From Actinoallomurus purpureus (GTDB taxonomy: Bacteria > Actinomycetota > Actinomycetes > Streptosporangiales > Streptosporangiaceae): a DNA stretch of 64,000 nt. Where the stretch lies: positions 186,001 to 250,000 of the forward strand of contig NZ_JAMXMY010000012.1 of assembly GCF_024055795.1 (NCBI RefSeq). The letters are read 5' to 3'. Below, piece by piece: positions 1-64,000 of this stretch. The notes beneath the pieces were generated by a model that searched no databases, was not told the DNA's origin, and worked only from the letters and a program-made list of their open reading frames with translations. The position numbers and the translations under genes are program-made. Position 1 is the stretch's first letter, and the number at the start of each line of letters is the position of its first letter.

Positions 1-1049
1 GCCTCGACGGGCGGCTGCCGATCGTGGGAGGGAGTCCACGGGTAGCGGTTGTTGTTGGCGTACGTGCGGATCGAGGTGCCGATCGAGTTGGTCACCCAGA
101 AGATCATGGCGTGGGTGAGCAGGTCGTCCTTGGTGAAGACGGTCTCGATGTCGCCGCCGTTGTCGCTCCAGGTCATCCAGCGTTCGAGGATCCAGGCGAG
201 CATCCCGGCGGGCGAGTCGGACAGCCCGTAGGCGAGCGTGCTCGGGGCGAGCACGTGCGCGGCCAGGTGAACGGCGAAGCGCTTCTCGAAGGCGACGAGC
301 CGGGCGTGGACGTCGGCGGGCAGGCCGTCCGGGATGGGCCGGCCGCCACTGAGGTCCCAGGCCCGGTCGCCGTTGAACAGGGTGAGCTTCAAACCGGAGC
401 CGATGTGGATGCCGTGCAGCTCGTCGGCGTACTTGTGCCCGAGCTGGCCGGTGACCAGGGCTCCGACGTCGCACCCGCCGGCGGCGTACTTCTCGTGGCC
501 GAGGATGCCGGTCATGAGGACGTGCCAGAGGTCGGCGACCTTCCAGAAGTTCATGTCCGGGTGGTCCGGCAACGGGCCGGAGAACCCGAACCCGGGGAAG
601 GAGGGGACGATCACGTCGAACGCCTCGGCCGGGTCACCGCCGTACGCGCCGGGGTCCGCGAGGGGGTCGACGACCTTGGACCAGTGCCAGAACGTCCAGG
701 GCCAGCCGTGGGTGAGGATCAGGGGCGTCGGGTCAGGGCCGACTCCGGGCCTGCGCATGAAGTGCACGGGCACGCCCTCCACCTCGACGCGGTAGTGCTC
801 GTACGCGTTGATCGCGGCTTCGGCCTTACGCCAGTCGTAGTCGGTCCGCCAGTGGTCGACGAGCTCCTGCAGGGTGACGCGGTCGACGCCGTAGTACCGG
901 TCCTCGTTGCCCGCGTCGACCGGCCAGCGCGTCAGCTCGAGGCGGTGCCGGAGGTCGGCCAGCACGTCGTCGGGCACGTGGATCGGCTCCGGCTCCAGCG
1001 GGAACGGCCGGACCTCGGAACCGTGCGACGGGGTGGTCTCGTGGCTCAT
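1..1049 (-). CDS. Epoxide hydrolase (EHN family), 3' end off the window
   Basis: An alpha/beta-hydrolase with the N-terminal EHN domain of microsomal-type epoxide hydrolases, which open epoxides to diols through a covalent aspartyl ester. The frame is open from the ATG at 1049 to the left edge, about 349 residues, so the C-terminus with the catalytic His is not visible. The oxyanion-side motif THGWPWTFWHW lies near residue 120. The nucleophile elbow reads GGCDVGA, with Asp194 as the presumed nucleophile. The usual family form is GGDWG; here the residue before the Asp is Cys and the one after is Val. The gene stands alone, convergent with nothing visible, and its promoter carries a small palindrome. 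The physiological substrate cannot be told; these enzymes usually act on xenobiotic or lipid epoxides. Family call is firm, substrate unknown. Confidence 0.88.
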   Translation of the reverse strand, partial: MSHETTPSHGSEVRPFPLEPEPIHVPDDVLADLRHRLELTRWPVDAGNEDRYYGVDRVTLQELVDHWRTDYDWRKAEAAINAYEHYRVEVEGVPVHFMRRPGVGPDPTPLILTHGWPWTFWHWSKVVDPLADPGAYGGDPAEAFDVIVPSFPGFGFSGPLPDHPDMNFWKVADLWHVLMTGILGHEKYAAGGCDVGALVTGQLGHKYADELHGIHIGSGLKLTLFNGDRAWDLSGGRPIPDGLPADVHARLVAFEKRFAVHLAAHVLAPSTLAYGLSDSPAGMLAWILERWMTWSDNGGDIETVFTKDDLLTHAMIFWVTNSIGTSIRTYANNNRYPWTPSHDRQPPVE

Positions 1050-1059
1050 GGCCGCCAAG

Positions 1060-1088
1060 GTACATCAGTAACTTATTTAAGTGTCCAA
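1060..1088 (-). promoter_or_regulatory. Putative promoter and operator of the epoxide hydrolase gene
   Basis: On the minus strand a -35-like TTGGAC (1088-1083) is followed 18 bp later by TGTACC (1064-1059). Between them lies an AT-rich inverted repeat, ACTTA-TT-TAAGT (1071-1082), unusual in such GC-rich DNA. The position suits a repressor of the MarR, HxlR or TetR kind. No regulator gene is visible beside it; one could lie left of the window. Confidence 0.4.
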
Positions 1089-1118
1089 TCTTTCTGACGC
1101 CCCGGTGCGCAGGCCTGT

Positions 1119-2111
1119 TCAGTCGGCGAGGGTCGCCACGAGGATGGCCTTGATGGTGTGCAGGCGGTTCTCGGCCTGGTCGAAGACGATGGAGGCCTCC
1201 GACTCGAAGACCTCGTCGGTGACCTCCAGCCCTTCCAGGCCGAACTGCGCGTAGATCTCCTCGCCGAGGGTCGTCTCCCGGTCGTGGAACGCCGGGAGGC
1301 AGTGCATGAACCGCACCGACGGGTTCCCCGTCGCGGCCAGCACCTCCTTGCCGACCTGGTACGGCTTGAGGAGCGCGATGCGCTCGGCCCAGACCTCCTT
1401 GGGCTCCCCCATCGAGACCCACACGTCGGTGTGCAGGAAGTCGGCGCCGCGCACGCCCTCCGCGACGTCGTCCGTCAGGGTGATCCGGGCGCCGCTGCGC
1501 CCGGCCAGGTCGCGGGCGGCGGCCTGGACTCCGGCGGACGGCAGCAGGCCGTCGGGCGCCACGATGCGCACGTCCATGCCGAGCAGGGCGCCCATGACGA
1601 GCAGAGAGTTGCCCATGTTGTTGCGCGCGTCACCGAGGTAGGCGAAGGAGATCTCGTCCAGGGGCCCGGCCGCGTGCTCGGCCATCGTGAACGCGTCGCA
1701 CAGGCTCTGGGTGGGATGCCACTCGTCGGTGAGGCCGTTCCAGACGGGGACGCCGGCGTGCGCGGCGAGGGCCTCGACGTCCGCCTGGCGGCTGCCGCGG
1801 TACTGAATGCCGTCGAACATCCGGCCCAGCACGCGCGCGGTGTCCTTCACCGACTCCTTGTGGCCGATCTGAGAACCCGATGGATCCAGGTACGTGACGT
1901 GCGCCCTCTGGTCGTGCGCCGCCACTTCGAACGCGCTGCGCGTGCGCGTGGAGGTCTTCTCGAAGACGAGCGCGATGTTGCGGCCGGTCAGGCGGGGCCG
2001 CTCGGCGCCCGCCCGCCGAGCCGCCTTCAGCTCGCCGGACAGGTCGATGAGCGAGCGGAACTCCTCGGCGGTGAAGTCGAGCTCCTTGAGGAAGCTCCGG
2101 CCGCGCAGCAT
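1119..2111 (-). CDS. argF: Ornithine carbamoyltransferase
   Basis: Transfers a carbamoyl group from carbamoyl phosphate to ornithine to give citrulline, the sixth step of arginine synthesis, in the cytoplasm. Visible motifs are the carbamoyl phosphate site [20 protein letters not shown] in the middle, the ornithine-side DVWVSMGE and the FMHCLPAFH loop near the C-terminus. At 330 residues the length is normal. The sequence resembles the ArgI/ArcB type ([12 protein letters not shown]-like and DGIQYRG segments) more than typical actinobacterial ArgF, so a catabolic role (ArcB) is possible. The ARG box upstream favours arginine-repressed synthesis. An upstream ATG (2129) and TTG (2135) are in frame, but only the ATG at 2111 has a Shine-Dalgarno sequence (GGGAGG, 4 nt away). 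The gene is solitary, not in an arg operon. Confidence 0.93.
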
Positions 2112-2136
2112 GTGACCTCCCAGAGACATGGACAAG

Positions 2137-2174
2137 ACCGTATCGTCATGCGTCCGAATGAATCAATATTCAGA
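2137..2174 (-). promoter_or_regulatory. argF promoter with ArgR operator (ARG box)
   Basis: The sequence at 2157-2174 has TGAAT and ATTCA arms separated by CAAT. This fits the ARG box consensus TGAAT-wwww-ATTCA except for one C in the spacer. It overlaps a -35-like TTGATT (2166-2161), which is 18 bp from TACGGT (2142-2137) as the -10. Transcription would start near 2130, about 20 nt before the chosen ATG. ArgR plus arginine would block RNA polymerase. ArgR itself is not in the window. Confidence 0.75.
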
Positions 2175-2215
2175 GTAATGTCAGGGGCGGCCGTCCCACC
2201 CACGAGCCCCCCTCT

Positions 2216-2221
2216 TAGACT
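2216..2221 (+). promoter_or_regulatory. Possible -10 element for a leaderless ABC transporter transcript
   Basis: TAGACT ends 7 nt before the ATG at 2229. That gene has no Shine-Dalgarno sequence, so transcription starting at the ATG itself is plausible; leaderless mRNAs are common in actinobacteria. No convincing -35 is seen. Confidence 0.35.
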
Positions 2222-2228
2222 CGGGTCC

Positions 2229-3140
2229 ATGGAACCCCTCGCCGTCGCAGTGAATGGCCTGGTCAAACGCTATGGCATGACCACCGCGGCCGACGGCCTC
2301 TCCTTTGACGCCGCATACGGCGAGGTGACCGCCCTGCTCGGGCCCAACGGAGCGGGAAAGACGACCACCGTCGAGATCTGTGAGGGCTACCGGCGCGCCG
2401 ACTCGGGCAGCGTGCGCGTCCTCGGCCGTGACCCCCGAGATGCCGAGCTCAAGGCGCGCATCGGCGTGATGCCGCAGTCCGGGGGCGTGCCGACCAACGC
2501 CCGCGCCGGGGAGTTCCTCCACCTGATCGCGAGCTTCTACGCCACCCCGCTCGACCCCGCCGCGCTCCTCGAGCGACTCGGGCTCACCGCCGCGGCGCGG
2601 ACCTCCTACCGCCGCCTTTCCGGCGGCCAGCAGCAGCGGCTGGCGCTGGCGGCCGCGGTGGTCGGCCGCCCCGAGCTGGTCTTCCTCGACGAGCCCACCG
2701 CCGGTCTCGACCCGCAGGCCCGCCACGCGACGTGGGAGCTCGTCGGGGACCTGAAGGCCGCGGGCGTCGCGGTGATCCTGACCACCCACCATATGGACGA
2801 GGCCGAGCGGCTCGCCGACGAGGTCGTGATCCTCGACCACGGCAGGGTCATCTCCTCGGGCCCGCCGTCCTCGCTGACCGGCGCCGAACGCCAACTCCGC
2901 TTCCGGGCCCGTCCCGGGCTGGGCCTGGACGAGCTGCTGTCCGCGCTGCCGCCGGCGACGATGGCGAAGGAGTCCCCCGCGGGGCACTACGTCATCGAGG
3001 GCGACCTCGTTCCCGAGCTGCTGGCCACCGTGACCGCCTGGTGCGCCTCCAACGGCGTCATGACCGAGGACCTGCGGATCGAGCGCCGGACCCTGGAAGA
3101 CGTCTTCCTCGAACTGACCGGACGGGAGCTCCGCTCGTGA
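2229..3140 (+). CDS. ABC transporter ATP-binding protein (ABC-2 / drug exporter type)
   Basis: The ATPase subunit of a two-gene exporter, 303 residues. It shows Walker A (GPNGAGKTT, about residue 40), the signature LSGGQQQRLALA, Walker B LVFLDEPTAGLD and an H-loop TTHHMDEAERLAD, followed by the C-terminal extension usual in DrrA/CcmA-type exporters. The permease gene overlaps its stop by GTGA, so the two are co-translated. In many actinobacteria a similar pair sits just upstream of ctaA, as here. That makes a role linked to heme A or cytochrome oxidase biogenesis possible, but the cargo is unknown. The frame is open far upstream; the ATG at 2229 begins where family homology begins. Confidence 0.9.
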   Translation: MEPLAVAVNGLVKRYGMTTAADGLSFDAAYGEVTALLGPNGAGKTTTVEICEGYRRADSGSVRVLGRDPRDAELKARIGVMPQSGGVPTNARAGEFLHLIASFYATPLDPAALLERLGLTAAARTSYRRLSGGQQQRLALAAAVVGRPELVFLDEPTAGLDPQARHATWELVGDLKAAGVAVILTTHHMDEAERLADEVVILDHGRVISSGPPSSLTGAERQLRFRARPGLGLDELLSALPPATMAKESPAGHYVIEGDLVPELLATVTAWCASNGVMTEDLRIERRTLEDVFLELTGRELRS

Positions 3141-3904
3141 CGGACCTGACCTTCACCCCCTCGCCCGGCGCGGCGCCGAGGTCCCGCATGGTCCGGGCCC
3201 AGACGGCGTACGAGCTGCGCACGCTGCTGCGCAACGGCGAGCAGCTACTGCTCACGCTGATCATCCCCGTCGCGCTGCTCATCCTGTTCAGTGCCGCGCC
3301 GCTGCTCGACGTGGGCGGGGGCAAGCGGGTCGACTTCCTCGCGCCCGGCGTGCTGGCGCTCGCGGTGATGTCCACGGCGTTCACCGGGCAGGCGATCGGC
3401 ACGGGCTTCGAACGACGCTACGGCGTGCTGAAGCGCCTCGGCGCGACACCGCTCCCCCGGTCCGGGCTCGTCACGGCCAAGACGCTCACCGTCCTGACGG
3501 TCGAGGTCCTCCAGGCGCTGGTCATCTGCGTGGTGGCCCTCGCTCTCGGGTGGAGCCCCCACGGCGATCCGGCGAGCGCGATCCTGCTGCTGCTCCTGGG
3601 CACGGCGGCGTTCAGCGGGTTCGGCCTGCTCATGGCGGGCACCCTGCGCGCCGAGGCGACCCTCGCCGCCGCGAACCTGGTGTACCTGCTGCTGCTCGTG
3701 CTCGGCGGCGTCGTATTTCCGTTGACAAAGTTCTCCGGTGGCGTACGGTCGGTGCTCGAACTGCTACCGATCTCCGCGCTCGCCAACGGGCTGCGCCGGG
3801 TACTGCAGCACGGTGCCGGGTTCCCCGTCCGCGACCTGGTCATTCTCGCCGTGTGGGCGGTGCTGGGCCTGGCCCTCGCCGCGCGCTTCTTCAAATGGGA
3901 GTGA
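3137..3904 (+). CDS. ABC-2 type transporter permease
   Basis: The membrane subunit of the exporter, 255 residues with about six hydrophobic segments. The first (TLIIPVALLILF) follows a soluble N-terminal stretch of about 35 residues; the last lies just before the C-terminal RFFKWE. Pro-rich turns near GGVVFPLTKFSGG are typical of ABC-2 permeases. The GTG start overlaps the ATPase stop (GTGA), and the next gene begins 3 bp after its stop, so all three are probably one transcript. Cargo is not inferable. Confidence 0.88.
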   Translation: MTDLTFTPSPGAAPRSRMVRAQTAYELRTLLRNGEQLLLTLIIPVALLILFSAAPLLDVGGGKRVDFLAPGVLALAVMSTAFTGQAIGTGFERRYGVLKRLGATPLPRSGLVTAKTLTVLTVEVLQALVICVVALALGWSPHGDPASAILLLLLGTAAFSGFGLLMAGTLRAEATLAAANLVYLLLLVLGGVVFPLTKFSGGVRSVLELLPISALANGLRRVLQHGAGFPVRDLVILAVWAVLGLALAARFFKWE

Positions 3905-3907
3905 CGC

Positions 3908-4849
3908 ATGGCGCTGGCTGACACCCCCGGTTCCTATGAACGGACCGGGTGGTTCCGCGCGCGGCCGACCGGCCTGCGGCTGTCATTCGGCTCGGTTCCG
4001 CCGCCGGCCCTGATCCTGCTGGGCATCGTCTCGGTGCAGGTCGGCGCGGGCCTCGCGAAGAACCTCTTCGGCCGGATCTCGCCGGACGCCATCGTGATGC
4101 TGCGCCTGCTCACCTCGGCGATCGTGCTCTCGGTGATGGCCCGGTCCGCGCTGCGCGACCTGCGCCGCCTGCACTCCTGGCGCGATCTGGGCGTCGCCGT
4201 GCTGTTCGGCCTCACCCTCGCCGGGATGAACTTCAGCTTCTATCAGGCGATGGCACGGATCCCCCTCGGCGTCGCGGTGACGATCGAGTTCCTCGGCCCC
4301 CTCACCGTGGCAATCGTCGCGTCGCGTCGCCGCCTCGACCTGCTGTGGGCCGTCATGGCGCTCGGCGGAGTGGCGATGCTCGCCCGCGCCGGCGGAGACA
4401 TCCCGCTGACGGGCGTGGCGTTCGGGCTCCTCGCGGCGGTCGGCTGGGCCGCGTACATCGTCCTGAGCGGCGCGACGGGCAAGCGGTTCTCCGGATCCAC
4501 CGGCCTCGCCGTCGCCAGCGTCGTCGGGGCGGCCGCGATGATGCCCGTCGGGATCGCCACCGGCGGTTCGGCGCTGCTCGACCCCGAGATCCTGCTGATC
4601 GGGCTCGGGGTCGGCCTCCTGTCGTCGGTCATCCCGTACAGCCTGGAACTGGAGGCGCTGCGGCGCGTGCCGGCCCGGGTGTTCGGCATCCTCATGAGCC
4701 TCGAGCCCGCGGTGGCCGCCCTGGTCGGCCTCGTCTTCCTCGGCGAGATCCTGGGATGGCACGAGTGGCTGGCCATCGGCTGCGTCATCGCCGCCTGCGT
4801 CGGCGCCACCCGCTTCCAGGAGTCCCCGCCCGAAGCCCCCGAGGCCTGA
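3908..4849 (+). CDS. EamA/DMT family transporter (RhtA-like exporter)
   Basis: A 313-residue membrane protein with ten predicted helices in two EamA repeats (roughly residues 30-165 and 175-305). The segment IPLGVAVTIEFLGPLTVAIV is characteristic of the RhtA/YdcZ-like branch of the drug/metabolite transporters, whose known members export threonine, homoserine or other amino acids. It follows the ABC permease by 3 bp and probably belongs to the same transcript. The N-terminal 35 residues are hydrophilic and extend beyond the family core, so a later start is possible, but the ATG at 3908 fits the operon spacing. Substrate unknown. Confidence 0.85.
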   Translation: MALADTPGSYERTGWFRARPTGLRLSFGSVPPPALILLGIVSVQVGAGLAKNLFGRISPDAIVMLRLLTSAIVLSVMARSALRDLRRLHSWRDLGVAVLFGLTLAGMNFSFYQAMARIPLGVAVTIEFLGPLTVAIVASRRRLDLLWAVMALGGVAMLARAGGDIPLTGVAFGLLAAVGWAAYIVLSGATGKRFSGSTGLAVASVVGAAAMMPVGIATGGSALLDPEILLIGLGVGLLSSVIPYSLELEALRRVPARVFGILMSLEPAVAALVGLVFLGEILGWHEWLAIGCVIAACVGATRFQESPPEAPEA

Positions 4850-4951
4850 CGGCGCCGTTCCGCTTCACCTTCGACGTCGCCTCGCTCGTCGACTTGAGCG
4901 CGGCGTCGTCGGGAGGGACCCGGATCCGGGGCATGGGCGGGCGCTCGTACG

Positions 4952-5959
4952 ATGAGGGACGTGCGATCCGATAACCCGCTGATCCGGCTCCGTGACCTCG
5001 TGTGGCGTCCCACGCCCGCCTCGATGCGCGGGCTCGCCCTCGCGAGCGTCGCGGGAAACGCCCTGATCATGGCGACGGGTGCGGCCGTGCGTGTCAGCGG
5101 TTCGGGCCTCGGCTGCCCCACGTGGCCGAAGTGCACGGGCACCAGCCTGGTGCCGACGCACACCCCGGAACACTCCGCCGTCAACATGGCGATCGAGTTC
5201 GGCAACCGGATGCTGACCTTCCTGGTGCTCGCGCTCGGCGCGCTGGTGTTCGTCGCGGCGCTGCGCCTGCGCCCCCGGCGCAAGAACCTCGTGCGGCTGG
5301 CCGCGATCCAGCCGCTCAGCGTGGTGGCGCAGGCGTTCGTCGGCGGGATCGTCGTGCTGACCGACCTGCACCCGGTCTCGGTGACCGTGCACTTCCTGCT
5401 GTCGCCGGCGATCCTGGCCGCGGCCGTGGTGCTCTGGGTGCGGGCGGGCGAGGGCGACGAACCGGCCCGGTCCCTCGTCCGGCAGGAGCTGGTCTGGCTG
5501 GGTCGCGCCCTGACCGGAGTCGTCTTCCTGCTCCTGGTGGCGGGGACCGTGGTGACCGGCACCGGACCGCACGCCGGTGACCCCAAGGCCCGGCGGTACG
5601 ACTTCCAGATCGAGCAGGTCGCCCAGCTGCACGTGGACATCGTCTGGGCGACGGTCGGGCTGACCTTCGCGCTGCTGCTCGGTCTACGCCTGACCAGCGC
5701 CCCCGGGCACGTCCAGCGGCGCGCCGTCGAGCTTCTGGTCGTCGAGCTGGCGCAGGGCGTCATCGGGTACGTCCAGTACTTCACCAACGTCCCCGGCGCG
5801 CTCGTCGTCGCTCACGTGCTCGGCGCGGCCCTGGTGTGGATCGCGACCCTCCGCGTCGTCTTCGCCCTCCGCGACCGCGGCGCCATGCCGGCGCCCCTGG
5901 CGCCGGAGCCGTCGACATCGCCCCGCGACACCGCCCCGGCCGCCACCCTCAGCAGCTGA
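4952..5959 (+). CDS. ctaA: Heme A synthase (COX15/CtaA family)
   Basis: Oxidises the C8 methyl group of heme O to a formyl group, giving heme A for cytochrome aa3 oxidase. The protein has 335 residues and about eight membrane helices in two four-helix halves. RVSGSGLGCPTWPKC after helix 1 carries the paired cysteines of the family. Conserved histidines sit in helix contexts such as VTVHFLLSP, QLHVDIVW and VVAHVLGAA. The C-terminal 35 residues are a Pro/Ala-rich tail. Its partner ctaB, which makes heme O, lies 26 kb away and in the opposite orientation; in many actinobacteria the two genes are close. A GTG at 4961 is an alternative start. Confidence 0.9.
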   Translation: MRDVRSDNPLIRLRDLVWRPTPASMRGLALASVAGNALIMATGAAVRVSGSGLGCPTWPKCTGTSLVPTHTPEHSAVNMAIEFGNRMLTFLVLALGALVFVAALRLRPRRKNLVRLAAIQPLSVVAQAFVGGIVVLTDLHPVSVTVHFLLSPAILAAAVVLWVRAGEGDEPARSLVRQELVWLGRALTGVVFLLLVAGTVVTGTGPHAGDPKARRYDFQIEQVAQLHVDIVWATVGLTFALLLGLRLTSAPGHVQRRAVELLVVELAQGVIGYVQYFTNVPGALVVAHVLGAALVWIATLRVVFALRDRGAMPAPLAPEPSTSPRDTAPAATLSS

Positions 5960-5992
5960 CCCGGGCTGCCGCCGCCGGGGTGGGGCGTGCAC

Positions 5993-6067
5993 AATGCTCG
6001 GCGATCGCGCGCTTGATGGCTGGTTTGCGGCGAATGGCCCTCCACGGCAGGCTCTTCACCGAGCATT
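5993..6067. repeat. 75-bp segment bounded by 12-bp inverted repeats
   Basis: The segment begins AATGCTCGGCGA (5993-6004) and ends TCACCGAGCATT (6056-6067). The ends are inverted copies with one mismatch. It fills most of the gap between ctaA and the esterase gene. It could be a miniature transposon remnant or a hairpin of unknown use. No flanking target duplication is obvious. Confidence 0.35.
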
Positions 6068-6109
6068 CGGCTCGCCGAGGCTGCACTCCTGCGAGTCCGG
6101 GCCGCGCTG

Positions 6110-7177
6110 TCAGGCGGCGTGGGTGAGTTTGGTGGTGAGCCACTGGAAGCACTTGGGGAGCATGGCGGTCCAGACGCCGGTGTTGTGGCCGCCGCGCGGC
6201 ACGACGTAGGTGTAGACGATCGACGGCGGGCGGGCCGCCTGGACCATGGTGTTCACCGCCGTCGTCGTGCCCGGGTCCTGCTTGCTGGCGGTCAGGAGCA
6301 GGTCGACCGCCGGGCGCCTGGCCTGCAGGAGGGCGGGGATGCTCGCGCCCGGCACCTTGGTCAGAGCCGGGGTCGAGGCCGTGAAGTAGCCGGAGAGGCT
6401 CACCCCCGCGCGGAACAGGTGGGGGTACTGCGCGGTGAGCTTGGCGGCGCAGTAGCCGCCCGTCGAGTAGCCCATCGTCCCCCAGGCGTCGCGTTCGGGC
6501 AGGGCACGGAAGTTCTCCGTGACGATCCGCCGGACGTCCTCGGCCAGCCAGGTGGCCACCTTCGGGCCGCCCGGCGCGTTCGTGCACTCGGTGTCGTGGC
6601 CGGGCACGACGGTCATGGTGGGCGCGACGAGGATGTACGGCTGGGCGGCGCCCTTCTTCATCGCCTCCTGCAGCTTCTTCGGCCCCTGCATGGTGTGGAA
6701 CCAGGTGATCGGGGTGCCCGGGAAGCCGGGGAACAGTTCGACGACGGGGAACCGCTGCTGCGGATGCCTGCGGTACTGCGGGGGCAGCCACACCCAGACC
6801 TTGCTGCGGATCCCCGACCTGGCGCCGACGAGAGTCGCCGAGAGCGCGTCGTCGTTCCGGTCGGGGCGGAAGTCGTTCCGCAGGCGCTTGGACAGGCCGC
6901 GCGCCAGGGGCTGCGATCCGCCGTTCTGCTGCTGGATGGGGGCGTCGGCGCCGTTCTGGCCGGTCAGGTCGCTCCAGGACGCGAAGAACTGGAAGTGGTC
7001 GTTCAGGCCGACGCCCGCCAGGAGGATCGCCGTCACCTGACAGACCAGGATCAGCGCAAGCCGGGACGGCCACGCGACCGCCCCGCGCACCCGCCCCCAC
7101 AGGAGCGCACAGCCGACGGGCGCCGCGACCGCCAATGCGATGGACAGTACGAACAGCGGCCAGCCCAACAGACTCAC
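6110..7177 (-). CDS. Membrane-anchored esterase of the esterase D / antigen 85 fold
   Basis: A 355-residue protein with two N-terminal membrane helices (about residues 3-26 and 38-55) and an outward-facing alpha/beta-hydrolase domain. The nucleophile elbow is GYSTGGY, and SKVWVWLPPQYR plus FPVVELFPGFPG mark the start of the esterase fold as in putative esterases and antigen 85-like mycolyl or acyl transferases. A C-terminal GGHNTGVW supplies the catalytic His. The GTG at 7177 is chosen because it has a strong Shine-Dalgarno sequence (GGGGAGG, 6 nt away) and begins directly with a membrane helix; upstream in-frame codons lack both. It may act on cell-wall or lipid acyl esters. The natural substrate is unknown. 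Confidence 0.82.
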   Translation of the reverse strand: MSLLGWPLFVLSIALAVAAPVGCALLWGRVRGAVAWPSRLALILVCQVTAILLAGVGLNDHFQFFASWSDLTGQNGADAPIQQQNGGSQPLARGLSKRLRNDFRPDRNDDALSATLVGARSGIRSKVWVWLPPQYRRHPQQRFPVVELFPGFPGTPITWFHTMQGPKKLQEAMKKGAAQPYILVAPTMTVVPGHDTECTNAPGGPKVATWLAEDVRRIVTENFRALPERDAWGTMGYSTGGYCAAKLTAQYPHLFRAGVSLSGYFTASTPALTKVPGASIPALLQARRPAVDLLLTASKQDPGTTTAVNTMVQAARPPSIVYTYVVPRGGHNTGVWTAMLPKCFQWLTTKLTHAA

Positions 7178-7280
7178 CCGTTGCCTCCCCGAAGGCGTGA
7201 ACCTGAGCACCGCCGCAATGGAAGCTGGATGGCGGCTCAATGCGCTCTTGTGGCGCGCCGATCGTAGGGGGGTAAGGGTT

Positions 7281-7313
7281 CACCCCCGCTTGATCCCAGG
7301 TGTCGCGGGGGTG
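7281..7313 (-). terminator. Hairpin downstream of the 119-residue protein gene
   Basis: A perfect 9-bp stem of CACCCCCGC and GCGGGGGTG encloses a 15-nt loop, about 70 nt past the stop at 7383. No T-run follows, as is usual for actinobacterial hairpin terminators. Confidence 0.5.
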
Positions 7314-7382
7314 TACTCGGCGTTCACCTGGCGTGAAGGTTGGCGCGCGGTGGTCCCGGGAGGCACCGGGCGCCGCTGTCGC

Positions 7383-7742
7383 TCACGCCGGCGTGGCCGC
7401 CGAGGACCGGCCGAGCCGCACCGGGGGATCGCTCAGGATCCGGGCGTCCAGGATGTCGTACCACCGGCCTTGCTCGGTGCGCCGCCCCTCCCATTTCGGA
7501 TCCCGGCTCCTGGCCGACACGGCCCGGCGGTAGGCGCCCCACGCCGCTTCGTCGGCGAACGCGACGAAGTGTTCGACGCAGTGGACGTCGGGGCCGATGG
7601 TGCGAACGAACCAGTCCGTCTTCAGCACCATGTCGAGCCCGTCATAGAACCATTCCTCGCGGTCCCGTACCCATTCCCAGAACTCCGGCAGGTTCTCCTG
7701 CGCGTAGGGGGTCGGCCGGAACGTGTATACCAGATAGATCAC
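7383..7742 (-). CDS. Conserved hypothetical protein, 119 residues
   Basis: A small soluble acidic protein that I cannot assign to a named family. The start is GTG at 7742, preceded by AAAGG. It begins with the beta-strand-like IYLVYTFRP and contains an aromatic helix, PEFWEWVRDREEWFYDG. A second beta/alpha unit includes HCVEHFVAFADEAAWGAYRRAV. The pattern suggests a ferredoxin-like alpha/beta barrel such as those of EthD or NIPSNAP proteins, but no catalytic motif supports that. It starts 13 bp after the stop of the FemAB/GNAT gene, so the two are almost certainly co-transcribed and may act in one pathway. Confidence 0.7.
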   Translation of the reverse strand: MIYLVYTFRPTPYAQENLPEFWEWVRDREEWFYDGLDMVLKTDWFVRTIGPDVHCVEHFVAFADEAAWGAYRRAVSARSRDPKWEGRRTEQGRWYDILDARILSDPPVRLGRSSAATPA

Positions 7743-7755
7743 TTTCTGCCCTTTC

Positions 7756-8949
7756 TCAGAACCACTGTTCCCATGAGGCGTCGAGCGCGTCGGGCCGGGA
7801 CCGGAAGCGTTCGCGCCAGGAGCCGGCGACACGGGCGTTGTGCGCCGCGGCATCGGAGTTCGGTACCAGAACAGACCCGCCATCAGCCGAAGCGAGCACC
7901 ATCGCCAGCGGGTACAGGCGCGCACCCCGGCGGACCTTGGCCTCCCATGCGGATACCGACAGGTGGATCCGGCGAAAACCGTGGGCCGCGGCCCAATCCA
8001 CCGCCGCGTAATGCGTCAGGACGTAATAGGTGAACGGCGGGGCGTTCTCCTCGGCGCCCCAATAGCGGCCATAAAGCCAATCACGGTGCTGGTAGAAGAC
8101 CGCGGCGGCGACGACCCGTCCGCCGTACCGGGCGAGGCAGACGACGGCGGTACGTGCCACCCCCGCCGCCTGCTGGGCGGCGAGCACGCGGCGCATCCAC
8201 TCGACGCCGCCGGCGGCGCCGTACCGGGCTCGCGTCCCCGCGACGAGTTCGGCCACCCGGTCGGTGTCCGTATCGGCCAGCGATCGCCATTCGACCACGC
8301 CGCCGTGCGCTTCGAACGCTCTCGACTCCCGCCGCCATTTGGTGCGGTCCTCGCGGCGCGCGGTGTCCGCCAGGCCCTCCATGCCGTCAGGGGGAACGTG
8401 CAGCATCGCGTCCGCCGTCTGCAGCAGGGCGCGGGCACCGGGCGCAGATCCGGCCAGCTCGCGCGCCGCCGGGCCCGGCAGGTACGGCCAGACGACCCCG
8501 GCAGCGCCTCGGCCCCGGGCTTCCGCGCACGCCTCCGCCACCAGCGCCTGCAGGACGGCGACCCGCCCTGTTCCGGGGACGCACGGCACCGCGTTGGCGG
8601 TCGCCCTCCGGCCGCCGATCCACAGGAACGGCCGGTCCCACGGCCCGGCCAGGCCGTCGGTGAGCGCTCCGAGGGAGAACAGCCCGCGGTCGGCCGGATC
8701 GCCGCCCCAAGTGGGTGCCACTCCCGCGATGCCGTCTCCGGTCCTCGCCACGATCACCGGGTCCGGGCCGTGCGCGAGTTCCAGCGAACGAATCCACTCG
8801 TGGCTGGAGTAGAACCCATCGGATCCGAGCAGGGTGTGCCACTCATCGGCGGACACGGCTTCGGCCGTGGCGACTCTCGTTACTTCCAGGTCGCCGATTC
8901 GCCCGTTAAGGTCGATACCTCCACGCAAGAAGATCCGCTCCGTTCTCAT
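7756..8949 (-). CDS. FemAB-like GNAT acyltransferase (peptidogalycan-type)
   Basis: A protein of about 397 residues with the fold of GNAT/FemAB aminoacyl or acyl transferases. FYSSHEWIRSLE near the N-terminus, a GRYWGAEE segment and HLSVSAWEAKVRRG before a C-terminal LYPLAMV follow the pattern of the DUF482 peptidogalycan-biosynthesis and BioF2-like acetyltransferase families. Such proteins transfer an acyl or aminoacyl group onto cell-wall precursors or natural products. The start is uncertain: the ATG at 8949 lacks a Shine-Dalgarno sequence and the frame is open to 9039. It lies downstream of polX and directly upstream of the 119-residue gene. Acceptor and donor are unknown. Confidence 0.72.
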   Translation of the reverse strand: MRTERIFLRGGIDLNGRIGDLEVTRVATAEAVSADEWHTLLGSDGFYSSHEWIRSLELAHGPDPVIVARTGDGIAGVAPTWGGDPADRGLFSLGALTDGLAGPWDRPFLWIGGRRATANAVPCVPGTGRVAVLQALVAEACAEARGRGAAGVVWPYLPGPAARELAGSAPGARALLQTADAMLHVPPDGMEGLADTARREDRTKWRRESRAFEAHGGVVEWRSLADTDTDRVAELVAGTRARYGAAGGVEWMRRVLAAQQAAGVARTAVVCLARYGGRVVAAAVFYQHRDWLYGRYWGAEENAPPFTYYVLTHYAAVDWAAAHGFRRIHLSVSAWEAKVRRGARLYPLAMVLASADGGSVLVPNSDAAAHNARVAGSWRERFRSRPDALDASWEQWF

Positions 8950-9047
8950 CGAACGGAGGCACCATAGCCGATCAAACCACGGGGCGATCATCCAGGTCCT
9001 CGGCAATATACACACCACCGCCGCGTCGGCGGCACGCATTCGTGAAG

Positions 9048-10760
9048 TCAGCCGGCGTTAAGGTAGGCGCGCAGGCGTTCGAGGGGCCAGGTGTTGACGA
9101 CGTCGTCCGGGGTGAGCCAGCCGCGCTGGGCCGTGCCGACGGCGTAGCGAAGGTTACCGAAGTGGCCGGGGGCGTGGGCGTCGCTGTCGATGGCGAACTT
9201 CACGCCGTGCCGCCGGGCGTGCCGGATGAGGTCGGCGGGCAGGTCGAGCCGGTCGGGAAAGGCGTCGATCTCCAGGATCGTCCGGGACCGGGCGCAGGCC
9301 GCGAACACGGCGTCCCAGTCGGCGTCGACCGGGGCGCGGCGGCCGATGCTGCGGGCGGTGGGGTGGCCGAGGACGTGAACGTGCGGGTTCTCCACTGCGC
9401 GGACGAGCCGCCGGGTCATGGCCTCCCGGTCCTGGGTGAAGTGGGAGTGGACCGACGCGACGCAGACGTCGAAACCTGCCAGGAACTCCGCCGGCCAGTC
9501 GACCTCGCCGTCGGGGTCGATGTTCAGCTCGGTGCCGTGCAGCAGCGTCATGTCCGGACAGCGGTCCTGCAGGGCGCGCACGGCCTCGCGCTGGGCGAGC
9601 ATCTTCTCGTCCGTCATGCGCTGCATGAACAGGTTCGGCGCGTGGTCGGTGATCGCGTAGTACTCGTTGCCGCGCTCGGCCGCGGCGGCGACCATGTCCT
9701 CCAGCGAGGCGACGCCGTCGGTCAGGTCGGTGTGGGTGTGCAGGTCACCGCGCAGGTCGGCGAGCTCGACCAGGTGGGGCAACTCCCCGCGCAGCGCCGC
9801 CTCGATCTCCCCTTCGTCCTCGCGCAGCGGCGGCGGGATCCACGGGAGCCCGAGCCGGGCGTAGACGTCCTCCTCGGTGGCGGAGACGATCAGCTCGCCG
9901 GTCTCGACCGAGAACAGGCCGTACTCCGACAGCTTCAGCCCGGCGCGGACGGCGATCTCGCGGGTGCGGACGTTGTGCGCCTTCGATCCGGTGAAGTATT
10001 GCAGGGCCGCGCCCCACGCCTCCGGCGGCACGACGCGCAGGTCGACCTGGAGTCCCTTGACCGTACGCACGGAGGTCTTGGTCTCACCGCTGCCGATCAC
10101 CTCGGTGACGAACGGCAGGGCGATGAACGCCGCCATCAGCGGTCCGGAGTCGTCGGCCGTGGCGAGGATGTCGATGTCGCCGACCGTTTCCCGGCATCGC
10201 CGCAGCGAACCGGCGTACGCGCAGCGCCCGGCGAGCGGGGACAGCGCGGCGACGATCTCCTCGGCGAGGTCGGTGGCGAGGTCGACGAGCGCCCGCTCCC
10301 CCGCGTGCCGCATCAGCTCGATGCCGTGGAGGATGTTCTCCTCGGTCTTGGCGCCGAAGCCCTTGAGGCCGTTCAGGCGACCGGCCGGGATCGCCTCGGC
10401 GAGCTGCTCGACCGAGGAGATGCCCAGCTCCTCGTACAGCACCATCGCCTTCTTCGGCCCGAGGGTCGGGATGGCGGTCAGTGCCCGCACGCCCGCCGGG
10501 ATGCGCTCGCGCAACGCCTCCAGCTGCCGGATCGTGCCGGTCTGCTGGTAGTCGAGGATCTTCTTGGCGATCGCCTCACCGACGTTGGGGATCTTCCGCA
10601 GGCCCTTGAGGTCGAGCCGCGTGACGTCCTCGGGGTGGCCGCCGATGGCGCGGGCGGCCTTCTCGTAGGCGCGCACCTTGTACGCCGCCTCACCGGTGAT
10701 CGAGAGCAGGTCGGCGAACTCCTGGAACAGAGCCGCGACGTCGTCATTGGGGCGCCCCAT
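9048..10760 (-). CDS. polX: DNA polymerase/3'-5' exonuclease PolX
   Basis: A family X DNA polymerase fused to a PHP-type metal-dependent exonuclease, 570 residues, used for gap filling in base excision and double-strand break repair. The N-terminal helix-hairpin-helix region contains IPNVGEAIAKKI and IPTLGPKKAMVLY. The nucleotidyltransferase site is GSLRRCRETVGDIDIL, with the DxD metal ligands. The PHP domain starts at about residue 345 with DLHTHTDLTDG and continues with YYAITDHAP, a conserved Glu in LLHGTELNID and HPTAR. Length and domain order are normal. It follows hmp by 58 bp on the same strand. Co-transcription with the NO-detoxifying gene would be sensible, since NO damages bases, but this is inference. 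Confidence 0.93.
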   Translation of the reverse strand: MGRPNDDVAALFQEFADLLSITGEAAYKVRAYEKAARAIGGHPEDVTRLDLKGLRKIPNVGEAIAKKILDYQQTGTIRQLEALRERIPAGVRALTAIPTLGPKKAMVLYEELGISSVEQLAEAIPAGRLNGLKGFGAKTEENILHGIELMRHAGERALVDLATDLAEEIVAALSPLAGRCAYAGSLRRCRETVGDIDILATADDSGPLMAAFIALPFVTEVIGSGETKTSVRTVKGLQVDLRVVPPEAWGAALQYFTGSKAHNVRTREIAVRAGLKLSEYGLFSVETGELIVSATEEDVYARLGLPWIPPPLREDEGEIEAALRGELPHLVELADLRGDLHTHTDLTDGVASLEDMVAAAAERGNEYYAITDHAPNLFMQRMTDEKMLAQREAVRALQDRCPDMTLLHGTELNIDPDGEVDWPAEFLAGFDVCVASVHSHFTQDREAMTRRLVRAVENPHVHVLGHPTARSIGRRAPVDADWDAVFAACARSRTILEIDAFPDRLDLPADLIRHARRHGVKFAIDSDAHAPGHFGNLRYAVGTAQRGWLTPDDVVNTWPLERLRAYLNAG

Positions 10761-10818
10761 GTACTCGATCCTAGAAGGAGCCTCGGACGGTCTCCGGTCT
10801 CCGGTCTCGCCGTCGCCG

Positions 10819-12021
10819 TCAGGCAGCGGTCACCAGTCCCAGGTCGGGACCGAACGCCTCGTAGTGGATCCGGGGCGCCGGAACGCCACGGTCGAGGAGC
10901 TGCGCGCGGACGGAGCGCATGAAGGGCACCGGTCCGCACAGGTAGGCGCGGGTGTCCTCGGTGATCTCGATGACCGACAGGTCGGCCAGGCCCGTACGGT
11001 CCGCCGGCCAGGGTCCCTCGGGCCGCTCGTACCAGACGTACGCCTCGGCGCGGGGCAGTTTGCCGACGAGCCGTCCCAGATCGGTGCGGAAGGCGTGGGC
11101 GCGCTCGGAGCGATCGGCGTGGACGGTGATCACCCGGCGGGTGGACCCGGTGGCGGCGAGGTGGGCCAGCATGCTGATCATCGGGGTGCTGCCGATGCCC
11201 GCCGACGCCAGCACCAGCGGCGAGTCACCGTCGTCCAGGACCGTATCGCCGGCGGGCAGGCTGACGGTCAGCACGTCGCCCTCCCGGACGTCGGTGTGCA
11301 GCCAGTTGGAGACCTCGCCGTCGGGCGAGCCGGCGGCGCCGGCGATGCGTTTCACCGAGATCCACCGGTCGGTTCCGTTCGGGGCGCAGGACAGGCTGTA
11401 CTGGCGGATCTGGCGGGCTCCGTCGGGCAGCAGGGCCCGCACGGAGACGTACTGCCCGGGGCGGAACGGCGGGCTCGGGGCGTTGTCGGCCGGGCGCAGC
11501 ATGAAGGTCGCCACCTCGGGCGTCTCCTCGATGCGGCCGACGACCTTCCACGGTCGCCAGACGTCGCCGTTGGCGACGCCGGCCTCCGCGTACAGCCGGC
11601 CTTCCAGCGCGATCAGAGCGCCCGCCATCAGCCAGTAGACCTCGTCCCAGGCGGCTACGACCTCCGGTGTGACGGCGTCGCCGAGGACGTCGGCGATCGC
11701 GGCGAACAGGTGCCGGTGGACGATCGTGTACTGGTCAGCGGTGATGCCGAGCGACACGTGCTTGTTCGCGATCCGGGTGAGCATCGTGTCAGGCCGCTGG
11801 TCCGGGTGCGCCAGGAGCGTCCCGGCGAAGGCGGCGATCGCCCCGGCGAGGGCCCTGCTCTGAGTCCCGTTCGCCTGATTGCCCCGGTTGAACAGGTCGG
11901 TCAGGAACTCCGGGTGGGCGGAGAACATCCTCCGATAGAAGAGCGGGGTGATCTCGTCGACCGCCCCGCCGACGGCCGGCAGGGTCGCGCGCACAACGGC
12001 GGCAGATTTCTCAGACAGCAT
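10819..12021 (-). CDS. hmp: Flavohemoprotein / nitric oxide dioxygenase
   Basis: Converts NO and O2 to nitrate using NAD(P)H; cytoplasmic. The 400-residue protein has a globin domain (1-145) with proximal His88 in NKHVSLG, an FAD-binding barrel (RQYSLSCAP after FRPGQYVS) and an NAD-binding domain (LASAGIGSTPMISML), ending EAFGPDLGL. The ATG at 12021 has GAAAGG 7 nt upstream. The NsrR-type repressor gene is immediately upstream on the same strand, and a 23-bp palindrome overlaps the promoter. Family, context and operator together make NO-inducible detoxification a confident call. Confidence 0.95.
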   Translation of the reverse strand: MLSEKSAAVVRATLPAVGGAVDEITPLFYRRMFSAHPEFLTDLFNRGNQANGTQSRALAGAIAAFAGTLLAHPDQRPDTMLTRIANKHVSLGITADQYTIVHRHLFAAIADVLGDAVTPEVVAAWDEVYWLMAGALIALEGRLYAEAGVANGDVWRPWKVVGRIEETPEVATFMLRPADNAPSPPFRPGQYVSVRALLPDGARQIRQYSLSCAPNGTDRWISVKRIAGAAGSPDGEVSNWLHTDVREGDVLTVSLPAGDTVLDDGDSPLVLASAGIGSTPMISMLAHLAATGSTRRVITVHADRSERAHAFRTDLGRLVGKLPRAEAYVWYERPEGPWPADRTGLADLSVIEITEDTRAYLCGPVPFMRSVRAQLLDRGVPAPRIHYEAFGPDLGLVTAA

Positions 12022-12034
12022 GACGGACCTTTCA

Positions 12035-12060
12035 AATACGCATCTGACATTCGTATTATA
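12035..12060 (-). promoter_or_regulatory. hmp promoter with NsrR-type operator
   Basis: A 23-bp imperfect palindrome at 12035-12057 has outer arms AATACG and CGTATT around a single central G, giving the 11-1-11 layout of NsrR sites. A perfect -10 hexamer TATAAT (minus strand, 12060-12055) overlaps one arm. Bound NsrR would therefore cover the -10 until NO destroys its Fe-S cluster. The -35 is weak. Confidence 0.75.
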
Positions 12061-12094
12061 AGGTCCGACCTCGCGACCTGCCCTGAGACATGGA

Positions 12095-12538
12095 TTACAC
12101 CGGGCGGGAGGTCAGCAGCCTGACCAGCGTCGACTCCGTGGGGGCGGCGACAAGTTCGCGGATCGTCACCGGATCCAGCGCGGCGTAGAAGGCCTCCTGT
12201 GCCCGGCGCAGGGCTCCGCGCAGCCGGCAGGTGGCCCGCAGGGGGCAGGGCGGCGCGTCCTCGCATCCGACGACCTCGCCGGGGCCCTCCAGCTCCCGCA
12301 CCAGCCATCCGACCGACGCGTCGCGGCCGAAGCCGGTGAGCACGAGCCCGCCGCCCCTGCCGCGCCTGGCCTCCAGCACGCCGAGGTGCTGCAGCCGGCT
12401 CACCACCTTGGCCACGTGGCTGTACGGCGCGGCAACGGCGTCGGCGACCTCACGGGCGGTGGGCGTCTCCCCCTCTTTCGCCACGGCCAGCAGCATGGCG
12501 ACGCGCAGGGCGAGGTCGCTGAACTTCGTCAACCGCAT
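12095..12538 (-). CDS. nsrR: NsrR-type NO-sensing Rrf2 family repressor
   Basis: A 147-residue Rrf2 winged-helix repressor that starts MRLTKFSDLALR, the usual NsrR N-terminus. The recognition region is HVAKVVSRLQHLG and the wing is RGRGGGL. Three cysteines, Cys92, Cys98 and Cys104 (GCEDAPPCP, ATC), match the spacing of the cluster ligands in Streptomyces NsrR. NO nitrosylates the cluster and releases the DNA. The gene is 73 bp upstream of hmp and on the same strand, with the operator between them. Confidence 0.92.
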   Translation of the reverse strand: MRLTKFSDLALRVAMLLAVAKEGETPTAREVADAVAAPYSHVAKVVSRLQHLGVLEARRGRGGGLVLTGFGRDASVGWLVRELEGPGEVVGCEDAPPCPLRATCRLRGALRRAQEAFYAALDPVTIRELVAAPTESTLVRLLTSRPV

Positions 12539-12625
12539 GGCACCAGGATACTTTCATCCTCGATACCGATTTCGTGGCCGACGGCGGCGTGGCCTCGCGC
12601 ACGCGGCGAGTGGATGAGGCCGACG

Positions 12626-13243
12626 TCAGGGTGCGTAGCTCATGACGTGGGCGTGGACCATGCGGCCGACGGCGGGGTCGCACCGGCGGAACGCCTCGGT
12701 GATGTCGGTGTGCTCGGCGGCCTTGCCGCACAGCTCGGTGCCCCGGCGTCGCAGGGACAGGGTCGTCCAGACCTCGATGCCCAGTGACTGCCACACCGAG
12801 CGCAGCAAACGGTTGCCGGACGCCTCGACGATCTCGCGGTGGAACGCGATGCTGTGCCGCATGACCTCGCCCGGGTCGGTGGCGGCCGCGAGGCGCGCGA
12901 TGTGGGCCTCCAGCGCGTCGACCTGGCCGGCCATCCGGTGGACGGCGAGGTCGGCGGCGGTCTCCTCCAGGCCGGCGCGGACGGGGAAGACCTCGGCGAG
13001 ATCCTCATCTGTGAAATCGCGCACTCTGGCGCCCCGGTTGGGCAACGTCTCGATCAGCCGCAGGGCCTCGAGATGACGCAGCGCCTCTCGGACGGGCGCC
13101 TGGCTGACGCCCAGTTCGGCGGCGATGCGGCGCTCAACGATACGCTCACCCGGGGCCCACCGGCCGGAGGTGATGCCGTCGATGAGCACCTGGCGGATCT
13201 GGTCGCCGAGGCCGGTGCGCACCAGCGCGGGAGTGGCCTTCAT
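12626..13243 (-). CDS. GntR family regulator with FCD domain
   Basis: A 205-residue FadR-subfamily regulator. Residues 10-75 form the winged helix-turn-helix (RIVERRIAAELGVSQAPVREALRHLE). The FCD ligand domain follows with the metal-site pattern HSIAFHREI. It is transcribed divergently from the E1alpha-E1beta-E2 operon, with a perfect 22-bp palindrome between the two. Autoregulation and control of the dehydrogenase by an organic acid, as with PdhR or LldR, is the natural inference. The ATG at 13243 has no Shine-Dalgarno sequence. A TACTAT at 13257-13252 is placed correctly for leaderless transcription. A TTG at 13252 is an alternative start. Confidence 0.88.
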   Translation of the reverse strand: MKATPALVRTGLGDQIRQVLIDGITSGRWAPGERIVERRIAAELGVSQAPVREALRHLEALRLIETLPNRGARVRDFTDEDLAEVFPVRAGLEETAADLAVHRMAGQVDALEAHIARLAAATDPGEVMRHSIAFHREIVEASGNRLLRSVWQSLGIEVWTTLSLRRRGTELCGKAAEHTDITEAFRRCDPAVGRMVHAHVMSYAP

Positions 13244-13291
13244 GTTACTCAATAGTAGCCGCCACTTACGTGCTCGAACCCTATTATGACT

Positions 13292-13313
13292 GATCTATGA
13301 TCGATCATAGATC
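13292..13313. promoter_or_regulatory. Perfect 22-bp palindrome, probable GntR operator
   Basis: The left half is GATCTATGATC (13292-13302) and the right half is its exact reverse complement. It sits between the divergent gntR and dehydrogenase genes. A TATTAT (13282-13287) that could be the plus-strand -10 is just upstream, so a bound regulator would cover the start of the dehydrogenase transcript. Its AT content stands out locally. Confidence 0.7.
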
Positions 13314-13384
13314 GCCTCCTGATTGTATGGGCGCACGTCGTGGGAACCCCAACGCACGCGCCCGAGCACGAAGGGAAGACCTCG

Positions 13385-14443
13385 ATGGGTGACACCAGGA
13401 CGAGGACCCCGGCACGCCGGGCTCGGACCCGGAAGGCGCGACCGGAGCCGGAGACGCTCGTCGCGTACTACCGCCAGATGCTGCTGATACGCAGGTTCGA
13501 GGAACGCGCCGCGCGGGCCTACACCGAAGCGAAGATCGGTGGCTACTGTCACCTCAACCTCGGTGAGGAGGCGACCGTCACCGGGCTGATGGCGGCGCTG
13601 GAGCCCCGTGACTACCTGTTCACGAACTACCGTGAACACGGGTACGCCCTGGCGCGCGGCATCGACGCCCGCCGGGTCATGGCCGAGCTGTACGGCCGCA
13701 GCACCGGCGTCTCCAAGGGCTGGGGCGGCTCGATGCACATGTTCGACCTGGAGGCGCGGCTGCTCGGCGGGTACGGCATCGTCGGCGGCCAGCTCCCCCT
13801 CGCCACCGGCGCGGCGCTCGCCGTGTCGTACAAGGGCGGCGACGAGGTCGTCATGTGCCAGATGGGCGACGGGACGACCAACATCGGGGCGTTCCACGAG
13901 TCGCTGAACATGGCCGCCCTCTGGGACCTGCCCATCGTCTTCGTGGTCGTCAACAACGGCCTGGGCATGGGCACCACGGTCGAGGCGTCCTCGGCCGAGC
14001 CGGAGCTGTACCGCCGGGCCTCGGCGTACCGCATGGAGAGCGCCCGCGTCGACGGCACCGACGCCGTCGCCGTACGGGAGGCCGCCCGCGAGGCGGTCGA
14101 GCGGGCGCGGAGCGAGAGCAAGCCGTTCCTGCTGGAGACGACCAGCCCCCGCCTGCGCGGCCACTCGGTCGTCGACCCGGCCCGCTACCGCACGGCGGAG
14201 GACAAGGAGGCCCTGAAGGCCGCCGACCCGCTCGCGCACTTCGCGCTGGAGCTGGAGGAGGCCGGCGTCCTGGACGCGGAGACCCGTGAGAAGCTGGACG
14301 CCGAGGTGAAGGCCGAGGTCGACGACGCGGCCGCGTTCGCCGACGACAGTCCGTACCCGGACGTGTCGACGCTGTTCGACTACACCTACGCCACCCCGGT
14401 GCGCGGCGAGTCCCGCCGCCTGCCGGCGGACCCGGTCTTCTGA
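13385..14443 (+). CDS. pdhA: 2-oxoacid (pyruvate) dehydrogenase E1 component, alpha subunit
   Basis: The thiamine diphosphate-dependent E1alpha of a 2-oxoacid dehydrogenase complex, 352 residues. The TPP motif runs from MGDGTTNIGAFHES to VVNNGLG; TGVSKGWGGSMHMFD and GGYGIVGGQ are typical of pyruvate/acetoin-type E1alpha rather than branched-chain E1alpha. The phosphorylation-loop segment LRGHSVVDP is present. An ATG at 13385 with an upstream GAAGGGAAG is preferred over an in-frame start at 13340. It leads the E1alpha-E1beta-E2 operon; no E3 is in the window. Pyruvate is most likely, but acetoin or another 2-oxoacid cannot be excluded. Confidence 0.88.
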   Translation: MGDTRTRTPARRARTRKARPEPETLVAYYRQMLLIRRFEERAARAYTEAKIGGYCHLNLGEEATVTGLMAALEPRDYLFTNYREHGYALARGIDARRVMAELYGRSTGVSKGWGGSMHMFDLEARLLGGYGIVGGQLPLATGAALAVSYKGGDEVVMCQMGDGTTNIGAFHESLNMAALWDLPIVFVVVNNGLGMGTTVEASSAEPELYRRASAYRMESARVDGTDAVAVREAAREAVERARSESKPFLLETTSPRLRGHSVVDPARYRTAEDKEALKAADPLAHFALELEEAGVLDAETREKLDAEVKAEVDDAAAFADDSPYPDVSTLFDYTYATPVRGESRRLPADPVF

Positions 14444-14453
14444 GGAGATTCAC

Positions 14454-15440
14454 ATGGCGACCATGACCTACCGCCAGGCCCTCCGGGACACCCTGCGCGA
14501 CGAAATGCTGCGCGACGAGAACGTCTTCGTCATGGGCGAGGAGATCGGCGTCTTCGAGGGCTCGTACAAGATCACTGAGGGGCTGCTCACGGAGTTCGGG
14601 CCCCGGCGCGTCCGCGACACCCCGATCGCCGAGGAGGGCTTCGTCGGCGCCGCGATCGGCGCCGCCATGCTCGGTCTGCGCCCCGTCGTGGAGATCATGA
14701 CGATCAACTTCTCGCTGCTGGCGCTGGACCAGATCGTCAACCACGCGGCGAAGATCTACGGCATGTTCGGCGGCCAGTGCAACGTGCCGATGGTGATCCG
14801 CACGCCCGGGGGCGGCGGACAGCAGCTCGGCGCCACGCACTCGCAGAACGTCGAGCTGTTCTACTCCTTCATCCCGGGCCTGAAGGTCCTCGCCCCCAGC
14901 ACGCCCGCCGAGGCCTCGGCGATGCTGCGGGCGGCGATCCGCGACGACGACCCGGTGCTGTTCCTGGAGAACCTCGCGCTGTACAACACCCGCGGCGAGG
15001 TGCCCGACGACCTGGAGCCGGCGGAGATCGGCCGGGCCGCCGTCACCCGGCCGGGCACCGACGTGACCATCGTCGCGTACTCGCGGATGGCACACGTCGC
15101 TGCCGAGGCCGCGGAGAAGCTGGCCACCGACGGCATCTCCGCCGAGATCGTCGACCTGCGCAGCCTGCGCCCGCTCGACCGGGAGACCGTCGTCGAGTCC
15201 GTCCGCCGGACCGGCTGCGCCGTGGTGGCCGAGGACGACTGGCTGACGTACGGCATCGGCGCCGAGATCGCCGCGACGATCCAGGAGGGCGCCTTCGACT
15301 GGCTCGACGCGCCGGTCCGCCGGGTCGCCATGGCCGAGGTGCCGCTCCCCTATTCCAAGCCGCTCGAACTGGCCGCCCTGCCGTCGGCCGAATCGCTCGT
15401 CACCGCCGTGCGCGACACCGTCCGCGCGACCGGCCGTTAG
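14454..15440 (+). CDS. pdhB: 2-oxoacid (pyruvate) dehydrogenase E1 component, beta subunit
   Basis: The E1beta partner, 328 residues, begins TYRQALRDTLRDEMLRDE and contains the transketolase pyrimidine-binding motif VFVMGEEIGVFEG. QIVNHAAKIYGMFGGQ and RTPGGGGQQLGATHSQ follow the pyruvate/acetoin E1beta pattern. The C-terminal transketolase domain starts near residue 200 (GTDVTIVAYSRM). It lies 10 bp after E1alpha with GAGGAG before the ATG, so translation is coupled. Confidence 0.9.
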   Translation: MATMTYRQALRDTLRDEMLRDENVFVMGEEIGVFEGSYKITEGLLTEFGPRRVRDTPIAEEGFVGAAIGAAMLGLRPVVEIMTINFSLLALDQIVNHAAKIYGMFGGQCNVPMVIRTPGGGGQQLGATHSQNVELFYSFIPGLKVLAPSTPAEASAMLRAAIRDDDPVLFLENLALYNTRGEVPDDLEPAEIGRAAVTRPGTDVTIVAYSRMAHVAAEAAEKLATDGISAEIVDLRSLRPLDRETVVESVRRTGCAVVAEDDWLTYGIGAEIAATIQEGAFDWLDAPVRRVAMAEVPLPYSKPLELAALPSAESLVTAVRDTVRATGR

Positions 15441-15448
15441 GAAGATCC

Positions 15449-16744
15449 ATGCCCGAGATACTCATGCCCCGCCTCTCCGACACCATGGAGGAAGGCGTCG
15501 TCAGCGCGTGGCACAAGAAGCCCGGCGACAAGGTGACCGCCGGGGACGCCCTCGTCGACATCGAGACCGACAAGGCCCTGATGGAGTACGAGGCGTACGA
15601 GGACGGCGTGCTCGGCGAGATCCTGGTCGCCGAGGGCGAGACCGCTTCCATCGGCGCGCCGATCGCGACCCTCGTCGCGGAGGGTGAGACCGTCCCCGCC
15701 GCGCGGCCGGCGTCCGCCGCCGAGACCTCCGCCGCGAACGGCCAGGTCGCCGCGCCGCCGGCCACCGTGACGGACGCGCCGGCCCCGGCCGCGAACGGCG
15801 CCGCTCCCGCGACCGTGCCCGCGCAGGCCGCCGAGGCCGCCGGCACCGCGACCTCGGACGGCGCCCGCTCCCGCCCGCCGTCCTCCCCGCTCGCCCGCCG
15901 GCTCGCGCGGGAGAACGACATCGACCTCACGGCCCTGACCGGCTCCGGCCCTGGCGGCCGGATCGTCCGCGCCGACATCGAGTCCGCGCTCAAGAGCGCC
16001 CCGGCCCCGGCGGCCCCGCAGGTCCCCTCCCCTGCGGCGCCCGCGGTGGCCGAGGACCCAGACGTCGAGCGGGTGCCGCTGAGCCGGATCCGGAAGGTCA
16101 CCGCCCGTCGGCTCACCGAGAGCATGCAGACGACGCCGCACTTCTACCTGACGCGGATCGTCGACGTCGGCGCGCTGCTGGCCTTCCGCAAGACACTGAA
16201 CGAGGCGCTGTCCCCGGCCAAGGTCAGCGTCAACGACCTCATCGTCAAGGCGTGCGCCACGGCGCTGCGGGCGAACCCGGTGCTGAACGTCTCGTTCACC
16301 GAGGACAACCTCCTCGTGCACAAGCGCGTGAACGTCGGCGTGGCCGTCGCGCTGGACGACGGGCTCGTGGTCCCGGTGATCCGCGACGCGGACCGCAAGA
16401 GCGTGTCGCAGATCGGCGCGGATACCCGCGAGCTGGCCGGGCGGGCGCGCGAGCAGCGCCTCACCCCCCAGGAGATGTCCGGCGGCACCTTCACGGTGAG
16501 CAACCTCGGGATGTTCGGCGTCGACTCCTTCACCGCGGTCATCAACCCGCCGGAGGCCGCGATCCTCGCGGTCGGCGCGACGCGCAAGGACGTCGTGGTC
16601 GGCGACGACGGCGAGTTCACGGCCCGCGACCGGCTCACCCTGACACTGTCGGTCGACCATCGCGCCTGCGACGGCGCAACCGGCGCGAAGTTCCTCGGTC
16701 AGCTGGCCGAACTGCTGGAGAACCCTTTCCGCATCGTCGCCTGA
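15449..16744 (+). CDS. pdhC: Dihydrolipoamide acyltransferase, E2 component
   Basis: The E2 core of the complex, 431 residues. Domains in order: one lipoyl domain (residues 1-78) with lipoyl-lysine 42 in ETDKA, an Ala/Pro-rich linker, a peripheral-subunit-binding domain (about 147-185, SPLARRLARENDIDL and GSGPGGRIVRADI), a second linker and the catalytic acyltransferase domain (about 205-431). The active-site His lies in DHRACDG near the C-terminus. It starts 8 bp after E1beta and ends at a strong hairpin. A single lipoyl domain is normal for Gram-positive E2. Confidence 0.92.
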   Translation: MPEILMPRLSDTMEEGVVSAWHKKPGDKVTAGDALVDIETDKALMEYEAYEDGVLGEILVAEGETASIGAPIATLVAEGETVPAARPASAAETSAANGQVAAPPATVTDAPAPAANGAAPATVPAQAAEAAGTATSDGARSRPPSSPLARRLARENDIDLTALTGSGPGGRIVRADIESALKSAPAPAAPQVPSPAAPAVAEDPDVERVPLSRIRKVTARRLTESMQTTPHFYLTRIVDVGALLAFRKTLNEALSPAKVSVNDLIVKACATALRANPVLNVSFTEDNLLVHKRVNVGVAVALDDGLVVPVIRDADRKSVSQIGADTRELAGRAREQRLTPQEMSGGTFTVSNLGMFGVDSFTAVINPPEAAILAVGATRKDVVVGDDGEFTARDRLTLTLSVDHRACDGATGAKFLGQLAELLENPFRIVA

Positions 16745-16762
16745 GCCGTTCACACGAGGGGC

Positions 16763-16826
16763 GCCCACCCGGCGCCTGCCCCGGTACCCCGATCAGGCCG
16801 GGGACCGGGGCAGGCGCCGGGTGGGC
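16763..16826. terminator. Strong bidirectional hairpin after the dehydrogenase operon
   Basis: A perfect stem of 23 bp (5' arm 16763-16785, 3' arm 16804-16826) with an 18-nt loop lies between the E2 stop and the convergent flavin-oxidase gene. It has no T-tract and should terminate from both sides. Confidence 0.8.
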
Positions 16827-16877
16827 CCTGTGCCCTGCCGGCAGGCTCGTCGTGACGACGGCCAGGCGGCGTGATGG

Positions 16878-17384
16878 TCAGGCGTCGAGCTTGCCGACCG
16901 GGACCTCAATGCGGTGGTCTTGTTTGTCCTCGAGCCACCGGTCCAGGTCCATGAGCCACCACTGGTCGATCTCCAGTACGTAGAAGCGGCGGGGGCCGTC
17001 GCCCGTGAACTCCGTGATCGGGAGCAGCCATTCCTGGCGGACCGTCTCATCCGGGAAGTTCAGCTCGTAGTAGAGCCGGTGGTGCTCGGGAAGGGCGTCC
17101 GGGCCCACCTCGCGGACGATGCCCGTCACCTGGGCCCCGTCCAGGCCCAAGCCGGGCAGACCGGTCAGGTACAGCGACCCCGAGGCGCGTGGGTCGGCGG
17201 CGAGATTGAGTGAGTGCCGGGCCTCGCGCAGTGAGTACCACAGGAGGCGCACGGGCGATCCCAGCAGCACATAGTTCACGGTGGAGGCCCACGGGCCCGT
17301 CTCGCCTTGGGTCGCGAGGGTGACGAAGCGCGCGTTCTCCAGGAGGAACTTGCTCCGCTCGATCAGCCTTGCCTGGTCGACCAT
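16878..17384 (-). CDS. Pyridoxamine 5'-phosphate oxidase-like flavin-binding protein
   Basis: A 168-residue split-barrel protein of the PPOX/FMN- or F420-binding group. The N-terminal barrel strand reads RFVTLATQGETGPWAS and is followed by LLWYSLREARHSLNLAADP, the usual flavin-phosphate-binding region. The middle has TGIVREVG and a C-terminal EIDQWWLMD extension. ATG at 17384 with GAAAGGTG upstream is chosen; the open frame continues further but without homology. Members reduce diverse substrates or sense flavin. Reaction unknown. It is solitary, convergent with the dehydrogenase operon. Confidence 0.8.
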   Translation of the reverse strand: MVDQARLIERSKFLLENARFVTLATQGETGPWASTVNYVLLGSPVRLLWYSLREARHSLNLAADPRASGSLYLTGLPGLGLDGAQVTGIVREVGPDALPEHHRLYYELNFPDETVRQEWLLPITEFTGDGPRRFYVLEIDQWWLMDLDRWLEDKQDHRIEVPVGKLDA

Positions 17385-17428
17385 CTGATCACCTTTCACC
17401 GTTGCCGCGGCGCCATCAGCCGGCATGG

Positions 17429-17445
17429 CGCGTACTCCATACGCG
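17429..17445. promoter_or_regulatory. 17-bp inverted repeat upstream of the PPOX-like gene
   Basis: Arms CGCGTA and TACGCG are separated by 5 bp, 45 bp before the ATG at 17384. This is a plausible dimeric repressor site, but no regulator gene is adjacent. The rest of 17385-17588 shows nothing else. Confidence 0.35.
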
Positions 17446-17588
17446 GATCTGATCGCCAAAGATAGCGGCCGGCGACAGGATCGTCGGTCCGGGTGGCGAT
17501 CTCGGCGATCTGCCGCACTTCCGCCGCAGCGCGTCGTGCATCGCGTACCGATGCGGGACCTCGGCACGGCCGCCCTGTGACGTCCCGG

Positions 17589-18686
17589 TCAGGGGCCGGC
17601 AGGGCGCTCCAGCAGATCGCGGAGGCGTTCGTAGGAGCGGTCCCAGCTCCACTCCGACCGCACCCACGCGCGGCCCTTCTCGCCCATCGCCCCCGGAGTG
17701 GTCAGCAGCTCGATCAGCCGGTCCGCGATGGCCGGCACCGAGCGCCCGTCCACCACATGCCCGGTCTCCCCGTCGCGAACGGCCTCCGGGGCGCCGCCCG
17801 AATCCCCCGCCAGCACCGGCAGGCCGGCCGCCGCCGCCTCCAGGAACACGATTCCCAGCCCTTCGACCTCCAGCCCGCCCAGCCGGCTCCGGCACGGCAG
17901 CGCGAACACGTCCGCCGCCGCGTAGAACGGCGGCAGCGCCTCGTGCGGATGCGGCCCCGCGAACACGACCCCCTCCCCCGCGAGCCGGCGCAGCCGGTCC
18001 TCGTACGGCCCGGCCCCGGCGATCAGCAGCATCGTGTCCGGCACCGCACGGCGTACCAGCGGGAGCGCCCGGATCAGCCGGTCCTGCCCCTTGCGCGGCA
18101 CCAGCCGTGACACGCTGAGGATGACGGGCCGGTCGCCGAGGCCGTACCGCTCCCGGATCACCGCGCCGTCGGCGTCCGGGCGGAACACCGACGTGTCCAC
18201 CCCCGGGACCAGCCGGGTCGTGCGCGGCCGTGGTCCGAACGCCCGGACGATTCGCCGGCGCGTGTACCCGGTCAGATAGGTGACGGTGCCCACCTGGTCG
18301 CCGATCCGGCGCAGCACCTGCCGCGGCCCCGGCAACGACGCCCACCAGACCTCATGCCCGTGCGTGGTGGCCACCGACGGCAGGCCGAGCGGCCCGGCGA
18401 GCAGTCCCAGGGGCGCGGCGGCGCCGAACCACACCCGGTCGCATCCGTACCCCTTCACCAGCGCGGCCGCCGTCGCGGCCACCGTCCTCGTCGGCAGCAG
18501 CGTGCGGGCCCGGTCACGCACCACCGGGAACGGCAGCCGGGCGTCGAACCGGTCCCCGCCCGGTTCACACGACGTGTAGACCACCACCTCGCCGGGCGGG
18601 AAGCGGCGCGCGAGTTCGTAGACGAACGTCTCGATTCCGCCCAGACGCGGCGGGAAGTCGTTGGTGACGATGAGAGTGGAGCCCAT
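17589..18686 (-). CDS. pimB': GT4 glycosyltransferase, PimB'-like mannosyltransferase
   Basis: A 365-residue GT-B retaining glycosyltransferase. The N-terminal VTNDFPPRLGGIETFVYEL, the WFGAAAPLGLLAG segment, THGHEVWW, SRLVPRKGQDRLI and the donor-site EX7E motif VEGLGIVFLE all match the actinobacterial PimB' family, for which the M. tuberculosis Rv2188c protein is the model. That enzyme adds the second mannose of phosphatidylinositol mannosides from GDP-mannose at the inner face of the membrane. The start is ATG at 18686. It follows the ABC permease gene by 4 bp, so it may be transcribed from the ABC promoter. A related MgtA-type activity is possible. Confidence 0.82.
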   Translation of the reverse strand: MGSTLIVTNDFPPRLGGIETFVYELARRFPPGEVVVYTSCEPGGDRFDARLPFPVVRDRARTLLPTRTVAATAAALVKGYGCDRVWFGAAAPLGLLAGPLGLPSVATTHGHEVWWASLPGPRQVLRRIGDQVGTVTYLTGYTRRRIVRAFGPRPRTTRLVPGVDTSVFRPDADGAVIRERYGLGDRPVILSVSRLVPRKGQDRLIRALPLVRRAVPDTMLLIAGAGPYEDRLRRLAGEGVVFAGPHPHEALPPFYAAADVFALPCRSRLGGLEVEGLGIVFLEAAAAGLPVLAGDSGGAPEAVRDGETGHVVDGRSVPAIADRLIELLTTPGAMGEKGRAWVRSEWSWDRSYERLRDLLERPAGP

Positions 18687-18690
18687 GGGT

Positions 18691-19542
18691 TCAGACGTCC
18701 CGGCGGTGGACGACGGTGATGGCGGCGGCCGCCGCGCCGAGCGCCCACAGGGCCAGCACGATCCAGGCCTCGGTGGTCGTCGTCGGACGGCGGACGGTGA
18801 AGCCGAAGCGTCCGTAGCCGAGGTCGATCAGGCGTTCCCAGGCCATGGCGGGCAGCGCGTGCTTGATGTCGGCCGTCCAGCGGTAGTGGTCGGTGAAGCA
18901 CATTGGGAGCAGCAGGAGCACCGCCGTGGTGACCACCATGGTCGCCGCGCTGTGCCGGATGATCGCGCCGATGCCCATGCCGACGAGCGCGCACACCGGC
19001 GCGAGCACCGCCGACGCCGCGACCGCCTGGAACGCTCCGGGGTAGCCGATCGACATGCCGACGCCGCGGCCCGACAGGATGGCCTGGCTCGCCCAGAAGG
19101 AGGCGCCCGCGACGACCGTCCCGTAGCCGAGCATGACCACCGTCACGTCGATCAGCTTCGCCGTCACCAGCGAACGGCGGGCCGGCACGGCCGCGAAGGT
19201 CGTACGGATCAGCCCGGTTCCGTACTCGCCGGTGATGGTGATCGCGCCGACGCTGCCGGCGGCGAGCATGAGCATCAGGCCGGCGATCTGCGTGAAGGCG
19301 TCGCGCATCGCCCAGATCGGAACGAAGATGGCGCGGATGTCGGCGTCGTAGCGCGGCCAGTTGTGGTGGTCGGCGACGGCGGCGTTCACGTTCAGCCCGA
19401 TGATGGCGAGCCCGCTGAGGAGCAGGGTCCAGTAGGTCGAGCGGAGGGACCAGAGCTTGGTCCACTCGGCGGCGAGGAGGTCGCGGAACCGGGCGCGGGG
19501 CTCGGTAACGGCCGGGCGGGCGGTGATGGTCGGTGCGGTCAT
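18691..19542 (-). CDS. ABC transporter permease (ABC-2 family)
   Basis: A 283-residue membrane protein with six hydrophobic segments. It begins with a soluble stretch containing FRDLLAAEWTKLWSLRSTYWTLL, the usual N-terminus of actinobacterial ABC-2 permeases. ITGEYGTGLIRTTFAAVPARR and a central KLIDVTVVM are typical of the family. It overlaps the ATPase stop by ATGA. The C-terminal TVVHRRDV ends just before pimB'. Cargo unknown; bacitracin-type drug export systems share this layout. Confidence 0.87.
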   Translation of the reverse strand: MTAPTITARPAVTEPRARFRDLLAAEWTKLWSLRSTYWTLLLSGLAIIGLNVNAAVADHHNWPRYDADIRAIFVPIWAMRDAFTQIAGLMLMLAAGSVGAITITGEYGTGLIRTTFAAVPARRSLVTAKLIDVTVVMLGYGTVVAGASFWASQAILSGRGVGMSIGYPGAFQAVAASAVLAPVCALVGMGIGAIIRHSAATMVVTTAVLLLLPMCFTDHYRWTADIKHALPAMAWERLIDLGYGRFGFTVRRPTTTTEAWIVLALWALGAAAAAITVVHRRDV

Positions 19543-20450
19543 CGGGCATCTCCGGCGAGGTATTCGACGCTGTCGGCGGTGAGCTCCATGAACGCCTCCT
19601 CCAGCGAGGCGATGCGGGGGGCGAGCTCGTGGAGCATGATCCGGTGCTGGAAGGCGAGCTCGCCGATGCGGGCGGCGCTCAGGCCGGTGACCGTCAGCGC
19701 CCGATCGCCGTCCGGCCGGACGGCCGCGCCGTCGGCGGTCAGGACGGCCGTCAGCGAGGCGGCGTCCGGAGTGCGCACGGTCACGCTCTGGGGTGTGCCG
19801 CGGGCCGCGAACTCCGCCAGGCTCTCGTCGGCGATCAGCTCTCCCCGGCCGATGACGATGAGGTGGTCGGCGGTGTGCTCCATCTCGCTCATCAGGTGGC
19901 TGGAGACGAACACGGTCCGGCCTTCGGCGGCCAGCCGCCGGAACAGGCCGCGGACCCATCGCACCCCTTCGGGGTCAAGGCCGTTGATCGGTTCGTCGAA
20001 CAGCAGGACGGGCGGGTCGCCGAGCAGGGCGGTGGCGATGCCGAGCCGCTGCCTCATGCCGAGGGAGAAGCCCCCGATGCGGCGGCGCGCGACCTCGGTC
20101 AGGCCCACCTCCCGCAGGACCTCGTCCACGCGGGTCCGTGGGATCCGGTTGCCGCGGGCGAGGGCGGACAGGTGTGCGTACGCGGTGCGGCCGCCGTGCA
20201 CGTCCTGGGCGTCGAGCAGCGCCCCGACGTGCCGCAGCCCGCGCGGGCGGTCGCGGAACGGGCGGCCGGCGACGGTGGCCGTTCCGCTGGTCGGCTCGTT
20301 CAGCCCGAGGATCATCCGCAGCGTCGTGCTCTTACCGGCGCCGTTGGGTCCGAGGAACCCGGTGACATGTCCTGGACGCACCGTGAAGGTCAGGCCGTTG
20401 ACGGCCGTCTTGGGGCCGTAGCGTTTCGTCAGTCCGCTCACTTCGATCAC
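19539..20450 (-). CDS. ABC transporter ATP-binding protein
   Basis: A 303-residue ATPase with Walker A (GPNGAGKST), the degenerate signature FSLGMRQRLGIA of the bacitracin/lantibiotic exporter type, Walker B VLLFDEPINGLD and SSHLMSEMEHTAD as the H-loop. It pairs with the following permease through a 4-bp overlap. GTG at 20450 is the start that begins the domain (IEVSGLTKRYG). Its promoter region is shared with the divergent histidine kinase genes. Such kinases often control exporters of antibiotics or cell-envelope stressors, so a functional link is a fair inference. Confidence 0.9.
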   Translation of the reverse strand: MIEVSGLTKRYGPKTAVNGLTFTVRPGHVTGFLGPNGAGKSTTLRMILGLNEPTSGTATVAGRPFRDRPRGLRHVGALLDAQDVHGGRTAYAHLSALARGNRIPRTRVDEVLREVGLTEVARRRIGGFSLGMRQRLGIATALLGDPPVLLFDEPINGLDPEGVRWVRGLFRRLAAEGRTVFVSSHLMSEMEHTADHLIVIGRGELIADESLAEFAARGTPQSVTVRTPDAASLTAVLTADGAAVRPDGDRALTVTGLSAARIGELAFQHRIMLHELAPRIASLEEAFMELTADSVEYLAGDAR

Positions 20451-20584
20451 GCGGCCAACGGTGTCGCGGGCCGGGCTCTCCGCACATCGAGCCGTCGTCG
20501 GCATTCCCGGGGCCCTGGTACCGACCGTGGTCGTACACCCGTGGTCCGATGCCGCCATGGAGATCACGCCGTTACGATTCGGGC

Positions 20585-21778
20585 ATGTCCGCCGTGCCCT
20601 CTTCTCCCCTGCTCAGGCGCGTTCCGCCGGGCGTGTGGACGGCCGCGGCCTGGTGCGCCGGCACGGTGTTCACGTTTCTCATCCGCGAGCGGCTGCCCGG
20701 GGAGGGCCTGCCCTCGGTCCAGGCCGGGGTCCTCTTCTACCGGTGGGACGGCCGGGCGATGCTGGTGGTGGCCACCGTGCTCACGCTGATCGGCAGCGGC
20801 CTGCTGCGGCGGCGGCCGCTCACGGCACTCGGCCTGTTGCTGGCCGGCTCCGTCCTCGGGACGCTCCCGCTGAGCGTCGGCGCGATCCCGGTGCCGCAGT
20901 TCCTCTCCGTCGACGTCGCCCTGTGGTTCATCGCGGCCACCGGGCGACGCCGGACGTCGCGCACCGCGGCCGGTCTGGCGTTCGCCACGCTGGGCGGGTA
21001 CCTGGCCTTCCGGCTCCTGTGCGGGTGGATCATCGGCACCTCGACGGAGCTGGCCGTGGCGATGACCGCCGCCATCGCCTGGCTCATCGGCAACTCGACG
21101 CACCAGGCGCGAGAGCACGCCGAGGACATGCGCGCCCAGGCCGCCACGCAGGCGGTGACCTCCGAGCGGCTCCGCATCGCCCGTGAGCTGCACGACGCGG
21201 TGGCCCACAACATCGGCATCGTCGCCCTGCAGGCCGGAGCGGCGCGACGGGTCATCGACACTCAGCCCACCCGGGCCCGCGATGCCCTGAAAGCGGTGGA
21301 GGTATCGAGCCGGGAGACGCTGTCCGGGCTGCGCCGGATGCTCGGCGCGCTCCGGCAGGCGGAATCAGAGGCGGCGCCGCTGCACGATCTCCCCGGCCTG
21401 GCGGACCTCGATCGGCTGGCGGAGGCCACCACGGCCGCCGGTGTCCGGGTCGACGTGCGGTGGCGGGGAGAACCCCGCCCCCTCCCACCGGAGGTCGACC
21501 TGTCGGCCTTCCGGATCATCCAGGAGGCCGTCACCAACGTGGTGCGCCACGCCGACACCAGATCCTGCGTGGTGTCCATCGACTGCCGGGAGGAAGAGCT
21601 GACCGTCGAGGTCGTCGACGGTGGGCGCGGCCACGGCGCCGCCCCCGGCACCGGCTACGGCCTGGTCGGCATGCGCGAACGCGTCGCCCTGCTGCACGGG
21701 GACTTCACCGCCGGACCACGCCCCGAAGGCGGCTTCCGCGTGACGGCCCGCCTGCCCCTGCCGGCAGGTGTCGCATGA
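20585..21778 (+). CDS. Sensor histidine kinase (HisKA_3 / NarL type), first copy
   Basis: A 397-residue kinase with about five N-terminal membrane helices (residues 12-165) and no sizeable external domain. A dimerisation/phosphoacceptor region follows with the His in RIARELHDAVAHNIG. The HATPase domain contains FRIIQEAVTNVVRHA and GTGYGLVGMRERV. The ATG at 20585 is preceded by TACGAT with a 6-nt gap and no Shine-Dalgarno sequence, consistent with a leaderless message. It overlaps the second kinase by ATGA. Its catalytic half is nearly identical to that kinase, but the sensor half is not. Confidence 0.88.
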   Translation: MSAVPSSPLLRRVPPGVWTAAAWCAGTVFTFLIRERLPGEGLPSVQAGVLFYRWDGRAMLVVATVLTLIGSGLLRRRPLTALGLLLAGSVLGTLPLSVGAIPVPQFLSVDVALWFIAATGRRRTSRTAAGLAFATLGGYLAFRLLCGWIIGTSTELAVAMTAAIAWLIGNSTHQAREHAEDMRAQAATQAVTSERLRIARELHDAVAHNIGIVALQAGAARRVIDTQPTRARDALKAVEVSSRETLSGLRRMLGALRQAESEAAPLHDLPGLADLDRLAEATTAAGVRVDVRWRGEPRPLPPEVDLSAFRIIQEAVTNVVRHADTRSCVVSIDCREEELTVEVVDGGRGHGAAPGTGYGLVGMRERVALLHGDFTAGPRPEGGFRVTARLPLPAGVA

Positions 21779-22905
21779 GGATTCGGGGAATCGCAGGCTG
21801 GGGCGGAGCCGTCCTGTTCCCGGTCGCGCTCGCCTGGTCACAGGTGGCCGGCTCGGGCAGCGAACCGTACTACAGCCCTTCCCAGGCCATCGCGGCGATG
21901 CTGTCGATGAGCCTGCTGATCGGCGTGCTCCGGCGGATCCCGCTGCTCGCGCTGGTCATGATGCTCCTCGGCTGCGTCTTCGTCGTCGCGTTCGCCGGGC
22001 CTGGGTACCAGAGCGGCCGATCCCCGTTTCTCCCGTTTCTGGCGGTGGACCTGGCAGTGGCGTTCATCGTCGCCACCCGGACCTCGCGGGTCTCGACCGC
22101 CGCCGTCGTGCTGTCACTCGTCGTGCAGGTGCTCGCCATCGGCGTCTTCTCGGCTCGGCAGGACCTCCTGACCAACGTCGAGATCGCCGTCTTGGCCATC
22201 GCCACGGCCTTCATGGCCGGGAGGCTGCTCCGCGAGCGCCGCGAGCATGCGGCGGCGCTGCGTTCGCGCGCGGTGGCCGACGCCGTCACCGCCGAGCGGC
22301 TCCGGATCGCGCGCGAACTGCACGACATGGTCGCGCACACCATCGGCATCGTCGCCCTGCAGGCCGGCGCGGCCAAGCGGGTCATCGACACGCAGCCCAC
22401 CCGGGCCCGCGAGGCGCTCGGCGAGGTCGAGACCGCGAGCCGGGACACGCTGTCCGGGCTGCGCCGGATGCTCGGCGCGCTCCGGCAGGCGGAATCGGAG
22501 GCGGCGCCGCTGCACGATCTGCCCGGCCTGGCGGACCTCGACCGGCTGGCGGAGGCCACCACGGCCGCCGGCGTCCGGGTCGACGTGCGGTGGCAGGGAG
22601 AGCCCCGCCCGCTCCCGCCGGAGGTCGACCTGTCGGCCTTCCGGATCATCCAGGAGGCCGTCACCAACGTGGTGCGCCACGCCGACACCAGATCCTGCAT
22701 AGTGTCCATCGACTACCAGGACGAGGACCTGGCCATCGACGTCGCCGACGGCGGGCGCGGCCACGGCGCCGCCCCCGGCACCGGCTACGGCCTGGTCGGC
22801 ATGCGCGAACGCGTCGCCCTGCTCCACGGAGACTTCACCGCCGGACCACGACCCGAAGGCGGCTTCCGCGTGACGGCCCGCCTCCCCCTACCGACAGGAG
22901 CGACA
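21159..22905 (+). repeat. Direct repeat of about 615 bp: duplicated kinase catalytic halves
   Basis: The segments 21159-21775 and 22289-22905, offset by 1130 bp, encode the two kinase catalytic halves. They are almost identical at the DNA level over long stretches. In the 150 bp beginning at 21311 and 22441 only about five bases differ by eye. The flanking sensor regions show no such similarity. This looks like tandem duplication followed by sensor replacement, or by ongoing gene conversion of the kinase half. Confidence 0.8.
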
Positions 22906-22908
22906 TGA
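21775..22908 (+). CDS. Sensor histidine kinase (HisKA_3 / NarL type), second copy
   Basis: A 377-residue kinase with about five membrane helices in residues 5-145, unrelated by eye to those of its neighbour. The phosphoacceptor His is in RIARELHDMVAHTIG. The catalytic domain repeats that of the first kinase with a few changes (CIVSIDYQDEDL against CVVSIDCREEEL). The start overlaps the first kinase stop (ATGA) and the stop overlaps the regulator start (ATGA). All three proteins should therefore be made together. Two kinases probably feed one regulator, or they form heterodimers through their near-identical dimerisation helices. Confidence 0.88.
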   Translation: MRIRGIAGWGGAVLFPVALAWSQVAGSGSEPYYSPSQAIAAMLSMSLLIGVLRRIPLLALVMMLLGCVFVVAFAGPGYQSGRSPFLPFLAVDLAVAFIVATRTSRVSTAAVVLSLVVQVLAIGVFSARQDLLTNVEIAVLAIATAFMAGRLLRERREHAAALRSRAVADAVTAERLRIARELHDMVAHTIGIVALQAGAAKRVIDTQPTRAREALGEVETASRDTLSGLRRMLGALRQAESEAAPLHDLPGLADLDRLAEATTAAGVRVDVRWQGEPRPLPPEVDLSAFRIIQEAVTNVVRHADTRSCIVSIDYQDEDLAIDVADGGRGHGAAPGTGYGLVGMRERVALLHGDFTAGPRPEGGFRVTARLPLPTGAT

Positions 22909-23561
22909 CCGTCCGCGTTGTTCTCGCCGACGACCAGCCGCTGGTGCGCACCGCACTGCAGATGGTCATCACCGACGCCCCCGACCTCGACGTCGTCGGA
23001 GAGGCCGGAACCGGTGCCGAGGCGGTGGAGCTGACCCAGAGCCTCGATCCGGATGTCGTCGTGATGGACATCCGCATGCCCGGCATGGACGGGATCGAGG
23101 CCACCCGGCAGATCACCGGCGGTCCCGGCTCGACGCACGTCGTCGTCCTCACCACGTTCGACGATGACGACTACGTCTACGGCGCGCTGCGCGCCGGCGC
23201 GGCCGGATTCCTCGTCAAGGACATGGCGCTGGACGACATCCTCGCCGCGATCCGCGTCGTCGCCGCCGGGGACGGCCTGATCGCGCCGAGTGTCACCCGC
23301 CGCCTGATCGAGGAGTTCGCCGACCGCCCGGGGCCCGCTCCCGGGCGGCGCAAGCTCGACGGCATCACCGAACGGGAGCACGAGGTGCTGACCCTCGTCG
23401 GACGCGGCCTGTCCAACACCGAGATCGCGGCCGAACTGATCATCAGCGTCGCCACCGTCAAGACCTACGTGACGCGCCTGCTCACCAAGCTGGACGCCCG
23501 CGACCGGGTCCAGCTCGTGATCATCGCCTACGAGACCGGCCTGGTCGCGCCCTCCCGGTGA
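22905..23561 (+). CDS. NarL/FixJ family response regulator
   Basis: A 218-residue regulator: receiver domain 1-120 with phosphoacceptor Asp55 (VVVMDIRMPG), conserved Thr and Lys in LTTFDDD and FLVKD, then a LuxR-type helix-turn-helix (LTLVGRGLSNTEIAAEL and VKTYVTRLLTKL). The ATG has AGGAG upstream and overlaps the stop of the second kinase. The target is probably the divergent ABC exporter or the kinase operon itself. No operator half-sites were recognised between 20451 and 20584. Confidence 0.93.
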   Translation: MTVRVVLADDQPLVRTALQMVITDAPDLDVVGEAGTGAEAVELTQSLDPDVVVMDIRMPGMDGIEATRQITGGPGSTHVVVLTTFDDDDYVYGALRAGAAGFLVKDMALDDILAAIRVVAAGDGLIAPSVTRRLIEEFADRPGPAPGRRKLDGITEREHEVLTLVGRGLSNTEIAAELIISVATVKTYVTRLLTKLDARDRVQLVIIAYETGLVAPSR

Positions 23562-23709
23562 CGGTCCCCCGTCGCCCTGGCTCCGCGCCCGTGGCCTGCC
23601 TAAACGCTTGGGACGCGGGGTAGGTCTCGGACGGACAACGGGGAAGGCCGCCGCGCCGGTGTGGAGCCGGGTTCGCCGGGCGGTCGCGCACGACAGGGGG
23701 GAGTGCGCC

Positions 23710-25320
23710 GTGCGGGTGATCGTCGATCTCACACGATGTCAGGGGTACGGCCAGTGCGCGTTTCTCGCGCCGGACGTGTTCACCATGAACGGTGAGGAAG
23801 CGCTGCTGTACGACACCGACGCGGACGAGGCGCAGCGCGAGCACGTCCTGCGCGCGGCGGCGGCCTGCCCGGTTCAGGCCATCCACCTCGACCGGATGGC
23901 GACCCAGCACCGGGGCATGAGGACGGGTGCGGTCGTCTCCCCTCCGGTCGATGACGGGTTCCGGAAGACCGGCCGGATCGTGATCGTCGGCGCCTCGCTG
24001 GCCGGAGCGCGGGCCGCGGGCGTGCTCCGCCGCGACGGCTTCACCGGCTCGCTGACCTTGATCGGGGACGAGCCGTACGAGCCGTACGACCGTCCTCCGC
24101 TGTCCAAGCAGGTGCTGGTCGGCCGGGTGCCCGCAGATCACACCCTGCTCCCTCGCCTGCGCGAGGTCGACGCCGAATGGCTGCCCGGCGTCGCCGCCGC
24201 CGGACTCGACCTGGCCGCCAGGACGGTGCGGCTCTCCGACGGCCGGGAGGTCGGCTTCGACCGGGTGCTGATCGCGACGGGTGCGCGCGCCCGGCCGTGG
24301 CCGAACCCGGAGGAGGCCGCGCTGGACGGGGTCCTCCCGCTGCGCACGATCGAGGAGGCGTCCAGCCTCCGGGAGCGTCTCGCCGCCCGCCCACGCCGGG
24401 TGCTGGTGATCGGCGCGGGGTTCACCGGCTCGGAGGTCGCGTCGGTCTGCCGGGATCTGGATCTCCCGGTGACCGTGGTCGAACGCGGTCCGGCGCCGCT
24501 CGTCGGCGCGCTGGGCGGCGTGATCGGCGACGTCGCGGCCGACATGCAGCGCGCGCACGGGGTGGACCTGCGGTGCGGCGTCACGGTGGAGGCTCTGGAG
24601 GGCGACGCGGACGGCCGGTTCCGCGCCGCGCGGCTCTCCGACGGGAGCACGGTGGAGGCCGACGTCGCGGTCGTCGCGCTCGGAGCGATCCGCAATGTCG
24701 AGTGGCTGCGCGACTCGGGGCTGGCCGCCGGCGTGTGGGGGGTGGCCTGCGACGCGGGCTGCCGCGCCGTCGACATCAACGGCCTGGTCACCGACGACGT
24801 CTTCGTCGCGGGCGACGTCGCGCGCTTCCCCCACCCGGTCTACAACTTCCAGTTCATGACGCTCGAGCACTGGGGCAACGCGGTCGCCCAGGCCGAGATC
24901 GCCGCGCACAACATGCTCAGCGACCAGGCGCACCGCTGGCCGCACCTGTCGCTGCCGGTGTTCTGGTCCAACCAGTTCGGGACCAGCATCAAGTCCGTCG
25001 GCGTGCCGACCTTCGCCGACGAGGTGGTCATCGCGCACGGCTCCGTGGAGGAGCGCCGGTTCGTCGCCCTCTACGGCTACCGGGGCCGTCTCACCGCGGC
25101 GGTCACGTTCGACCGGGCGATGTGGCTGGAGTTCTACCAGGGCCTGATCGAGCGTGCCGCGCCCTTCCCGCCCGACTTTCGCGCCACCGACCGGCCGGAG
25201 ACGCTGCGGCCGGTCCCGGCCGAGGTTCCGGAGCGACTCGAGGCGACACAGGTCACCGTCATGGTGACCGGGCACGATCCGGCCGAACGCCGCGCCACGC
25301 TGGTGCACGGCGACCGATGA
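23710..25320 (+). CDS. Ferredoxin-ferredoxin reductase fusion protein
   Basis: A 536-residue redox protein. Residues 1-65 are a P450-type [3Fe-4S] ferredoxin: CQGYGQC supplies two ligands in C-x5-C spacing and a later CPVQAI the third. A linker of about 25 residues leads to an FAD- and NAD(P)H-dependent ferredoxin reductase of the rubredoxin/putidaredoxin reductase class (about 90-480). It shows IVIVGASLAGARAA, YDRPPLSK, VLVIGAGFTGSEVA and VFVAGDVARF. The C-terminus matches the reductase C domain. The GTG at 23710 follows a purine-rich Shine-Dalgarno sequence. Ferredoxin and reductase are normally separate proteins in actinomycete P450 systems; fusing them gives a fixed electron-transfer unit. 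The partner P450 is the next gene. Confidence 0.88.
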   Translation: MRVIVDLTRCQGYGQCAFLAPDVFTMNGEEALLYDTDADEAQREHVLRAAAACPVQAIHLDRMATQHRGMRTGAVVSPPVDDGFRKTGRIVIVGASLAGARAAGVLRRDGFTGSLTLIGDEPYEPYDRPPLSKQVLVGRVPADHTLLPRLREVDAEWLPGVAAAGLDLAARTVRLSDGREVGFDRVLIATGARARPWPNPEEAALDGVLPLRTIEEASSLRERLAARPRRVLVIGAGFTGSEVASVCRDLDLPVTVVERGPAPLVGALGGVIGDVAADMQRAHGVDLRCGVTVEALEGDADGRFRAARLSDGSTVEADVAVVALGAIRNVEWLRDSGLAAGVWGVACDAGCRAVDINGLVTDDVFVAGDVARFPHPVYNFQFMTLEHWGNAVAQAEIAAHNMLSDQAHRWPHLSLPVFWSNQFGTSIKSVGVPTFADEVVIAHGSVEERRFVALYGYRGRLTAAVTFDRAMWLEFYQGLIERAAPFPPDFRATDRPETLRPVPAEVPERLEATQVTVMVTGHDPAERRATLVHGDR

Positions 25321-25343
25321 ACGAGTCACGAGGAGGCGCCGCC

Positions 25344-26570
25344 ATGGCACCGTCCAGCGTCTTCGAGCAGATCCTCGACTACTCCCACCGCGCCGACCCG
25401 TACTCCCTGTACGCCGAGCTGCGCAGGACGCCGGTGGCGCGGCAGGAGGACGGCACCTATGTCGTCAGCGGCTACAAGGAGATCGTCGCGCTGCTGCACG
25501 ACCCGCGCATCAGCTCCGATCGCCGCAACCTCGCGCGGCCGCCCGGATCCGAGGAGGGGGCGACGGGGCTGCCGGGCTTCATTAGCACCGATCCGCCCGT
25601 GCACGACCGGCTCCGGCGTCTGGCGATGCGCCACTTCGGTCCGCCGCATTCGCCGCACCGGATAGAGAACCTGCGGCCCGAGCTGATCCTGATCGTCAGG
25701 AACCTGATCGACGGCGTCGCGGACCGGACGCGGATCGACATCGTCGACGACATCGCCTACCCGTTCCCGGTGACCGTGATCTGCCGGCTCCTCGGAGTGC
25801 CGCGTGAGGACGAGTCGCGGTTCCACGTGTGGGCCGACGCCATCGCGGAGTCGATCGGCCCCGGGGAGGCGGACCGGGCCGAGCGTGAGCGGCGACGGAC
25901 GGACGCACAGCGCGAGCTCGGGCAGTACCTCGGCGGGCTCGCCGAGGAGCGCCGGAAGAACCTGGGCGACGACCTGCTCTCCGGTCTGATCAGCTACGAG
26001 GGCCCGGACGGGGCGATGTCGCCGGCCGACGTCGCGGTCACCGGCTCGCTGCTGCTGGTCGCCGGGCACGAGACGACGGTCAACCTGATCACGAACGGGA
26101 CGCTGACCCTGCTCCGCCATCCGGAGCTGATCCAACGGCTGCGCGATGAGCCCGATCTGGTCATTTACACGGTCGAGGAGCTGCTGCGCTACGAGCCGCC
26201 GGTGCACTTCATCTCCTCGCGGGTCGCCCTGGAGGACATCGAGATCGCCGGGACCACGATCCCCAAGGGCGCGCCCATCGCCCTGGCGCTGGCGGCGGGA
26301 AGCCGCGACCCGGAGCACGTGGCCGAGCCCGACCGCTTCATCCCGGACCGCCGGTACAACGAGCACCTCGGTTTCGGCGCCGGGATCCACTACTGCTTCG
26401 GCGCTCCGCTGGCCAGGCTGGAGGCGCAGATCGCACTGAGCGAGCTGGCGAGACGGCTGCAGAACCCCCGCCTCGTCACCGATCCGCCGCCGTACCGGCC
26501 CAGCGCGGGCCTGCGAGGACCCCGCCACCTCCTGATCGAGGTCGACGGCGTCACGCAGACCACGCCCTGA
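25344..26570 (+). CDS. Cytochrome P450
   Basis: A 408-residue class I bacterial P450 that hydroxylates or otherwise oxidises an organic substrate with electrons from the upstream fusion protein. The I-helix oxygen-binding motif is AGHETT, the ExxR motif lies in VEELLRYEPP, and the heme loop is FGAGIHYCFGAPLAR with Cys351 as the thiolate ligand. ATG at 25344 is preferred because GAGGAGG precedes it; an upstream ATG at 25317 overlaps the fusion-protein stop (ATGA) and adds nine residues. It has no neighbouring biosynthetic genes, so the substrate is unknown. A hairpin ends the operon. Confidence 0.93.
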   Translation: MAPSSVFEQILDYSHRADPYSLYAELRRTPVARQEDGTYVVSGYKEIVALLHDPRISSDRRNLARPPGSEEGATGLPGFISTDPPVHDRLRRLAMRHFGPPHSPHRIENLRPELILIVRNLIDGVADRTRIDIVDDIAYPFPVTVICRLLGVPREDESRFHVWADAIAESIGPGEADRAERERRRTDAQRELGQYLGGLAEERRKNLGDDLLSGLISYEGPDGAMSPADVAVTGSLLLVAGHETTVNLITNGTLTLLRHPELIQRLRDEPDLVIYTVEELLRYEPPVHFISSRVALEDIEIAGTTIPKGAPIALALAAGSRDPEHVAEPDRFIPDRRYNEHLGFGAGIHYCFGAPLARLEAQIALSELARRLQNPRLVTDPPPYRPSAGLRGPRHLLIEVDGVTQTTP

Positions 26571-26644
26571 GCGGTCCGGCCGAGGATTCTCGGGTCGAAC
26601 CTGAGACCGTCGGCGGACCCGCTTCTGACACCGGCCGGGAATGG

Positions 26645-26677
26645 TGATGCCCCGGTGCGCGGAGCACCGGGGCATCA
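26645..26677 (+). terminator. Hairpin after the P450 gene
   Basis: A perfect 14-bp stem (arms TGATGCCCCGGTGC and its complement) with a 5-nt loop, 75 nt past the P450 stop. It most likely ends the P450 transcript. Confidence 0.75.
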
Positions 26678-26690
26678 CGGTCGTGCCGGG

Positions 26691-26729
26691 GTCCCGGTGA
26701 GCCCGCCGGCGGGCCGGGCTCACCGGGAC
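26691..26729 (-). terminator. Hairpin after the GH92 gene
   Basis: A perfect 14-bp stem (GTCCCGGTGAGCCC and its complement) with an 11-nt loop, just past the GH92 stop. Together with the neighbouring hairpin it separates two convergent transcripts. Confidence 0.75.
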
Positions 26730-26733
26730 CGGA

Positions 26734-29700
26734 TCAGGAGAAGGCCCAGGCGAAGACGTGCAGCGACCCGCCGCCGGTCGGGGTGTTCAGCGTGACGCTC
26801 TTGACCTGCTTGCTCGCGTCGAGCGCGATCGGCGTGGCACCGAACACGTAGATGTTGATCTTCTGGTTGTTGCCGTCGGAGCCGTTGCGGTAGGGCGTCT
26901 TGGCGACGATCTCATTGCCGTACTTCGGCGGGTAGGCGTCGGCGCCGAGCGCCCAGTCGCTGAGCTCCAGCTTGCCCGTCGCCGTCGACCCGTCGGTGTA
27001 GGTGATCGTCACCGTCGACGGGGCGTTGCCGTTACCGGCCGACCCGAGGAAGGCCAGCTTGGACGCGCCCTGCGGGGCGGCCGGCAGGTCGATGACCTGG
27101 CCGCTCGCCTGGATGTTGTCGAGCTGGCCGGGTTTGCGGTTCGGCCAGATGAAGGTGAAACCGTTCCAGGTCACCGGCTGGCCCGGCTTCATGCCGGCCG
27201 CCGCCAGCGCCTGCGCGGAGTAGCTCCAGCCACCGCCGTCGAAGTTGGCGTTCCCGGGCTTGCCGTCGTCGGAGATGCCGGCGTTGTTCTGGTACCACTC
27301 AATCGTGCCGCGCTTGGCGACGTTGAGCGTGATTCCGGTGGTGCCCACCGACTGCCCGGAGGCGGTCAGCTCGAACGGCACCGAGTAGTAGTCCAGTTTC
27401 TGGTCGGCGGCGACCGACACGGTCACCTTCTGGTCGGCGTGCCCGGCGTCGGGGACCTTCAGCGTGCCGGAGGACGGCGTGACGGTGACGCCCGCCGGCT
27501 GCTTGGCGGTCCAGGTGACGGTGTCGCCGGCGCCGACGGCCTGCACGCGCATGGTCGCCTCCACCGAACCGCCCGGCTCGACGGACGCGGTACCCGGGGT
27601 GATCGCCGACAGGAACGGGCGGGCGCCGGTGCCGAAGGACGGCGGGGCGTCCTTCGGGTCGCTGCCGAACGTGGTGTTCGGCTGGGCGCCGAGCGTGTAG
27701 TCGAGCTTTCCGCCGGAGGCCACGAACGACTCGGGCAGCCAGGCGCGGCTGGTCGCCTTGCCGCCGACCTTCAGCGACTGGACGTACTTGTTGGTGTCGG
27801 ACGCCCCCGGCGCGTTGATCGTGATCTTCTGACCGCTGGAGCGGGCGACCGTGATCTGCGGGAACTCCGGACTGTTCAGAACCATCTCGGCGCGGCCCGG
27901 GATCGCCGGGAACATGCCGAGCCCGGCGAAGACCCGCCACGCCGACATCGTGCCGAGGTCGTCGTTGCCGACCAGGCCGCCCGGCGTGGGCTTGAACAGC
28001 TCCGTGCGGGCCCGCGCGACGACGTCCTGGGTCTTGTACGGCTGCCCGGCCCAGGCGTACAGCCACGGGGACTGCAGCGACGGCTCGTTGCCGAGGTAGG
28101 CGTACGGCTCGTGCGAGCCGGCGTTGAGCTTGGTGAAGAACGTGTCCAGCCGCTTGGCCGCCTGGTCGCGGCCGCCCATGGCGTTGAACAGGCCGGCGAC
28201 GTCGTCGTAGACCATCCAGTGGTACTGCGAGCCGTTGCCCTCGACGTACCAGTTGGACTCGGCCGGGTCGAACGGCGTCAGGAATGAGCCGTCCGCGAAG
28301 CGCGGCTGGATCCAGTCGTTCAGCGGGTTGTAGATCGTCTCCCAGCCGTGCGCCCGCTTCATGAAGTCCTGGTAGGTGCTCTTGTCCCCCAGGCGCTGGG
28401 CGAGCTGGGCGATGCCGAAGTCGGCCATGCCGTACTCCAGCGTGGTCGCCGGGTCGCCCGGCACGTAGCCGAGCTTGAGGTAGTCGGCGTTGCCGGGCCG
28501 TTCGGTGTACCCGGTGGCCTTGTCCTCCCCGACCCGGTTCGCGCCCTTGATCATGGCGGCCAGCGCGCCGTTCGCGTCGAACTTGCGGGCCCCGAAGGCG
28601 TACATCGTCGCGACGATCGAGTGGTACGGGTCGCCGTTCATGACGCCGGTGATGGTGTTCTGGTGCGACCAGCGGTCCCACACGTCGCCGACCGAGTGCG
28701 CGTCGTTGTACATCGACTGGGCGATGTCACCGCCGACGTCCGGGGCGAGGAGCCCGATGAGCTGCGCCTCGCTGCGGTAGATGTCCCACCCGGAGAAGGT
28801 CGCGTACTGGTGGTGGCCCTTCTTCACCTTGTGGGTGCGGTAGTCGAACCCGGTGTAGGTGCCGTCGACGTCGTCGAAGACGTACGGCTGGAGCAGGGAG
28901 TGGTAGAGCGCCGTGTAGAAGGTCCGCAGCCGGTCGGCCGCACCGCCGCTCACCTTGATCTGCCCGAGGCGCTTGTTCCACGCGGCCCGCGCGGCGGTCC
29001 GTACGGAGTCGAAGCCCCGGCCGCCGATCTCCTTCTTGAGGTTCTGCTTCGCGCCGTCGATGCTGACGTACGAGACCGCGGTGCGCATCTGCACCGGCTT
29101 GGCCTTGCTGGTGTCGAACTGCAGGTAGACGCCGGAGCCCGGTCCCTTGACGGTGACGTCGCGGGCGAGGGCCTGCGGGGAGCGCTGGGGCATCGGCCTG
29201 CCCTTGGGGCCGTTGTTGAGGCGCCCGAAGGTCTTCTGGGTCTGCTGGGGCACCTTCGCCGGGGCGCTGCCGCGCACGGCGTCCTCACCGGGCTCGACCG
29301 AGTCGTTCTTCCAGGTGCCGTAGGTCTGGAAGGGCCGGTCGAAGGTGGCGGTGAAGTAGACGTAGTACTTGGTGTCCGCGCCGCAGAACCCGCCCGTCTT
29401 GGCCCAGCCCGACACGGTGTTGCCCTTGACGGTGGCCTCGGCGTCGTCCACGCCGTTGACGGACCCCGTCACGTTGAGCAGCAGCGTGCCCACCTTGTCG
29501 GTGGGGAAGGTGAACCGCGCGATGCCGGCCCGCTGCGTCGCGGTCAGCTCGGTCTTCACGCCGGTGTCGAGCGTCACGGCGTACGACCCGGGCGACGCCT
29601 GCTCGTTCTGGTGCTGGAAGGTCTGGACGTAGTCGGTGCCGTGCGTGGCGGGCGAGGTGGTGATCGGCCCGGAGAACGGGATGACGGGGAAGTCCTGCGC

Positions 29701-30021
29701 GCCCGCGCAGCCCGGCCCGGAGATGTGGGTCATGCTGAAACCGCGCAGGCGGTTGTCCTCGTACTTGTATCCGCCGCCGGAGCTGCGGACGGTGTCGGGG
29801 CTCCACTGCATCATCCCGAACGGAGCGACGGCGCCCGGGAAGTCCATCCCGGCGCCGCCGCCGTGTCCGAAGTCGGGGCCGCCGTCCTGGGTGCCGACGA
29901 ACGGATTGACATAGGAGGCGAGATCGGGGGCTGCCGCGTGGGCCGGTACGGCCGGGAGGGCCAGGGAGGTCAGGGCGAGGCCGACAAGGCCTGCCAGTCG
30001 GGCGCGCGAGCGTCTGAACAC
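26734..30021 (-). CDS. Secreted GH92 alpha-mannosidase
   Basis: A 1095-residue exported exo-alpha-mannosidase, Ca-dependent and inverting in this family, that trims mannans or N-glycans outside the cell. A Sec signal peptide covers residues 1-29 (ending PAHA). The N-terminal beta-sandwich begins YVNPFVGTQDGGPDFGHGGG. The catalytic (alpha/alpha)6 domain carries the general acid Glu594 in VEGNGSQYHWM and the base pair Asp687-Asp688 in GNDDLGTMSAW. An NEW3-like sandwich (about 790-905) and a C-terminal carbohydrate-binding-like sandwich (about 930-1095) follow. Both are common add-ons in actinobacterial glycosidases. GTG at 30021 has GAGGAG upstream. The promoter carries a LacI-type operator. 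Linkage specificity (alpha-1,2 is commonest) cannot be told. Confidence 0.93.
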   Translation of the reverse strand: MFRRSRARLAGLVGLALTSLALPAVPAHAAAPDLASYVNPFVGTQDGGPDFGHGGGAGMDFPGAVAPFGMMQWSPDTVRSSGGGYKYEDNRLRGFSMTHISGPGCAGAQDFPVIPFSGPITTSPATHGTDYVQTFQHQNEQASPGSYAVTLDTGVKTELTATQRAGIARFTFPTDKVGTLLLNVTGSVNGVDDAEATVKGNTVSGWAKTGGFCGADTKYYVYFTATFDRPFQTYGTWKNDSVEPGEDAVRGSAPAKVPQQTQKTFGRLNNGPKGRPMPQRSPQALARDVTVKGPGSGVYLQFDTSKAKPVQMRTAVSYVSIDGAKQNLKKEIGGRGFDSVRTAARAAWNKRLGQIKVSGGAADRLRTFYTALYHSLLQPYVFDDVDGTYTGFDYRTHKVKKGHHQYATFSGWDIYRSEAQLIGLLAPDVGGDIAQSMYNDAHSVGDVWDRWSHQNTITGVMNGDPYHSIVATMYAFGARKFDANGALAAMIKGANRVGEDKATGYTERPGNADYLKLGYVPGDPATTLEYGMADFGIAQLAQRLGDKSTYQDFMKRAHGWETIYNPLNDWIQPRFADGSFLTPFDPAESNWYVEGNGSQYHWMVYDDVAGLFNAMGGRDQAAKRLDTFFTKLNAGSHEPYAYLGNEPSLQSPWLYAWAGQPYKTQDVVARARTELFKPTPGGLVGNDDLGTMSAWRVFAGLGMFPAIPGRAEMVLNSPEFPQITVARSSGQKITINAPGASDTNKYVQSLKVGGKATSRAWLPESFVASGGKLDYTLGAQPNTTFGSDPKDAPPSFGTGARPFLSAITPGTASVEPGGSVEATMRVQAVGAGDTVTWTAKQPAGVTVTPSSGTLKVPDAGHADQKVTVSVAADQKLDYYSVPFELTASGQSVGTTGITLNVAKRGTIEWYQNNAGISDDGKPGNANFDGGGWSYSAQALAAAGMKPGQPVTWNGFTFIWPNRKPGQLDNIQASGQVIDLPAAPQGASKLAFLGSAGNGNAPSTVTITYTDGSTATGKLELSDWALGADAYPPKYGNEIVAKTPYRNGSDGNNQKINIYVFGATPIALDASKQVKSVTLNTPTGGGSLHVFAWAFS

Positions 30022-30080
30022 AGCTGCTCCTCTGGGGGGAGGTCACAGGTTGCGCTGGCGGAGGACCATCGCAGAGGCCA

Positions 30081-30134
30081 TGACAACGTTGTCAGGGTTA
30101 CCGGCATTGTTGAACCGTGTCACTGTGGAGTCAA
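30081..30134 (-). promoter_or_regulatory. GH92 promoter with LacI-family operator
   Basis: On the minus strand, TTGACT (30134-30129), a 17-bp spacer and AACAAT (30111-30106) form a good promoter. About 12 bp downstream is the perfect 14-bp palindrome TGACAACGTTGTCA (30081-30094), with the central CG typical of LacI-family operators. A sugar-responsive repressor bound there would block transcription. The regulator gene is not adjacent. The rest of 30022-30390 shows no further feature. Confidence 0.7.
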
Positions 30135-30390
30135 TGGGCAATCGCGGCCACACCAATCTCACCAGGCCACAGGGTCGTCAGGACAGGGGCCGCCGGGCGC
30201 GCCGTCCCGGACGAAGGGTCGACGGCGTCTCACGGACGGCGTCGTGCCGGTGGCGCCGGCCCGGTCCGGCCGCACCGGCTCATTAGCGATGGTTGATGCG
30301 CCGTTATCGATTCCGTCGTTGATGGAAGAAGGAGCGGCACGCCAGAGTGAAGGTCACTAGAGAACGATCACACTCGCGAGGACATGCTCC

Positions 30391-30858
30391 ATGAGGAAGC
30401 TCTATAACGCCGCCCACCTGTACATGATCATTGGTCTGGTGAGCGGCCTCGCGTACCGCGAGATCACCAAGATCAAGCACTTCACCGGGGAGACACAGCT
30501 CGGTCTCGTGCACACCCACGTGCTCGCGCTCGGGATGCTGTTCTTCCTCATCGTCCTCATGCTGGAGAAGCAGTTCGCCCTGAGCGCCGTCGGGCTCTTC
30601 GACTGGTTCTTCTGGATCTACAACGCCGGGCTCGCGGTGACCGTCGTGATGATGACGCTCCACGGGACCCTGACCGTCCTGGGGCACGAGAGCGGCGACG
30701 CCATCGCCATGGTCGCCGGCCTGGGGCACATCCTGCTGACCGTCGGCCTGATCCTGTTCTTCGTCACCCTCGGCAAGCGCATCCCCGCCCGGCGGGAGGT
30801 CGCGGACCAGAGCACGCCGGCCGGCAGGCCCGCGGCCGAACCGCTCGCCGGCGGCTGA
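30391..30858 (+). CDS. DUF2871 family membrane protein
   Basis: A 155-residue protein with four membrane helices (about 5-22, 42-60, 72-92 and 105-125) and a hydrophilic C-terminal tail. RKLYNAAHLYMIIGLVSGL at the start and LVHTHVLALGMLFFL after it match DUF2871, a family related to heme-copper-oxidase-like four-helix proteins. The histidines in helices 2 and 3 (HTH, LHG) could be ligands, but this is unproven. It is convergent with the PrsW gene. Function unknown. Confidence 0.82.
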   Translation: MRKLYNAAHLYMIIGLVSGLAYREITKIKHFTGETQLGLVHTHVLALGMLFFLIVLMLEKQFALSAVGLFDWFFWIYNAGLAVTVVMMTLHGTLTVLGHESGDAIAMVAGLGHILLTVGLILFFVTLGKRIPARREVADQSTPAGRPAAEPLAGG

Positions 30859-30883
30859 GCCTCAGGACGCGTCGCGCCGTCGC

Positions 30884-32350
30884 CTACAGCGGCCCGTGCG
30901 GACCCGGACCGTACGGGCCCGGCGGGGTGTCTTGGCCGCCGTACGGCGGAGTGTCCTGCGGACCGCGGCCGCCGTACGGCCCTGGCGTCCCCCGCCCGCC
31001 GTACGGCCCCGGCGTCCCCGGTCCGCCGTACGGCCCCGGCGTCCCCGGTCCGCCGTACGGCCCTGGCGTGCCCGGGCCGTACGGAGGCGCGCCCTGCGGC
31101 CCCTGCGGCCCGTAGGGTCCCGGCGCGTACGGGCCCGGCGGGGAGAACGGGCCGGGCGGTGGCGGGCCGTAGGACGGGCCCGGGTGGAGGAAGCCCGACT
31201 GGCCCTGTCCCGCCCACGGCGGCACCAGAGGTCGCGTCCGCCGGTCCTGGAACGCCTGGCGCGCCAGGTGCATGAGGTTCAGCAGGTCCTGGCGGCGGCG
31301 GTAGAACCACGCCGGTTCGGCGACCTGCCGCTCGGCCCGCTGGTGCAGCAGCGCCAGCTCCGTGGCGGCGAGCTGGTAGTCGGCCATCGCCCGTCCGGCC
31401 CGCGCCCCGCCGACCATGCGCGCCCACTGGCGCGCGCGGCGGCGCAGCTTGAGGTTGCCGAGCATGTGGACGTCCTGCGGCGTGACGAGCCCCGTGCCGG
31501 CGTACATCGGCAGGTGCCGCTGGATGAGGTGCACGGTCTGGCGGCGCTCCCACCGGACGGTGACGATCAGCCCGATGAGGATGAGGAAGTCGATGCCGTA
31601 GGCGATCATCAGGCCCTTGAGGCCGAAGGCGGTGGAGAAGTTCCACGCGCCGTGGAGCAGCATCGCCATGCACAGCCCGACGACGGGCGCCACGACCCTG
31701 GCGGCGCCGCGATGCAGGGCGGCGTAGGCGACGCCCAGCCCGGTCATCGAGGTGAACAGCGGATGCCCGAACGGCGAGATCACCCCGCGCATGATGAACA
31801 CGGCCTCGAGGTTGTGCTGGTGGAACGCCCGGATGTAGTAGCCGACGTTCTCCATCATCGCGAAGCCGAGGGCGACCATGGCGGCGTAGATGATGCCGTC
31901 GGTGAGGCCGTCCAGCTCGTTGCGGCGGAACCACAGGAAGCCGAAGAGCACCGCGCCCTTCAGCGACTCCTCGACCAGCGGCGCGCCGACGGAGGCGGTG
32001 ACGAGCTCCCCCCGCTCGCCGAACACCGGCTTGGTCAGCAGTTCGTATCCGGCGGTGTTGAGGATGAGCGCCCCGAGCACCGCGACGCCGGCGCCCCACA
32101 TGAAGGCGAACAGCAGGGCCCGCCACGGCTCGGGCTCGAGCCGGTCGAGGGTCAGGACGAGCGCGATCAGCAGGGGCACCGGGAGGATCGCCAGGACGAG
32201 CCCGACGATGAACGGCGCGCCGTTCATCGCGTCGAGGCCCAGGACGACGATCGCACAGGCCGACGAGACGACCAGTCCGATGATCAGGCCTACGGGTGCC
32301 CGGCCGGGCATCCGTCCTTCGAGGATCGCCTTGGGATCGACACGCGTCAT
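30884..32350 (-). CDS. PrsW-family intramembrane protease with Pro/Gly/Tyr-rich tail
   Basis: A 488-residue protein with about nine membrane helices followed by a long cytoplasmic region. The PrsW motifs are present in order: LVEESLKG (paired Glu), MMENVGYY, FGHPLFTSMTG and MLLHGAWN. These are the residues needed for proteolysis in the family. B. subtilis PrsW is the site-1 protease for the anti-sigma factor RsiW, so a membrane regulator is a plausible target. Residues 250-350 form a charged helical stretch. The last 120 residues are a low-complexity tail rich in Pro, Gly and Tyr, including repeats of GPYGGPGTP. ATG or GTG near 32350 is accepted as the start since it begins directly before helix 1. 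Confidence 0.87.
   Translation of the reverse strand: MTRVDPKAILEGRMPGRAPVGLIIGLVVSSACAIVVLGLDAMNGAPFIVGLVLAILPVPLLIALVLTLDRLEPEPWRALLFAFMWGAGVAVLGALILNTAGYELLTKPVFGERGELVTASVGAPLVEESLKGAVLFGFLWFRRNELDGLTDGIIYAAMVALGFAMMENVGYYIRAFHQHNLEAVFIMRGVISPFGHPLFTSMTGLGVAYAALHRGAARVVAPVVGLCMAMLLHGAWNFSTAFGLKGLMIAYGIDFLILIGLIVTVRWERRQTVHLIQRHLPMYAGTGLVTPQDVHMLGNLKLRRRARQWARMVGGARAGRAMADYQLAATELALLHQRAERQVAEPAWFYRRRQDLLNLMHLARQAFQDRRTRPLVPPWAGQGQSGFLHPGPSYGPPPPGPFSPPGPYAPGPYGPQGPQGAPPYGPGTPGPYGGPGTPGPYGGPGTPGPYGGRGTPGPYGGRGPQDTPPYGGQDTPPGPYGPGPHGPL
30969..31076. repeat. Four 27-bp tandem repeats coding the PrsW tail
   Basis: Units begin at about 30969, 30996, 31023 and 31050. Each codes the nonapeptide GPYGGPGTP or a variant with R for P. 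Degenerate versions continue on both sides. The repeats are in frame and lie inside the CDS, so copy number could change by slippage without a frameshift. Confidence 0.85.
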
Positions 32351-32366
32351 GCCGCGAGGTTAACCG

Positions 32367-33311
32367 TCAGTGCAGCAGCGGGTCGATCGCCACGGCCAGG
32401 AAGAGCAGGGCCAGGTAGGCGTTGGACAGGTGGAAGTAGCGCATGGGCTTGAGCACCGGGCCGGTGATGCCCGCACGGACCCGGCCGAGCAGGCGGTACG
32501 CCTCGACGAGGCAGACGACACCGAGGACCGCGGCGGCGATCGGATAGAAGATCGTCGTGTGCGCGATCGGCCACAGCGCCAGCGAGCACGCCACGGTCGC
32601 CCAGGTGTAGACGATCACCTCGATCGCCACGCGCCGCTCGGTGGCCACGACGGGGAGCATCGGCACCTCGGCGGCCGCGTAGTCCTCGCGGTAGCGCATG
32701 GCCAGGGTCCAGGTGTGCGGCGGCGTCCAGAAGAACACGACGAGGAACAGCACGACCGGGGTCCAGGACATGCCGTTGGTCAGCGCGGACCATCCGATCA
32801 GGACGGGCATGCACCCGGCGATCCCGCCCCAGACGACGTTCTGCTTCGTGCGCCGCTTGAGCAGCATCGAATAGACGAAGACGTAGAACAGGATGGCGAA
32901 GACCGACATCCCGGCCGCGAACGGGTTGACCGCCAGGGCCAGGAAGACGGTGGACGCGACGGCGAGGGTGGTCCCGAAGACCAGGGTCTCCTTCGGCGTG
33001 ACCTGCACCATCGGCAGGGGCCGGCGCCGGGTGCGGCGCATCTTCGCGTCGATGTCGCGGTCGATGTAGCAGTTGAGCGCGTTGGCGCTGCCCGCCGAGA
33101 GCATGCCGCCGACGAGGGTGGCGATGACGGGCCACAGCGGCGGCAGGCCGTCGGCCGCGAGGAACATCACCGGCAGCGTCGTGATCAGCAGGAGTTCGAT
33201 GATGCGCGGCTTGGTCAGCGCCACGTAGGCGCGGACGAGCGCGCCGACCGGACGACGACCGGGCGTGGGCGGCGCTGGAGTCCTCGCCGGACGGTTGATG
33301 ACCACCGTCAC
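32367..33311 (-). CDS. ctaB: Protoheme IX farnesyltransferase
   Basis: Attaches farnesyl diphosphate to protoheme to give heme O, the step before CtaA. The 314-residue protein has nine membrane helices of the UbiA superfamily. The first Asp-rich motif is [15 protein letters not shown] and the second is around [25 protein letters not shown] marks the CtaB/CyoE group. GTG at 33311 has AGGTG upstream. It is divergent from tkt, the conserved arrangement in actinobacteria. Its usual partner ctaA is 26 kb to the left. Confidence 0.94.
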
Positions 33312-33675
33312 CGGATGTTCACCTGCGCGCTCACGACGTTAAGGGACACTGTGTCTGATCCTCGGATTTCCTTGCCGCCAGTCGGCTGTGATCGGGCCGC
33401 CGCCCTATGGGCTGGACCGCGCAATCACTGTAATGCCGGTCCCCGCCCACCCCGTCACCGGGGTGGGTGCGGCACAACGGGTTAAGCCCGGCATCTTAGG
33501 GAAATGCCGTACGAGGGTCGCGGCGTTGACGATGGAGGAACACCTGTCAAGCCGGTGGCGACGTGAGCGATAGGCTCACTACGGGCCCCGGCAGTGGCCT
33601 GGTCACGGGCTCTTTTCGGCTGGGGACGGGTCGCGGGGACACTGACACGTAGTCGAGAGGAGCCTGGAGCGTCTC
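33312..33675. other. ctaB-tkt divergent intergenic region
   Basis: This 364-bp stretch has no gene. On the ctaB side an 11-bp inverted repeat GACAC-T-GTGTC (33345-33355) lies 34 bp before the start codon, next to a TAACGT that could be a -10. On the tkt side GTGAG-CTCAC arms (33562-33578) overlap a TAGGCT (33571-33576). Neither is a known motif to me. Confidence 0.35.
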
Positions 33676-35796
33676 GTGAGTACGCATTCTGATAACTCAT
33701 TCGAATGGACCGACCTGGACCGGCGGGCCGTGGACGTCATCCGCGCGCTGGCCATGGACGCCGTCGAGGAGGCCGGCTCGGGCCACCCTGGCACGGCCAT
33801 GAGCCTCGCTCCGGCCGCCTACCTGCTGTTCCAGCGGTTCCTGCGCCACGACCCGACCGACCCGAAGTGGCCGGGTCGGGACCGGTTCGTCCTCTCCGCC
33901 GGCCATTCCAGCCTGACGCTCTACATTCAGCTTTTCCTGTCGGGGTACGGGTTGTCGCTGGACGACCTGAAGGCGCTTCGCAAGTGGGGCAGCCAGACTC
34001 CCGGACACCCGGAGCACGGCCACACCCCGGGCGTCGAGACGACGACGGGGCCGCTGGGCCAGGGCCTGGGCAACGCCGTCGGCATGGCGATGGCCGCGCG
34101 CCGGGAGCGGGGGCTCTTCGACCCTGACACCGCGCCCCGGAAGAGCCCGTTCGACCACTACATCTGGGCCATCGCCTCCGACGGCGACATCGAGGAGGGC
34201 ATCAGCCACGAGGCCAGCGCCCTCGCCGCACACCAGCGCCTCGGCAATCTCACCGTCATCTACGACGACAACCACATCTCGATCGAGGACGACACCGCGA
34301 TCGCGCTGTCAGAGGACGTGGACGCGCGGTACCGGGCCTACGGCTGGCACGTGCAGCGGGTCGACTGGACCACCGACGGCGATTACCACGAGAACGTCGA
34401 GGCTCTGGCCCAGGCCTTGGAGGCCGCGAAGGCCGAGACCGACCGCCCGTCGTTCATCGCGCTCCGCACGATCATCGGCTGGCCGGCGCCGAACAAGAAG
34501 AACACCGGCAAGGCCCACGGCGCGGCGCTCGGTGAGGAGGAGGTCGCGGCGACCAAACGGATCCTCGGCCTGGACCCGGACGTGTCCTTCGACGTGCCCA
34601 AGGAGGTGCTCGCCCACTCGCGTGAGGTCATCACGCGGGGCCGGGCGCTGCACGCCGAATGGGACCAGAAGTTCGCGGCCTGGCGCTCCGCCGATCCCGA
34701 GCGGGCCGCCGAGTTCGACCGGATCTCCGCCCGGCGGCTGCCGGACGGCTGGACGGCCAAGCTGCCGGAGTTCGAGAACGGCAAGCAGCTCGCCACCCGC
34801 GCGGCCTCCGGCGAGATCCTGTCCGCGATCGGCCCGGTCCTCCCCGAGCTGTGGGGAGGCTCCGCCGACCTGGCGGAGAGTAACCTCACCACAATGAAGG
34901 GCGAGCCGTCCTTCATCCCCGAGGAGTTCCAGACCAAGGACTGGCCCGGCAACCGCTACGGCCGCACGTTGCACTTCGGCATCCGCGAGCACGCCATGGG
35001 CTCCATCCTCAACGGCATCGCCCTGCACGGCGGCACCCGGCCCTACGGCGGCACGTTCCTGGTCTTCAGCGACTACATGCGCCCCGCCGTGCGCCTCGCG
35101 GCGCTGATGAAGCTGCCGGTGACGTACGTCTGGACGCACGACTCGATCGGCCTTGGCGAGGACGGCCCGACGCACCAGCCGGTCGAGCACCTGTGGGCAC
35201 TGCGCGCCATCCCCGGGCTTGACGTCGTCCGGCCGGCCGACGCGAACGAGACCGTCGTCGCCTGGCGCACGATCCTCGAGCACACGGACCGGCCCGCCGG
35301 CCTCTGCCTGAGCCGGCAGAAGCTGCCGGTGTTCGACCGCGGCGAGCTGGCGAGCGCCGAGGGCGTCGCCAAGGGCGGCTACATCCTCACGGAGGCGTCC
35401 GACTGCCAGCCGCACGTCATCCTGATCGCGACCGGCAGCGAGGTCGAGATCGCTGTGGAGGCACGCGAGATCCTGGAGGCCAAGGGCACGCCGACCCGGG
35501 TGGTCTCGATGCCCTGCGTCGAGTGGTTCCTGAGCCAGGATGAGGCCTACCGCAACCACGTCCTGCCGACTTCCGTCCGGGCCCGCGTCTCGGTCGAGGC
35601 GGGGATCGGCCTCGGCTGGCGGGCGTTCGTCGGCGACTACGGCGAATCGGTCAGCCTGGAGCACTTCGGCGCCTCCTCCGACTACAAGACCCTTTTCCAG
35701 CAGTTCGGCTTCACCGCCGACCGCGTCGTCGCCGCGGCCGGGTCCAGCCTGATCAAGGCGGGCATCGGCGGGCGTGGTGAAACGACCGGTAACTGA
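33676..35796 (+). CDS. tkt: Transketolase
   Basis: A TPP-dependent enzyme that moves two-carbon ketol units between pentose, tetrose and hexose phosphates in the non-oxidative pentose phosphate pathway. It is 706 residues, normal length. [16 protein letters not shown] near residue 35, [17 protein letters not shown], the TPP motif [14 protein letters not shown] to [12 protein letters not shown] and the pyrimidine-domain [10 protein letters not shown] are all present. [20 protein letters not shown] carries the active-site His. GTG at 33676 follows a weak GAGAGGAG. It is first in tkt-tal-pgi-zwf-opcA-pgl. Confidence 0.96.
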
Positions 35797-35804
35797 GGAG
35801 AGAC

Positions 35805-36902
35805 ATGAGTGACATCCTGAAGAAGCTCTCGGACGAGGGCGTGTCCATCTGGCTGGACGACATCAGCCGGGAGCGCCTGAGCACGGGCAACCTCGAGGCC
35901 CTGATCCGCGAGAAGCACGTCGTGGGCGTGACTTCGAACCCGACGATCTTCTCCAAGGCGCTGAGCCAGGGCTCGGCGTACGACGAGCAGGTCCGTGACC
36001 TCGCCGTCCGCGGTGTCGACGTCGAGGAGGCCTCCCGGGCCATCACGACGTACGACATCCGCTGGGCCGCCGACGTGCTGCGCCCGGTCTACGACCGCAC
36101 CGAGGGTCTCGACGGCCGGGTGTCGATCGAGGTCGACCCGCGGCTGGCACACGAGTCCGAGAGGACCGCGGCCGAGGCCAGGGCGCTGTGGTGGCTGGTC
36201 GACCGGCCGAACGTCTACATCAAGATCCCGGCGACGCTCGCGGGCCTGCCCGCGATCACCGAGACGCTGGCGCAGGGGATCAGCGTGAACGTCACCCTGA
36301 TCTTCTCGCTGGAGCGGTACGGCCAGGTCATCGACGCCTTCTTCGAGGGACTGGAGAAGGCGCGCGCCAACGGGCACGACCTGTCGAAGATCGCGTCGGT
36401 CGCGTCGTTCTTCGTCAGCCGCGTCGACACCGAGATCGACAAGCGTCTCGACAAGCTGGGCCGTTCGAACCTGGCCGGTAAGGCGGGCATCGCCAACGCC
36501 CGGCTCGCGTACGCGCTGTACGAGGAGAAGTTCGGCACCGACCAGTGGAAGGCGCTCAAGGACGCGGGCGCCCGCGTCCAGCGTCCGCTGTGGGCGTCGA
36601 CCGGCGTGAAGAACCCGGACTACTCCGACACGATGTACGTCGACCAGCTGGTGGCTCCCGACACGGTCAACACCATGCCGGAGGCGACCCTCGACGCGGT
36701 CGCCGACCACGGCGACATCCGCGGCGACACGGTCCGGCCCTTCTACGAGGACGCCCGTACCCACATGGCCGCCCTCAAGGAGGCCGGCGTCGACTACGAC
36801 GACGTGGTGCGGGTCCTCGAGGAGGAGGGCGTCGAGAAGTTCGAGGCGTCCTGGACCGAGCTGCTCGACACGATCAAGGGCGAGCTGCGGGACAAGGCCT
36901 GA
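35805..36902 (+). CDS. tal: Transaldolase
   Basis: Transfers a dihydroxyacetone unit between sedoheptulose 7-phosphate and glyceraldehyde 3-phosphate through a Schiff-base lysine. It has 365 residues, the long actinobacterial/cyanobacterial type. [13 protein letters not shown] gives the N-terminal motif and VYIKIPAT contains the catalytic Lys. [11 protein letters not shown] and [19 protein letters not shown] are conserved. It begins 8 bp after tkt with GAGGAG before the ATG, so the two are translated from one message. Confidence 0.96.
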
Positions 36903-36912
36903 TCGACGGCGC

Positions 36913-36956
36913 GTGCCCGTCCGGTCCACCTTCACAGGGCGGAATCGGGCGGGCAC
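36913..36956 (+). terminator. Hairpin after tal
   Basis: Arms GTGCCCGTCCG (36913-36923) and CGGGCGGGCAC (36946-36956) form an 11-bp stem with one G-U pair. It could end or attenuate the tkt-tal message before pgi. The remaining 100 bp up to pgi may hold its own promoter: TTCACA and CACTAT are 17 bp apart but weak. Confidence 0.5.
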
Positions 36957-37057
36957 TATCCGTTATAGCACCTGTACTGTGAGTGACACGCGCCGAACCG
37001 GGTATCCCCCGGCCGGATGCGAGAAACGAACCAGGACACGCCACTGCAGGAGACGCC

Positions 37058-38680
37058 GTGACCTTGCGAGTGACCGCCGGACGCGTGTCCGTGACCGTCC
37101 AGGGCGACGCCGTCGAGCGCACCGACAGGGCCCTGGAGCGCCTGACGTACGACGGCGTGCCGGTGGCGCTCATGGCCAAGAACGCCAGCCTGTGGGGGCC
37201 GGACGCGGCGGACCGGGCGGCCGGGCGGCTCGGCTGGATCGACGCGCCGGAGACGTCCCGCCGCCTGCTTCCCGAGCTGTCCGAGGTTGCGGGTCGCCTC
37301 GCGGGCCTGGACCGCGTCGTGCTCGCCGGGATGGGCGGTTCCGTGCGGGCCGCCGAGATGTTCGCCCGGGCGCACGGCGCGGACCTGACGGTGCTCGACA
37401 CCGCCGACCCGCACGAGGTGCGCCGCGCGCTCGACGACCGGCTGGACCGCACGGTCCTGGTCGTGTCGAGCAAGAGCGGCCGCACCGTCGAGACCGACGG
37501 CCTGCGCCGGATCTTCGAGCGCGCGTTCCAGGCACGGGGCGCCGACCCGGCGGAGCGGATCGTCGTCGTCACCGACCCGGGCTCGCCGCTGGAGACCCGG
37601 GCCAAGGAGGCCGGCCACCGGGTGGTCCTGTCCGACCCGGACGTGAACGGCCGGTTCGGGGCGCTGTCGGCGTCGGGGCTCCTTCCAGCGGCGCTGTGCG
37701 GAGTGGACCTGGAGCGGCTGCTCGACGAGGCCGCCGCGATCCTGCCCGCCCTGCGCCTGCCGTACGACAATCCGGGCCTGGCGCTCGGCGCTGCGCTGGG
37801 CGCCGCCGCCTCCCATGGCCGGGACAAGCTGATCATCGCCGACAACGGATCGGGCGCCCCCGACCTCGCCGGCTGGGTGGAGCAGCTGGTCGCCACGGTG
37901 ACGGGCAAGGACGGCAGGGGCGTCCTGCCGGTCGTCGTCGAGGACGTGACCGCCCCGGGGTTCGGCGGGGGCGGCGACCGGTGGTCCCTGGCGCTGGGCG
38001 ACCGGGCCGGCGACGCCGGACTCGTGGTGTCCGGCCCGCTCGGCGCGCAGGTTCCGCTGTGGGAGTACGCCATGGCCGTGGCCGCCCGGGTCATCGGCGT
38101 CGATCCGTTCGACGAGCCCGCGCTGCGCGAGTCACGGGGCGCGGTCGCGGCCCTGCTGCGCGGTTCGGAGGACGGCGACGCCCCCACGCTCATCTCCGGC
38201 CGGCCGGTGCTGGTGGACGGCCACGTCGAGGTGCACGGCGCCTCGGACCTGTTCCACGGCGTCAAGGACCTGCGCGGCGCCCTCGAGGCGGTGATCCGCG
38301 CGGTCCGCGACCGCGGGTATCTCACGGTGGCCGCCCACCTGGACCGGGTCGGAGACGCCGCCGCCGCGCGCGTGCGGCCGCTGCTCGCCCGGCGTCTCCG
38401 CGAGGCCCCGGTCGGCTTCGGATGGGGCTCGCGGGTCCTGCACTCCACCGGCCAGGCCCACAAGGACGGTCCCCCGACCGGCGTGGTCCTCCAGATCACC
38501 GGCGCGGTCGAGGAGGACCTCGAGGTGCCCGGCCGGCCGTACGGACTGAAGGCGCTGCAGCTCGCGCAGGCGTTCGGCGACCTGCGGGCGCTGCGTGCCC
38601 GGGGCCGCCCGGCCGTGCGCCTGCACCTACGGGACCGCGCGGCGGGCATCGCCCAGCTGGAGAGCGCCCTCGGCGACTGA
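37058..38680 (+). CDS. pgi: Glucose-6-phosphate isomerase (SIS-domain, actinobacterial type)
   Basis: Interconverts glucose 6-phosphate and fructose 6-phosphate. The 540-residue protein has two SIS domains. The first begins with VVLAGMGGSVRAAEMF and includes the phosphate-binding VSSKSGRTVETDGL; the second lies around residues 230-420. FGWGSRVLHSTGQAHKDGPPTG near the C-terminus is typical of the PGI module found alone or fused to transaldolase in actinobacteria and some other bacteria. GTG at 37058 with AGGAG 7 nt upstream is preferred; a start at 36983 would overlap the hairpin region and adds 25 poorly conserved residues. It lies between tal and zwf. Confidence 0.9.
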   Translation: MTLRVTAGRVSVTVQGDAVERTDRALERLTYDGVPVALMAKNASLWGPDAADRAAGRLGWIDAPETSRRLLPELSEVAGRLAGLDRVVLAGMGGSVRAAEMFARAHGADLTVLDTADPHEVRRALDDRLDRTVLVVSSKSGRTVETDGLRRIFERAFQARGADPAERIVVVTDPGSPLETRAKEAGHRVVLSDPDVNGRFGALSASGLLPAALCGVDLERLLDEAAAILPALRLPYDNPGLALGAALGAAASHGRDKLIIADNGSGAPDLAGWVEQLVATVTGKDGRGVLPVVVEDVTAPGFGGGGDRWSLALGDRAGDAGLVVSGPLGAQVPLWEYAMAVAARVIGVDPFDEPALRESRGAVAALLRGSEDGDAPTLISGRPVLVDGHVEVHGASDLFHGVKDLRGALEAVIRAVRDRGYLTVAAHLDRVGDAAAARVRPLLARRLREAPVGFGWGSRVLHSTGQAHKDGPPTGVVLQITGAVEEDLEVPGRPYGLKALQLAQAFGDLRALRARGRPAVRLHLRDRAAGIAQLESALGD

Positions 38681-38693
38681 GGGGAGGCCGGAC

Positions 38694-38936
38694 ATGCCAT
38701 CCTGGGACCTGACCGGGTTTTCGCCTTTACGGCACGTTCCACCCCGGCGGGCGACATCTCCTGGAACGATCGAAGTATCACGGCATTTCGATTGGCCGGG
38801 CATGCCGCGGAGAAGGAAGCATTCGAGGGGCGGGAAACCGGACCGTGTGGATCCTCCGATGTCGGGAAGATCGCGCAGGCCACGACGGTTACCGAAGGTG
38901 GTCATCGGCTCATCGGAGCGCGGATGGCCGGCCTGA
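38694..38936 (+). CDS. Possible small basic protein between pgi and zwf
   Basis: An 80-codon frame starts with ATG 13 bp after the pgi stop and has a strong Shine-Dalgarno sequence (GGGGAGG, 6 nt spacing), better than that of many real genes here. The product is unrecognised. It is Arg/Pro-rich and very basic in its second half, and ends VVIGSSERGWPA. Against it, third codon positions are much less GC-rich than in neighbouring genes, so it may be translated spuriously or be part of the zwf leader. The rest of the gap to zwf (38937-39073) holds no feature I can name. Confidence 0.3.
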   Translation: MPSWDLTGFSPLRHVPPRRATSPGTIEVSRHFDWPGMPRRRKHSRGGKPDRVDPPMSGRSRRPRRLPKVVIGSSERGWPA

Positions 38937-39073
38937 GAACGAGAGTACGACCGCTGAGGCGGACAGCTAGGAAGGACAGGGAAGTTGGGCATGAGATGGC
39001 CCACCGGGACGATCGGGGCGCCGCCACGAACTCCCTGTGAAGAACACGAAGCCGACGGGAACGGAGACATGCG

Positions 39074-40609
39074 ATGAAGAGGGCTCAGCAGCCACTCAAC
39101 CCGCTCCGCGATCCCCGGGACAAACGGCTGCCGCGGGTGGCCGGGCCGTGTGTGCTCGTGCTGTTCGGCGTCACCGGTGATCTGTCCCGGAAGAAGTTGC
39201 TGCCCGCCATCTACGACCTGGCCAACCGCGGCCTGCTGCCACCGGGCTTCTCGCTCGTCGGCTTCGCCCGCCGCGACTGGGCGCACCAGGACTTCCGGCA
39301 GCTCGCGCACGACGCGGTGAAGGAGCACGCCCGCACGCCGTTCCGCGAGGACGTCTGGAACCAGCTCGCCGAGGGCATCCACTTCGTTCCGGGCACGTTC
39401 GACGACCCGGGGGCGTTCGAGGCTCTCGCCATGGCGGTCAAAGAGCTCGACGAGCAGCGCGGTACCGGCGGGAACTACGCGTTCTACCTGTCGATCCCGC
39501 CGAAGTTCTTCCAGGACGTCGTCAAACAGCTGCAGGCCAGCGGGCTGTCGCAGCCCTCGGAGGGCTCCTGGCGCCGCGTCGTGATCGAGAAGCCCTTCGG
39601 TCACGACCTGGCCAGTGCGCAGGAACTCAACTCGATCCTGCACGAGGTCTTCCCCGAGGAGTCGATCTTCCGGATCGACCACTACCTCGGCAAGGAGACG
39701 GTGCAGAACATCCTGGCGCTGCGGTTCGCCAATAACCTGTTCGAGCCGCTCTGGAACCGCTCCTATGTCGACCACGTGCAGATCACGATGGCCGAGGACA
39801 TCGGCATCGGCGGGCGCGCCGGCTACTTCGACGGCGTCGGCGCCGCGCGGGACGTCATCCAGAACCACCTGCTGCAGCTGCTCGCGCTGACCGCGATGGA
39901 AGAGCCCGTATCGTTCGCGGCGGAGTCCGTACGCGCGGAGAAGGCGAAGGTCCTGTCGGCCGTCCGCCTACCGGATGACCTGGGCACCTACACCGTGCGA
40001 GGGCAGTACGCCGCCGGCTGGCAGGGCGGTGTCAAGGTGCGCGGCTACCACGAGGAGGAGGGCATCCCGCCGAACTCCCGTACCGACACCTACGCCGCGA
40101 TCCGCCTGGACGTCGACACACGCCGCTGGGCGGGCGTGCCGTTCTACCTGCGGACCGGCAAGCGGCTGACCCGCCGCGCCACCGAGGTCGCGCTCATCTT
40201 CCAGCGCGCCCCGCACCTGCCGTTCGCCGCCACGGACACCGAGGAGCTCGGCCAGAACGCCCTGGTCATCCGCGTGCAGCCGGACGAGGGCGTGACGATG
40301 CGGTTCGGCTCGAAGGTGCCCGGGACCTCGATGGAGGTCCGGGACGTCAACATGGACTTCGACTACGGCGAGTCGTTCACCGAGTCCTCCCCCGAGGCGT
40401 ACGAGCGCCTGCTGCTCGACGTGCTCATCGGCGACCCGCCACTGTTCCCCCGCCAGGAGGAGGTCGAGCTGTCCTGGGAGATCCTCGACCCGATCGAGGA
40501 GTACTGGGACAGGCACGGCAAGCCCGAGCTGTACAAGTCGGGCGGCTGGGGGCCGAAGGCCGCGGACGAGATGATGGCCCGCGACGGCCGGGCGTGGAGG
40601 CGACTCTGA
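39074..40609 (+). CDS. zwf: Glucose-6-phosphate 1-dehydrogenase
   Basis: Oxidises glucose 6-phosphate to 6-phosphogluconolactone with NADP, the entry to the oxidative pentose phosphate pathway. It has 511 residues. [18 protein letters not shown] is the coenzyme-binding GxTGDLxxKKL motif. [13 protein letters not shown] is the active-site signature, and [11 protein letters not shown] is present. The start is ATG at 39074, about 7 nt after GAACGGAGAC. Its stop overlaps the opcA start by 1 bp, and OpcA is its known allosteric assembly factor in actinobacteria. Confidence 0.97.
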
Positions 40610-41598
40610 TGAACATCGATCTCACCAACACCACCACCCGGAAGATCCAGGACGCGCTCAGCGCGGCCCGGCACCGGATGGGCGGTCCCGCCACCGGGAA
40701 GGTCCTGACCCTCGTCATCTTCACCGACGAGGGAGCGCAGTACGACGCCGTGCGCGCCTCCACGGAGGCCGCCCGCGAGCACCCCTGCCGCATCATCGCG
40801 GTCATCGCCCGCAGCCCGCATGGCGAGTCACGGCTCGACGCCGAGGTGCGCGTCGGCGAGACGGGGCCCGGCGAGACCGTGATCCTGCGGCTGTACGGCC
40901 AGCTCATCGAGCACGCCGACTCGGTGGTGCTGCCGCTGCTGGTCCCCGACACGCCGGTCGTGACGTGGTGGCCCGGCGCGGCCCCGCGCAAGCCCGCCGA
41001 CGAGCCGCTCGGCGCGCTCGCTCAGCGCCGCGTCACCGACGCCAGGGGCGGCACCGATCCGATCGGAACGCTGACCCGGCTGGCCCAGGGGCACGAGCCC
41101 GGCGACACCGACCTCGCCTGGACGCGGATCACCCCGTGGCGCACGCTGCTGGCCGCGATCCTCGACCAGCCTCGCGAGGACATCACCGGTGTGATCGTCG
41201 AGGCCGAGCCGCAGAATCCCAGCGCCGCGCTGCTCGCCGCATGGCTGTCGGTACGTCTCGCCATCCCGTCCACCCTGACCGAGTCGCACGGGCCGGGCAT
41301 CACCGCCGTACGCCTCACCACGACCGACGGCGACGTCGCGATCACCCGCCCCGACGGCCGCCTGGCGACGCTGTCCCGGCCCGACCAGCCGGACCGTCAG
41401 GTGGCGCTGCACCGGCGGCCGACGTCCGAGCTGCTGGCCGAGGAACTGCGCCGTCTGGACCCGGACGAGGTCTACCGCGACGCGGTGCTGCGGTGCGCCA
41501 AGGGAATCGACGGGCCCTCCGCGGCACCCGCCGTGACGGCCGCCGCGCCGGCTCCGGCGAAGGCCACGCGCGGGGCGGCCAGGGGCGAGAAGTCGTGA
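40609..41598 (+). CDS. opcA: Glucose-6-phosphate dehydrogenase assembly protein OpcA
   Basis: A 329-residue accessory protein needed for full activity and oligomerisation of Zwf in actinobacteria and cyanobacteria. It begins [13 protein letters not shown] and contains the family motifs VILRLYGQLIEHADSVVLPLL and PDTPVVTWWPGAAP. The C-terminal 35 residues are an Ala-rich tail. The ATG overlaps the zwf stop (TGATG) and GGAGG sits before it; the pgl start overlaps its own stop. Identification rests on both sequence and the zwf-opcA-pgl context. Confidence 0.95.
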   Translation: MNIDLTNTTTRKIQDALSAARHRMGGPATGKVLTLVIFTDEGAQYDAVRASTEAAREHPCRIIAVIARSPHGESRLDAEVRVGETGPGETVILRLYGQLIEHADSVVLPLLVPDTPVVTWWPGAAPRKPADEPLGALAQRRVTDARGGTDPIGTLTRLAQGHEPGDTDLAWTRITPWRTLLAAILDQPREDITGVIVEAEPQNPSAALLAAWLSVRLAIPSTLTESHGPGITAVRLTTTDGDVAITRPDGRLATLSRPDQPDRQVALHRRPTSELLAEELRRLDPDEVYRDAVLRCAKGIDGPSAAPAVTAAAPAPAKATRGAARGEKS

Positions 41599-42368
41599 CC
41601 GCCCCGTCCGTCCTGGTCCATCGCGACCAGTCCCTGCTGGCCAAGGCCGTCGCGGCCCGCCTGGTGACCGGTCTGGTCGACGTCCAGGCCGCCCGCGGCG
41701 GGGCGCACCTCATCCTGACCGGCGGCGGCGTCGGCACCGCCGTGCTCGAGGAGATCGCGGCCAACCCGGCCCGGGACGCCGTCGACTGGGGTCACCTGGA
41801 CATCTGGTGGGGCGACGAGCGCTACCTGCCGGAGGGCGACGACGAGCGCAACGAGACCGGCGCCCGCAAGGCACTGCTCGACCACGTCGACGTCGACCCG
41901 AAGCGGGTGCACGCGATGCCGTCCTCCGACTCGGGCCTGACCCCGGAGGAGGCGGCGGAGCGGTACGCCGCCGAGCTGCGGACGGCGACGCGTCCTGAGG
42001 ACCACGGCGTCGTCCCGTCGTTCGACGTGCTGATGCTCGGCCTGGGGCCGGACTCCCACGTGGCGTCGCTGTTCCCCGGGATGCCCGCGCTGTACGAGGA
42101 GCGCCCGGTGGTGGCCGTACACGGGGCGCCCAAGCCGCCTCCCACCCGCATCAGCCTGACCCTGCCCGCGATCCGGACGGCGCGCGAGGTCTGGATCATC
42201 GCGGCGGGCGAGTCCAAGGCCGGGGCGGTGCGCCTCGCGCTGTCCGACGCCGGCCCGGTGCAGGTCCCCGGCGCCGGCGCTCGCGGCCGCCAACGCACGC
42301 TGTTCCTGCTCGACCGGGCGGCCGCCGGCCAGCTGCCACCCGAGATGGGCCGCATCGCCTCGCCCTGA
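41595..42368 (+). CDS. pgl: 6-phosphogluconolactonase
   Basis: Hydrolyses 6-phosphogluconolactone to 6-phosphogluconate. It has 257 residues, the DevB/SOL type with a glucosamine-6-phosphate isomerase-like fold. HLILTGGGVGTAVLEEI, WGHLDIWWGDERYLPEGDDERN and LMLGLGPDSHVASLFPG are diagnostic. The GTG start overlaps the opcA stop (GTGA). It is the last gene of the operon; a short 6-bp GC hairpin (42386-42401) lies between it and the convergent methyltransferase. Confidence 0.95.
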   Translation: MTAPSVLVHRDQSLLAKAVAARLVTGLVDVQAARGGAHLILTGGGVGTAVLEEIAANPARDAVDWGHLDIWWGDERYLPEGDDERNETGARKALLDHVDVDPKRVHAMPSSDSGLTPEEAAERYAAELRTATRPEDHGVVPSFDVLMLGLGPDSHVASLFPGMPALYEERPVVAVHGAPKPPPTRISLTLPAIRTAREVWIIAAGESKAGAVRLALSDAGPVQVPGAGARGRQRTLFLLDRAAAGQLPPEMGRIASP

Positions 42369-42392
42369 GGCCCGCGGGGCTCTCGTCCGGCC

Positions 42393-43166
42393 TCAGCCGG
42401 ATGAGTGCCCCGTCCCGGCCGACCTGCGCAGAAGTGTGATCATGCGCCAGGCCTCGGGAGAGTCCAGCGGCACACCGGGGTCGAAGTCGCCGTACTGCGC
42501 CTCCACCGTGAGACCTCCGGCCAGTCGGAGCGCCGCGTCCAGCTCGGTCGCCGTCCAGAACCGATAGGGCACCACGCCCTGGATGGTGTCCCCGCCGTCG
42601 ATCGCGATCGTCACGTGGTCGCGGACGATCTGGGTGATCGGGTCCATCTCGTCCGACGGCTCCCCCCACCGTACGCGCGCGCTCACGCCGTCCTTCTCCA
42701 CCGTCCAGGCCGCCGAGACCCGCGGCGTCTCGCTGAGCCGGTCCGCCGGATGGCTCATCTCGATCACCGCGAGCCCGTCATCGGCGAGGTGCCCGGCGAC
42801 GCACGCCAGGTACGCCACGAAGGCATCCAGCGTCATCAGGTGCGCCGTCGAGTCGAGCATCGTGATGACGAGGTCGAAACGGCGCCCCAGCCGGAAGTCG
42901 GTCATGTCTGCCTCTACGACCTCGAGGGGCAGCCCGCTCCCCCGCTCCTGTGCGTACGCGCACATCTCCGGGCTGAGGTCCAGGGCGGTCGCCGCCACGC
43001 CCCGCCGGGCGAACTCCCGGGCGTGCTCGGCGGGACCCGCCGCGAGTTCGAGCACGTTCCGCGCGTCCCCGGACCAGCGCCGCAGCACCTCCACCTCGGC
43101 GCCCACGTCGCGGAACGAACAGGCCAGCTCGTACGCCCATGGATGTTCGTAGATCACGGCCCCCAT
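42393..43166 (-). CDS. Class I SAM-dependent methyltransferase
   Basis: A 257-residue methyltransferase. The SAM site reads NVLELAAGPAEHAREFARRG (motif I), then ATALDLSPEM (motif II) and DLVITMLDSTAHL (motif IV region). The C-terminal half has HVTIAIDGGD, a beta-rich part of the kind that binds the acceptor in this group of actinobacterial methyltransferases. The ATG at 43166 starts the homologous region; the frame is open 175 codons further without homology. It is divergent from the FhuF-like gene. Substrate unknown. Confidence 0.85.
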   Translation of the reverse strand: MGAVIYEHPWAYELACSFRDVGAEVEVLRRWSGDARNVLELAAGPAEHAREFARRGVAATALDLSPEMCAYAQERGSGLPLEVVEADMTDFRLGRRFDLVITMLDSTAHLMTLDAFVAYLACVAGHLADDGLAVIEMSHPADRLSETPRVSAAWTVEKDGVSARVRWGEPSDEMDPITQIVRDHVTIAIDGGDTIQGVVPYRFWTATELDAALRLAGGLTVEAQYGDFDPGVPLDSPEAWRMITLLRRSAGTGHSSG

Positions 43167-43283
43167 GCTTCCAGACCTGCGGCGTGACCCACGCGTCGTG
43201 GCCCGACTCGACCGGCCGCCGCGCGGCCCGCCCGTCGTCGCCGGTTTGACCGGGTGCCGTACGGCCGGGCAGGCTCGGCGGCG

Positions 43284-43970
43284 ATGGGACACCGTGCGCA
43301 CGTGGCGATGGACGAGGCTCTGGCCGACGTGGCCCGGGTGGGGCCGTACTTCTCCGTCGACATCGATCCCGACATCGCCGACCATCCGTTGTGGCGGCCG
43401 CTGACGACGCTGTACGGCCCGGCGCTGCCGGACCAGATCGCGGCCGTGCGGGTGCGCCTGGGCACGACCGAGGAACGGGTCGCGGCCTCGCTCCTGTTCC
43501 AGGGCGTCGCGGGCCGCCTCTGGTCTCCGGTGCTGGCGACGGCCGTCATCCACGGCCGGGTGCCGGGCCTGGATCCGGCCGGGACCTACTGGCGAGCCGC
43601 CTCCCCCGGCCCGATCCTCCTCGCGACACCGGGCGCGCCGACCCTTCCCGCCGGCCCGGCAGTCCTTCGCCGCGTCGTCGTCGACGGCCACCTGGCCCCC
43701 CTGGTCACAGCGGTCCGTGCGGTGACGCCGGTCGCGGAAGGGCTGCTCTGGGGCAACGCCGCATCCGCCCTCGTGGGCGCGATGACGGTCGTCTCCAGGG
43801 CCCGTCCTGCCGTTTCCGGGACGGCGCTGCGGTTCGTCGAGGAGCTCCTGGCCGAGCCTCCGCTGGCGGGAACAGGCGACTTCGGCCGCTACGGCTTCCG
43901 CCGCCGGAGCTGCTGCCTCTACTACCGGGTGCCCGGCGGCGGAAAATGCGGCGACTGCGCCCTCCTCTGA
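43284..43970 (+). CDS. FhuF-like [2Fe-2S] siderophore-iron reductase
   Basis: A 228-residue protein whose C-terminus, RRRSCCLYYRVPGGGKCGDCALL, has the C-C-x10-C-x2-C cysteine pattern that binds the [2Fe-2S] cluster in FhuF-type ferric-siderophore reductases. The middle includes LLFQGVAGRLWSPVLATA, the usual FhuF core. The N-terminal part is variable. An ATG at 43284 is accepted, but GTG 43302 or ATG 43308 are possible and no Shine-Dalgarno sequence decides. It would release iron from imported siderophores in the cytoplasm. No siderophore genes are nearby. Confidence 0.8.
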   Translation: MGHRAHVAMDEALADVARVGPYFSVDIDPDIADHPLWRPLTTLYGPALPDQIAAVRVRLGTTEERVAASLLFQGVAGRLWSPVLATAVIHGRVPGLDPAGTYWRAASPGPILLATPGAPTLPAGPAVLRRVVVDGHLAPLVTAVRAVTPVAEGLLWGNAASALVGAMTVVSRARPAVSGTALRFVEELLAEPPLAGTGDFGRYGFRRRSCCLYYRVPGGGKCGDCALL

Positions 43971-43988
43971 CCGCTCCGGAGCTCACGC

Positions 43989-44495
43989 TCATTCGAAGAG
44001 GTCGCCGGCCTCGCGCCCCGAGGGATCCAAGCTCAGCACATCCTCGTAGAGGGCGTCGAGCTGTCGCCCCGTCAGTTCGCCTTCGGGCGTGGTCTCCATC
44101 AGGGACCAACCCGGGCTTCCCTCGGCCGCTTCGTCGTCGCACCCCAGGCAGATCAGGTAGAGCAGGCCGAACACCGTGTCATAGGCCACGGACCGCGCCA
44201 CCTTGACCAGGTCGTCGTGGTCCGTTCCTGTCGCGAGCAACCGCGCGCCTGCCGGGAGGCGTTCCAACGCGCCCGGAGTCGCCCAGGCGTCTATCAGGCG
44301 CGGCCAGATGTGACGCAGCGCCAGGAAGCGCGCCAACTGCGGGATGTCCTCGATGATCTCGGAGAGGGCGGCGTTCTCGGGTTCAAGCTCACCCGACTCG
44401 GCGAACCGGTCACGGAGACGCTCGGCTGCGGCGCGGTCCTCTTCGTTCATCCCGGCCAGCGCTTCAGCCCATGTGGGCCATGACGATATGGACAT
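43989..44495 (-). CDS. Hypothetical protein, 168 residues
   Basis: An acidic soluble protein I do not recognise. It is mostly helical by composition (EDRAAAERLRDRFAESGE, IPQLARFLALRHIWPRLID) with one hydrophobic stretch, DTVFGLLYLICLGCDDEA, too short and polar-flanked for a membrane helix. The C-terminus is Glu/Asp-rich. ATG at 44495 is the most upstream start. Third positions are typical of real genes here. It lies 18 bp from the FhuF-like gene in convergent orientation and beside the decayed region to its right. Confidence 0.6.
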   Translation of the reverse strand: MSISSWPTWAEALAGMNEEDRAAAERLRDRFAESGELEPENAALSEIIEDIPQLARFLALRHIWPRLIDAWATPGALERLPAGARLLATGTDHDDLVKVARSVAYDTVFGLLYLICLGCDDEAAEGSPGWSLMETTPEGELTGRQLDALYEDVLSLDPSGREAGDLFE

Positions 44496-44531
44496 CCGCG
44501 CAGCCTGCCACGCCTCCGTGCCACTGCGAGA

Positions 44532-44672
44532 ATCACGTCAAAGGCCGAACAAGCCGGGATCCGCGTGGTGCTGGTCGATGAGCGCGGCACGTCCTCGACC
44601 TGCCCGGCCTGCGACCGGCGGGTCCCCAAACCCGCCGGCCTGAGAAACAGAATCCCGGACCCAAAGCTCTAG
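44532..44672 (+). pseudogene. TnpB (IS200/IS605 family) remnant
   Basis: An open stretch of 46 codons with no start codon translates to the C-terminal zinc-ribbon region of a TnpB/OrfB nuclease-transposase accessory protein. AGIRVVLVDERGTSSTCPAC is followed by DRRVPKPAGL, then unrelated sequence up to a TAG. The second Cys pair and the rest of the gene are missing. It is a fossil of an insertion element beside the amidase gene. Confidence 0.75.
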
Positions 44673-46381
44673 AACTCTTTCAGGTACCGGTCGTGCCAAG
44701 GCCGGTGGTTCTCCACCGCCTTGGCGGCGTTCAGTACCTCGACGTCCGCGAATCGGCGACCGACGATCTGCATCCCGACGGGCATCTTGCCGGCGAACCC
44801 AGCGGGCACGCTGGCCACCGGGTGGCCGGTGAAGTTGAACGGGTAGGTCATGCACCATCCGATGGTGCGCTCGGTCGGCACCCCGTTGACCGAGGCGGGG
44901 CCCAGCGTGTTGCCGTCGGCGGTGTTGCTCACCGACACGGTCGTCAGCGTGGGGCACACGATGTAGTCATACCCCTGGGCGAACACGGCCTCGACCGCGT
45001 CGTTGACGGCGATTTCCAGGAACTCCCCGTGTTTGTACTGCATCACGCTCGTTCTTGCGGCGCGCTCCAGCATCCCACGGAACTCCGGGTTCAGCTTGCT
45101 GACGTACGGCTCCCGCATCAGGTCCACCGGGATGCCATAGTGCAGGAACAAGTCTCGGGCGAAGCCGTACAGAGCGCTCTGCATCATCACCCAGAGGTCG
45201 CTGAGCATCTCCTGGGTGACCGGCCTCTGCGTCCCCGACAGCAGATCCGTGGTGGTCATCTTGTCGAACCCGAGGGGAATCTCGTCCACTCGGGCCCCCG
45301 CCGCAGCCAGCGCGGCCACCCCACCCCGGACGGCCTGCACCACCTGTCTTTCGACCGGGAAGATGTCCAGGTTCGGGCTGAACGCCACTCGCTTGCCCTT
45401 GAGTCCGCCACCGAGCTTGTGAAGGCTCCGCAGGTACGCCGGCCGATCCTGGATGCTGAACTTGTCCTGAGGGTGGAACCCGCCCATCACCTCCATGCTG
45501 AGGGCCGTGTCCTCGACCGTGCGGCAGATAGGGCCGGGGTGCAGCATGGGGTTGTACGGCAGGGGCGGGGCGTCCTGGGGGATGCGCCCGAAGGTTGCCT
45601 TGAACCCGACCGTGTTGGTGAACGCCGCCGGGATGCGAACGCTGCCTCCGGCGTCCGAGCCCTGGCTGAGCGCTGTCAGGAACCCTGCCACTGCGGCGGC
45701 GCTGCCTCCGCTGCTGCCGCCGGCATTCTTGGTGAGGTCGAACGGGGTGCTGGTGGGGCCGAAGGCGTAGTTGTCGGTGATGCCCTCGTGCCCGAACTCC
45801 GGGGTGTTGGTCTTGCCCATCGGATTGATCCCGGCGTCGAGCACCCGCTGGATGTAGATGGCGTTGGACGGGGGCCGGAAGCCCATCTCCTTGAACACCA
45901 CCGAGCCGAAGGTGTTGGGGGCGTCCTTCCAGAAGTCGAACAGGTCCTTGATGAGGTAGGGCAGCCCCTCCATCGGGCGGGCGGTGCCGTTCACGTACCG
46001 CCGCTCCGCGTCCCGTGCCCGAGCCAGTACCAGTTCCTCGGGGTGCCGGTAGACGATGGCGTTCACCTTGTGGTTCAGCCGGTCGATCCGCGCCAGGTAT
46101 GCCTGGGCCACCTCGACAGGGGAGATGCGTCTGGCCCGCATCCCACGGAGTAGGTCGCCGGCGGAGAGGAAGCACAACTCCTCGCCGCGCGGGGTGTCGT
46201 GGTGCTTGTCCCACCTGCCGATCGCATTGGTGATTTCCTCAGGCGACGGGCCGGAGGAGGCCGCGTCCGCTGTGGCTGCCGTGGCCTGGGCCGGGGAGCC
46301 GGCGAGGAGTACGGGCGCGGCCGCCGCTGCTGCTGCGACGGTCGCCCCTCCTGTTACTACCTGACGTCTGGACATTTTCAT
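44669..46381 (-). CDS. Secreted amidase of the amidase-signature family
   Basis: A 570-residue amide hydrolase with the Ser-cisSer-Lys triad. The Lys is in LPYLIKDLFD, the cis-Ser in GGSSGGSAAAVA and the nucleophile in SDAGGSVRIPAAF. The N-terminus MKMSRRQVVTGG followed by a long Ala-rich stretch to AQATA is a Tat signal, so the enzyme acts outside the membrane. Substrate is unknown (aryl amides, nitrile-derived amides or peptide amides are all possible). Third codon positions look less extreme in GC than in the central-metabolism genes, and it lies between IS remnants, suggesting horizontal arrival. An ATG at 46375 is an alternative start. Confidence 0.88.
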   Translation of the reverse strand: MKMSRRQVVTGGATVAAAAAAAPVLLAGSPAQATAATADAASSGPSPEEITNAIGRWDKHHDTPRGEELCFLSAGDLLRGMRARRISPVEVAQAYLARIDRLNHKVNAIVYRHPEELVLARARDAERRYVNGTARPMEGLPYLIKDLFDFWKDAPNTFGSVVFKEMGFRPPSNAIYIQRVLDAGINPMGKTNTPEFGHEGITDNYAFGPTSTPFDLTKNAGGSSGGSAAAVAGFLTALSQGSDAGGSVRIPAAFTNTVGFKATFGRIPQDAPPLPYNPMLHPGPICRTVEDTALSMEVMGGFHPQDKFSIQDRPAYLRSLHKLGGGLKGKRVAFSPNLDIFPVERQVVQAVRGGVAALAAAGARVDEIPLGFDKMTTTDLLSGTQRPVTQEMLSDLWVMMQSALYGFARDLFLHYGIPVDLMREPYVSKLNPEFRGMLERAARTSVMQYKHGEFLEIAVNDAVEAVFAQGYDYIVCPTLTTVSVSNTADGNTLGPASVNGVPTERTIGWCMTYPFNFTGHPVASVPAGFAGKMPVGMQIVGRRFADVEVLNAAKAVENHRPWHDRYLKEF

Positions 46382-46408
46382 GCTGAGGGTTCTCCTACTC
46401 GCCGGTAC

Positions 46409-46760
46409 TCATTCATGCCTCAGAAAGGTGCTGGAGCGGACCCAGAGGGTCAACCCCTCCACGCTGTTCACGTCACCTTCGAGCTGCCCTCTGCGCCGGC
46501 TCAGCCCATCGTCGATCTGATAGTCGCCGCGCGGGACCAGCATCGTCCGCCGCGATGGCCCGAACAACCTCGAAGAACTCCACCGGCGACGACTCATCGC
46601 CTCCGAAACGGCGGGGCTGCAACATACGGAAGACGCCCGCCTCGGTCAGTTCGCGAATCGTCTGCTCCAGCACACGCCGCTGCCGCTCGGCATTCTCCGC
46701 CCGCTGCCTGATGTTCGGGACGAGATCCCGCACCCGATCGAGCGTCTTGCGATTGGTCAT
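46409..46760 (-). pseudogene. Broken HsaA-like flavin-dependent monooxygenase
   Basis: The first 80 codons from ATG 46760 match the N-terminus of HsaA/acyl-CoA-dehydrogenase-type hydroxylases (LEQTIRELTEAGVFRMLQP, RRFGGDES, FFEVVRAIA). At about 46540 the match jumps to another frame, where MLVPRGDYQIDDG matches the middle of the same family. The gene thus has an internal deletion and frameshift, then decays. The C-terminal catalytic part is absent. Confidence 0.7.
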
Positions 46761-46858
46761 AGCCGTCCTGCATGGTATCGAATCGGCCTTACGGCTGACC
46801 GTAATGAGGGTGGCCTGGACAGTACCACGGCAGTTGTCGGCGTGCTCGCCGAGTATGA

Positions 46859-47165
46859 CTATTCACGGGCGACATCCAGGGGTTGCCGAGGGGGGTCGCG
46901 GAGCGTGTTGGCGGCACGCAGTCCGTTCTTACGGATGGTGGAGATACGGCCACGGATGGTCAGAAAGGTCCGGGCGCCGGCCAGGGTGTGGAACCCTCCG
47001 CTGACCTTGGTCTTGCTCTAGCTCATACGGATGCTTTGCTCCGCGCAATTGTTGGAGAACGCGACATCGAAGTCGGCGGTGAAATACAGGAACTCCTCCT
47101 GGCGATCCCGCAGCCGCAATGCCAGGTTCGCCAGATGGAGACCCTTCGATTTGCCAAGGTGGTGT
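46859..47165 (-). pseudogene. IS66-family transposase C-terminal remnant with in-frame stop
   Basis: Reading down from about 47165: LALRLRDRQEEFLYFTADF, then FSNNCAEQSIRMS, an in-frame TAG, then KVSGGFHTLAGARTFLTIRG and STIRKNGLRAANTLRD, ending at TAG 46859. This is the end of an IS66 transposase (the NNxAE-x2-IRM and SGxxRTLxGA motifs). The catalytic N-terminal half is lost. The stretch 47166-47353 upstream holds no gene that I can recognise, only an AT-rich dyad at 47300-47319. Confidence 0.8.
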
Positions 47166-47353
47166 AGCCACGAGCATCTTCCCCGTGGACCACCGCCGAG
47201 AATCGGCAGGCAATCCATAATCTGCGTTCAGGAAGATCAAATTTTCGTCGCCGCACGGACAATCAACATGAGAGTCCCGCGAAAGCACCCGGCGCGCCGA
47301 TATTCGCTAAGCAGAATATGCCGGATATCACGAGTGCGCCCTGGGGCGCGCGA

Positions 47354-47956
47354 CTACGGCCGGGTCACGACGGCGTCGATCAGGCCGTACACGATCGCAT
47401 CATCGGCGGTGAGGAGGCGGTTCTGCCGGGCGTCCTCGCGGATCTCGTCGACCTCACGGCCGGTCGTCTCGGCGAGGCGGATGTAGAACGCGTCGACCTG
47501 ACGGCGGTGTTCCTTCTCGCGGACCGCGACGTCCGTGGCATCGCCATGGAACGTCGCCCGGGGTTCGGTCAGCCACAATGTCGCATGGGGCATCATCTCC
47601 CGTCGCCGTCCGCCGACGAGCACCAGGAGCGGCGGGCCGCCCGTCTGGCCGGCGACGAGGACCTGCACCGGGCAGGCGAGAACGCCGATCGTGTCCGCGA
47701 CGGCGAACGCCGCCTCGATCTCCCCGTCCGGCGACCGCAGATGCAGCGTGACCGGGTCCTCCCCCGCCCCGTCGAGGTGACCGTTGACGAGGATGATCCG
47801 GTGGTCGAGCAGACGGTCCGAGAGCGGGTCCTTCTCACCCGGCCAGGGCCCCGCGCCCGGCCGGGGCCGCTCCCCCGGCGGCTCTCCGTGCCACGACGGC
47901 CGCGACGGCCGGGCCGGGTCGCCGGGAAACTCCGGTGGAAAAGACGGCATCGGCAT
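47354..47956 (-). CDS. ClpP-like protein lacking the catalytic residues
   Basis: A 200-residue protein with a Pro-rich N-terminal 45 residues and then a ClpP/crotonase-fold domain. DRLLDHRIILVNGHLDG and LHLRSPDGEIEAAFAVADTI follow ClpP strands and helices. The nucleophile region, normally GxAASMG, reads AGQTGGPP: Ser is replaced. The histidine region, normally MIHQP, reads LWLTEP: His is replaced by Thr. The tail EDARQNRLLTADDAIVYGLID keeps the rest of the fold. It cannot be a serine protease. Actinobacteria carry extra clpP paralogues, and this could be an inactive subunit or a scaffold. ATG near 47956 is the only start before the Pro-rich stretch. Confidence 0.75.
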   Translation of the reverse strand: MPMPSFPPEFPGDPARPSRPSWHGEPPGERPRPGAGPWPGEKDPLSDRLLDHRIILVNGHLDGAGEDPVTLHLRSPDGEIEAAFAVADTIGVLACPVQVLVAGQTGGPPLLVLVGGRRREMMPHATLWLTEPRATFHGDATDVAVREKEHRRQVDAFYIRLAETTGREVDEIREDARQNRLLTADDAIVYGLIDAVVTRP

Positions 47957-48000
47957 CGGGCTGCCCCCTCCGCAGACTCCCTACGACGATAGCCCGCCCG

Positions 48001-49068
48001 TCACCGTGCCGATCCCGCCCGGGCCGGCCGAACGTCCTCCGCACGGTCAGGACCGAGCGCGATCCGTGCTTCGACCACCCTGGGGTCATCGGACCGCCGG
48101 AACCGCCCGCCGAGGCCACCGAGCAGGGCCCGCATGCGGGAGTTCTCCGCGAGCATCGTGGCGCGGACCTCGGCCAGGCACTCCTCGTGCGCGACGGCGA
48201 GCAGGCGACGGGCCAGCGCCGCCCCGATGCCTCTGCCCTGCCAGCCGTCCTCCACCAGGAGCGCCAGTTCGCCGACGCCCGGGTCGAGCGTGTACATCAG
48301 GTGGGCGAGCGCGAGGATCGAACCGTCCGGCCCCTCGGCGGCCATGGTCAGTCCGTGTGCGCGGTCACAGAAGACCCGCAGGAGCCGCTCCGGGATGGTG
48401 TGCCGCGCGCTGAAGTAGCGGCGCCGGCGGCTCTCGAGCGAACAGCGGGCGTGCATGTCCCGTACCGCGTCGGCGTCGAGGAGCGTCAGCGGCCGCACGA
48501 TGACCTCGGTGCCGTCGCCGAGCACCATCCGCTGCCGGGTGGGGGCGGGATCATACGACGGGAGCAGCGAGCGGACCAGGGCGTTGGCGCGGGCGACCTC
48601 CGTCAGCGTGAACGGCAGCTCGTTCCGGTGCAGCAGGACGCCGCGCAGGTGCCCCGCGGAGACGGTGAGCGTCGTCGGGTCCGCGTGCTCGTCGAGCGCG
48701 GCCGGGCCGGCCACCCATTCGGCACTGTCGGCGCGCAGCAGCTCCGCGAGGATCTCCGGCAGGGCACGCGGGTTGGATCGCAGGCGTACGGCGAGGGAGA
48801 GCGCGCGGCTCGGCTCGTCGATCAGTTCGTGCGGGGTCGCCGGAACGACGCTGGTCCGGCGGCCCGCGGCGACCGCGACGGCGGCGGTGAGCGCCTCCGC
48901 GGTGATCCCGGTGGGCACGTCCACGACGAACTCGTCAACCACTCCGTCCGTGTCGACCTGGACGGACAGATCGAGGATGTTCGCCCCCTGCGCGGCCAGC
49001 GCGGCGGTCAGGACGGCGAGCCGGCCCGGCCGATCGTCGATCTCGGTACGTACGCGGAGCAGCGGCAT
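48001..49068 (-). CDS. ACT-domain/GNAT fusion, amino-acid-regulated protein acetyltransferase
   Basis: A 355-residue protein. Residues 1-75 are an ACT domain (LLRVRTEIDDRPGRLAVLTA, GANILDLSVQVDTDG) and are followed by a second, weaker ACT-like or linker region. The C-terminal 150 residues are a GNAT acetyltransferase: VIVRPLTLLDADAVRDMH starts it and VEDGWQGRGIGAALARRLL is the acetyl-CoA-binding loop. ACT-GNAT fusions known from Micromonospora and Streptomyces acetylate proteins, including acetyl-CoA synthetases, and are switched by Asn, Cys or other amino acids. The ATG at 49068 has GAAAGG 6 nt upstream; earlier starts have no ACT homology. It is solitary. Target unknown. Confidence 0.85.
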   Translation of the reverse strand: MPLLRVRTEIDDRPGRLAVLTAALAAQGANILDLSVQVDTDGVVDEFVVDVPTGITAEALTAAVAVAAGRRTSVVPATPHELIDEPSRALSLAVRLRSNPRALPEILAELLRADSAEWVAGPAALDEHADPTTLTVSAGHLRGVLLHRNELPFTLTEVARANALVRSLLPSYDPAPTRQRMVLGDGTEVIVRPLTLLDADAVRDMHARCSLESRRRRYFSARHTIPERLLRVFCDRAHGLTMAAEGPDGSILALAHLMYTLDPGVGELALLVEDGWQGRGIGAALARRLLAVAHEECLAEVRATMLAENSRMRALLGGLGGRFRRSDDPRVVEARIALGPDRAEDVRPARAGSAR

Positions 49069-49171
49069 ATGGTCCCTTTCGGCGTCTGAACGGGGACCAG
49101 CGTTCCGCATCACTGTTACCGGTTCGCTACATGGCCGTTTCCGCCGGATCAGCGCTTTCCGGGAGCGAAGA

Positions 49172-49216
49172 CGGTGAGGAGGGTCCGGCGCCATCGGAGG
49201 CGCCGGACCCTCACCG
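49172..49216 (-). terminator. glyA terminator hairpin
   Basis: CGGTGAG plus GGGTCCGGCGCC pairs with its complement across a 6-nt loop, with a 2-nt bulge, ending 7 nt past the glyA stop. The stem is about 18 bp and has no T-tract. Confidence 0.75.
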
Positions 49217-49222
49217 GTCGCG

Positions 49223-50488
49223 TCAGGGCGTCGCGGACCAGCCGGGCATGGGGAAGCCGGCGAGAAGCCCGCGGATCTCCGCGGCGATCTTGTCGAGGGC
49301 CGCCTCGTCGCCGGCGGCCGCGATGGCCTGGTCGATCGACGCCGCGATGAACGGCATGTCCTCCTCGGTGAGACCGCGCGTCGTGATCGCGGCGGTCCCG
49401 ATCCGGATGCCCGACGGGTTCCACGGCTTGCGCGGGTCGAAGGGCACCGAGTTGAAGTTCAGCTCGATGCCGGCGCGGTCGAGCGCCTTGGCCGCCGGCT
49501 TGCCGCCGATGTCCCTCGTGGTCAGGTCGATGAGAATCAGGTGGTTGTCGGTGCCCCCGGAGACCAGGTCGAAGCCGCGCTCGGTCAGCGCGGTCGCGAG
49601 CGCCCGGGCGTTCGCGACGATCTGGCGGGCGTACGCCGTGAAGTCCTCCTGGGCGGCCTCCCTCAGCGCGACCGCGATCGCGGCGGTGGTGTGATTGTGC
49701 GGGCCGCCCTGCAGGCCGGGGAAGATCGCCTTGTCGATCGCGGTGGCGTGCTCCTCCGTCGTCATGATCATGGCGCCGCGCGGGCCCCGCAGGGTCTTGT
49801 GCGTCGTCGTGGTGATGACGTCGGCGTGCCCGACCGGGGACGGGTGCGCGCCGCCGGCGACGAGCCCGGCGATGTGCGCGATGTCCGCGACGAGGACGGC
49901 GCCCACCTCGCGGGCGATCTCGGCGAACGCCGGGAAGTCGATCGTCCGCGGGATCGCGGTGCCGCCGCAGAAGATCACCTTGGGGCGCCCCGTACGGGCG
50001 AGGTCGCGCACCTGGTCCATGTCGACCCGGCCGGTCTCGCGGCCCACGCCGTAGTGCACCGGCCGCAGCCACTTTCCGGAGATCGACACGGGCGAGCCGT
50101 GGGTGAGGTGACCGCCGTGGGCGAGCTCCAGCGACAGGAACGTGTCGCCCGGGTTCAGGAACGCCAGGTGGACGGCCAGGTTGGCGGGCGAGCCGGAGTA
50201 CGGCTGGACGTTGGCGTGGGCGACGCCGAACAGCTCACGGGCGCGCGCCTGGGCCAGCTCCTCGACGGGATCGACGACCTGCTGGCCCTCGTAGTAACGC
50301 TTGCCCGGATAGCCCTCGGAGTACTTGTTGGTGAGGACGGAGCCGGTCGCCTCCAGCACAGCGGGCGACACGTAGTTCTCCGACGCGATGAGGCGGACCT
50401 TGTCGTGCTGCCGGCGAGCCTCGGCCTCGATGAGCCCGGCCAGGTCCGGGTCGGCGGCGGTGAGGTGCGGCAGGGGCGGCTGGTGCAT
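49223..50488 (-). CDS. glyA: Serine hydroxymethyltransferase
   Basis: Converts serine and tetrahydrofolate to glycine and 5,10-methylene-THF, the main source of one-carbon units. It has 421 residues. The PLP lysine lies in VITTTTHKTLRGPRGAM. IASENYVSPAVLEATGS, NKYSEGYPGKRYYEG and QPYSGSPANLAVHLAFL are the standard motifs. ATG at 50488, with TGGAGG just before it, is chosen; the open frame extends upstream through the riboswitch and is not coding there. The ZTP riboswitch in the leader links the enzyme to purine and folate status. Confidence 0.96.
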   Translation of the reverse strand: MHQPPLPHLTAADPDLAGLIEAEARRQHDKVRLIASENYVSPAVLEATGSVLTNKYSEGYPGKRYYEGQQVVDPVEELAQARARELFGVAHANVQPYSGSPANLAVHLAFLNPGDTFLSLELAHGGHLTHGSPVSISGKWLRPVHYGVGRETGRVDMDQVRDLARTGRPKVIFCGGTAIPRTIDFPAFAEIAREVGAVLVADIAHIAGLVAGGAHPSPVGHADVITTTTHKTLRGPRGAMIMTTEEHATAIDKAIFPGLQGGPHNHTTAAIAVALREAAQEDFTAYARQIVANARALATALTERGFDLVSGGTDNHLILIDLTTRDIGGKPAAKALDRAGIELNFNSVPFDPRKPWNPSGIRIGTAAITTRGLTEEDMPFIAASIDQAIAAAGDEAALDKIAAEIRGLLAGFPMPGWSATP

Positions 50489-50505
50489 GGGGCCTCCAGA
50501 ACAGG

Positions 50506-50590
50506 ATCGGCTCCCAGCACCCAGGCGCGCGGTGCCAGACGTCTTTCGCTCCCCGGTGGTGAACTCCACCTCATGCGCCAGTCGCGAGCC
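50506..50590 (-). promoter_or_regulatory. ZTP (pfl) riboswitch in the glyA leader
   Basis: On the minus strand the leader contains, in order, the conserved GCGACTGGCG (50585-50576), a GGTGGA-TCACC hairpin with the CCGGGGAGCG consensus after it, a variable linker, and GCGCGCCTGGG (50530-50520). The linker joins the two parts as in pfl motifs. The ligand ZTP/ZMP builds up when 10-formyl-THF is short, and the switch then raises glyA expression. A TACGAT -10 lies just upstream (50599-50594). It ends about 20 nt before the Shine-Dalgarno sequence. Confidence 0.88.
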
Positions 50591-50713
50591 AACATCGTAA
50601 CCGACGGCGACGCCGCCGGTCGGTCCGACCGACCGTACGCGAGCCGACCGCATGCGACCGGCCCGGGGCCCGCCGCGGCGGGCACCGGGCCGGTCGTGCT
50701 GCGATGTGCGGAG

Positions 50714-51085
50714 CTAGTTGCGGACGCGCTGCATCGCCGCCTGGATGGCGGCGCGCTCGGCGCGAAGCTTGGCGAGGGCCTCCTCGAGGATGGCCTCGCC
50801 GTCGGCGTCGCTGCGCCGCTCCTTCACGTAGGCGAGATGTGTCTTGTAGGGCTCGTTGCGCGGCGGCGCCGGCGGGTTCTCCGGGTCCTTACCGGCGGGG
50901 AACCCGCACCGGGGGCAGTCCCACGTGTCGGGAACCGCGACGTCGGTCGCGAAACTCGGCCGGGACTCATGCCGGTTCGCGCAGTAGAAGGTCACCCACA
51001 CGCGCGGGGCCGCTTCACCACGCTCGGCCTCTCCCATCGGGCCGGCACCGACTCGGCTGCCTCGAATAGCGTTGCCACTACCCAC
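50714..51085 (-). CDS. rbpA: RNA polymerase-binding protein RbpA
   Basis: A 123-residue actinobacteria-specific factor that binds the principal sigma factor and RNA polymerase and stabilises open complexes. The N-terminal tail contains IRGSRVGAGPM, the sigma/promoter-contacting segment. The core domain has CANRHESRP and CPRCG, which give the zinc-ligand pattern of the Streptomyces type. The C-terminal sigma-interaction domain is KTHLAYVKERRSDADGEAIL. GTG at 51085 has GAGGAG 6 nt upstream. It is slightly longer than the 111-residue mycobacterial protein. Confidence 0.93.
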   Translation of the reverse strand: MGSGNAIRGSRVGAGPMGEAERGEAAPRVWVTFYCANRHESRPSFATDVAVPDTWDCPRCGFPAGKDPENPPAPPRNEPYKTHLAYVKERRSDADGEAILEEALAKLRAERAAIQAAMQRVRN

Positions 51086-51158
51086 GGACTACTCCTCGCT
51101 TCCTTTGCCGCCGCGGCGAGGGGCGGCGGCCGTCAACACACTGCGGGTCTTGCCGCAC

Positions 51159-51401
51159 TCAGCCGTGGTGGCCGTGCTTGAGCAGCAGACCCAGCGCGAT
51201 GATCGACACGAACCAGATCACGCCCGTGCCGATCGTGAGTCGGTCGAGATTCCGCTCGACCACGGACGACCCGCCGAGCGACGAGCTGATGCCGCCGCCG
51301 AACAGATCCGACAGTCCACCGCCCTTGCCCTTGTGCAGGAGGACGAGCAGTACCATCAGCGCGCTCGTGATGATGAGCACGATGGAAGTTCCGATGATCA
51401 C
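51159..51401 (-). CDS. secG: Preprotein translocase subunit SecG
   Basis: An 80-residue membrane protein with two helices, GTSIVLIITSALMVLLVLLHK and the C-terminal TGVIWFVSIIALGLLL. They are joined by the cytoplasmic loop GKGGGLSDLFGG that marks SecG. It is the auxiliary subunit of the SecYEG channel. The GTG at 51401 has no clear Shine-Dalgarno sequence. It follows tpiA on the same strand, the normal actinobacterial order. Confidence 0.93.
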   Translation of the reverse strand: MIIGTSIVLIITSALMVLLVLLHKGKGGGLSDLFGGGISSSLGGSSVVERNLDRLTIGTGVIWFVSIIALGLLLKHGHHG

Positions 51402-51529
51402 AGCAGTCAGCGCTTTCGTGATTCACCCCGCTGCTCGCGGGGCATGTTCGCGTATTCAGGTCATCCGCTACCGAGGGTACGACGTTCTACCGCGTGGTTC
51501 AGCAGAAACGCGCAGTCCGATGCCCAAGA

Positions 51530-52330
<801 letters not shown>

Positions 52331-52332
52331 GA

Positions 52333-53529
52333 TCAGTCCTCCAGGACGGCAAGGCCGGGCAGCGTCTTACCCTCGAGGTACTCGAGGCTCGCGCCGCCAC
52401 CGGTCGAGATATGGGAGAAGCCGCCCTCGGGGAGGCCCAGCTTGCGCACGGCCGCGGCCGAGTCGCCGCCGCCGACGACGGTGAACGCCTCCGACGCGAT
52501 CAGCGCCTCGGCCACCGCGCGGGTGCCACCGGCGAAGGCGTCGAACTCGAACACGCCCATCGGGCCGTTCCAGAAGACGGTGGCCGCGTCGGCGAGCTTG
52601 CTCGCGAACAGCTCGCGCGTGCGCGGGCCGATGTCCAGGCCCTCGCGGTCGGCGGGGATGGCGGTCGCGTCGACGACGTCGTGGGGCGCGTCGGGGGCGA
52701 ACTCGGTCGCCGCCAGGATGTCGACCGGCAGAACCAGGTCGACGTCGCGCTTGCGCGCCTCCTCGATGAAGCCGCGGACCTGGTCGAGCTGGTCCTCCTG
52801 GAGCAGCGACCGGCCGACCTCGTGACCCTGGGCCTTGAGGAAGGTGTAGGCCATGCCGCCGCCGATGATCAGCCGGTCGACCTTGCCGAGGAGGTTGGCG
52901 ATGACGCCGAGCTTGTCGGAGACCTTCGCGCCGCCCAGCACGACGACGTACGGACGGGCGGGGTCGCCGGTGAGCCGGCGCAGGACCTCGACCTCGGCGA
53001 CGATGAGGCCGCCGGCCGCGTGCGGGAGCCGCTGCGGCACGTCGTACACGCTGGCGTGCTTGCGGTGCACGGCGCCGAACCCGTCGCCGACGTAGAGCTC
53101 GGCGAATGCGGCGAGGCGGTCGGCGAAGTCACCGCGCTCGGCGTCGTCCTTGCTCGTCTCGCCCGGCTCGAAGCGGAGGTTCTCCAGGAGGGCGACCTCG
53201 CCGTCCTGGAGCGCGTCGACGGTCGCCTGCGCGGAGTTGCCGACGGTGTCGGTGGCGAAGCGGACCTCGCGGCCCAGCAGCTCGCCCAGCCGCTTCGCGA
53301 CGGGCGCGAGGGAGAACTCCGGCTTCGCCTGCCCCTTGGGGCGGCCAAGGTGGGCGCAGACGATGACGCGCGCGCCCTTGCCGGCGAGTTCGGTGATGGT
53401 CGGGACGCTGGCCCGGATCCGGCCGTCGTCCCCGATCACGCCGTCCTGCAGGGGGACGTTGAGGTCCGAGCGGACCAGCACCCGCCTGCCGTGTACGTCG
53501 CCGAGATCGTCGATCGCGGACATGCTCAT
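52333..53529 (-). CDS. pgk: Phosphoglycerate kinase
   Basis: Transfers phosphate from 1,3-bisphosphoglycerate to ADP. It has 398 residues in two Rossmann-like lobes. The substrate-binding [13 protein letters not shown] and [13 protein letters not shown], the basic-patch LLENLRF, and the nucleotide loop [11 protein letters not shown] are present, followed by [11 protein letters not shown] and [15 protein letters not shown]. Two ATGs, 53529 and 53523, compete. The upstream one is preferred because AGGAG is 8 nt before it. A pair of hairpins separates it from gapA. Confidence 0.96.
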
Positions 53530-53552
53530 TGATCGCGCTCCTGGTCGTGTCG

Positions 53553-53591
53553 GAACGAGCGCAGCAGGCCGGCTGCCTGCTGCGCTCGTTC
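53553..53591 (-). terminator. gapA-pgk intergenic hairpin, pgk-proximal
   Basis: A perfect 17-bp stem (5' arm 53553-53569, 3' arm 53575-53591) with a 5-nt loop lies 24 nt upstream of pgk. It may partly terminate the gapA transcript or protect processed ends, so that GapA is made in excess of Pgk. Confidence 0.7.
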
Positions 53592-53615
53592 GTGGGCTCG
53601 CCGTTCGGCGGCTCC

Positions 53616-53656
53616 GGGCCCGGCCGCCCACCGCGTCGGCGGGCGGCCGCGGGCCC
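53616..53656 (-). terminator. gapA-pgk intergenic hairpin, gapA-proximal
   Basis: GGGCCC-GGCCGCCC (53616-53629) pairs with GGGCGGCC-GC-GGGCCC (53641-53656) with a 2-nt bulge, 9 nt past the gapA stop. It is the first of two tandem hairpins before pgk. Confidence 0.6.
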
Positions 53657-53665
53657 ATGGCTCCG

Positions 53666-55045
<1,380 letters not shown>

Positions 55046-55049
55046 CGGA

Positions 55050-56030
55050 TCAGGGGGCGAGCATGTCGGCGGTGACGTTCGCCTCGGTCCCGGCGATGCC
55101 CTGGTCCATCGCGCGCTTGTCGGCCATGGCCAGCAGACGCCGGATCCGGCCCGCGATGGCGTCCTTGGTCAGCGCGGGTTCGGCGAGCTGGCCGAGCTCC
55201 TCCAGCGACGCCTGCTTGTGCTCCAGCCGCAGCCGCCCGGCGGCGACGAGGTGCTCGGGCGCGTCGTCGGCGAGGATCTCCAGGGCGCGTGCGACCCGGG
55301 CGCCGGCCGCGACCGCGGCCCGTGCGGAGCGCCGGAGGTTCGCGTCGTCGAAGTTGGCCAGGCGGTTCGCGGTCGCGCGTACCTCACGGCGCATGCGGCG
55401 CTCCTCCCACGCGAGCACCGAGTCGTGCGCGCCGAGCCGGGTCAGCAGCGCCGAGATCGCGTCACCGTCGCGGACGACCACGCGGTCCACGCCCCGCACC
55501 TCGCGTGCCTTGGCGTGGATCCTCAGCCGCCGGGCCGCGCCGACCAGGGCCAGGGCCGCCTCCGGCCCGGGGCAGGTCACCTCGAGGGACATCGACCGGC
55601 CGGGCTCCGTCAGCGATCCGTGCGCCAGGAACGCCCCGCGCCACGCCGACTCGGCGTCGCAGGCCGCACCCGCGACGACGTGCCGCGGCAGGCCCCGGAC
55701 CGGGCGGCCGTTGTTGTCGATCAGACCGGTCTGGCGGGCCAGGGACTCACCGTCGCGGAACACCCGCACGACGTACCGGTTGCCCTTGCGCAGGCCGCTC
55801 GGTGCCAGCACCACCACGTCGGAGCTGTGACCGAAGACCTCTGCGAGGTCCTTGCGCAGGCGTCGCGCTGCGGCTCCGGTGTCGAGCTCCGCCTCGATCA
55901 CGATGCGCCCGCTGACAATGTGCAGGCCTCCGGCGAAGCGCAGCAGCGTCGACACCTCGGACTTGCGGCAGCACGGCTTCATGACGGACAGCCTGCTCAG
56001 CTCGTCCTTCACCACGCCGGTCATCGCCAT
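55050..56030 (-). CDS. whiA: Sporulation regulator WhiA
   Basis: A 326-residue DNA-binding protein with an N-terminal LAGLIDADG-homing-endonuclease-like fold ([20 protein letters not shown], then [15 protein letters not shown]) and a C-terminal helix-turn-helix ([25 protein letters not shown]). In Streptomyces it acts with WhiB to switch aerial hyphae to sporulation septation, and homologues link to cell division widely. ATG at 56030 is standard. It is downstream of yvcK and upstream of gapA, the conserved order. Confidence 0.96.
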
Positions 56031-56063
56031 GGATGTGATCCTCCCCCTGTAGCCATCATCCCG

Positions 56064-57041
56064 TCAGGGCAGTCTCGCCGAATCTTGCCGGGGGCAGTGG
56101 CCGCTGACAAAGATCTGTGCGAACGCTTGGGCCAACCGTGCCGGATCATGCCGTGGAGATCCATCTCCGGCCGCGACGTCGGCTAGCGCGAGCGTTCCAC
56201 CGAGGGTACGAGCCGCTTTTTCAAGAACATCGCGCTCTTCGACGACATTCCGGTCTGCGAGGACGACGTCGACCCGCAGATCGGGGGCGTGCGCCCGCAG
56301 CACCTCCAGGTGCCGCTGCGGCGAGAAGTCGTCGGTCTCGCCGGGCTGGGGTTCGAGGTTGAGCGCGACGACCCGCCGGGCTGGCGTGCGCAGCAGCGCG
56401 CCGGCCAGCTCCGGCACCTTCAGGTGAGGCAGCACACTGGTGAACCAGGAGCCGGGCCCGAAGACGACCCAGTCGGCCTCCTCGATCGCGCGCAGCGCGT
56501 CCGGAGACGCGGGCGGGTCCGGCGGGACCAGCGAGACGCTGAGCACCTGCCCCGGCGTCTTGGCGCAGGCCACCTGTCCCTGCACGTGGGTGATGTCCTG
56601 CGGCCGCTCCGGGTCGGCCCCCCGGACCTCCGCGACGATGTCCAGGGGGACGGACGCCATGGGCAGCACCCGGCCCTCCGCGCCCAGCAGCCGCCCCATC
56701 CAGTCAAGGCCGGCGACCGGATCGTCGAGCAGCTCCCACAGCGCCACCATCAGCAGGTTGCCGACGGCGTGCCCGTGCAGTTCGCCCTGACTGCGGAAGC
56801 GGTGCTGGACGACCTCGCTCCACGTGCGTCCCCAGTCGTCGTCGCGGCAGAGCGCGGCCAGGGCCATGCGCAAGTCGCCGGGTGGCAGGACGCCGAGCTC
56901 CCGGCGCAATCGGCCGCTCGATCCGCCGTCGTCGGCGACGGTGACGACGGCCGTCAGCCGATCGGTGACCTGACGCAGCGCGGACAGCGAGGCGAACAAT
57001 CCGTGCCCTCCGCCGAGGGCGACGACCTTGGGGGAAGTCAC
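56064..57041 (-). CDS. yvcK: YvcK/CofD-like gluconeogenesis factor
   Basis: A 325-residue nucleotide-sugar-binding protein of the CofD/YvcK superfamily. KVVALGGGHGLFASLSALR and TVADDGGSSGRLRRELG are the signature motifs, and LHGHAVGNLL lines the ligand pocket. B. subtilis YvcK is needed for growth on gluconeogenic carbon sources and affects morphology. Unlike CofD, it is not the F420 transferase. It lies 7 bp after rapZ and 33 bp before whiA. GTG at 57041. Confidence 0.94.
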   Translation of the reverse strand: MTSPKVVALGGGHGLFASLSALRQVTDRLTAVVTVADDGGSSGRLRRELGVLPPGDLRMALAALCRDDDWGRTWSEVVQHRFRSQGELHGHAVGNLLMVALWELLDDPVAGLDWMGRLLGAEGRVLPMASVPLDIVAEVRGADPERPQDITHVQGQVACAKTPGQVLSVSLVPPDPPASPDALRAIEEADWVVFGPGSWFTSVLPHLKVPELAGALLRTPARRVVALNLEPQPGETDDFSPQRHLEVLRAHAPDLRVDVVLADRNVVEERDVLEKAARTLGGTLALADVAAGDGSPRHDPARLAQAFAQIFVSGHCPRQDSARLP

Positions 57042-57047
57042 GTGCGG

Positions 57048-57950
57048 TTATTCCCGTCCCAGATCCCGGTGGACGACCCTTACCTCGAGCCCCTCGTCGC
57101 CCAGCCGGGCGCCGAACTGCTCGGCCATCGCGACGCTGCGGTGTTTCCCGCCGGTACAGCCGACGGCGAGGGTCACGTAGTGCTTGCCCTCGCGTTCGTA
57201 CCCCTCCGCCAGCAGCCGCAGCACCTCGGTGTAGGCGTCGAGGAACTCCTTGGCCCCCGGCCGGGACAGCACGTAGTCGCGTACCGCCGCGTCCCGTCCG
57301 TTCTGCGGGCGCAGCTCGGGGATCCAGTGCGGGTTCGGCAGGAACCGGCAGTCGACGACCAGATCCGCGTCGACGGGCAGACCGTACTTGTAGCCGAACG
57401 AGACGACGGTCGCGCGCAGGCTCGACTCCCCCGCCTCGCCGCCGAAGAACTCGACGATCTTGGCGCGCAGCTCATGGACGTTCAGCGCGCTGCTGTCGAG
57501 GACGAGATCGGCCTCGGCGCGGACGTCGCGCAGCAGTTCGCGCTCCCGGGCGATGCCGTCGACGATCCGGCCGTCCCCCTGCAGCGGGTGCGGCCGGCGT
57601 ACGCTCTCGAAGCGGCGGACGAGGACGTCGTCGGACGCCTCGAGGAAGACCACCCGCGGGTGCGCGCCGCGCGCCTCCAGGTCGTCGAAGGCCGACTGCA
57701 GGTCGGTGGTGAAGGCACGGCTGCGCACGTCGACGACGACCGCGATGCGCGGCACCGCCCCCTGACCCCGCTCGGCCAGGTCGGCCATCGTGGCCAGCAG
57801 GCCGGGCGGCAGGTTGTCGACCACGAACCAGTCCAGGTCCTCCAGCGACTTGGCGGCCGTGCTGCGCCCGGCACCCGACATGCCGGTGATGATCACTATG
57901 TCGGGCACCTGTGGAGTGCCCGTGAGGTTCGCCCCTGTCGTGTGATTCAC
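57048..57950 (-). CDS. rapZ: RNase adapter protein RapZ / nucleotide-binding YvcJ family
   Basis: A 300-residue P-loop protein. Walker A is [18 protein letters not shown]; the Walker B-like stretch is [10 protein letters not shown]. The C-terminal domain carries [18 protein letters not shown], diagnostic of RapZ/YvcJ. In E. coli it guides RNase E to GlmZ; in Gram-positives it hydrolyses nucleotides and affects competence, and its actinobacterial role is less clear. GTG at 57950 overlaps the uvrC stop by 4 bp (GTGA). Confidence 0.94.
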
Positions 57951-59908
57951 GTCCTGTCTCCCCCGTCCTGGGCGCCTGACGCCGCCCCGTCCTGGGCGTG
58001 CAGCGCCGCGATGATGTTCTCAGCCGTGCGGCGTCCGATGCCAGGAACCTCGGCGATCTGGTCGGGGCCGGCCTCCTTGAGCAGCTTCACCGACCCGAAG
58101 TGCTTGATCAGGGCCTTGCGGCGGCCGGGCCCCAGGCCCGGGACGTCGTCGAGCTCACTGACGAGCATGCCCTTGCTGCGCTTGGTCCGGTGGTACCGGA
58201 TGGCGAAGTCGTGCGCCTGGTCGCGCAGCCGCTGCGCGAGGTACATCGCCTCGCTGTTGCGCGGCAGGATGACCGGGTCCTCCTCGCCGGGCAGCCAGAT
58301 CTCCTCCAGGCGCTTGGCGATGCCGCACACGTCGACGTCGTCGATGCCGAGCTCGTCGAGGGCCCGCTGGGCGGCCGCGACCTGCGGCTGGCCGCCGTCG
58401 ACGACGACGAGGTTGGGCGGATAGGCGAACTTGCGGGGCCGGCCGGTCTCCGGATCGATCGGCCCGGCGGCCTCCGGCTCGCCCAGGACGTCCAGCTCGC
58501 CGGTCTTCTCGGTCTCCTCGAGGTAGCGCTTGAAGCGGCGGCGGATCACCTCGTGGATCGAGCGGACGTCGTCCTGGCCCTCGACCGTCTTGATGGAGAA
58601 CCGCCGGTATTCGCCCTTCCGGGGCAGGCCGTCCTCGAAGACGACCATGGACGCGACGACGTGGGTGCCCTGGAGGTTGGAGACGTCGTAGCACTCCATG
58701 CGCAACGGCGCCTGGTCGAGGTCCAGGGCGTCCTGGATCTCCTGCAGGCCCTTGCTGCGGGTCGTCAGGTCGGTCGCCCGGCGCGTCTTGTGCTGCTTGA
58801 AGGTCTCGACGGCGTTGCGCTCGACCGTCTCCATCAGCGTCTTCTTGTCGCCACGCTGGGGCACGCGCAGGTCCACCCGGCCGCCGCGGTGCTCGGCGAG
58901 CAGCTCCACGACCGCGTCGGTGTCGGGCGGCAGCGCGGGCACCAGGATCTCCCGGGGCACCGCCTCGGCGGCGGTCTCGCCGTACATCTGCAGCAGGAAC
59001 TGCTCGACGAGCTCGCCCGTCGTGACGTCCTCGACCTTGTCGACCACCCAGCCGCGCTGACCGCGGATGCGGCCGCCGCGGACGTAGAAGACCTGCGCGG
59101 CGGCCTCGAGCTCGTCGTCGGCGAAGGCGATCACGTCGCAGTCGGTCGTGTCGCCCAGCACCACCGACTGCTTCTCCAGCGCGCGCTGGAGGGCACGGAT
59201 GTCGTCGCGCAGCCGGGCCGCCCGCTCGTACTCCTGGTCGGCCGCGGCTGCCTTCATGTCCTTCTCGAGCGCCTTGATGAACCGCGCGGTGTCGCCCGCC
59301 ATGAAGGCGCAGAAGTCCTCGGCGAGCTCCCGGTGTCCCTGCTCGGTGACCCGGCCGACGCAGGGCGCCGAGCACTTGCCGATGTCGCCGAGCAGGCACG
59401 GGCGGCCCATCCGGCGCTGCCGCTGGAAGACCCCGGCCGAGCAGGTGCGCACGGGGAACACCCGCAGCAGCTGGTCGACGGTCTCGCGGATCGCCCACGC
59501 GTGGGAGTAGGGCCCGAAGTAGCGGACGCCCTTCTTCTTCGCGCCGCGCATGACCTGTACGCGCGGGACGTCCTCGTGCATCGTGACCGCGAGGTAGGGA
59601 TAGGACTTGTCGTCGCGGTACTTCACGTTGAACCGCGGGTCGAACTCCTTGATCCAGGAGTACTCCAGCTGCAGCGCCTCGACCTCGGTGCCCACCACCG
59701 TCCAGTCGACGCCCGTGGCGGTCTGCAGCATCGTCTGGGTGCGCGGATGCAGCCCCGCGAAGTCGGCGAAGTAGGAGCTCAGCCGGGAGCGCAGGTTCTT
59801 CGCCTTGCCCACGTAGATGACCCGGCCGGTCCCGTCGCGGAATCGGTAGACCCCGGGCGATTCAGGTATGGAGCCGGGCGCGGGCCGGTAGGTCGCCGGA
59901 TCTGCCAC
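57947..59908 (-). CDS. uvrC: Excinuclease ABC subunit C
   Basis: The double-incision nuclease of nucleotide excision repair, 653 residues. Domains in order: GIY-YIG nuclease ([21 protein letters not shown], residues 17-100), a Cys-rich region ([19 protein letters not shown]), a UVR motif near residue 210 ([21 protein letters not shown] region), the RNase H-like second nuclease ([18 protein letters not shown]) and tandem helix-hairpin-helix motifs at the end ([29 protein letters not shown]). GTG at 59908. Usual actinobacterial length. Confidence 0.97.
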
Positions 59909-59975
59909 GCCGTAAGCCTAGTGCCGCCGCGCGGCGGGTCGCTTCAGTGGTGATATGGGGTGATACGAGTCACCT

Positions 59976-60146
59976 GTGGATTCTGCCGATTTGCGGAAAG
60001 AACGGCGGTGGACGCTCACGTACGTCGTGATGCGGCTGTGGAACGAACGCCGCTTCGTGCTCCCCGTGTCGTACTTCGCGCAAAACTCCTTCGAGAACTG
60101 GACCCGGCACACCTCCCGGGTCATCGGCACGGTCCTGTTGCACGTC
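59976..60146 (+). pseudogene. MscS-type mechanosensitive channel fragment
   Basis: Plus-strand translation around 60010-60146 gives WTLTYVVMRLWNERRFVLPV and SYFAQNSFENWTRHTSRVIG. This is the conserved beta-domain of MscS-like channels, which normally reads similarly at LTYVVV, RRLVLP and FENWTR. No membrane helices precede it and the sequence degenerates after TVLLHV. The rest of 59909-60255 shows no other gene. Confidence 0.65.
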
Positions 60147-60255
60147 CGGCCGTCCCGCGCGGCGGGCGGGTGGTCCCGCCCGCCGCGAGCGGAAGGTACG
60201 CGGAGCCCGATCCCGACCAAGCCTCCAGGGTCGTCGCTCCGCCCGTGCTCGGCCG

Positions 60256-60714
60256 TCAGGCGAGTTTGATCTCGCCGTTCTCCACCTTCACGGACTTGCG
60301 CGACAGCGGCTGCGACGCCGGGCCGTTGGCGACGGAGCCGTCGCCGATCTTGAACTTGCTGCCGTGGCACGGGCAGTTGATGGTGCCGCCGGACACCGAG
60401 CCGACCGTGCAGCCACGGTGAGTGCAGACCGCGCTGAACGCCGTGAACTCGCCCTGCTTCGGCTGGGTGACGACGACCTTCTGATCCTTGAAGATCTTTC
60501 CGCCGCCCACCGGGATGTCGGCGGCCTTGCCCAGACCGACGCCGTCGGTGACGGAGCCTCCGGAGTCGTCGCCGGATTTGCCACAGGCGGCCAGTGTTCC
60601 GGCGACACCGACCAGGCCGACGCCGAGTAGCATTCCGCGGCGCGTCGGCGGCGCCTCGGGGCCGGTCTCGGGGTCCGTGGCGTCGGCCGGGCCGGCCGGG
60701 GGATCGAACGACAT
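60256..60714 (-). CDS. Rieske [2Fe-2S] lipoprotein, copy 1
   Basis: A 152-residue exported Rieske protein. The N-terminus has a twin-Arg (PTRRGMLLGVG) and a lipobox ending LAAC, so it should be a membrane-anchored lipoprotein outside the cell. A linker rich in Gly/Ser/Asp follows. The Rieske domain has CTHRGCTVG and CPCHGSKF, providing the two His and two Cys ligands. ATG at 60714 has GAGGAGG 6 nt upstream. It lies downstream of a paralogue on the same strand, and no cytochrome bc genes are close. It may be an electron carrier or a sensor. Confidence 0.87.
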   Translation of the reverse strand: MSFDPPAGPADATDPETGPEAPPTRRGMLLGVGLVGVAGTLAACGKSGDDSGGSVTDGVGLGKAADIPVGGGKIFKDQKVVVTQPKQGEFTAFSAVCTHRGCTVGSVSGGTINCPCHGSKFKIGDGSVANGPASQPLSRKSVKVENGEIKLA

Positions 60715-60779
60715 GGGGTCCTCCTCGTGTTCGGGCCTACATCCGGGTTTCACGGAGGAGCGATCCGTTCGGTTCAACG

Positions 60780-61199
60780 CTACGCGACAGTGATGCCGTC
60801 TCCCTGCAGCCGTACGGTGAACTCCTGCAGCGGCGCCCCGGCCGGTCCCTGCTTGACCGATCCGTCGGTCGCGTCGAACTCGCTGCCGTGACAGGGGCAG
60901 GTGATGACGCCGTCCTCGGGGCTTCCCACGGTGCATCCCTGATGGGTGCACGTGGCGCTGAACGCCTTGAACGTCCCCTGCGACGGCTGCGCCACGACGA
61001 TCTTCCACTTGTCGAGGACCTTGCCGCCGCCGACGGGGATCTCCCCGGTCCGCGCGATCACCTTGCCCTTGATCGCCGGAGGCACGATGGCCTTCGCCGA
61101 CCGCGTCCCGCACGCGCCGAGGCCGAGCACCCCCGCGCCCGCCAGCGTCGCCGTTCCCAGCAGCCGCCGCCGGGAGCAGCCCACCGCTTCCTCTGTCAT
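60780..61199 (-). CDS. Rieske [2Fe-2S] lipoprotein, copy 2
   Basis: A 139-residue paralogue of the next gene, first in the pair. The N-terminus has SRRRLLGTATLAGAG and a lipobox ending LGAC. The Rieske domain shows CTHQGCTVG and CPCHGSEF. The two proteins align from IPVGGGK to the C-terminus. ATG at 61199 has GGGGAG upstream. A TetR-type palindrome lies 20 bp before it and overlaps the presumed promoter, so the pair seems inducible. Confidence 0.87.
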   Translation of the reverse strand: MTEEAVGCSRRRLLGTATLAGAGVLGLGACGTRSAKAIVPPAIKGKVIARTGEIPVGGGKVLDKWKIVVAQPSQGTFKAFSATCTHQGCTVGSPEDGVITCPCHGSEFDATDGSVKQGPAGAPLQEFTVRLQGDGITVA

Positions 61200-61218
61200 C
61201 AGGCTCCCCGAGATCATC

Positions 61219-61235
61219 TACTACACGCTGTAGTA
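61219..61235. promoter_or_regulatory. 17-bp palindrome upstream of the Rieske pair
   Basis: TACTACA, CGC, TGTAGTA: perfect 7-bp arms with a 3-bp centre, the size and pattern of a TetR-family operator. It sits 20-36 bp upstream of the first Rieske start codon. No TetR gene is in the window. Confidence 0.6.
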
Positions 61236-61297
61236 CATCTGCGAGTCATGTTATCGCCCGGTTCGCGGCACGGTGACCCGCGCCCACGCGGAGGCGA

Positions 61298-61334
61298 GAT
61301 CCGCCTGTGACAACGACGTCCCACAGGGCGGATC
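61298..61334 (-). terminator. uvrA terminator hairpin
   Basis: GATCCGCCTGTG (61298-61309) pairs with CACAGGGCGGATC (61322-61334) with one bulged base, about 40 nt past the uvrA stop. Confidence 0.6.
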
Positions 61335-61375
61335 GACCGTCCCCAGGGACTCCGGCGCCGCGCCGCGCGGGCCCG

Positions 61376-64000
61376 TCAGCCGCCGAGGATCTTGGTGAGG
61401 AACTGGCCCGTGTGGCTCGCCTGGATCTTCGCGATGTCCTCCGGGGTGCCGGAGGCGACGACGGTGCCGCCGCGCGAGCCGCCCTCCGGGCCCATGTCGA
61501 TGATCCAGTCGGCGGTCTTGACGACGTCGAGGTTGTGCTCGATCACGATGACCGTGTTGCCCTTCTCGACGAGGCCGTTCAGCACGCCGAGGAGCTTGCG
61601 GATGTCCTCGAAGTGCAGGCCGGTCGTGGGCTCGTCGAGCACGTAGATCGTGCGCCCGGTGGAGCGCCGCTGCAGTTCGGAGGCGAGCTTGACCCGCTGC
61701 GCCTCGCCACCGGACAGCGTCGGCGCGGGCTGGCCGAGCCGGACGTAGCCGAGACCGACGTCGTTGAGCGTCTGGAGATGGCGGCGGATCGCCGGGATGG
61801 CCTCGAAGAACTCCAGGCCCTCCTCGATCGGCATGTCGAGGACCTCGGAGATCGTCTTGCCCTTGTAATGGACCTCCAGGGTCTCCCGGTTGTAGCGGGC
61901 GCCGTGACAGACCTCACAGGGGACGTACACGTCGGGCAGGAACTGCATCTCGATCTTGAGGGTGCCGTCACCGGAGCACGCCTCGCAGCGGCCGCCCTTG
62001 ACGTTGAAGGAGAACCGGCCGGGTTGGTAGCCGCGCACCTTCGCCTCGGCGGTCGCCGCGAACAGCTTACGGACGTGGTCGAACACGCCCGTGTAGGTGG
62101 CCGGGTTCGACCGCGGGGTGCGGCCGATCGGCGACTGGTCGACGTGGACGACCTTGTCGAGCTGGTCGACCCCGTTGATTCGCTTGTGCCGGCCGGGCAC
62201 GGTGCGGGCGCCGTGGAGCTGCTTGGCCAGCGAGGTGTAGAGGATGTCGTTGACCAGCGTCGACTTGCCGGACCCCGACACGCCCGTGACGGCGGTGAAG
62301 ACGCCGAGCGGGAACGCGACGTCGATGTCGCGCAGGTTGTGCTCGCGGGCCCCCTTGACGACCAGCTCACGCCCGCGCTGGCGCTTGCGGCGGCTCGCCG
62401 GGACCGGGATCTCCCTCCGGCCGGAGATGTACGCCCCGGTCATCGAGGCCTCGTGGGCCAGGAGCTCCTCGACCGGGCCGCTGACGACGACCTGACCGCC
62501 GTGCTCGCCCGCGCCCGGGCCGATGTCGACGACCCAGTCGGCGGCCCGGATGGTGTCCTCGTCGTGCTCGACGACGATGAGGGTGTTGCCGATGTCGCGC
62601 AGCCGGATCAGCGTCTCCAGCAGGCGGTGGTTGTCGCGCTGGTGCAGGCCGATCGACGGCTCGTCCAGGACGTACAGCACGCCCACCAGCCCGGAGCCGA
62701 TCTGGGTGGCCAGGCGGATGCGCTGCGCCTCGCCGCCGGCGAGGGTCGCCGATGCGCGGTCGAGGCTGAGGTAGTCGAGGCCGACGTCGAGCAGGAAGCC
62801 GAGCCGGGCGTTGATCTCCTTGAGCACCGCCTCGGCGATGTGCTTCTCCCGCTCGCTCAGCTCCATGTTGAGCAGGAACTTCGCGCACTCCCCGATCGGC
62901 ATCGCGGCCACGTCGGCGATCGACCGGTCGTTGACCGTGACGGCGAGCACGACCGGCTTGAGCCGTTTGCCCTCACACGATGGGCACGGGATCTCCCGCA
63001 TGTAGCCCTCGAACCGCTCCCGGCTCGAGTCGCTCTCCGCCTCGGAGTGCCGCCGCTGAATGTACGGGATCACGCCCTCGTACGTCGTGTAGTAGGACCG
63101 CAGCCGGCCGTACCGGTTGCGGTAGCTCACGTGCACCTGCGTGTCGTGGCCCTGCAGGATCGCCTTGCGCGCCTTGGCCGGGAGCTTCTCCCAGGGCGTG
63201 TCGAGGTCGAAGCCCATCGCGTCGCCGAGCGCGCCGAGCAGTCGCAGGAAGTAGTCGCTGATGTGGCCGTTCGACCAGGGCGAGATCGCCCCCTCGCCGA
63301 GGGTCTTCTCCGGGTCGGGCACGAGCAGCTCCGGGTCGACCTCCATGCGGGTGCCGAGGCCGGTGCAGTCGGGGCAGGCGCCGTACGGGGAGTTGAACGA
63401 GAAGGATCGCGGCTCGAGCTCATCGAACGACAGGTCGTCGTAGGGGCAGTAGAGGTGCTCGGAGAACATCCGCTCGCGCTGCTCGTCGTCCTCGGGAAGG
63501 TCGACGAAGTCCAGGATGACCGTGCCCCCGGTGAGCCCGAGCGCCGTCTCGATCGAGTCGGCGAGCCGGCGACGGGCGCCCTCCTTGACGCTCAGCCGGT
63601 CGACGACGACCTCGATGTCGTGCTTCTCGTACTTCTTGAGTTTGGGGGCCTCGTCGAGGCGTACGAGGTTGCCGTCGACGCGGGCGCGGGAGAAGCCCTT
63701 CGTCTGCATCTCGCGGAACAGCTCGGCGTATTCGCCCTTGCGGCCGCGGATCACCGGGGCGAGCACCTGGAACCGGGTGCCCTCGTCGAACTCCAGCACC
63801 CGGTCGACGATCTGCTGGGGCGTCTGCTTGGAGATCGGCCGGCCGCAGATCGGGCAGTGCGGATGGCCGATGCGGGCCCAGAGCAGACGGAGGTAGTCGT
63901 AGACCTCGGTGATGGTGCCGACCGTCGAACGCGGATTCTTCGAGGTCGACTTCTGGTCGATCGAGACCGCCGGGGACAGGCCCTCGATGAAGTCGACGTC
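61376..64000 (-). CDS. uvrA: Excinuclease ABC subunit A, 5' end off the window
   Basis: The DNA-damage-recognition ATPase of nucleotide excision repair. The frame is open from the right edge ([20 protein letters not shown]) down to 61376, about 874 residues; roughly 70-80 N-terminal residues with the first Walker A are missing. Visible are [12 protein letters not shown], a zinc module CPDCTGLG, the first signature domain ([20 protein letters not shown]), the second Walker [15 protein letters not shown], a Cys-rich zinc module ([17 protein letters not shown]) and the second signature [15 protein letters not shown] with Walker [12 protein letters not shown]. No disruption is seen. Confidence 0.97.

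Follow-up and report, generated by a model that had tools for sequence, protein, structure and literature searches.

The window, the whole 64,000-nucleotide stretch of DNA that was analyzed, encodes at 47354..47956 on the minus strand a 200-residue ClpP-fold protein that is best explained as a vertically kept member of a catalytically dead ClpP-fold family in actinomycetes, whose members we refer to as pseudo-ClpPs. We give about an even chance to a history in which the pseudo-ClpP and a helix-turn-helix (HTH) protein form a self-repressed module in relatives, the window's genus has lost the HTH gene and an inverted repeat before it, and the window copy has further lost helix A of the fold. 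ClpP, a textbook example of a self-compartmentalized protease, is also a drug target, and the inactive forms known so far are chiefly ring subunits (ClpR). The clade-wide loss of catalytic site, oxyanion motif and docking pocket, together with the HTH gene and repeat found with many members, suggests that here the ClpP fold has been taken over for a regulatory role that does not involve proteolysis, and the repeat, TATCTC-N6-GAGATA, is a directly testable candidate binding site. In the titles and the starts of abstracts of the open-access literature we recognized no description of the family or of the HTH-pseudo-ClpP pair.

The Window Gene and Its Surroundings

The reading frame of the window gene is intact (200 codons, ATG start), and GGAGGGGG at 47964..47971 on the minus strand, 7 nt upstream of the ATG, is a probable ribosome-binding site. 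The gene was assigned from its open reading frame and translation, its same-genus orthologues and a match to the CLP_protease profile PF00574 (80.9 bits, E 1.3e-22). That match covers profile positions 46-181 of 182, i.e., to the C-terminal end of the domain, in agreement with the earlier note, which had described a ClpP-like protein with its C-terminal fold elements kept. Against the NCBIfam ClpP models the protein reached only about 80 bits, the cut-off of the best model being 249 bits. For the family profile 60 PDB chains are listed, all of which carry the name Clp protease proteolytic subunit or Clp peptidase, in some cases as subunit 1 or 2. AF2 structure predictions gave poor models, with a mean pLDDT of 42.7 for the window protein and 39.4 for L026. 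A PADLOC search with the window protein returned no match at E 0.01, and a search of plasmid DNA found nothing. The own genome has six PF00574 matches, comprising two adjacent pairs, one single gene and the window gene; the translations of the five others carry ordinary AAS or TAS and HQP motifs.

The N-terminal segment, MPMPSFPPEFPGDP... (residues 1-43; 47828..47956, minus strand), is Pro-rich and includes a PPEFP-like motif common to many relatives. Its unusual composition, remarked upon previously, is confirmed by a Pro content of ~33% in the 45 residues before the domain vs. 5% within it. It is also typical of the family, as 36 of the 40 pseudo-ClpP loci examined have 22-40% (0.22-0.40) Pro in the same 45 residues; lower values were found for L058 (0.13), L100 (0.09), L109 (0.11), and L106 (0.11, where just nine residues precede the domain).

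An ACT-GNAT (acetyltransferase) gene at 48001..49068 lies 44 nt upstream of the window gene on the same (minus) strand. Such a gene adjoins the pseudo-ClpP upstream in three of eight same-genus loci and is not a constant partner, and a general operon of the two was therefore rejected. Downstream of the window gene are a broken IS66-family transposase remnant (46862..47146, minus strand), an acyl-CoA dehydrogenase fragment and an amidase gene, where relatives have the next conserved gene instead. The first piece of the remnant matched PF03050 just under the cut-off of 23.1 (21.7 bits, E 1.5e-4), and the second piece had no profile match. The acyl-CoA dehydrogenase fragment is N-terminal, 95 residues long (46473-46760, minus strand) and adjoins the amidase gene (44669-46381), which was not seen at this place in seven same-genus neighborhoods.

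Loss of the Catalytic Site and Apparent Loss of the Docking Surface

The earlier note had reported that both the catalytic Ser and His are replaced, and this is borne out by an alignment, numbered after E. coli ClpP, in which 41 family members stand against 25 ClpP rows of catalytic type taken from the same genome set. The nucleophile region of the window protein, AGQTGGPP (residues 102-109; 47630..47653, minus strand), stands at the GxAASxG-like place of the catalytic-type rows, with Gly107 (47636-47638) for the catalytic Ser, and the His region, LWLTEP (residues 127-132; 47561..47578, minus strand), stands at their HQP/HEP place, with Thr130 for the catalytic His. Three features had been overlooked: the equivalent of Asp171 is Asn179 (47420..47422, minus strand), as judged from the alignment with the family and the catalytic-type rows; the SPGG oxyanion motif of active ClpPs reads SPDG; and 45 nt (15 residues) are deleted. 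The window protein thus has Gly, Thr and Asn in place of the Ser-His-Asp triad.

These losses extend to the family, for which conservation of the substitutions had been proposed as a check. The Ser97 column holds Gly in 41/41 pseudo-ClpPs and Ser in 23/25 catalytic-type rows, while the His122 column holds His in none of the 41 vs. all 25. The Asp171 column contains Asp in two and Gly in 33 of the 41, as compared to Asp in 23/25. Of the two Gly of SPGG, the first remains in 1/41 and the second in 8/41, with both present in 25/25 catalytic-type rows. Further differences lie outside the active site: Tyr or Phe occurs at positions 62 and 82 (Y62 and F82, which we take to be part of the docking pocket for Clp ATPases) in 0/41 and 1/41 pseudo-ClpPs vs. 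25/25 catalytic-type rows at both, and the Arg preceding Asp171, presumably the ring-ring sensor, is kept in 15/41 vs. 25/25. That nearly all docking-pocket aromatics have been lost in addition to the triad leads us to suspect that the family, besides being triad-dead, has left the ClpP surface that meets the ATPases. The alignment therefore supports catalytic death of the family more strongly than had been claimed.

Distribution, Phylogeny and Selection

The 41 pseudo-ClpPs are distributed patchily over four actinomycete families. In a maximum-likelihood tree (midpoint-rooted for drawing only, with several long branches flagged) they formed one clade with 100/100 support, apart from the 25 catalytic-type rows. 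All eight genomes examined from the window's genus, the own one included, have a pseudo-ClpP; in one of the eight the contig is the same as NZ_JAUEQY010000013.1 of Actinomadura sp. DC4, which NCBI taxonomy places in the Thermomonosporaceae. Among 297 genomes of the GTDB family, searched with a profile, 29 had a member at a score of at least 153 bits, eight of the window's genus and 21 from 14 other genera, and the next match (117 bits) has its Ser and His kept. A class-wide sample of 394 genomes contained, besides the own protein, 12 pseudo-ClpPs in three further families (one in f8, nine in f19 and two in f31), and in a phylum sample of 396 genomes there was no further pseudo-ClpP, the matches besides the own being two ordinary ClpPs. 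Pairwise dN/dS, estimated with our own Nei-Gojobori script, was 0.09-0.27 in eight of 14 pseudo-ClpP pairs and 0.38-0.48 in the other six, values that argue for purifying selection on the family.

No second ClpP gene was found beside the pseudo-ClpP in 29 neighborhoods, some of them only 3-7 kb long. In 10 of 11 further neighborhoods the pseudo-ClpP was likewise the single ClpP-fold gene, and none was called in L108. Tandem ClpP genes at the locus had been considered and were withdrawn, as they proved to be a single-linkage clustering artifact caused by two fused HTH-ClpP proteins.

Two side observations concern other loci. About 5 kb from the f19 pseudo-ClpP L110 (G488) is a gene that, from its sequence, we take to be trigger-factor-like; trigger factor is a common neighbor of clpP1P2. 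Separately, two further ClpP paralogs in the genus, L019 (G006) and L022 (G002), each lie beside an active-type clpP and carry Gly where the catalytic Ser would be (GQAAGTA and GQAAGPA, respectively), L019 also having Ala at the Asp position. On these features the two paralogs are better candidates than the window gene for an inactive subunit of mixed rings.

A Helix-Turn-Helix Partner Gene in Relatives

In 19 of the 21 family members from outside the genus, a small XRE HTH gene precedes the pseudo-ClpP gene on the same strand, and an XRE HTH gene also stands before the single f8 member. The two exceptions among the 21, L072 and L079, have no HTH gene beside the pseudo-ClpP, and neither do any of the nine f19 or the two f31 members. 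In two genomes, G120 and G155, the HTH and the pseudo-ClpP are fused in one frame (L082 and L083). For the 18 unfused pairs (17 of the own family and one of f8), we measured the distance from the HTH stop to the most upstream candidate ClpP start. In 11 of the 18 the candidate start overlaps or abuts the HTH gene (-8 to -1 nt): it lies at -4 nt in L063, L064, L066, L067, L081, and L100, at -8 nt, the limit of the scan, in L069, L073, L075, and L076, and at -1 nt in L080. It lies 19-35 nt past the stop in L068, L070, L074, and L078, 136 nt past it in L065, and 276 nt past it in L071, where a 237-residue gene sits between the two; for L077 the scan found no candidate start.

Searching with the HTH itself, we identified its subfamily in 21 of the 297 family genomes, in 19 of them with a full-length pseudo-ClpP beside it. 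At L129 (G251) the HTH gene is followed by a pseudo-ClpP that is missing ~49 profile positions within a single open frame, and in G024 the HTH gene lies at a contig end, with 308 nt of contig left after it. Of the 289 genomes outside the genus, 19 have both genes, two the pseudo-ClpP only and 266 neither, the remaining two being scored as HTH-only; the Fisher p-value of 1.7e-25 for this co-occurrence is illustrative only, since the genomes are related and it overstates their independence. The similarity of the HTH to an antitoxin family is weak, at 31.9 bits for TIGR03070 relative to a cut-off of 71.65.

An Inverted Repeat before the HTH Gene

At 22 of 22 HTH loci (19 of the family, L100, L123, and L129) the end of the inverted repeat TATCTC-N6-GAGATA lies at a constant distance, exactly 11 nt, upstream of an ATG in the HTH frame. 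The best site at each locus has 10-12 of the 12 repeat bases, as compared to the control windows of the same loci, of which one in 1007 reached 10 of 12 and none scored higher. At L063, L070, and L129 a GTG is also present 2 nt from the repeat. The right half of the repeat runs into a TAnnnT (TACCGT, TATCGT, and similar) close to the HTH ATG, which we infer to be the -10 element from which a leaderless HTH gene is transcribed, subject to repression by its own product.

With one mismatch or fewer the repeat was matched in 39/39 genomes searched, whether they had the HTH or not, so the loose form is unspecific, and specificity is confined to exact repeats or those at the fixed spacing. Among the matches listed, exact repeats lie at HTH promoters in G032, G009, G048, G179, G251, and G020, and in the eight genomes of the genus all 30 repeat places have a mismatch. 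G020 has three more exact repeats, all within long open frames of 330, 344, and 767 codons that are putatively coding, and among the matches listed a wider regulon for the repeat found no support. The repeat was not found upstream of the pseudo-ClpPs of the genus, where seven loci (all but L059, and with a start for L056 that was a few bases off) scored 7-8 of 12, within the control range. At the window locus, where the best site has 7 of 12, no inverted-repeat operator of the type II toxin-antitoxin kind was found. Upstream of L072 and L079 (G097 and G139), which have no HTH gene, the best site matches 9 of 12 bases and retains the right half GAGATACCGT; this half-site signal is weak, as 23 of the 1007 control windows also have 9 of 12.

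Apparent Partner Loss and a Deletion in the Window's Lineage

The HTH subfamily was absent from the window's genus, the best match there reaching 43.6 bits, and neither the window nor the genus has a small DNA-binding antitoxin gene adjacent to the pseudo-ClpP. In 8/8 genomes of the genus the pseudo-ClpP lies between glyA and pgl-opcA-zwf. Outside the genus, L065 and L071 are also near pgl, and L071 still has its HTH gene there. The shared location with the HTH kept in L071 argues for descent in place and for loss of the HTH gene in the genus.

Relative to seven same-genus relatives, the window copy has a 45-nt in-frame deletion of 15 residues at the junction 47776..47777 (minus strand). Imperfect CT[CG]GACG repeats flank the deletion, which fits an origin by slippage. 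By their position, the 15 residues are presumably helix A of the fold, and among the 66 sequences aligned a gap in these columns occurs in the window copy alone. The earlier note had counted a decaying gene, recognizable by broken copies in close relatives, as grounds against its reading. The seven relatives have intact genes, and the sign of decay unexpectedly points to the window copy itself. This copy may be decaying or losing function while its frame is intact, and that it is a relic on its way out is a serious possibility, though we hold it to be somewhat less than probable. Besides the unique loss of helix A, this reading is favored by the transposase remnant and gene fragment just downstream and by the six dN/dS values of 0.38-0.48, all from pairs that involve the window, L058, L062, or L059; four other same-genus pairs gave 0.19-0.27, about half as much. 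Against it, the frame, start, ribosome-binding site and remaining domain are intact, the deletion is in frame, and the third-position GC of the gene is 0.90. The rise in dN/dS is also not extreme, given that ten neighboring genes gave 0.01-0.41 over 52 comparisons (eight of 60 were without a value), with opcA as high as 0.38 and 0.41. It is also feasible that the 45-nt loss at 47776/47777 is an assembly error.

A Proposed Model and Its Alternatives

In the model that we propose for the relatives, the HTH protein would bind TATCTC-N6-GAGATA, which overlaps the TAnnnT -10-like element, and would thereby repress its own operon, whose first gene is apparently leaderless. The pseudo-ClpP would be the effector, its dose held down by this repression and its tether to the HTH protein being the Pro-rich arm or direct binding, and it would work through protein contact, not proteolysis. 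DNA binding by the HTH, repression, contact between HTH and pseudo-ClpP, and oligomerization are all predictions from sequence, and the repeat could instead belong to the promoter and be recognized by a different regulator. The lack of an HTH gene beside all nine f19 members, both f31 members and two of the 21 own-family members outside the genus also counts against the model. Within the window's genus, both the HTH gene and the repeat have apparently been lost, leaving the pseudo-ClpP alone by the glycolysis/pentose-phosphate cluster, and in the own genome helix A is gone too, so that the window protein is perhaps losing its function. As purifying selection maintains the pseudo-ClpP in genomes that lack the HTH, we expect the effector to be useful in its own right. 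We suggest, more tentatively than the history itself, that the ClpP fold came to serve a dedicated XRE repressor as its non-proteolytic partner or switch and that the window lineage represents the effector released from that repressor. Of the earlier proposal of a regulatory or scaffold subunit, the regulatory part is thus plausible by way of the XRE HTH gene and the repeat of the relatives, and the part that placed it in mixed, ClpR-like rings is not supported.

Two other readings of the pair appear unlikely, to a similar degree. The first is a toxin-antitoxin-like module, with the HTH acting both as autorepressor and as HigA-like antitoxin and with the dead ClpP as its toxin, e.g., as a subunit that poisons the Clp ring. 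The gene order, the short overlaps, the small HTH with its weak antitoxin-family similarity, the self-directed repeat, the patchy distribution, and the shortened copy in G251 would all be consistent with such a module. Opposed to this are the eight of eight genus genomes that keep the pseudo-ClpP with no subfamily HTH above 44 bits, the f19 and f31 members without an HTH beside it, the fusion of both parts in one protein in G120 and G155, and the location of the gene near pgl-opcA-zwf in three lineages, which is unlike a mobile module. The second reading, which we likewise regard as doubtful, takes the pair as a transcription factor that senses a ligand and acts on other promoters besides its own. 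An HTH joined to a dead enzyme domain is a known regulator design, which the pair resembles, the more so where it is fused in two genomes, but among the matches listed the exact repeats stand at HTH promoters, the three others of G020 being those within long open frames.

Least probable of all is that the dead protein joins rings of the ClpP1/P2 type and tunes them as a ClpR-like subunit, a less likely role in Clp rings for which the ClpP-fold match over nearly the full domain, the five further ClpP genes of the own genome, whose Ser and His motifs are intact and whose products would be available for mixed rings, and the inactive ClpR subunits described for cyanobacteria, plastids and apicoplasts (PMC7966870) can be cited, and against which count the missing neighboring clpP gene (none in the 29 neighborhoods nor in 10 of the 11 further ones), the near-absence of aromatics at Y62 and F82, the poorly kept sensor Arg, and the loss of helix A from the window copy.

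Comparison with Known Systems

By profile the window protein belongs to the same fold family as ClpP (peptidase family S14, PF00574), from which the pseudo-ClpPs differ in the absence of the triad, the oxyanion motif and the aromatic docking-pocket positions and in the addition of a Pro-rich N-terminal arm. Type II toxin-antitoxin operons with an XRE antitoxin have a HigBA-like architecture, and the loci of the relatives resemble these in having a small XRE gene first, a short overlap and an inverted repeat where the operon begins. They differ in that the second gene encodes a ClpP-fold protein whose toxicity is hypothetical, that solo copies are kept, and that the window locus has no HTH.

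ClpR is described as a ClpP homolog without the catalytic triad (PMC7966870), and this the window protein is also. A clpP partner gene beside it, common for ClpR though not defining, was not found in the neighborhoods examined; the partner in relatives is instead an XRE HTH gene, and the ring sensor Arg is poorly kept. Compared with the ClpRs of cyanobacteria, plastids and apicoplasts, membership of the pseudo-ClpP in a Clp complex is hypothetical. Streptomycetes are described as mostly encoding three or five ClpPs, and the Streptomyces transcriptional activators ClgR and PopR, which drive clpP1P2 and clpP3P4, as substrates of ClpP1P2 (PMC9765437). By description, the HTH protein would share with ClgR and PopR a role in transcription tied to ClpP genes; what distinguishes the pair found here is that a short HTH protein stands beside a dead ClpP, with a repeat that is directed at its own promoter.
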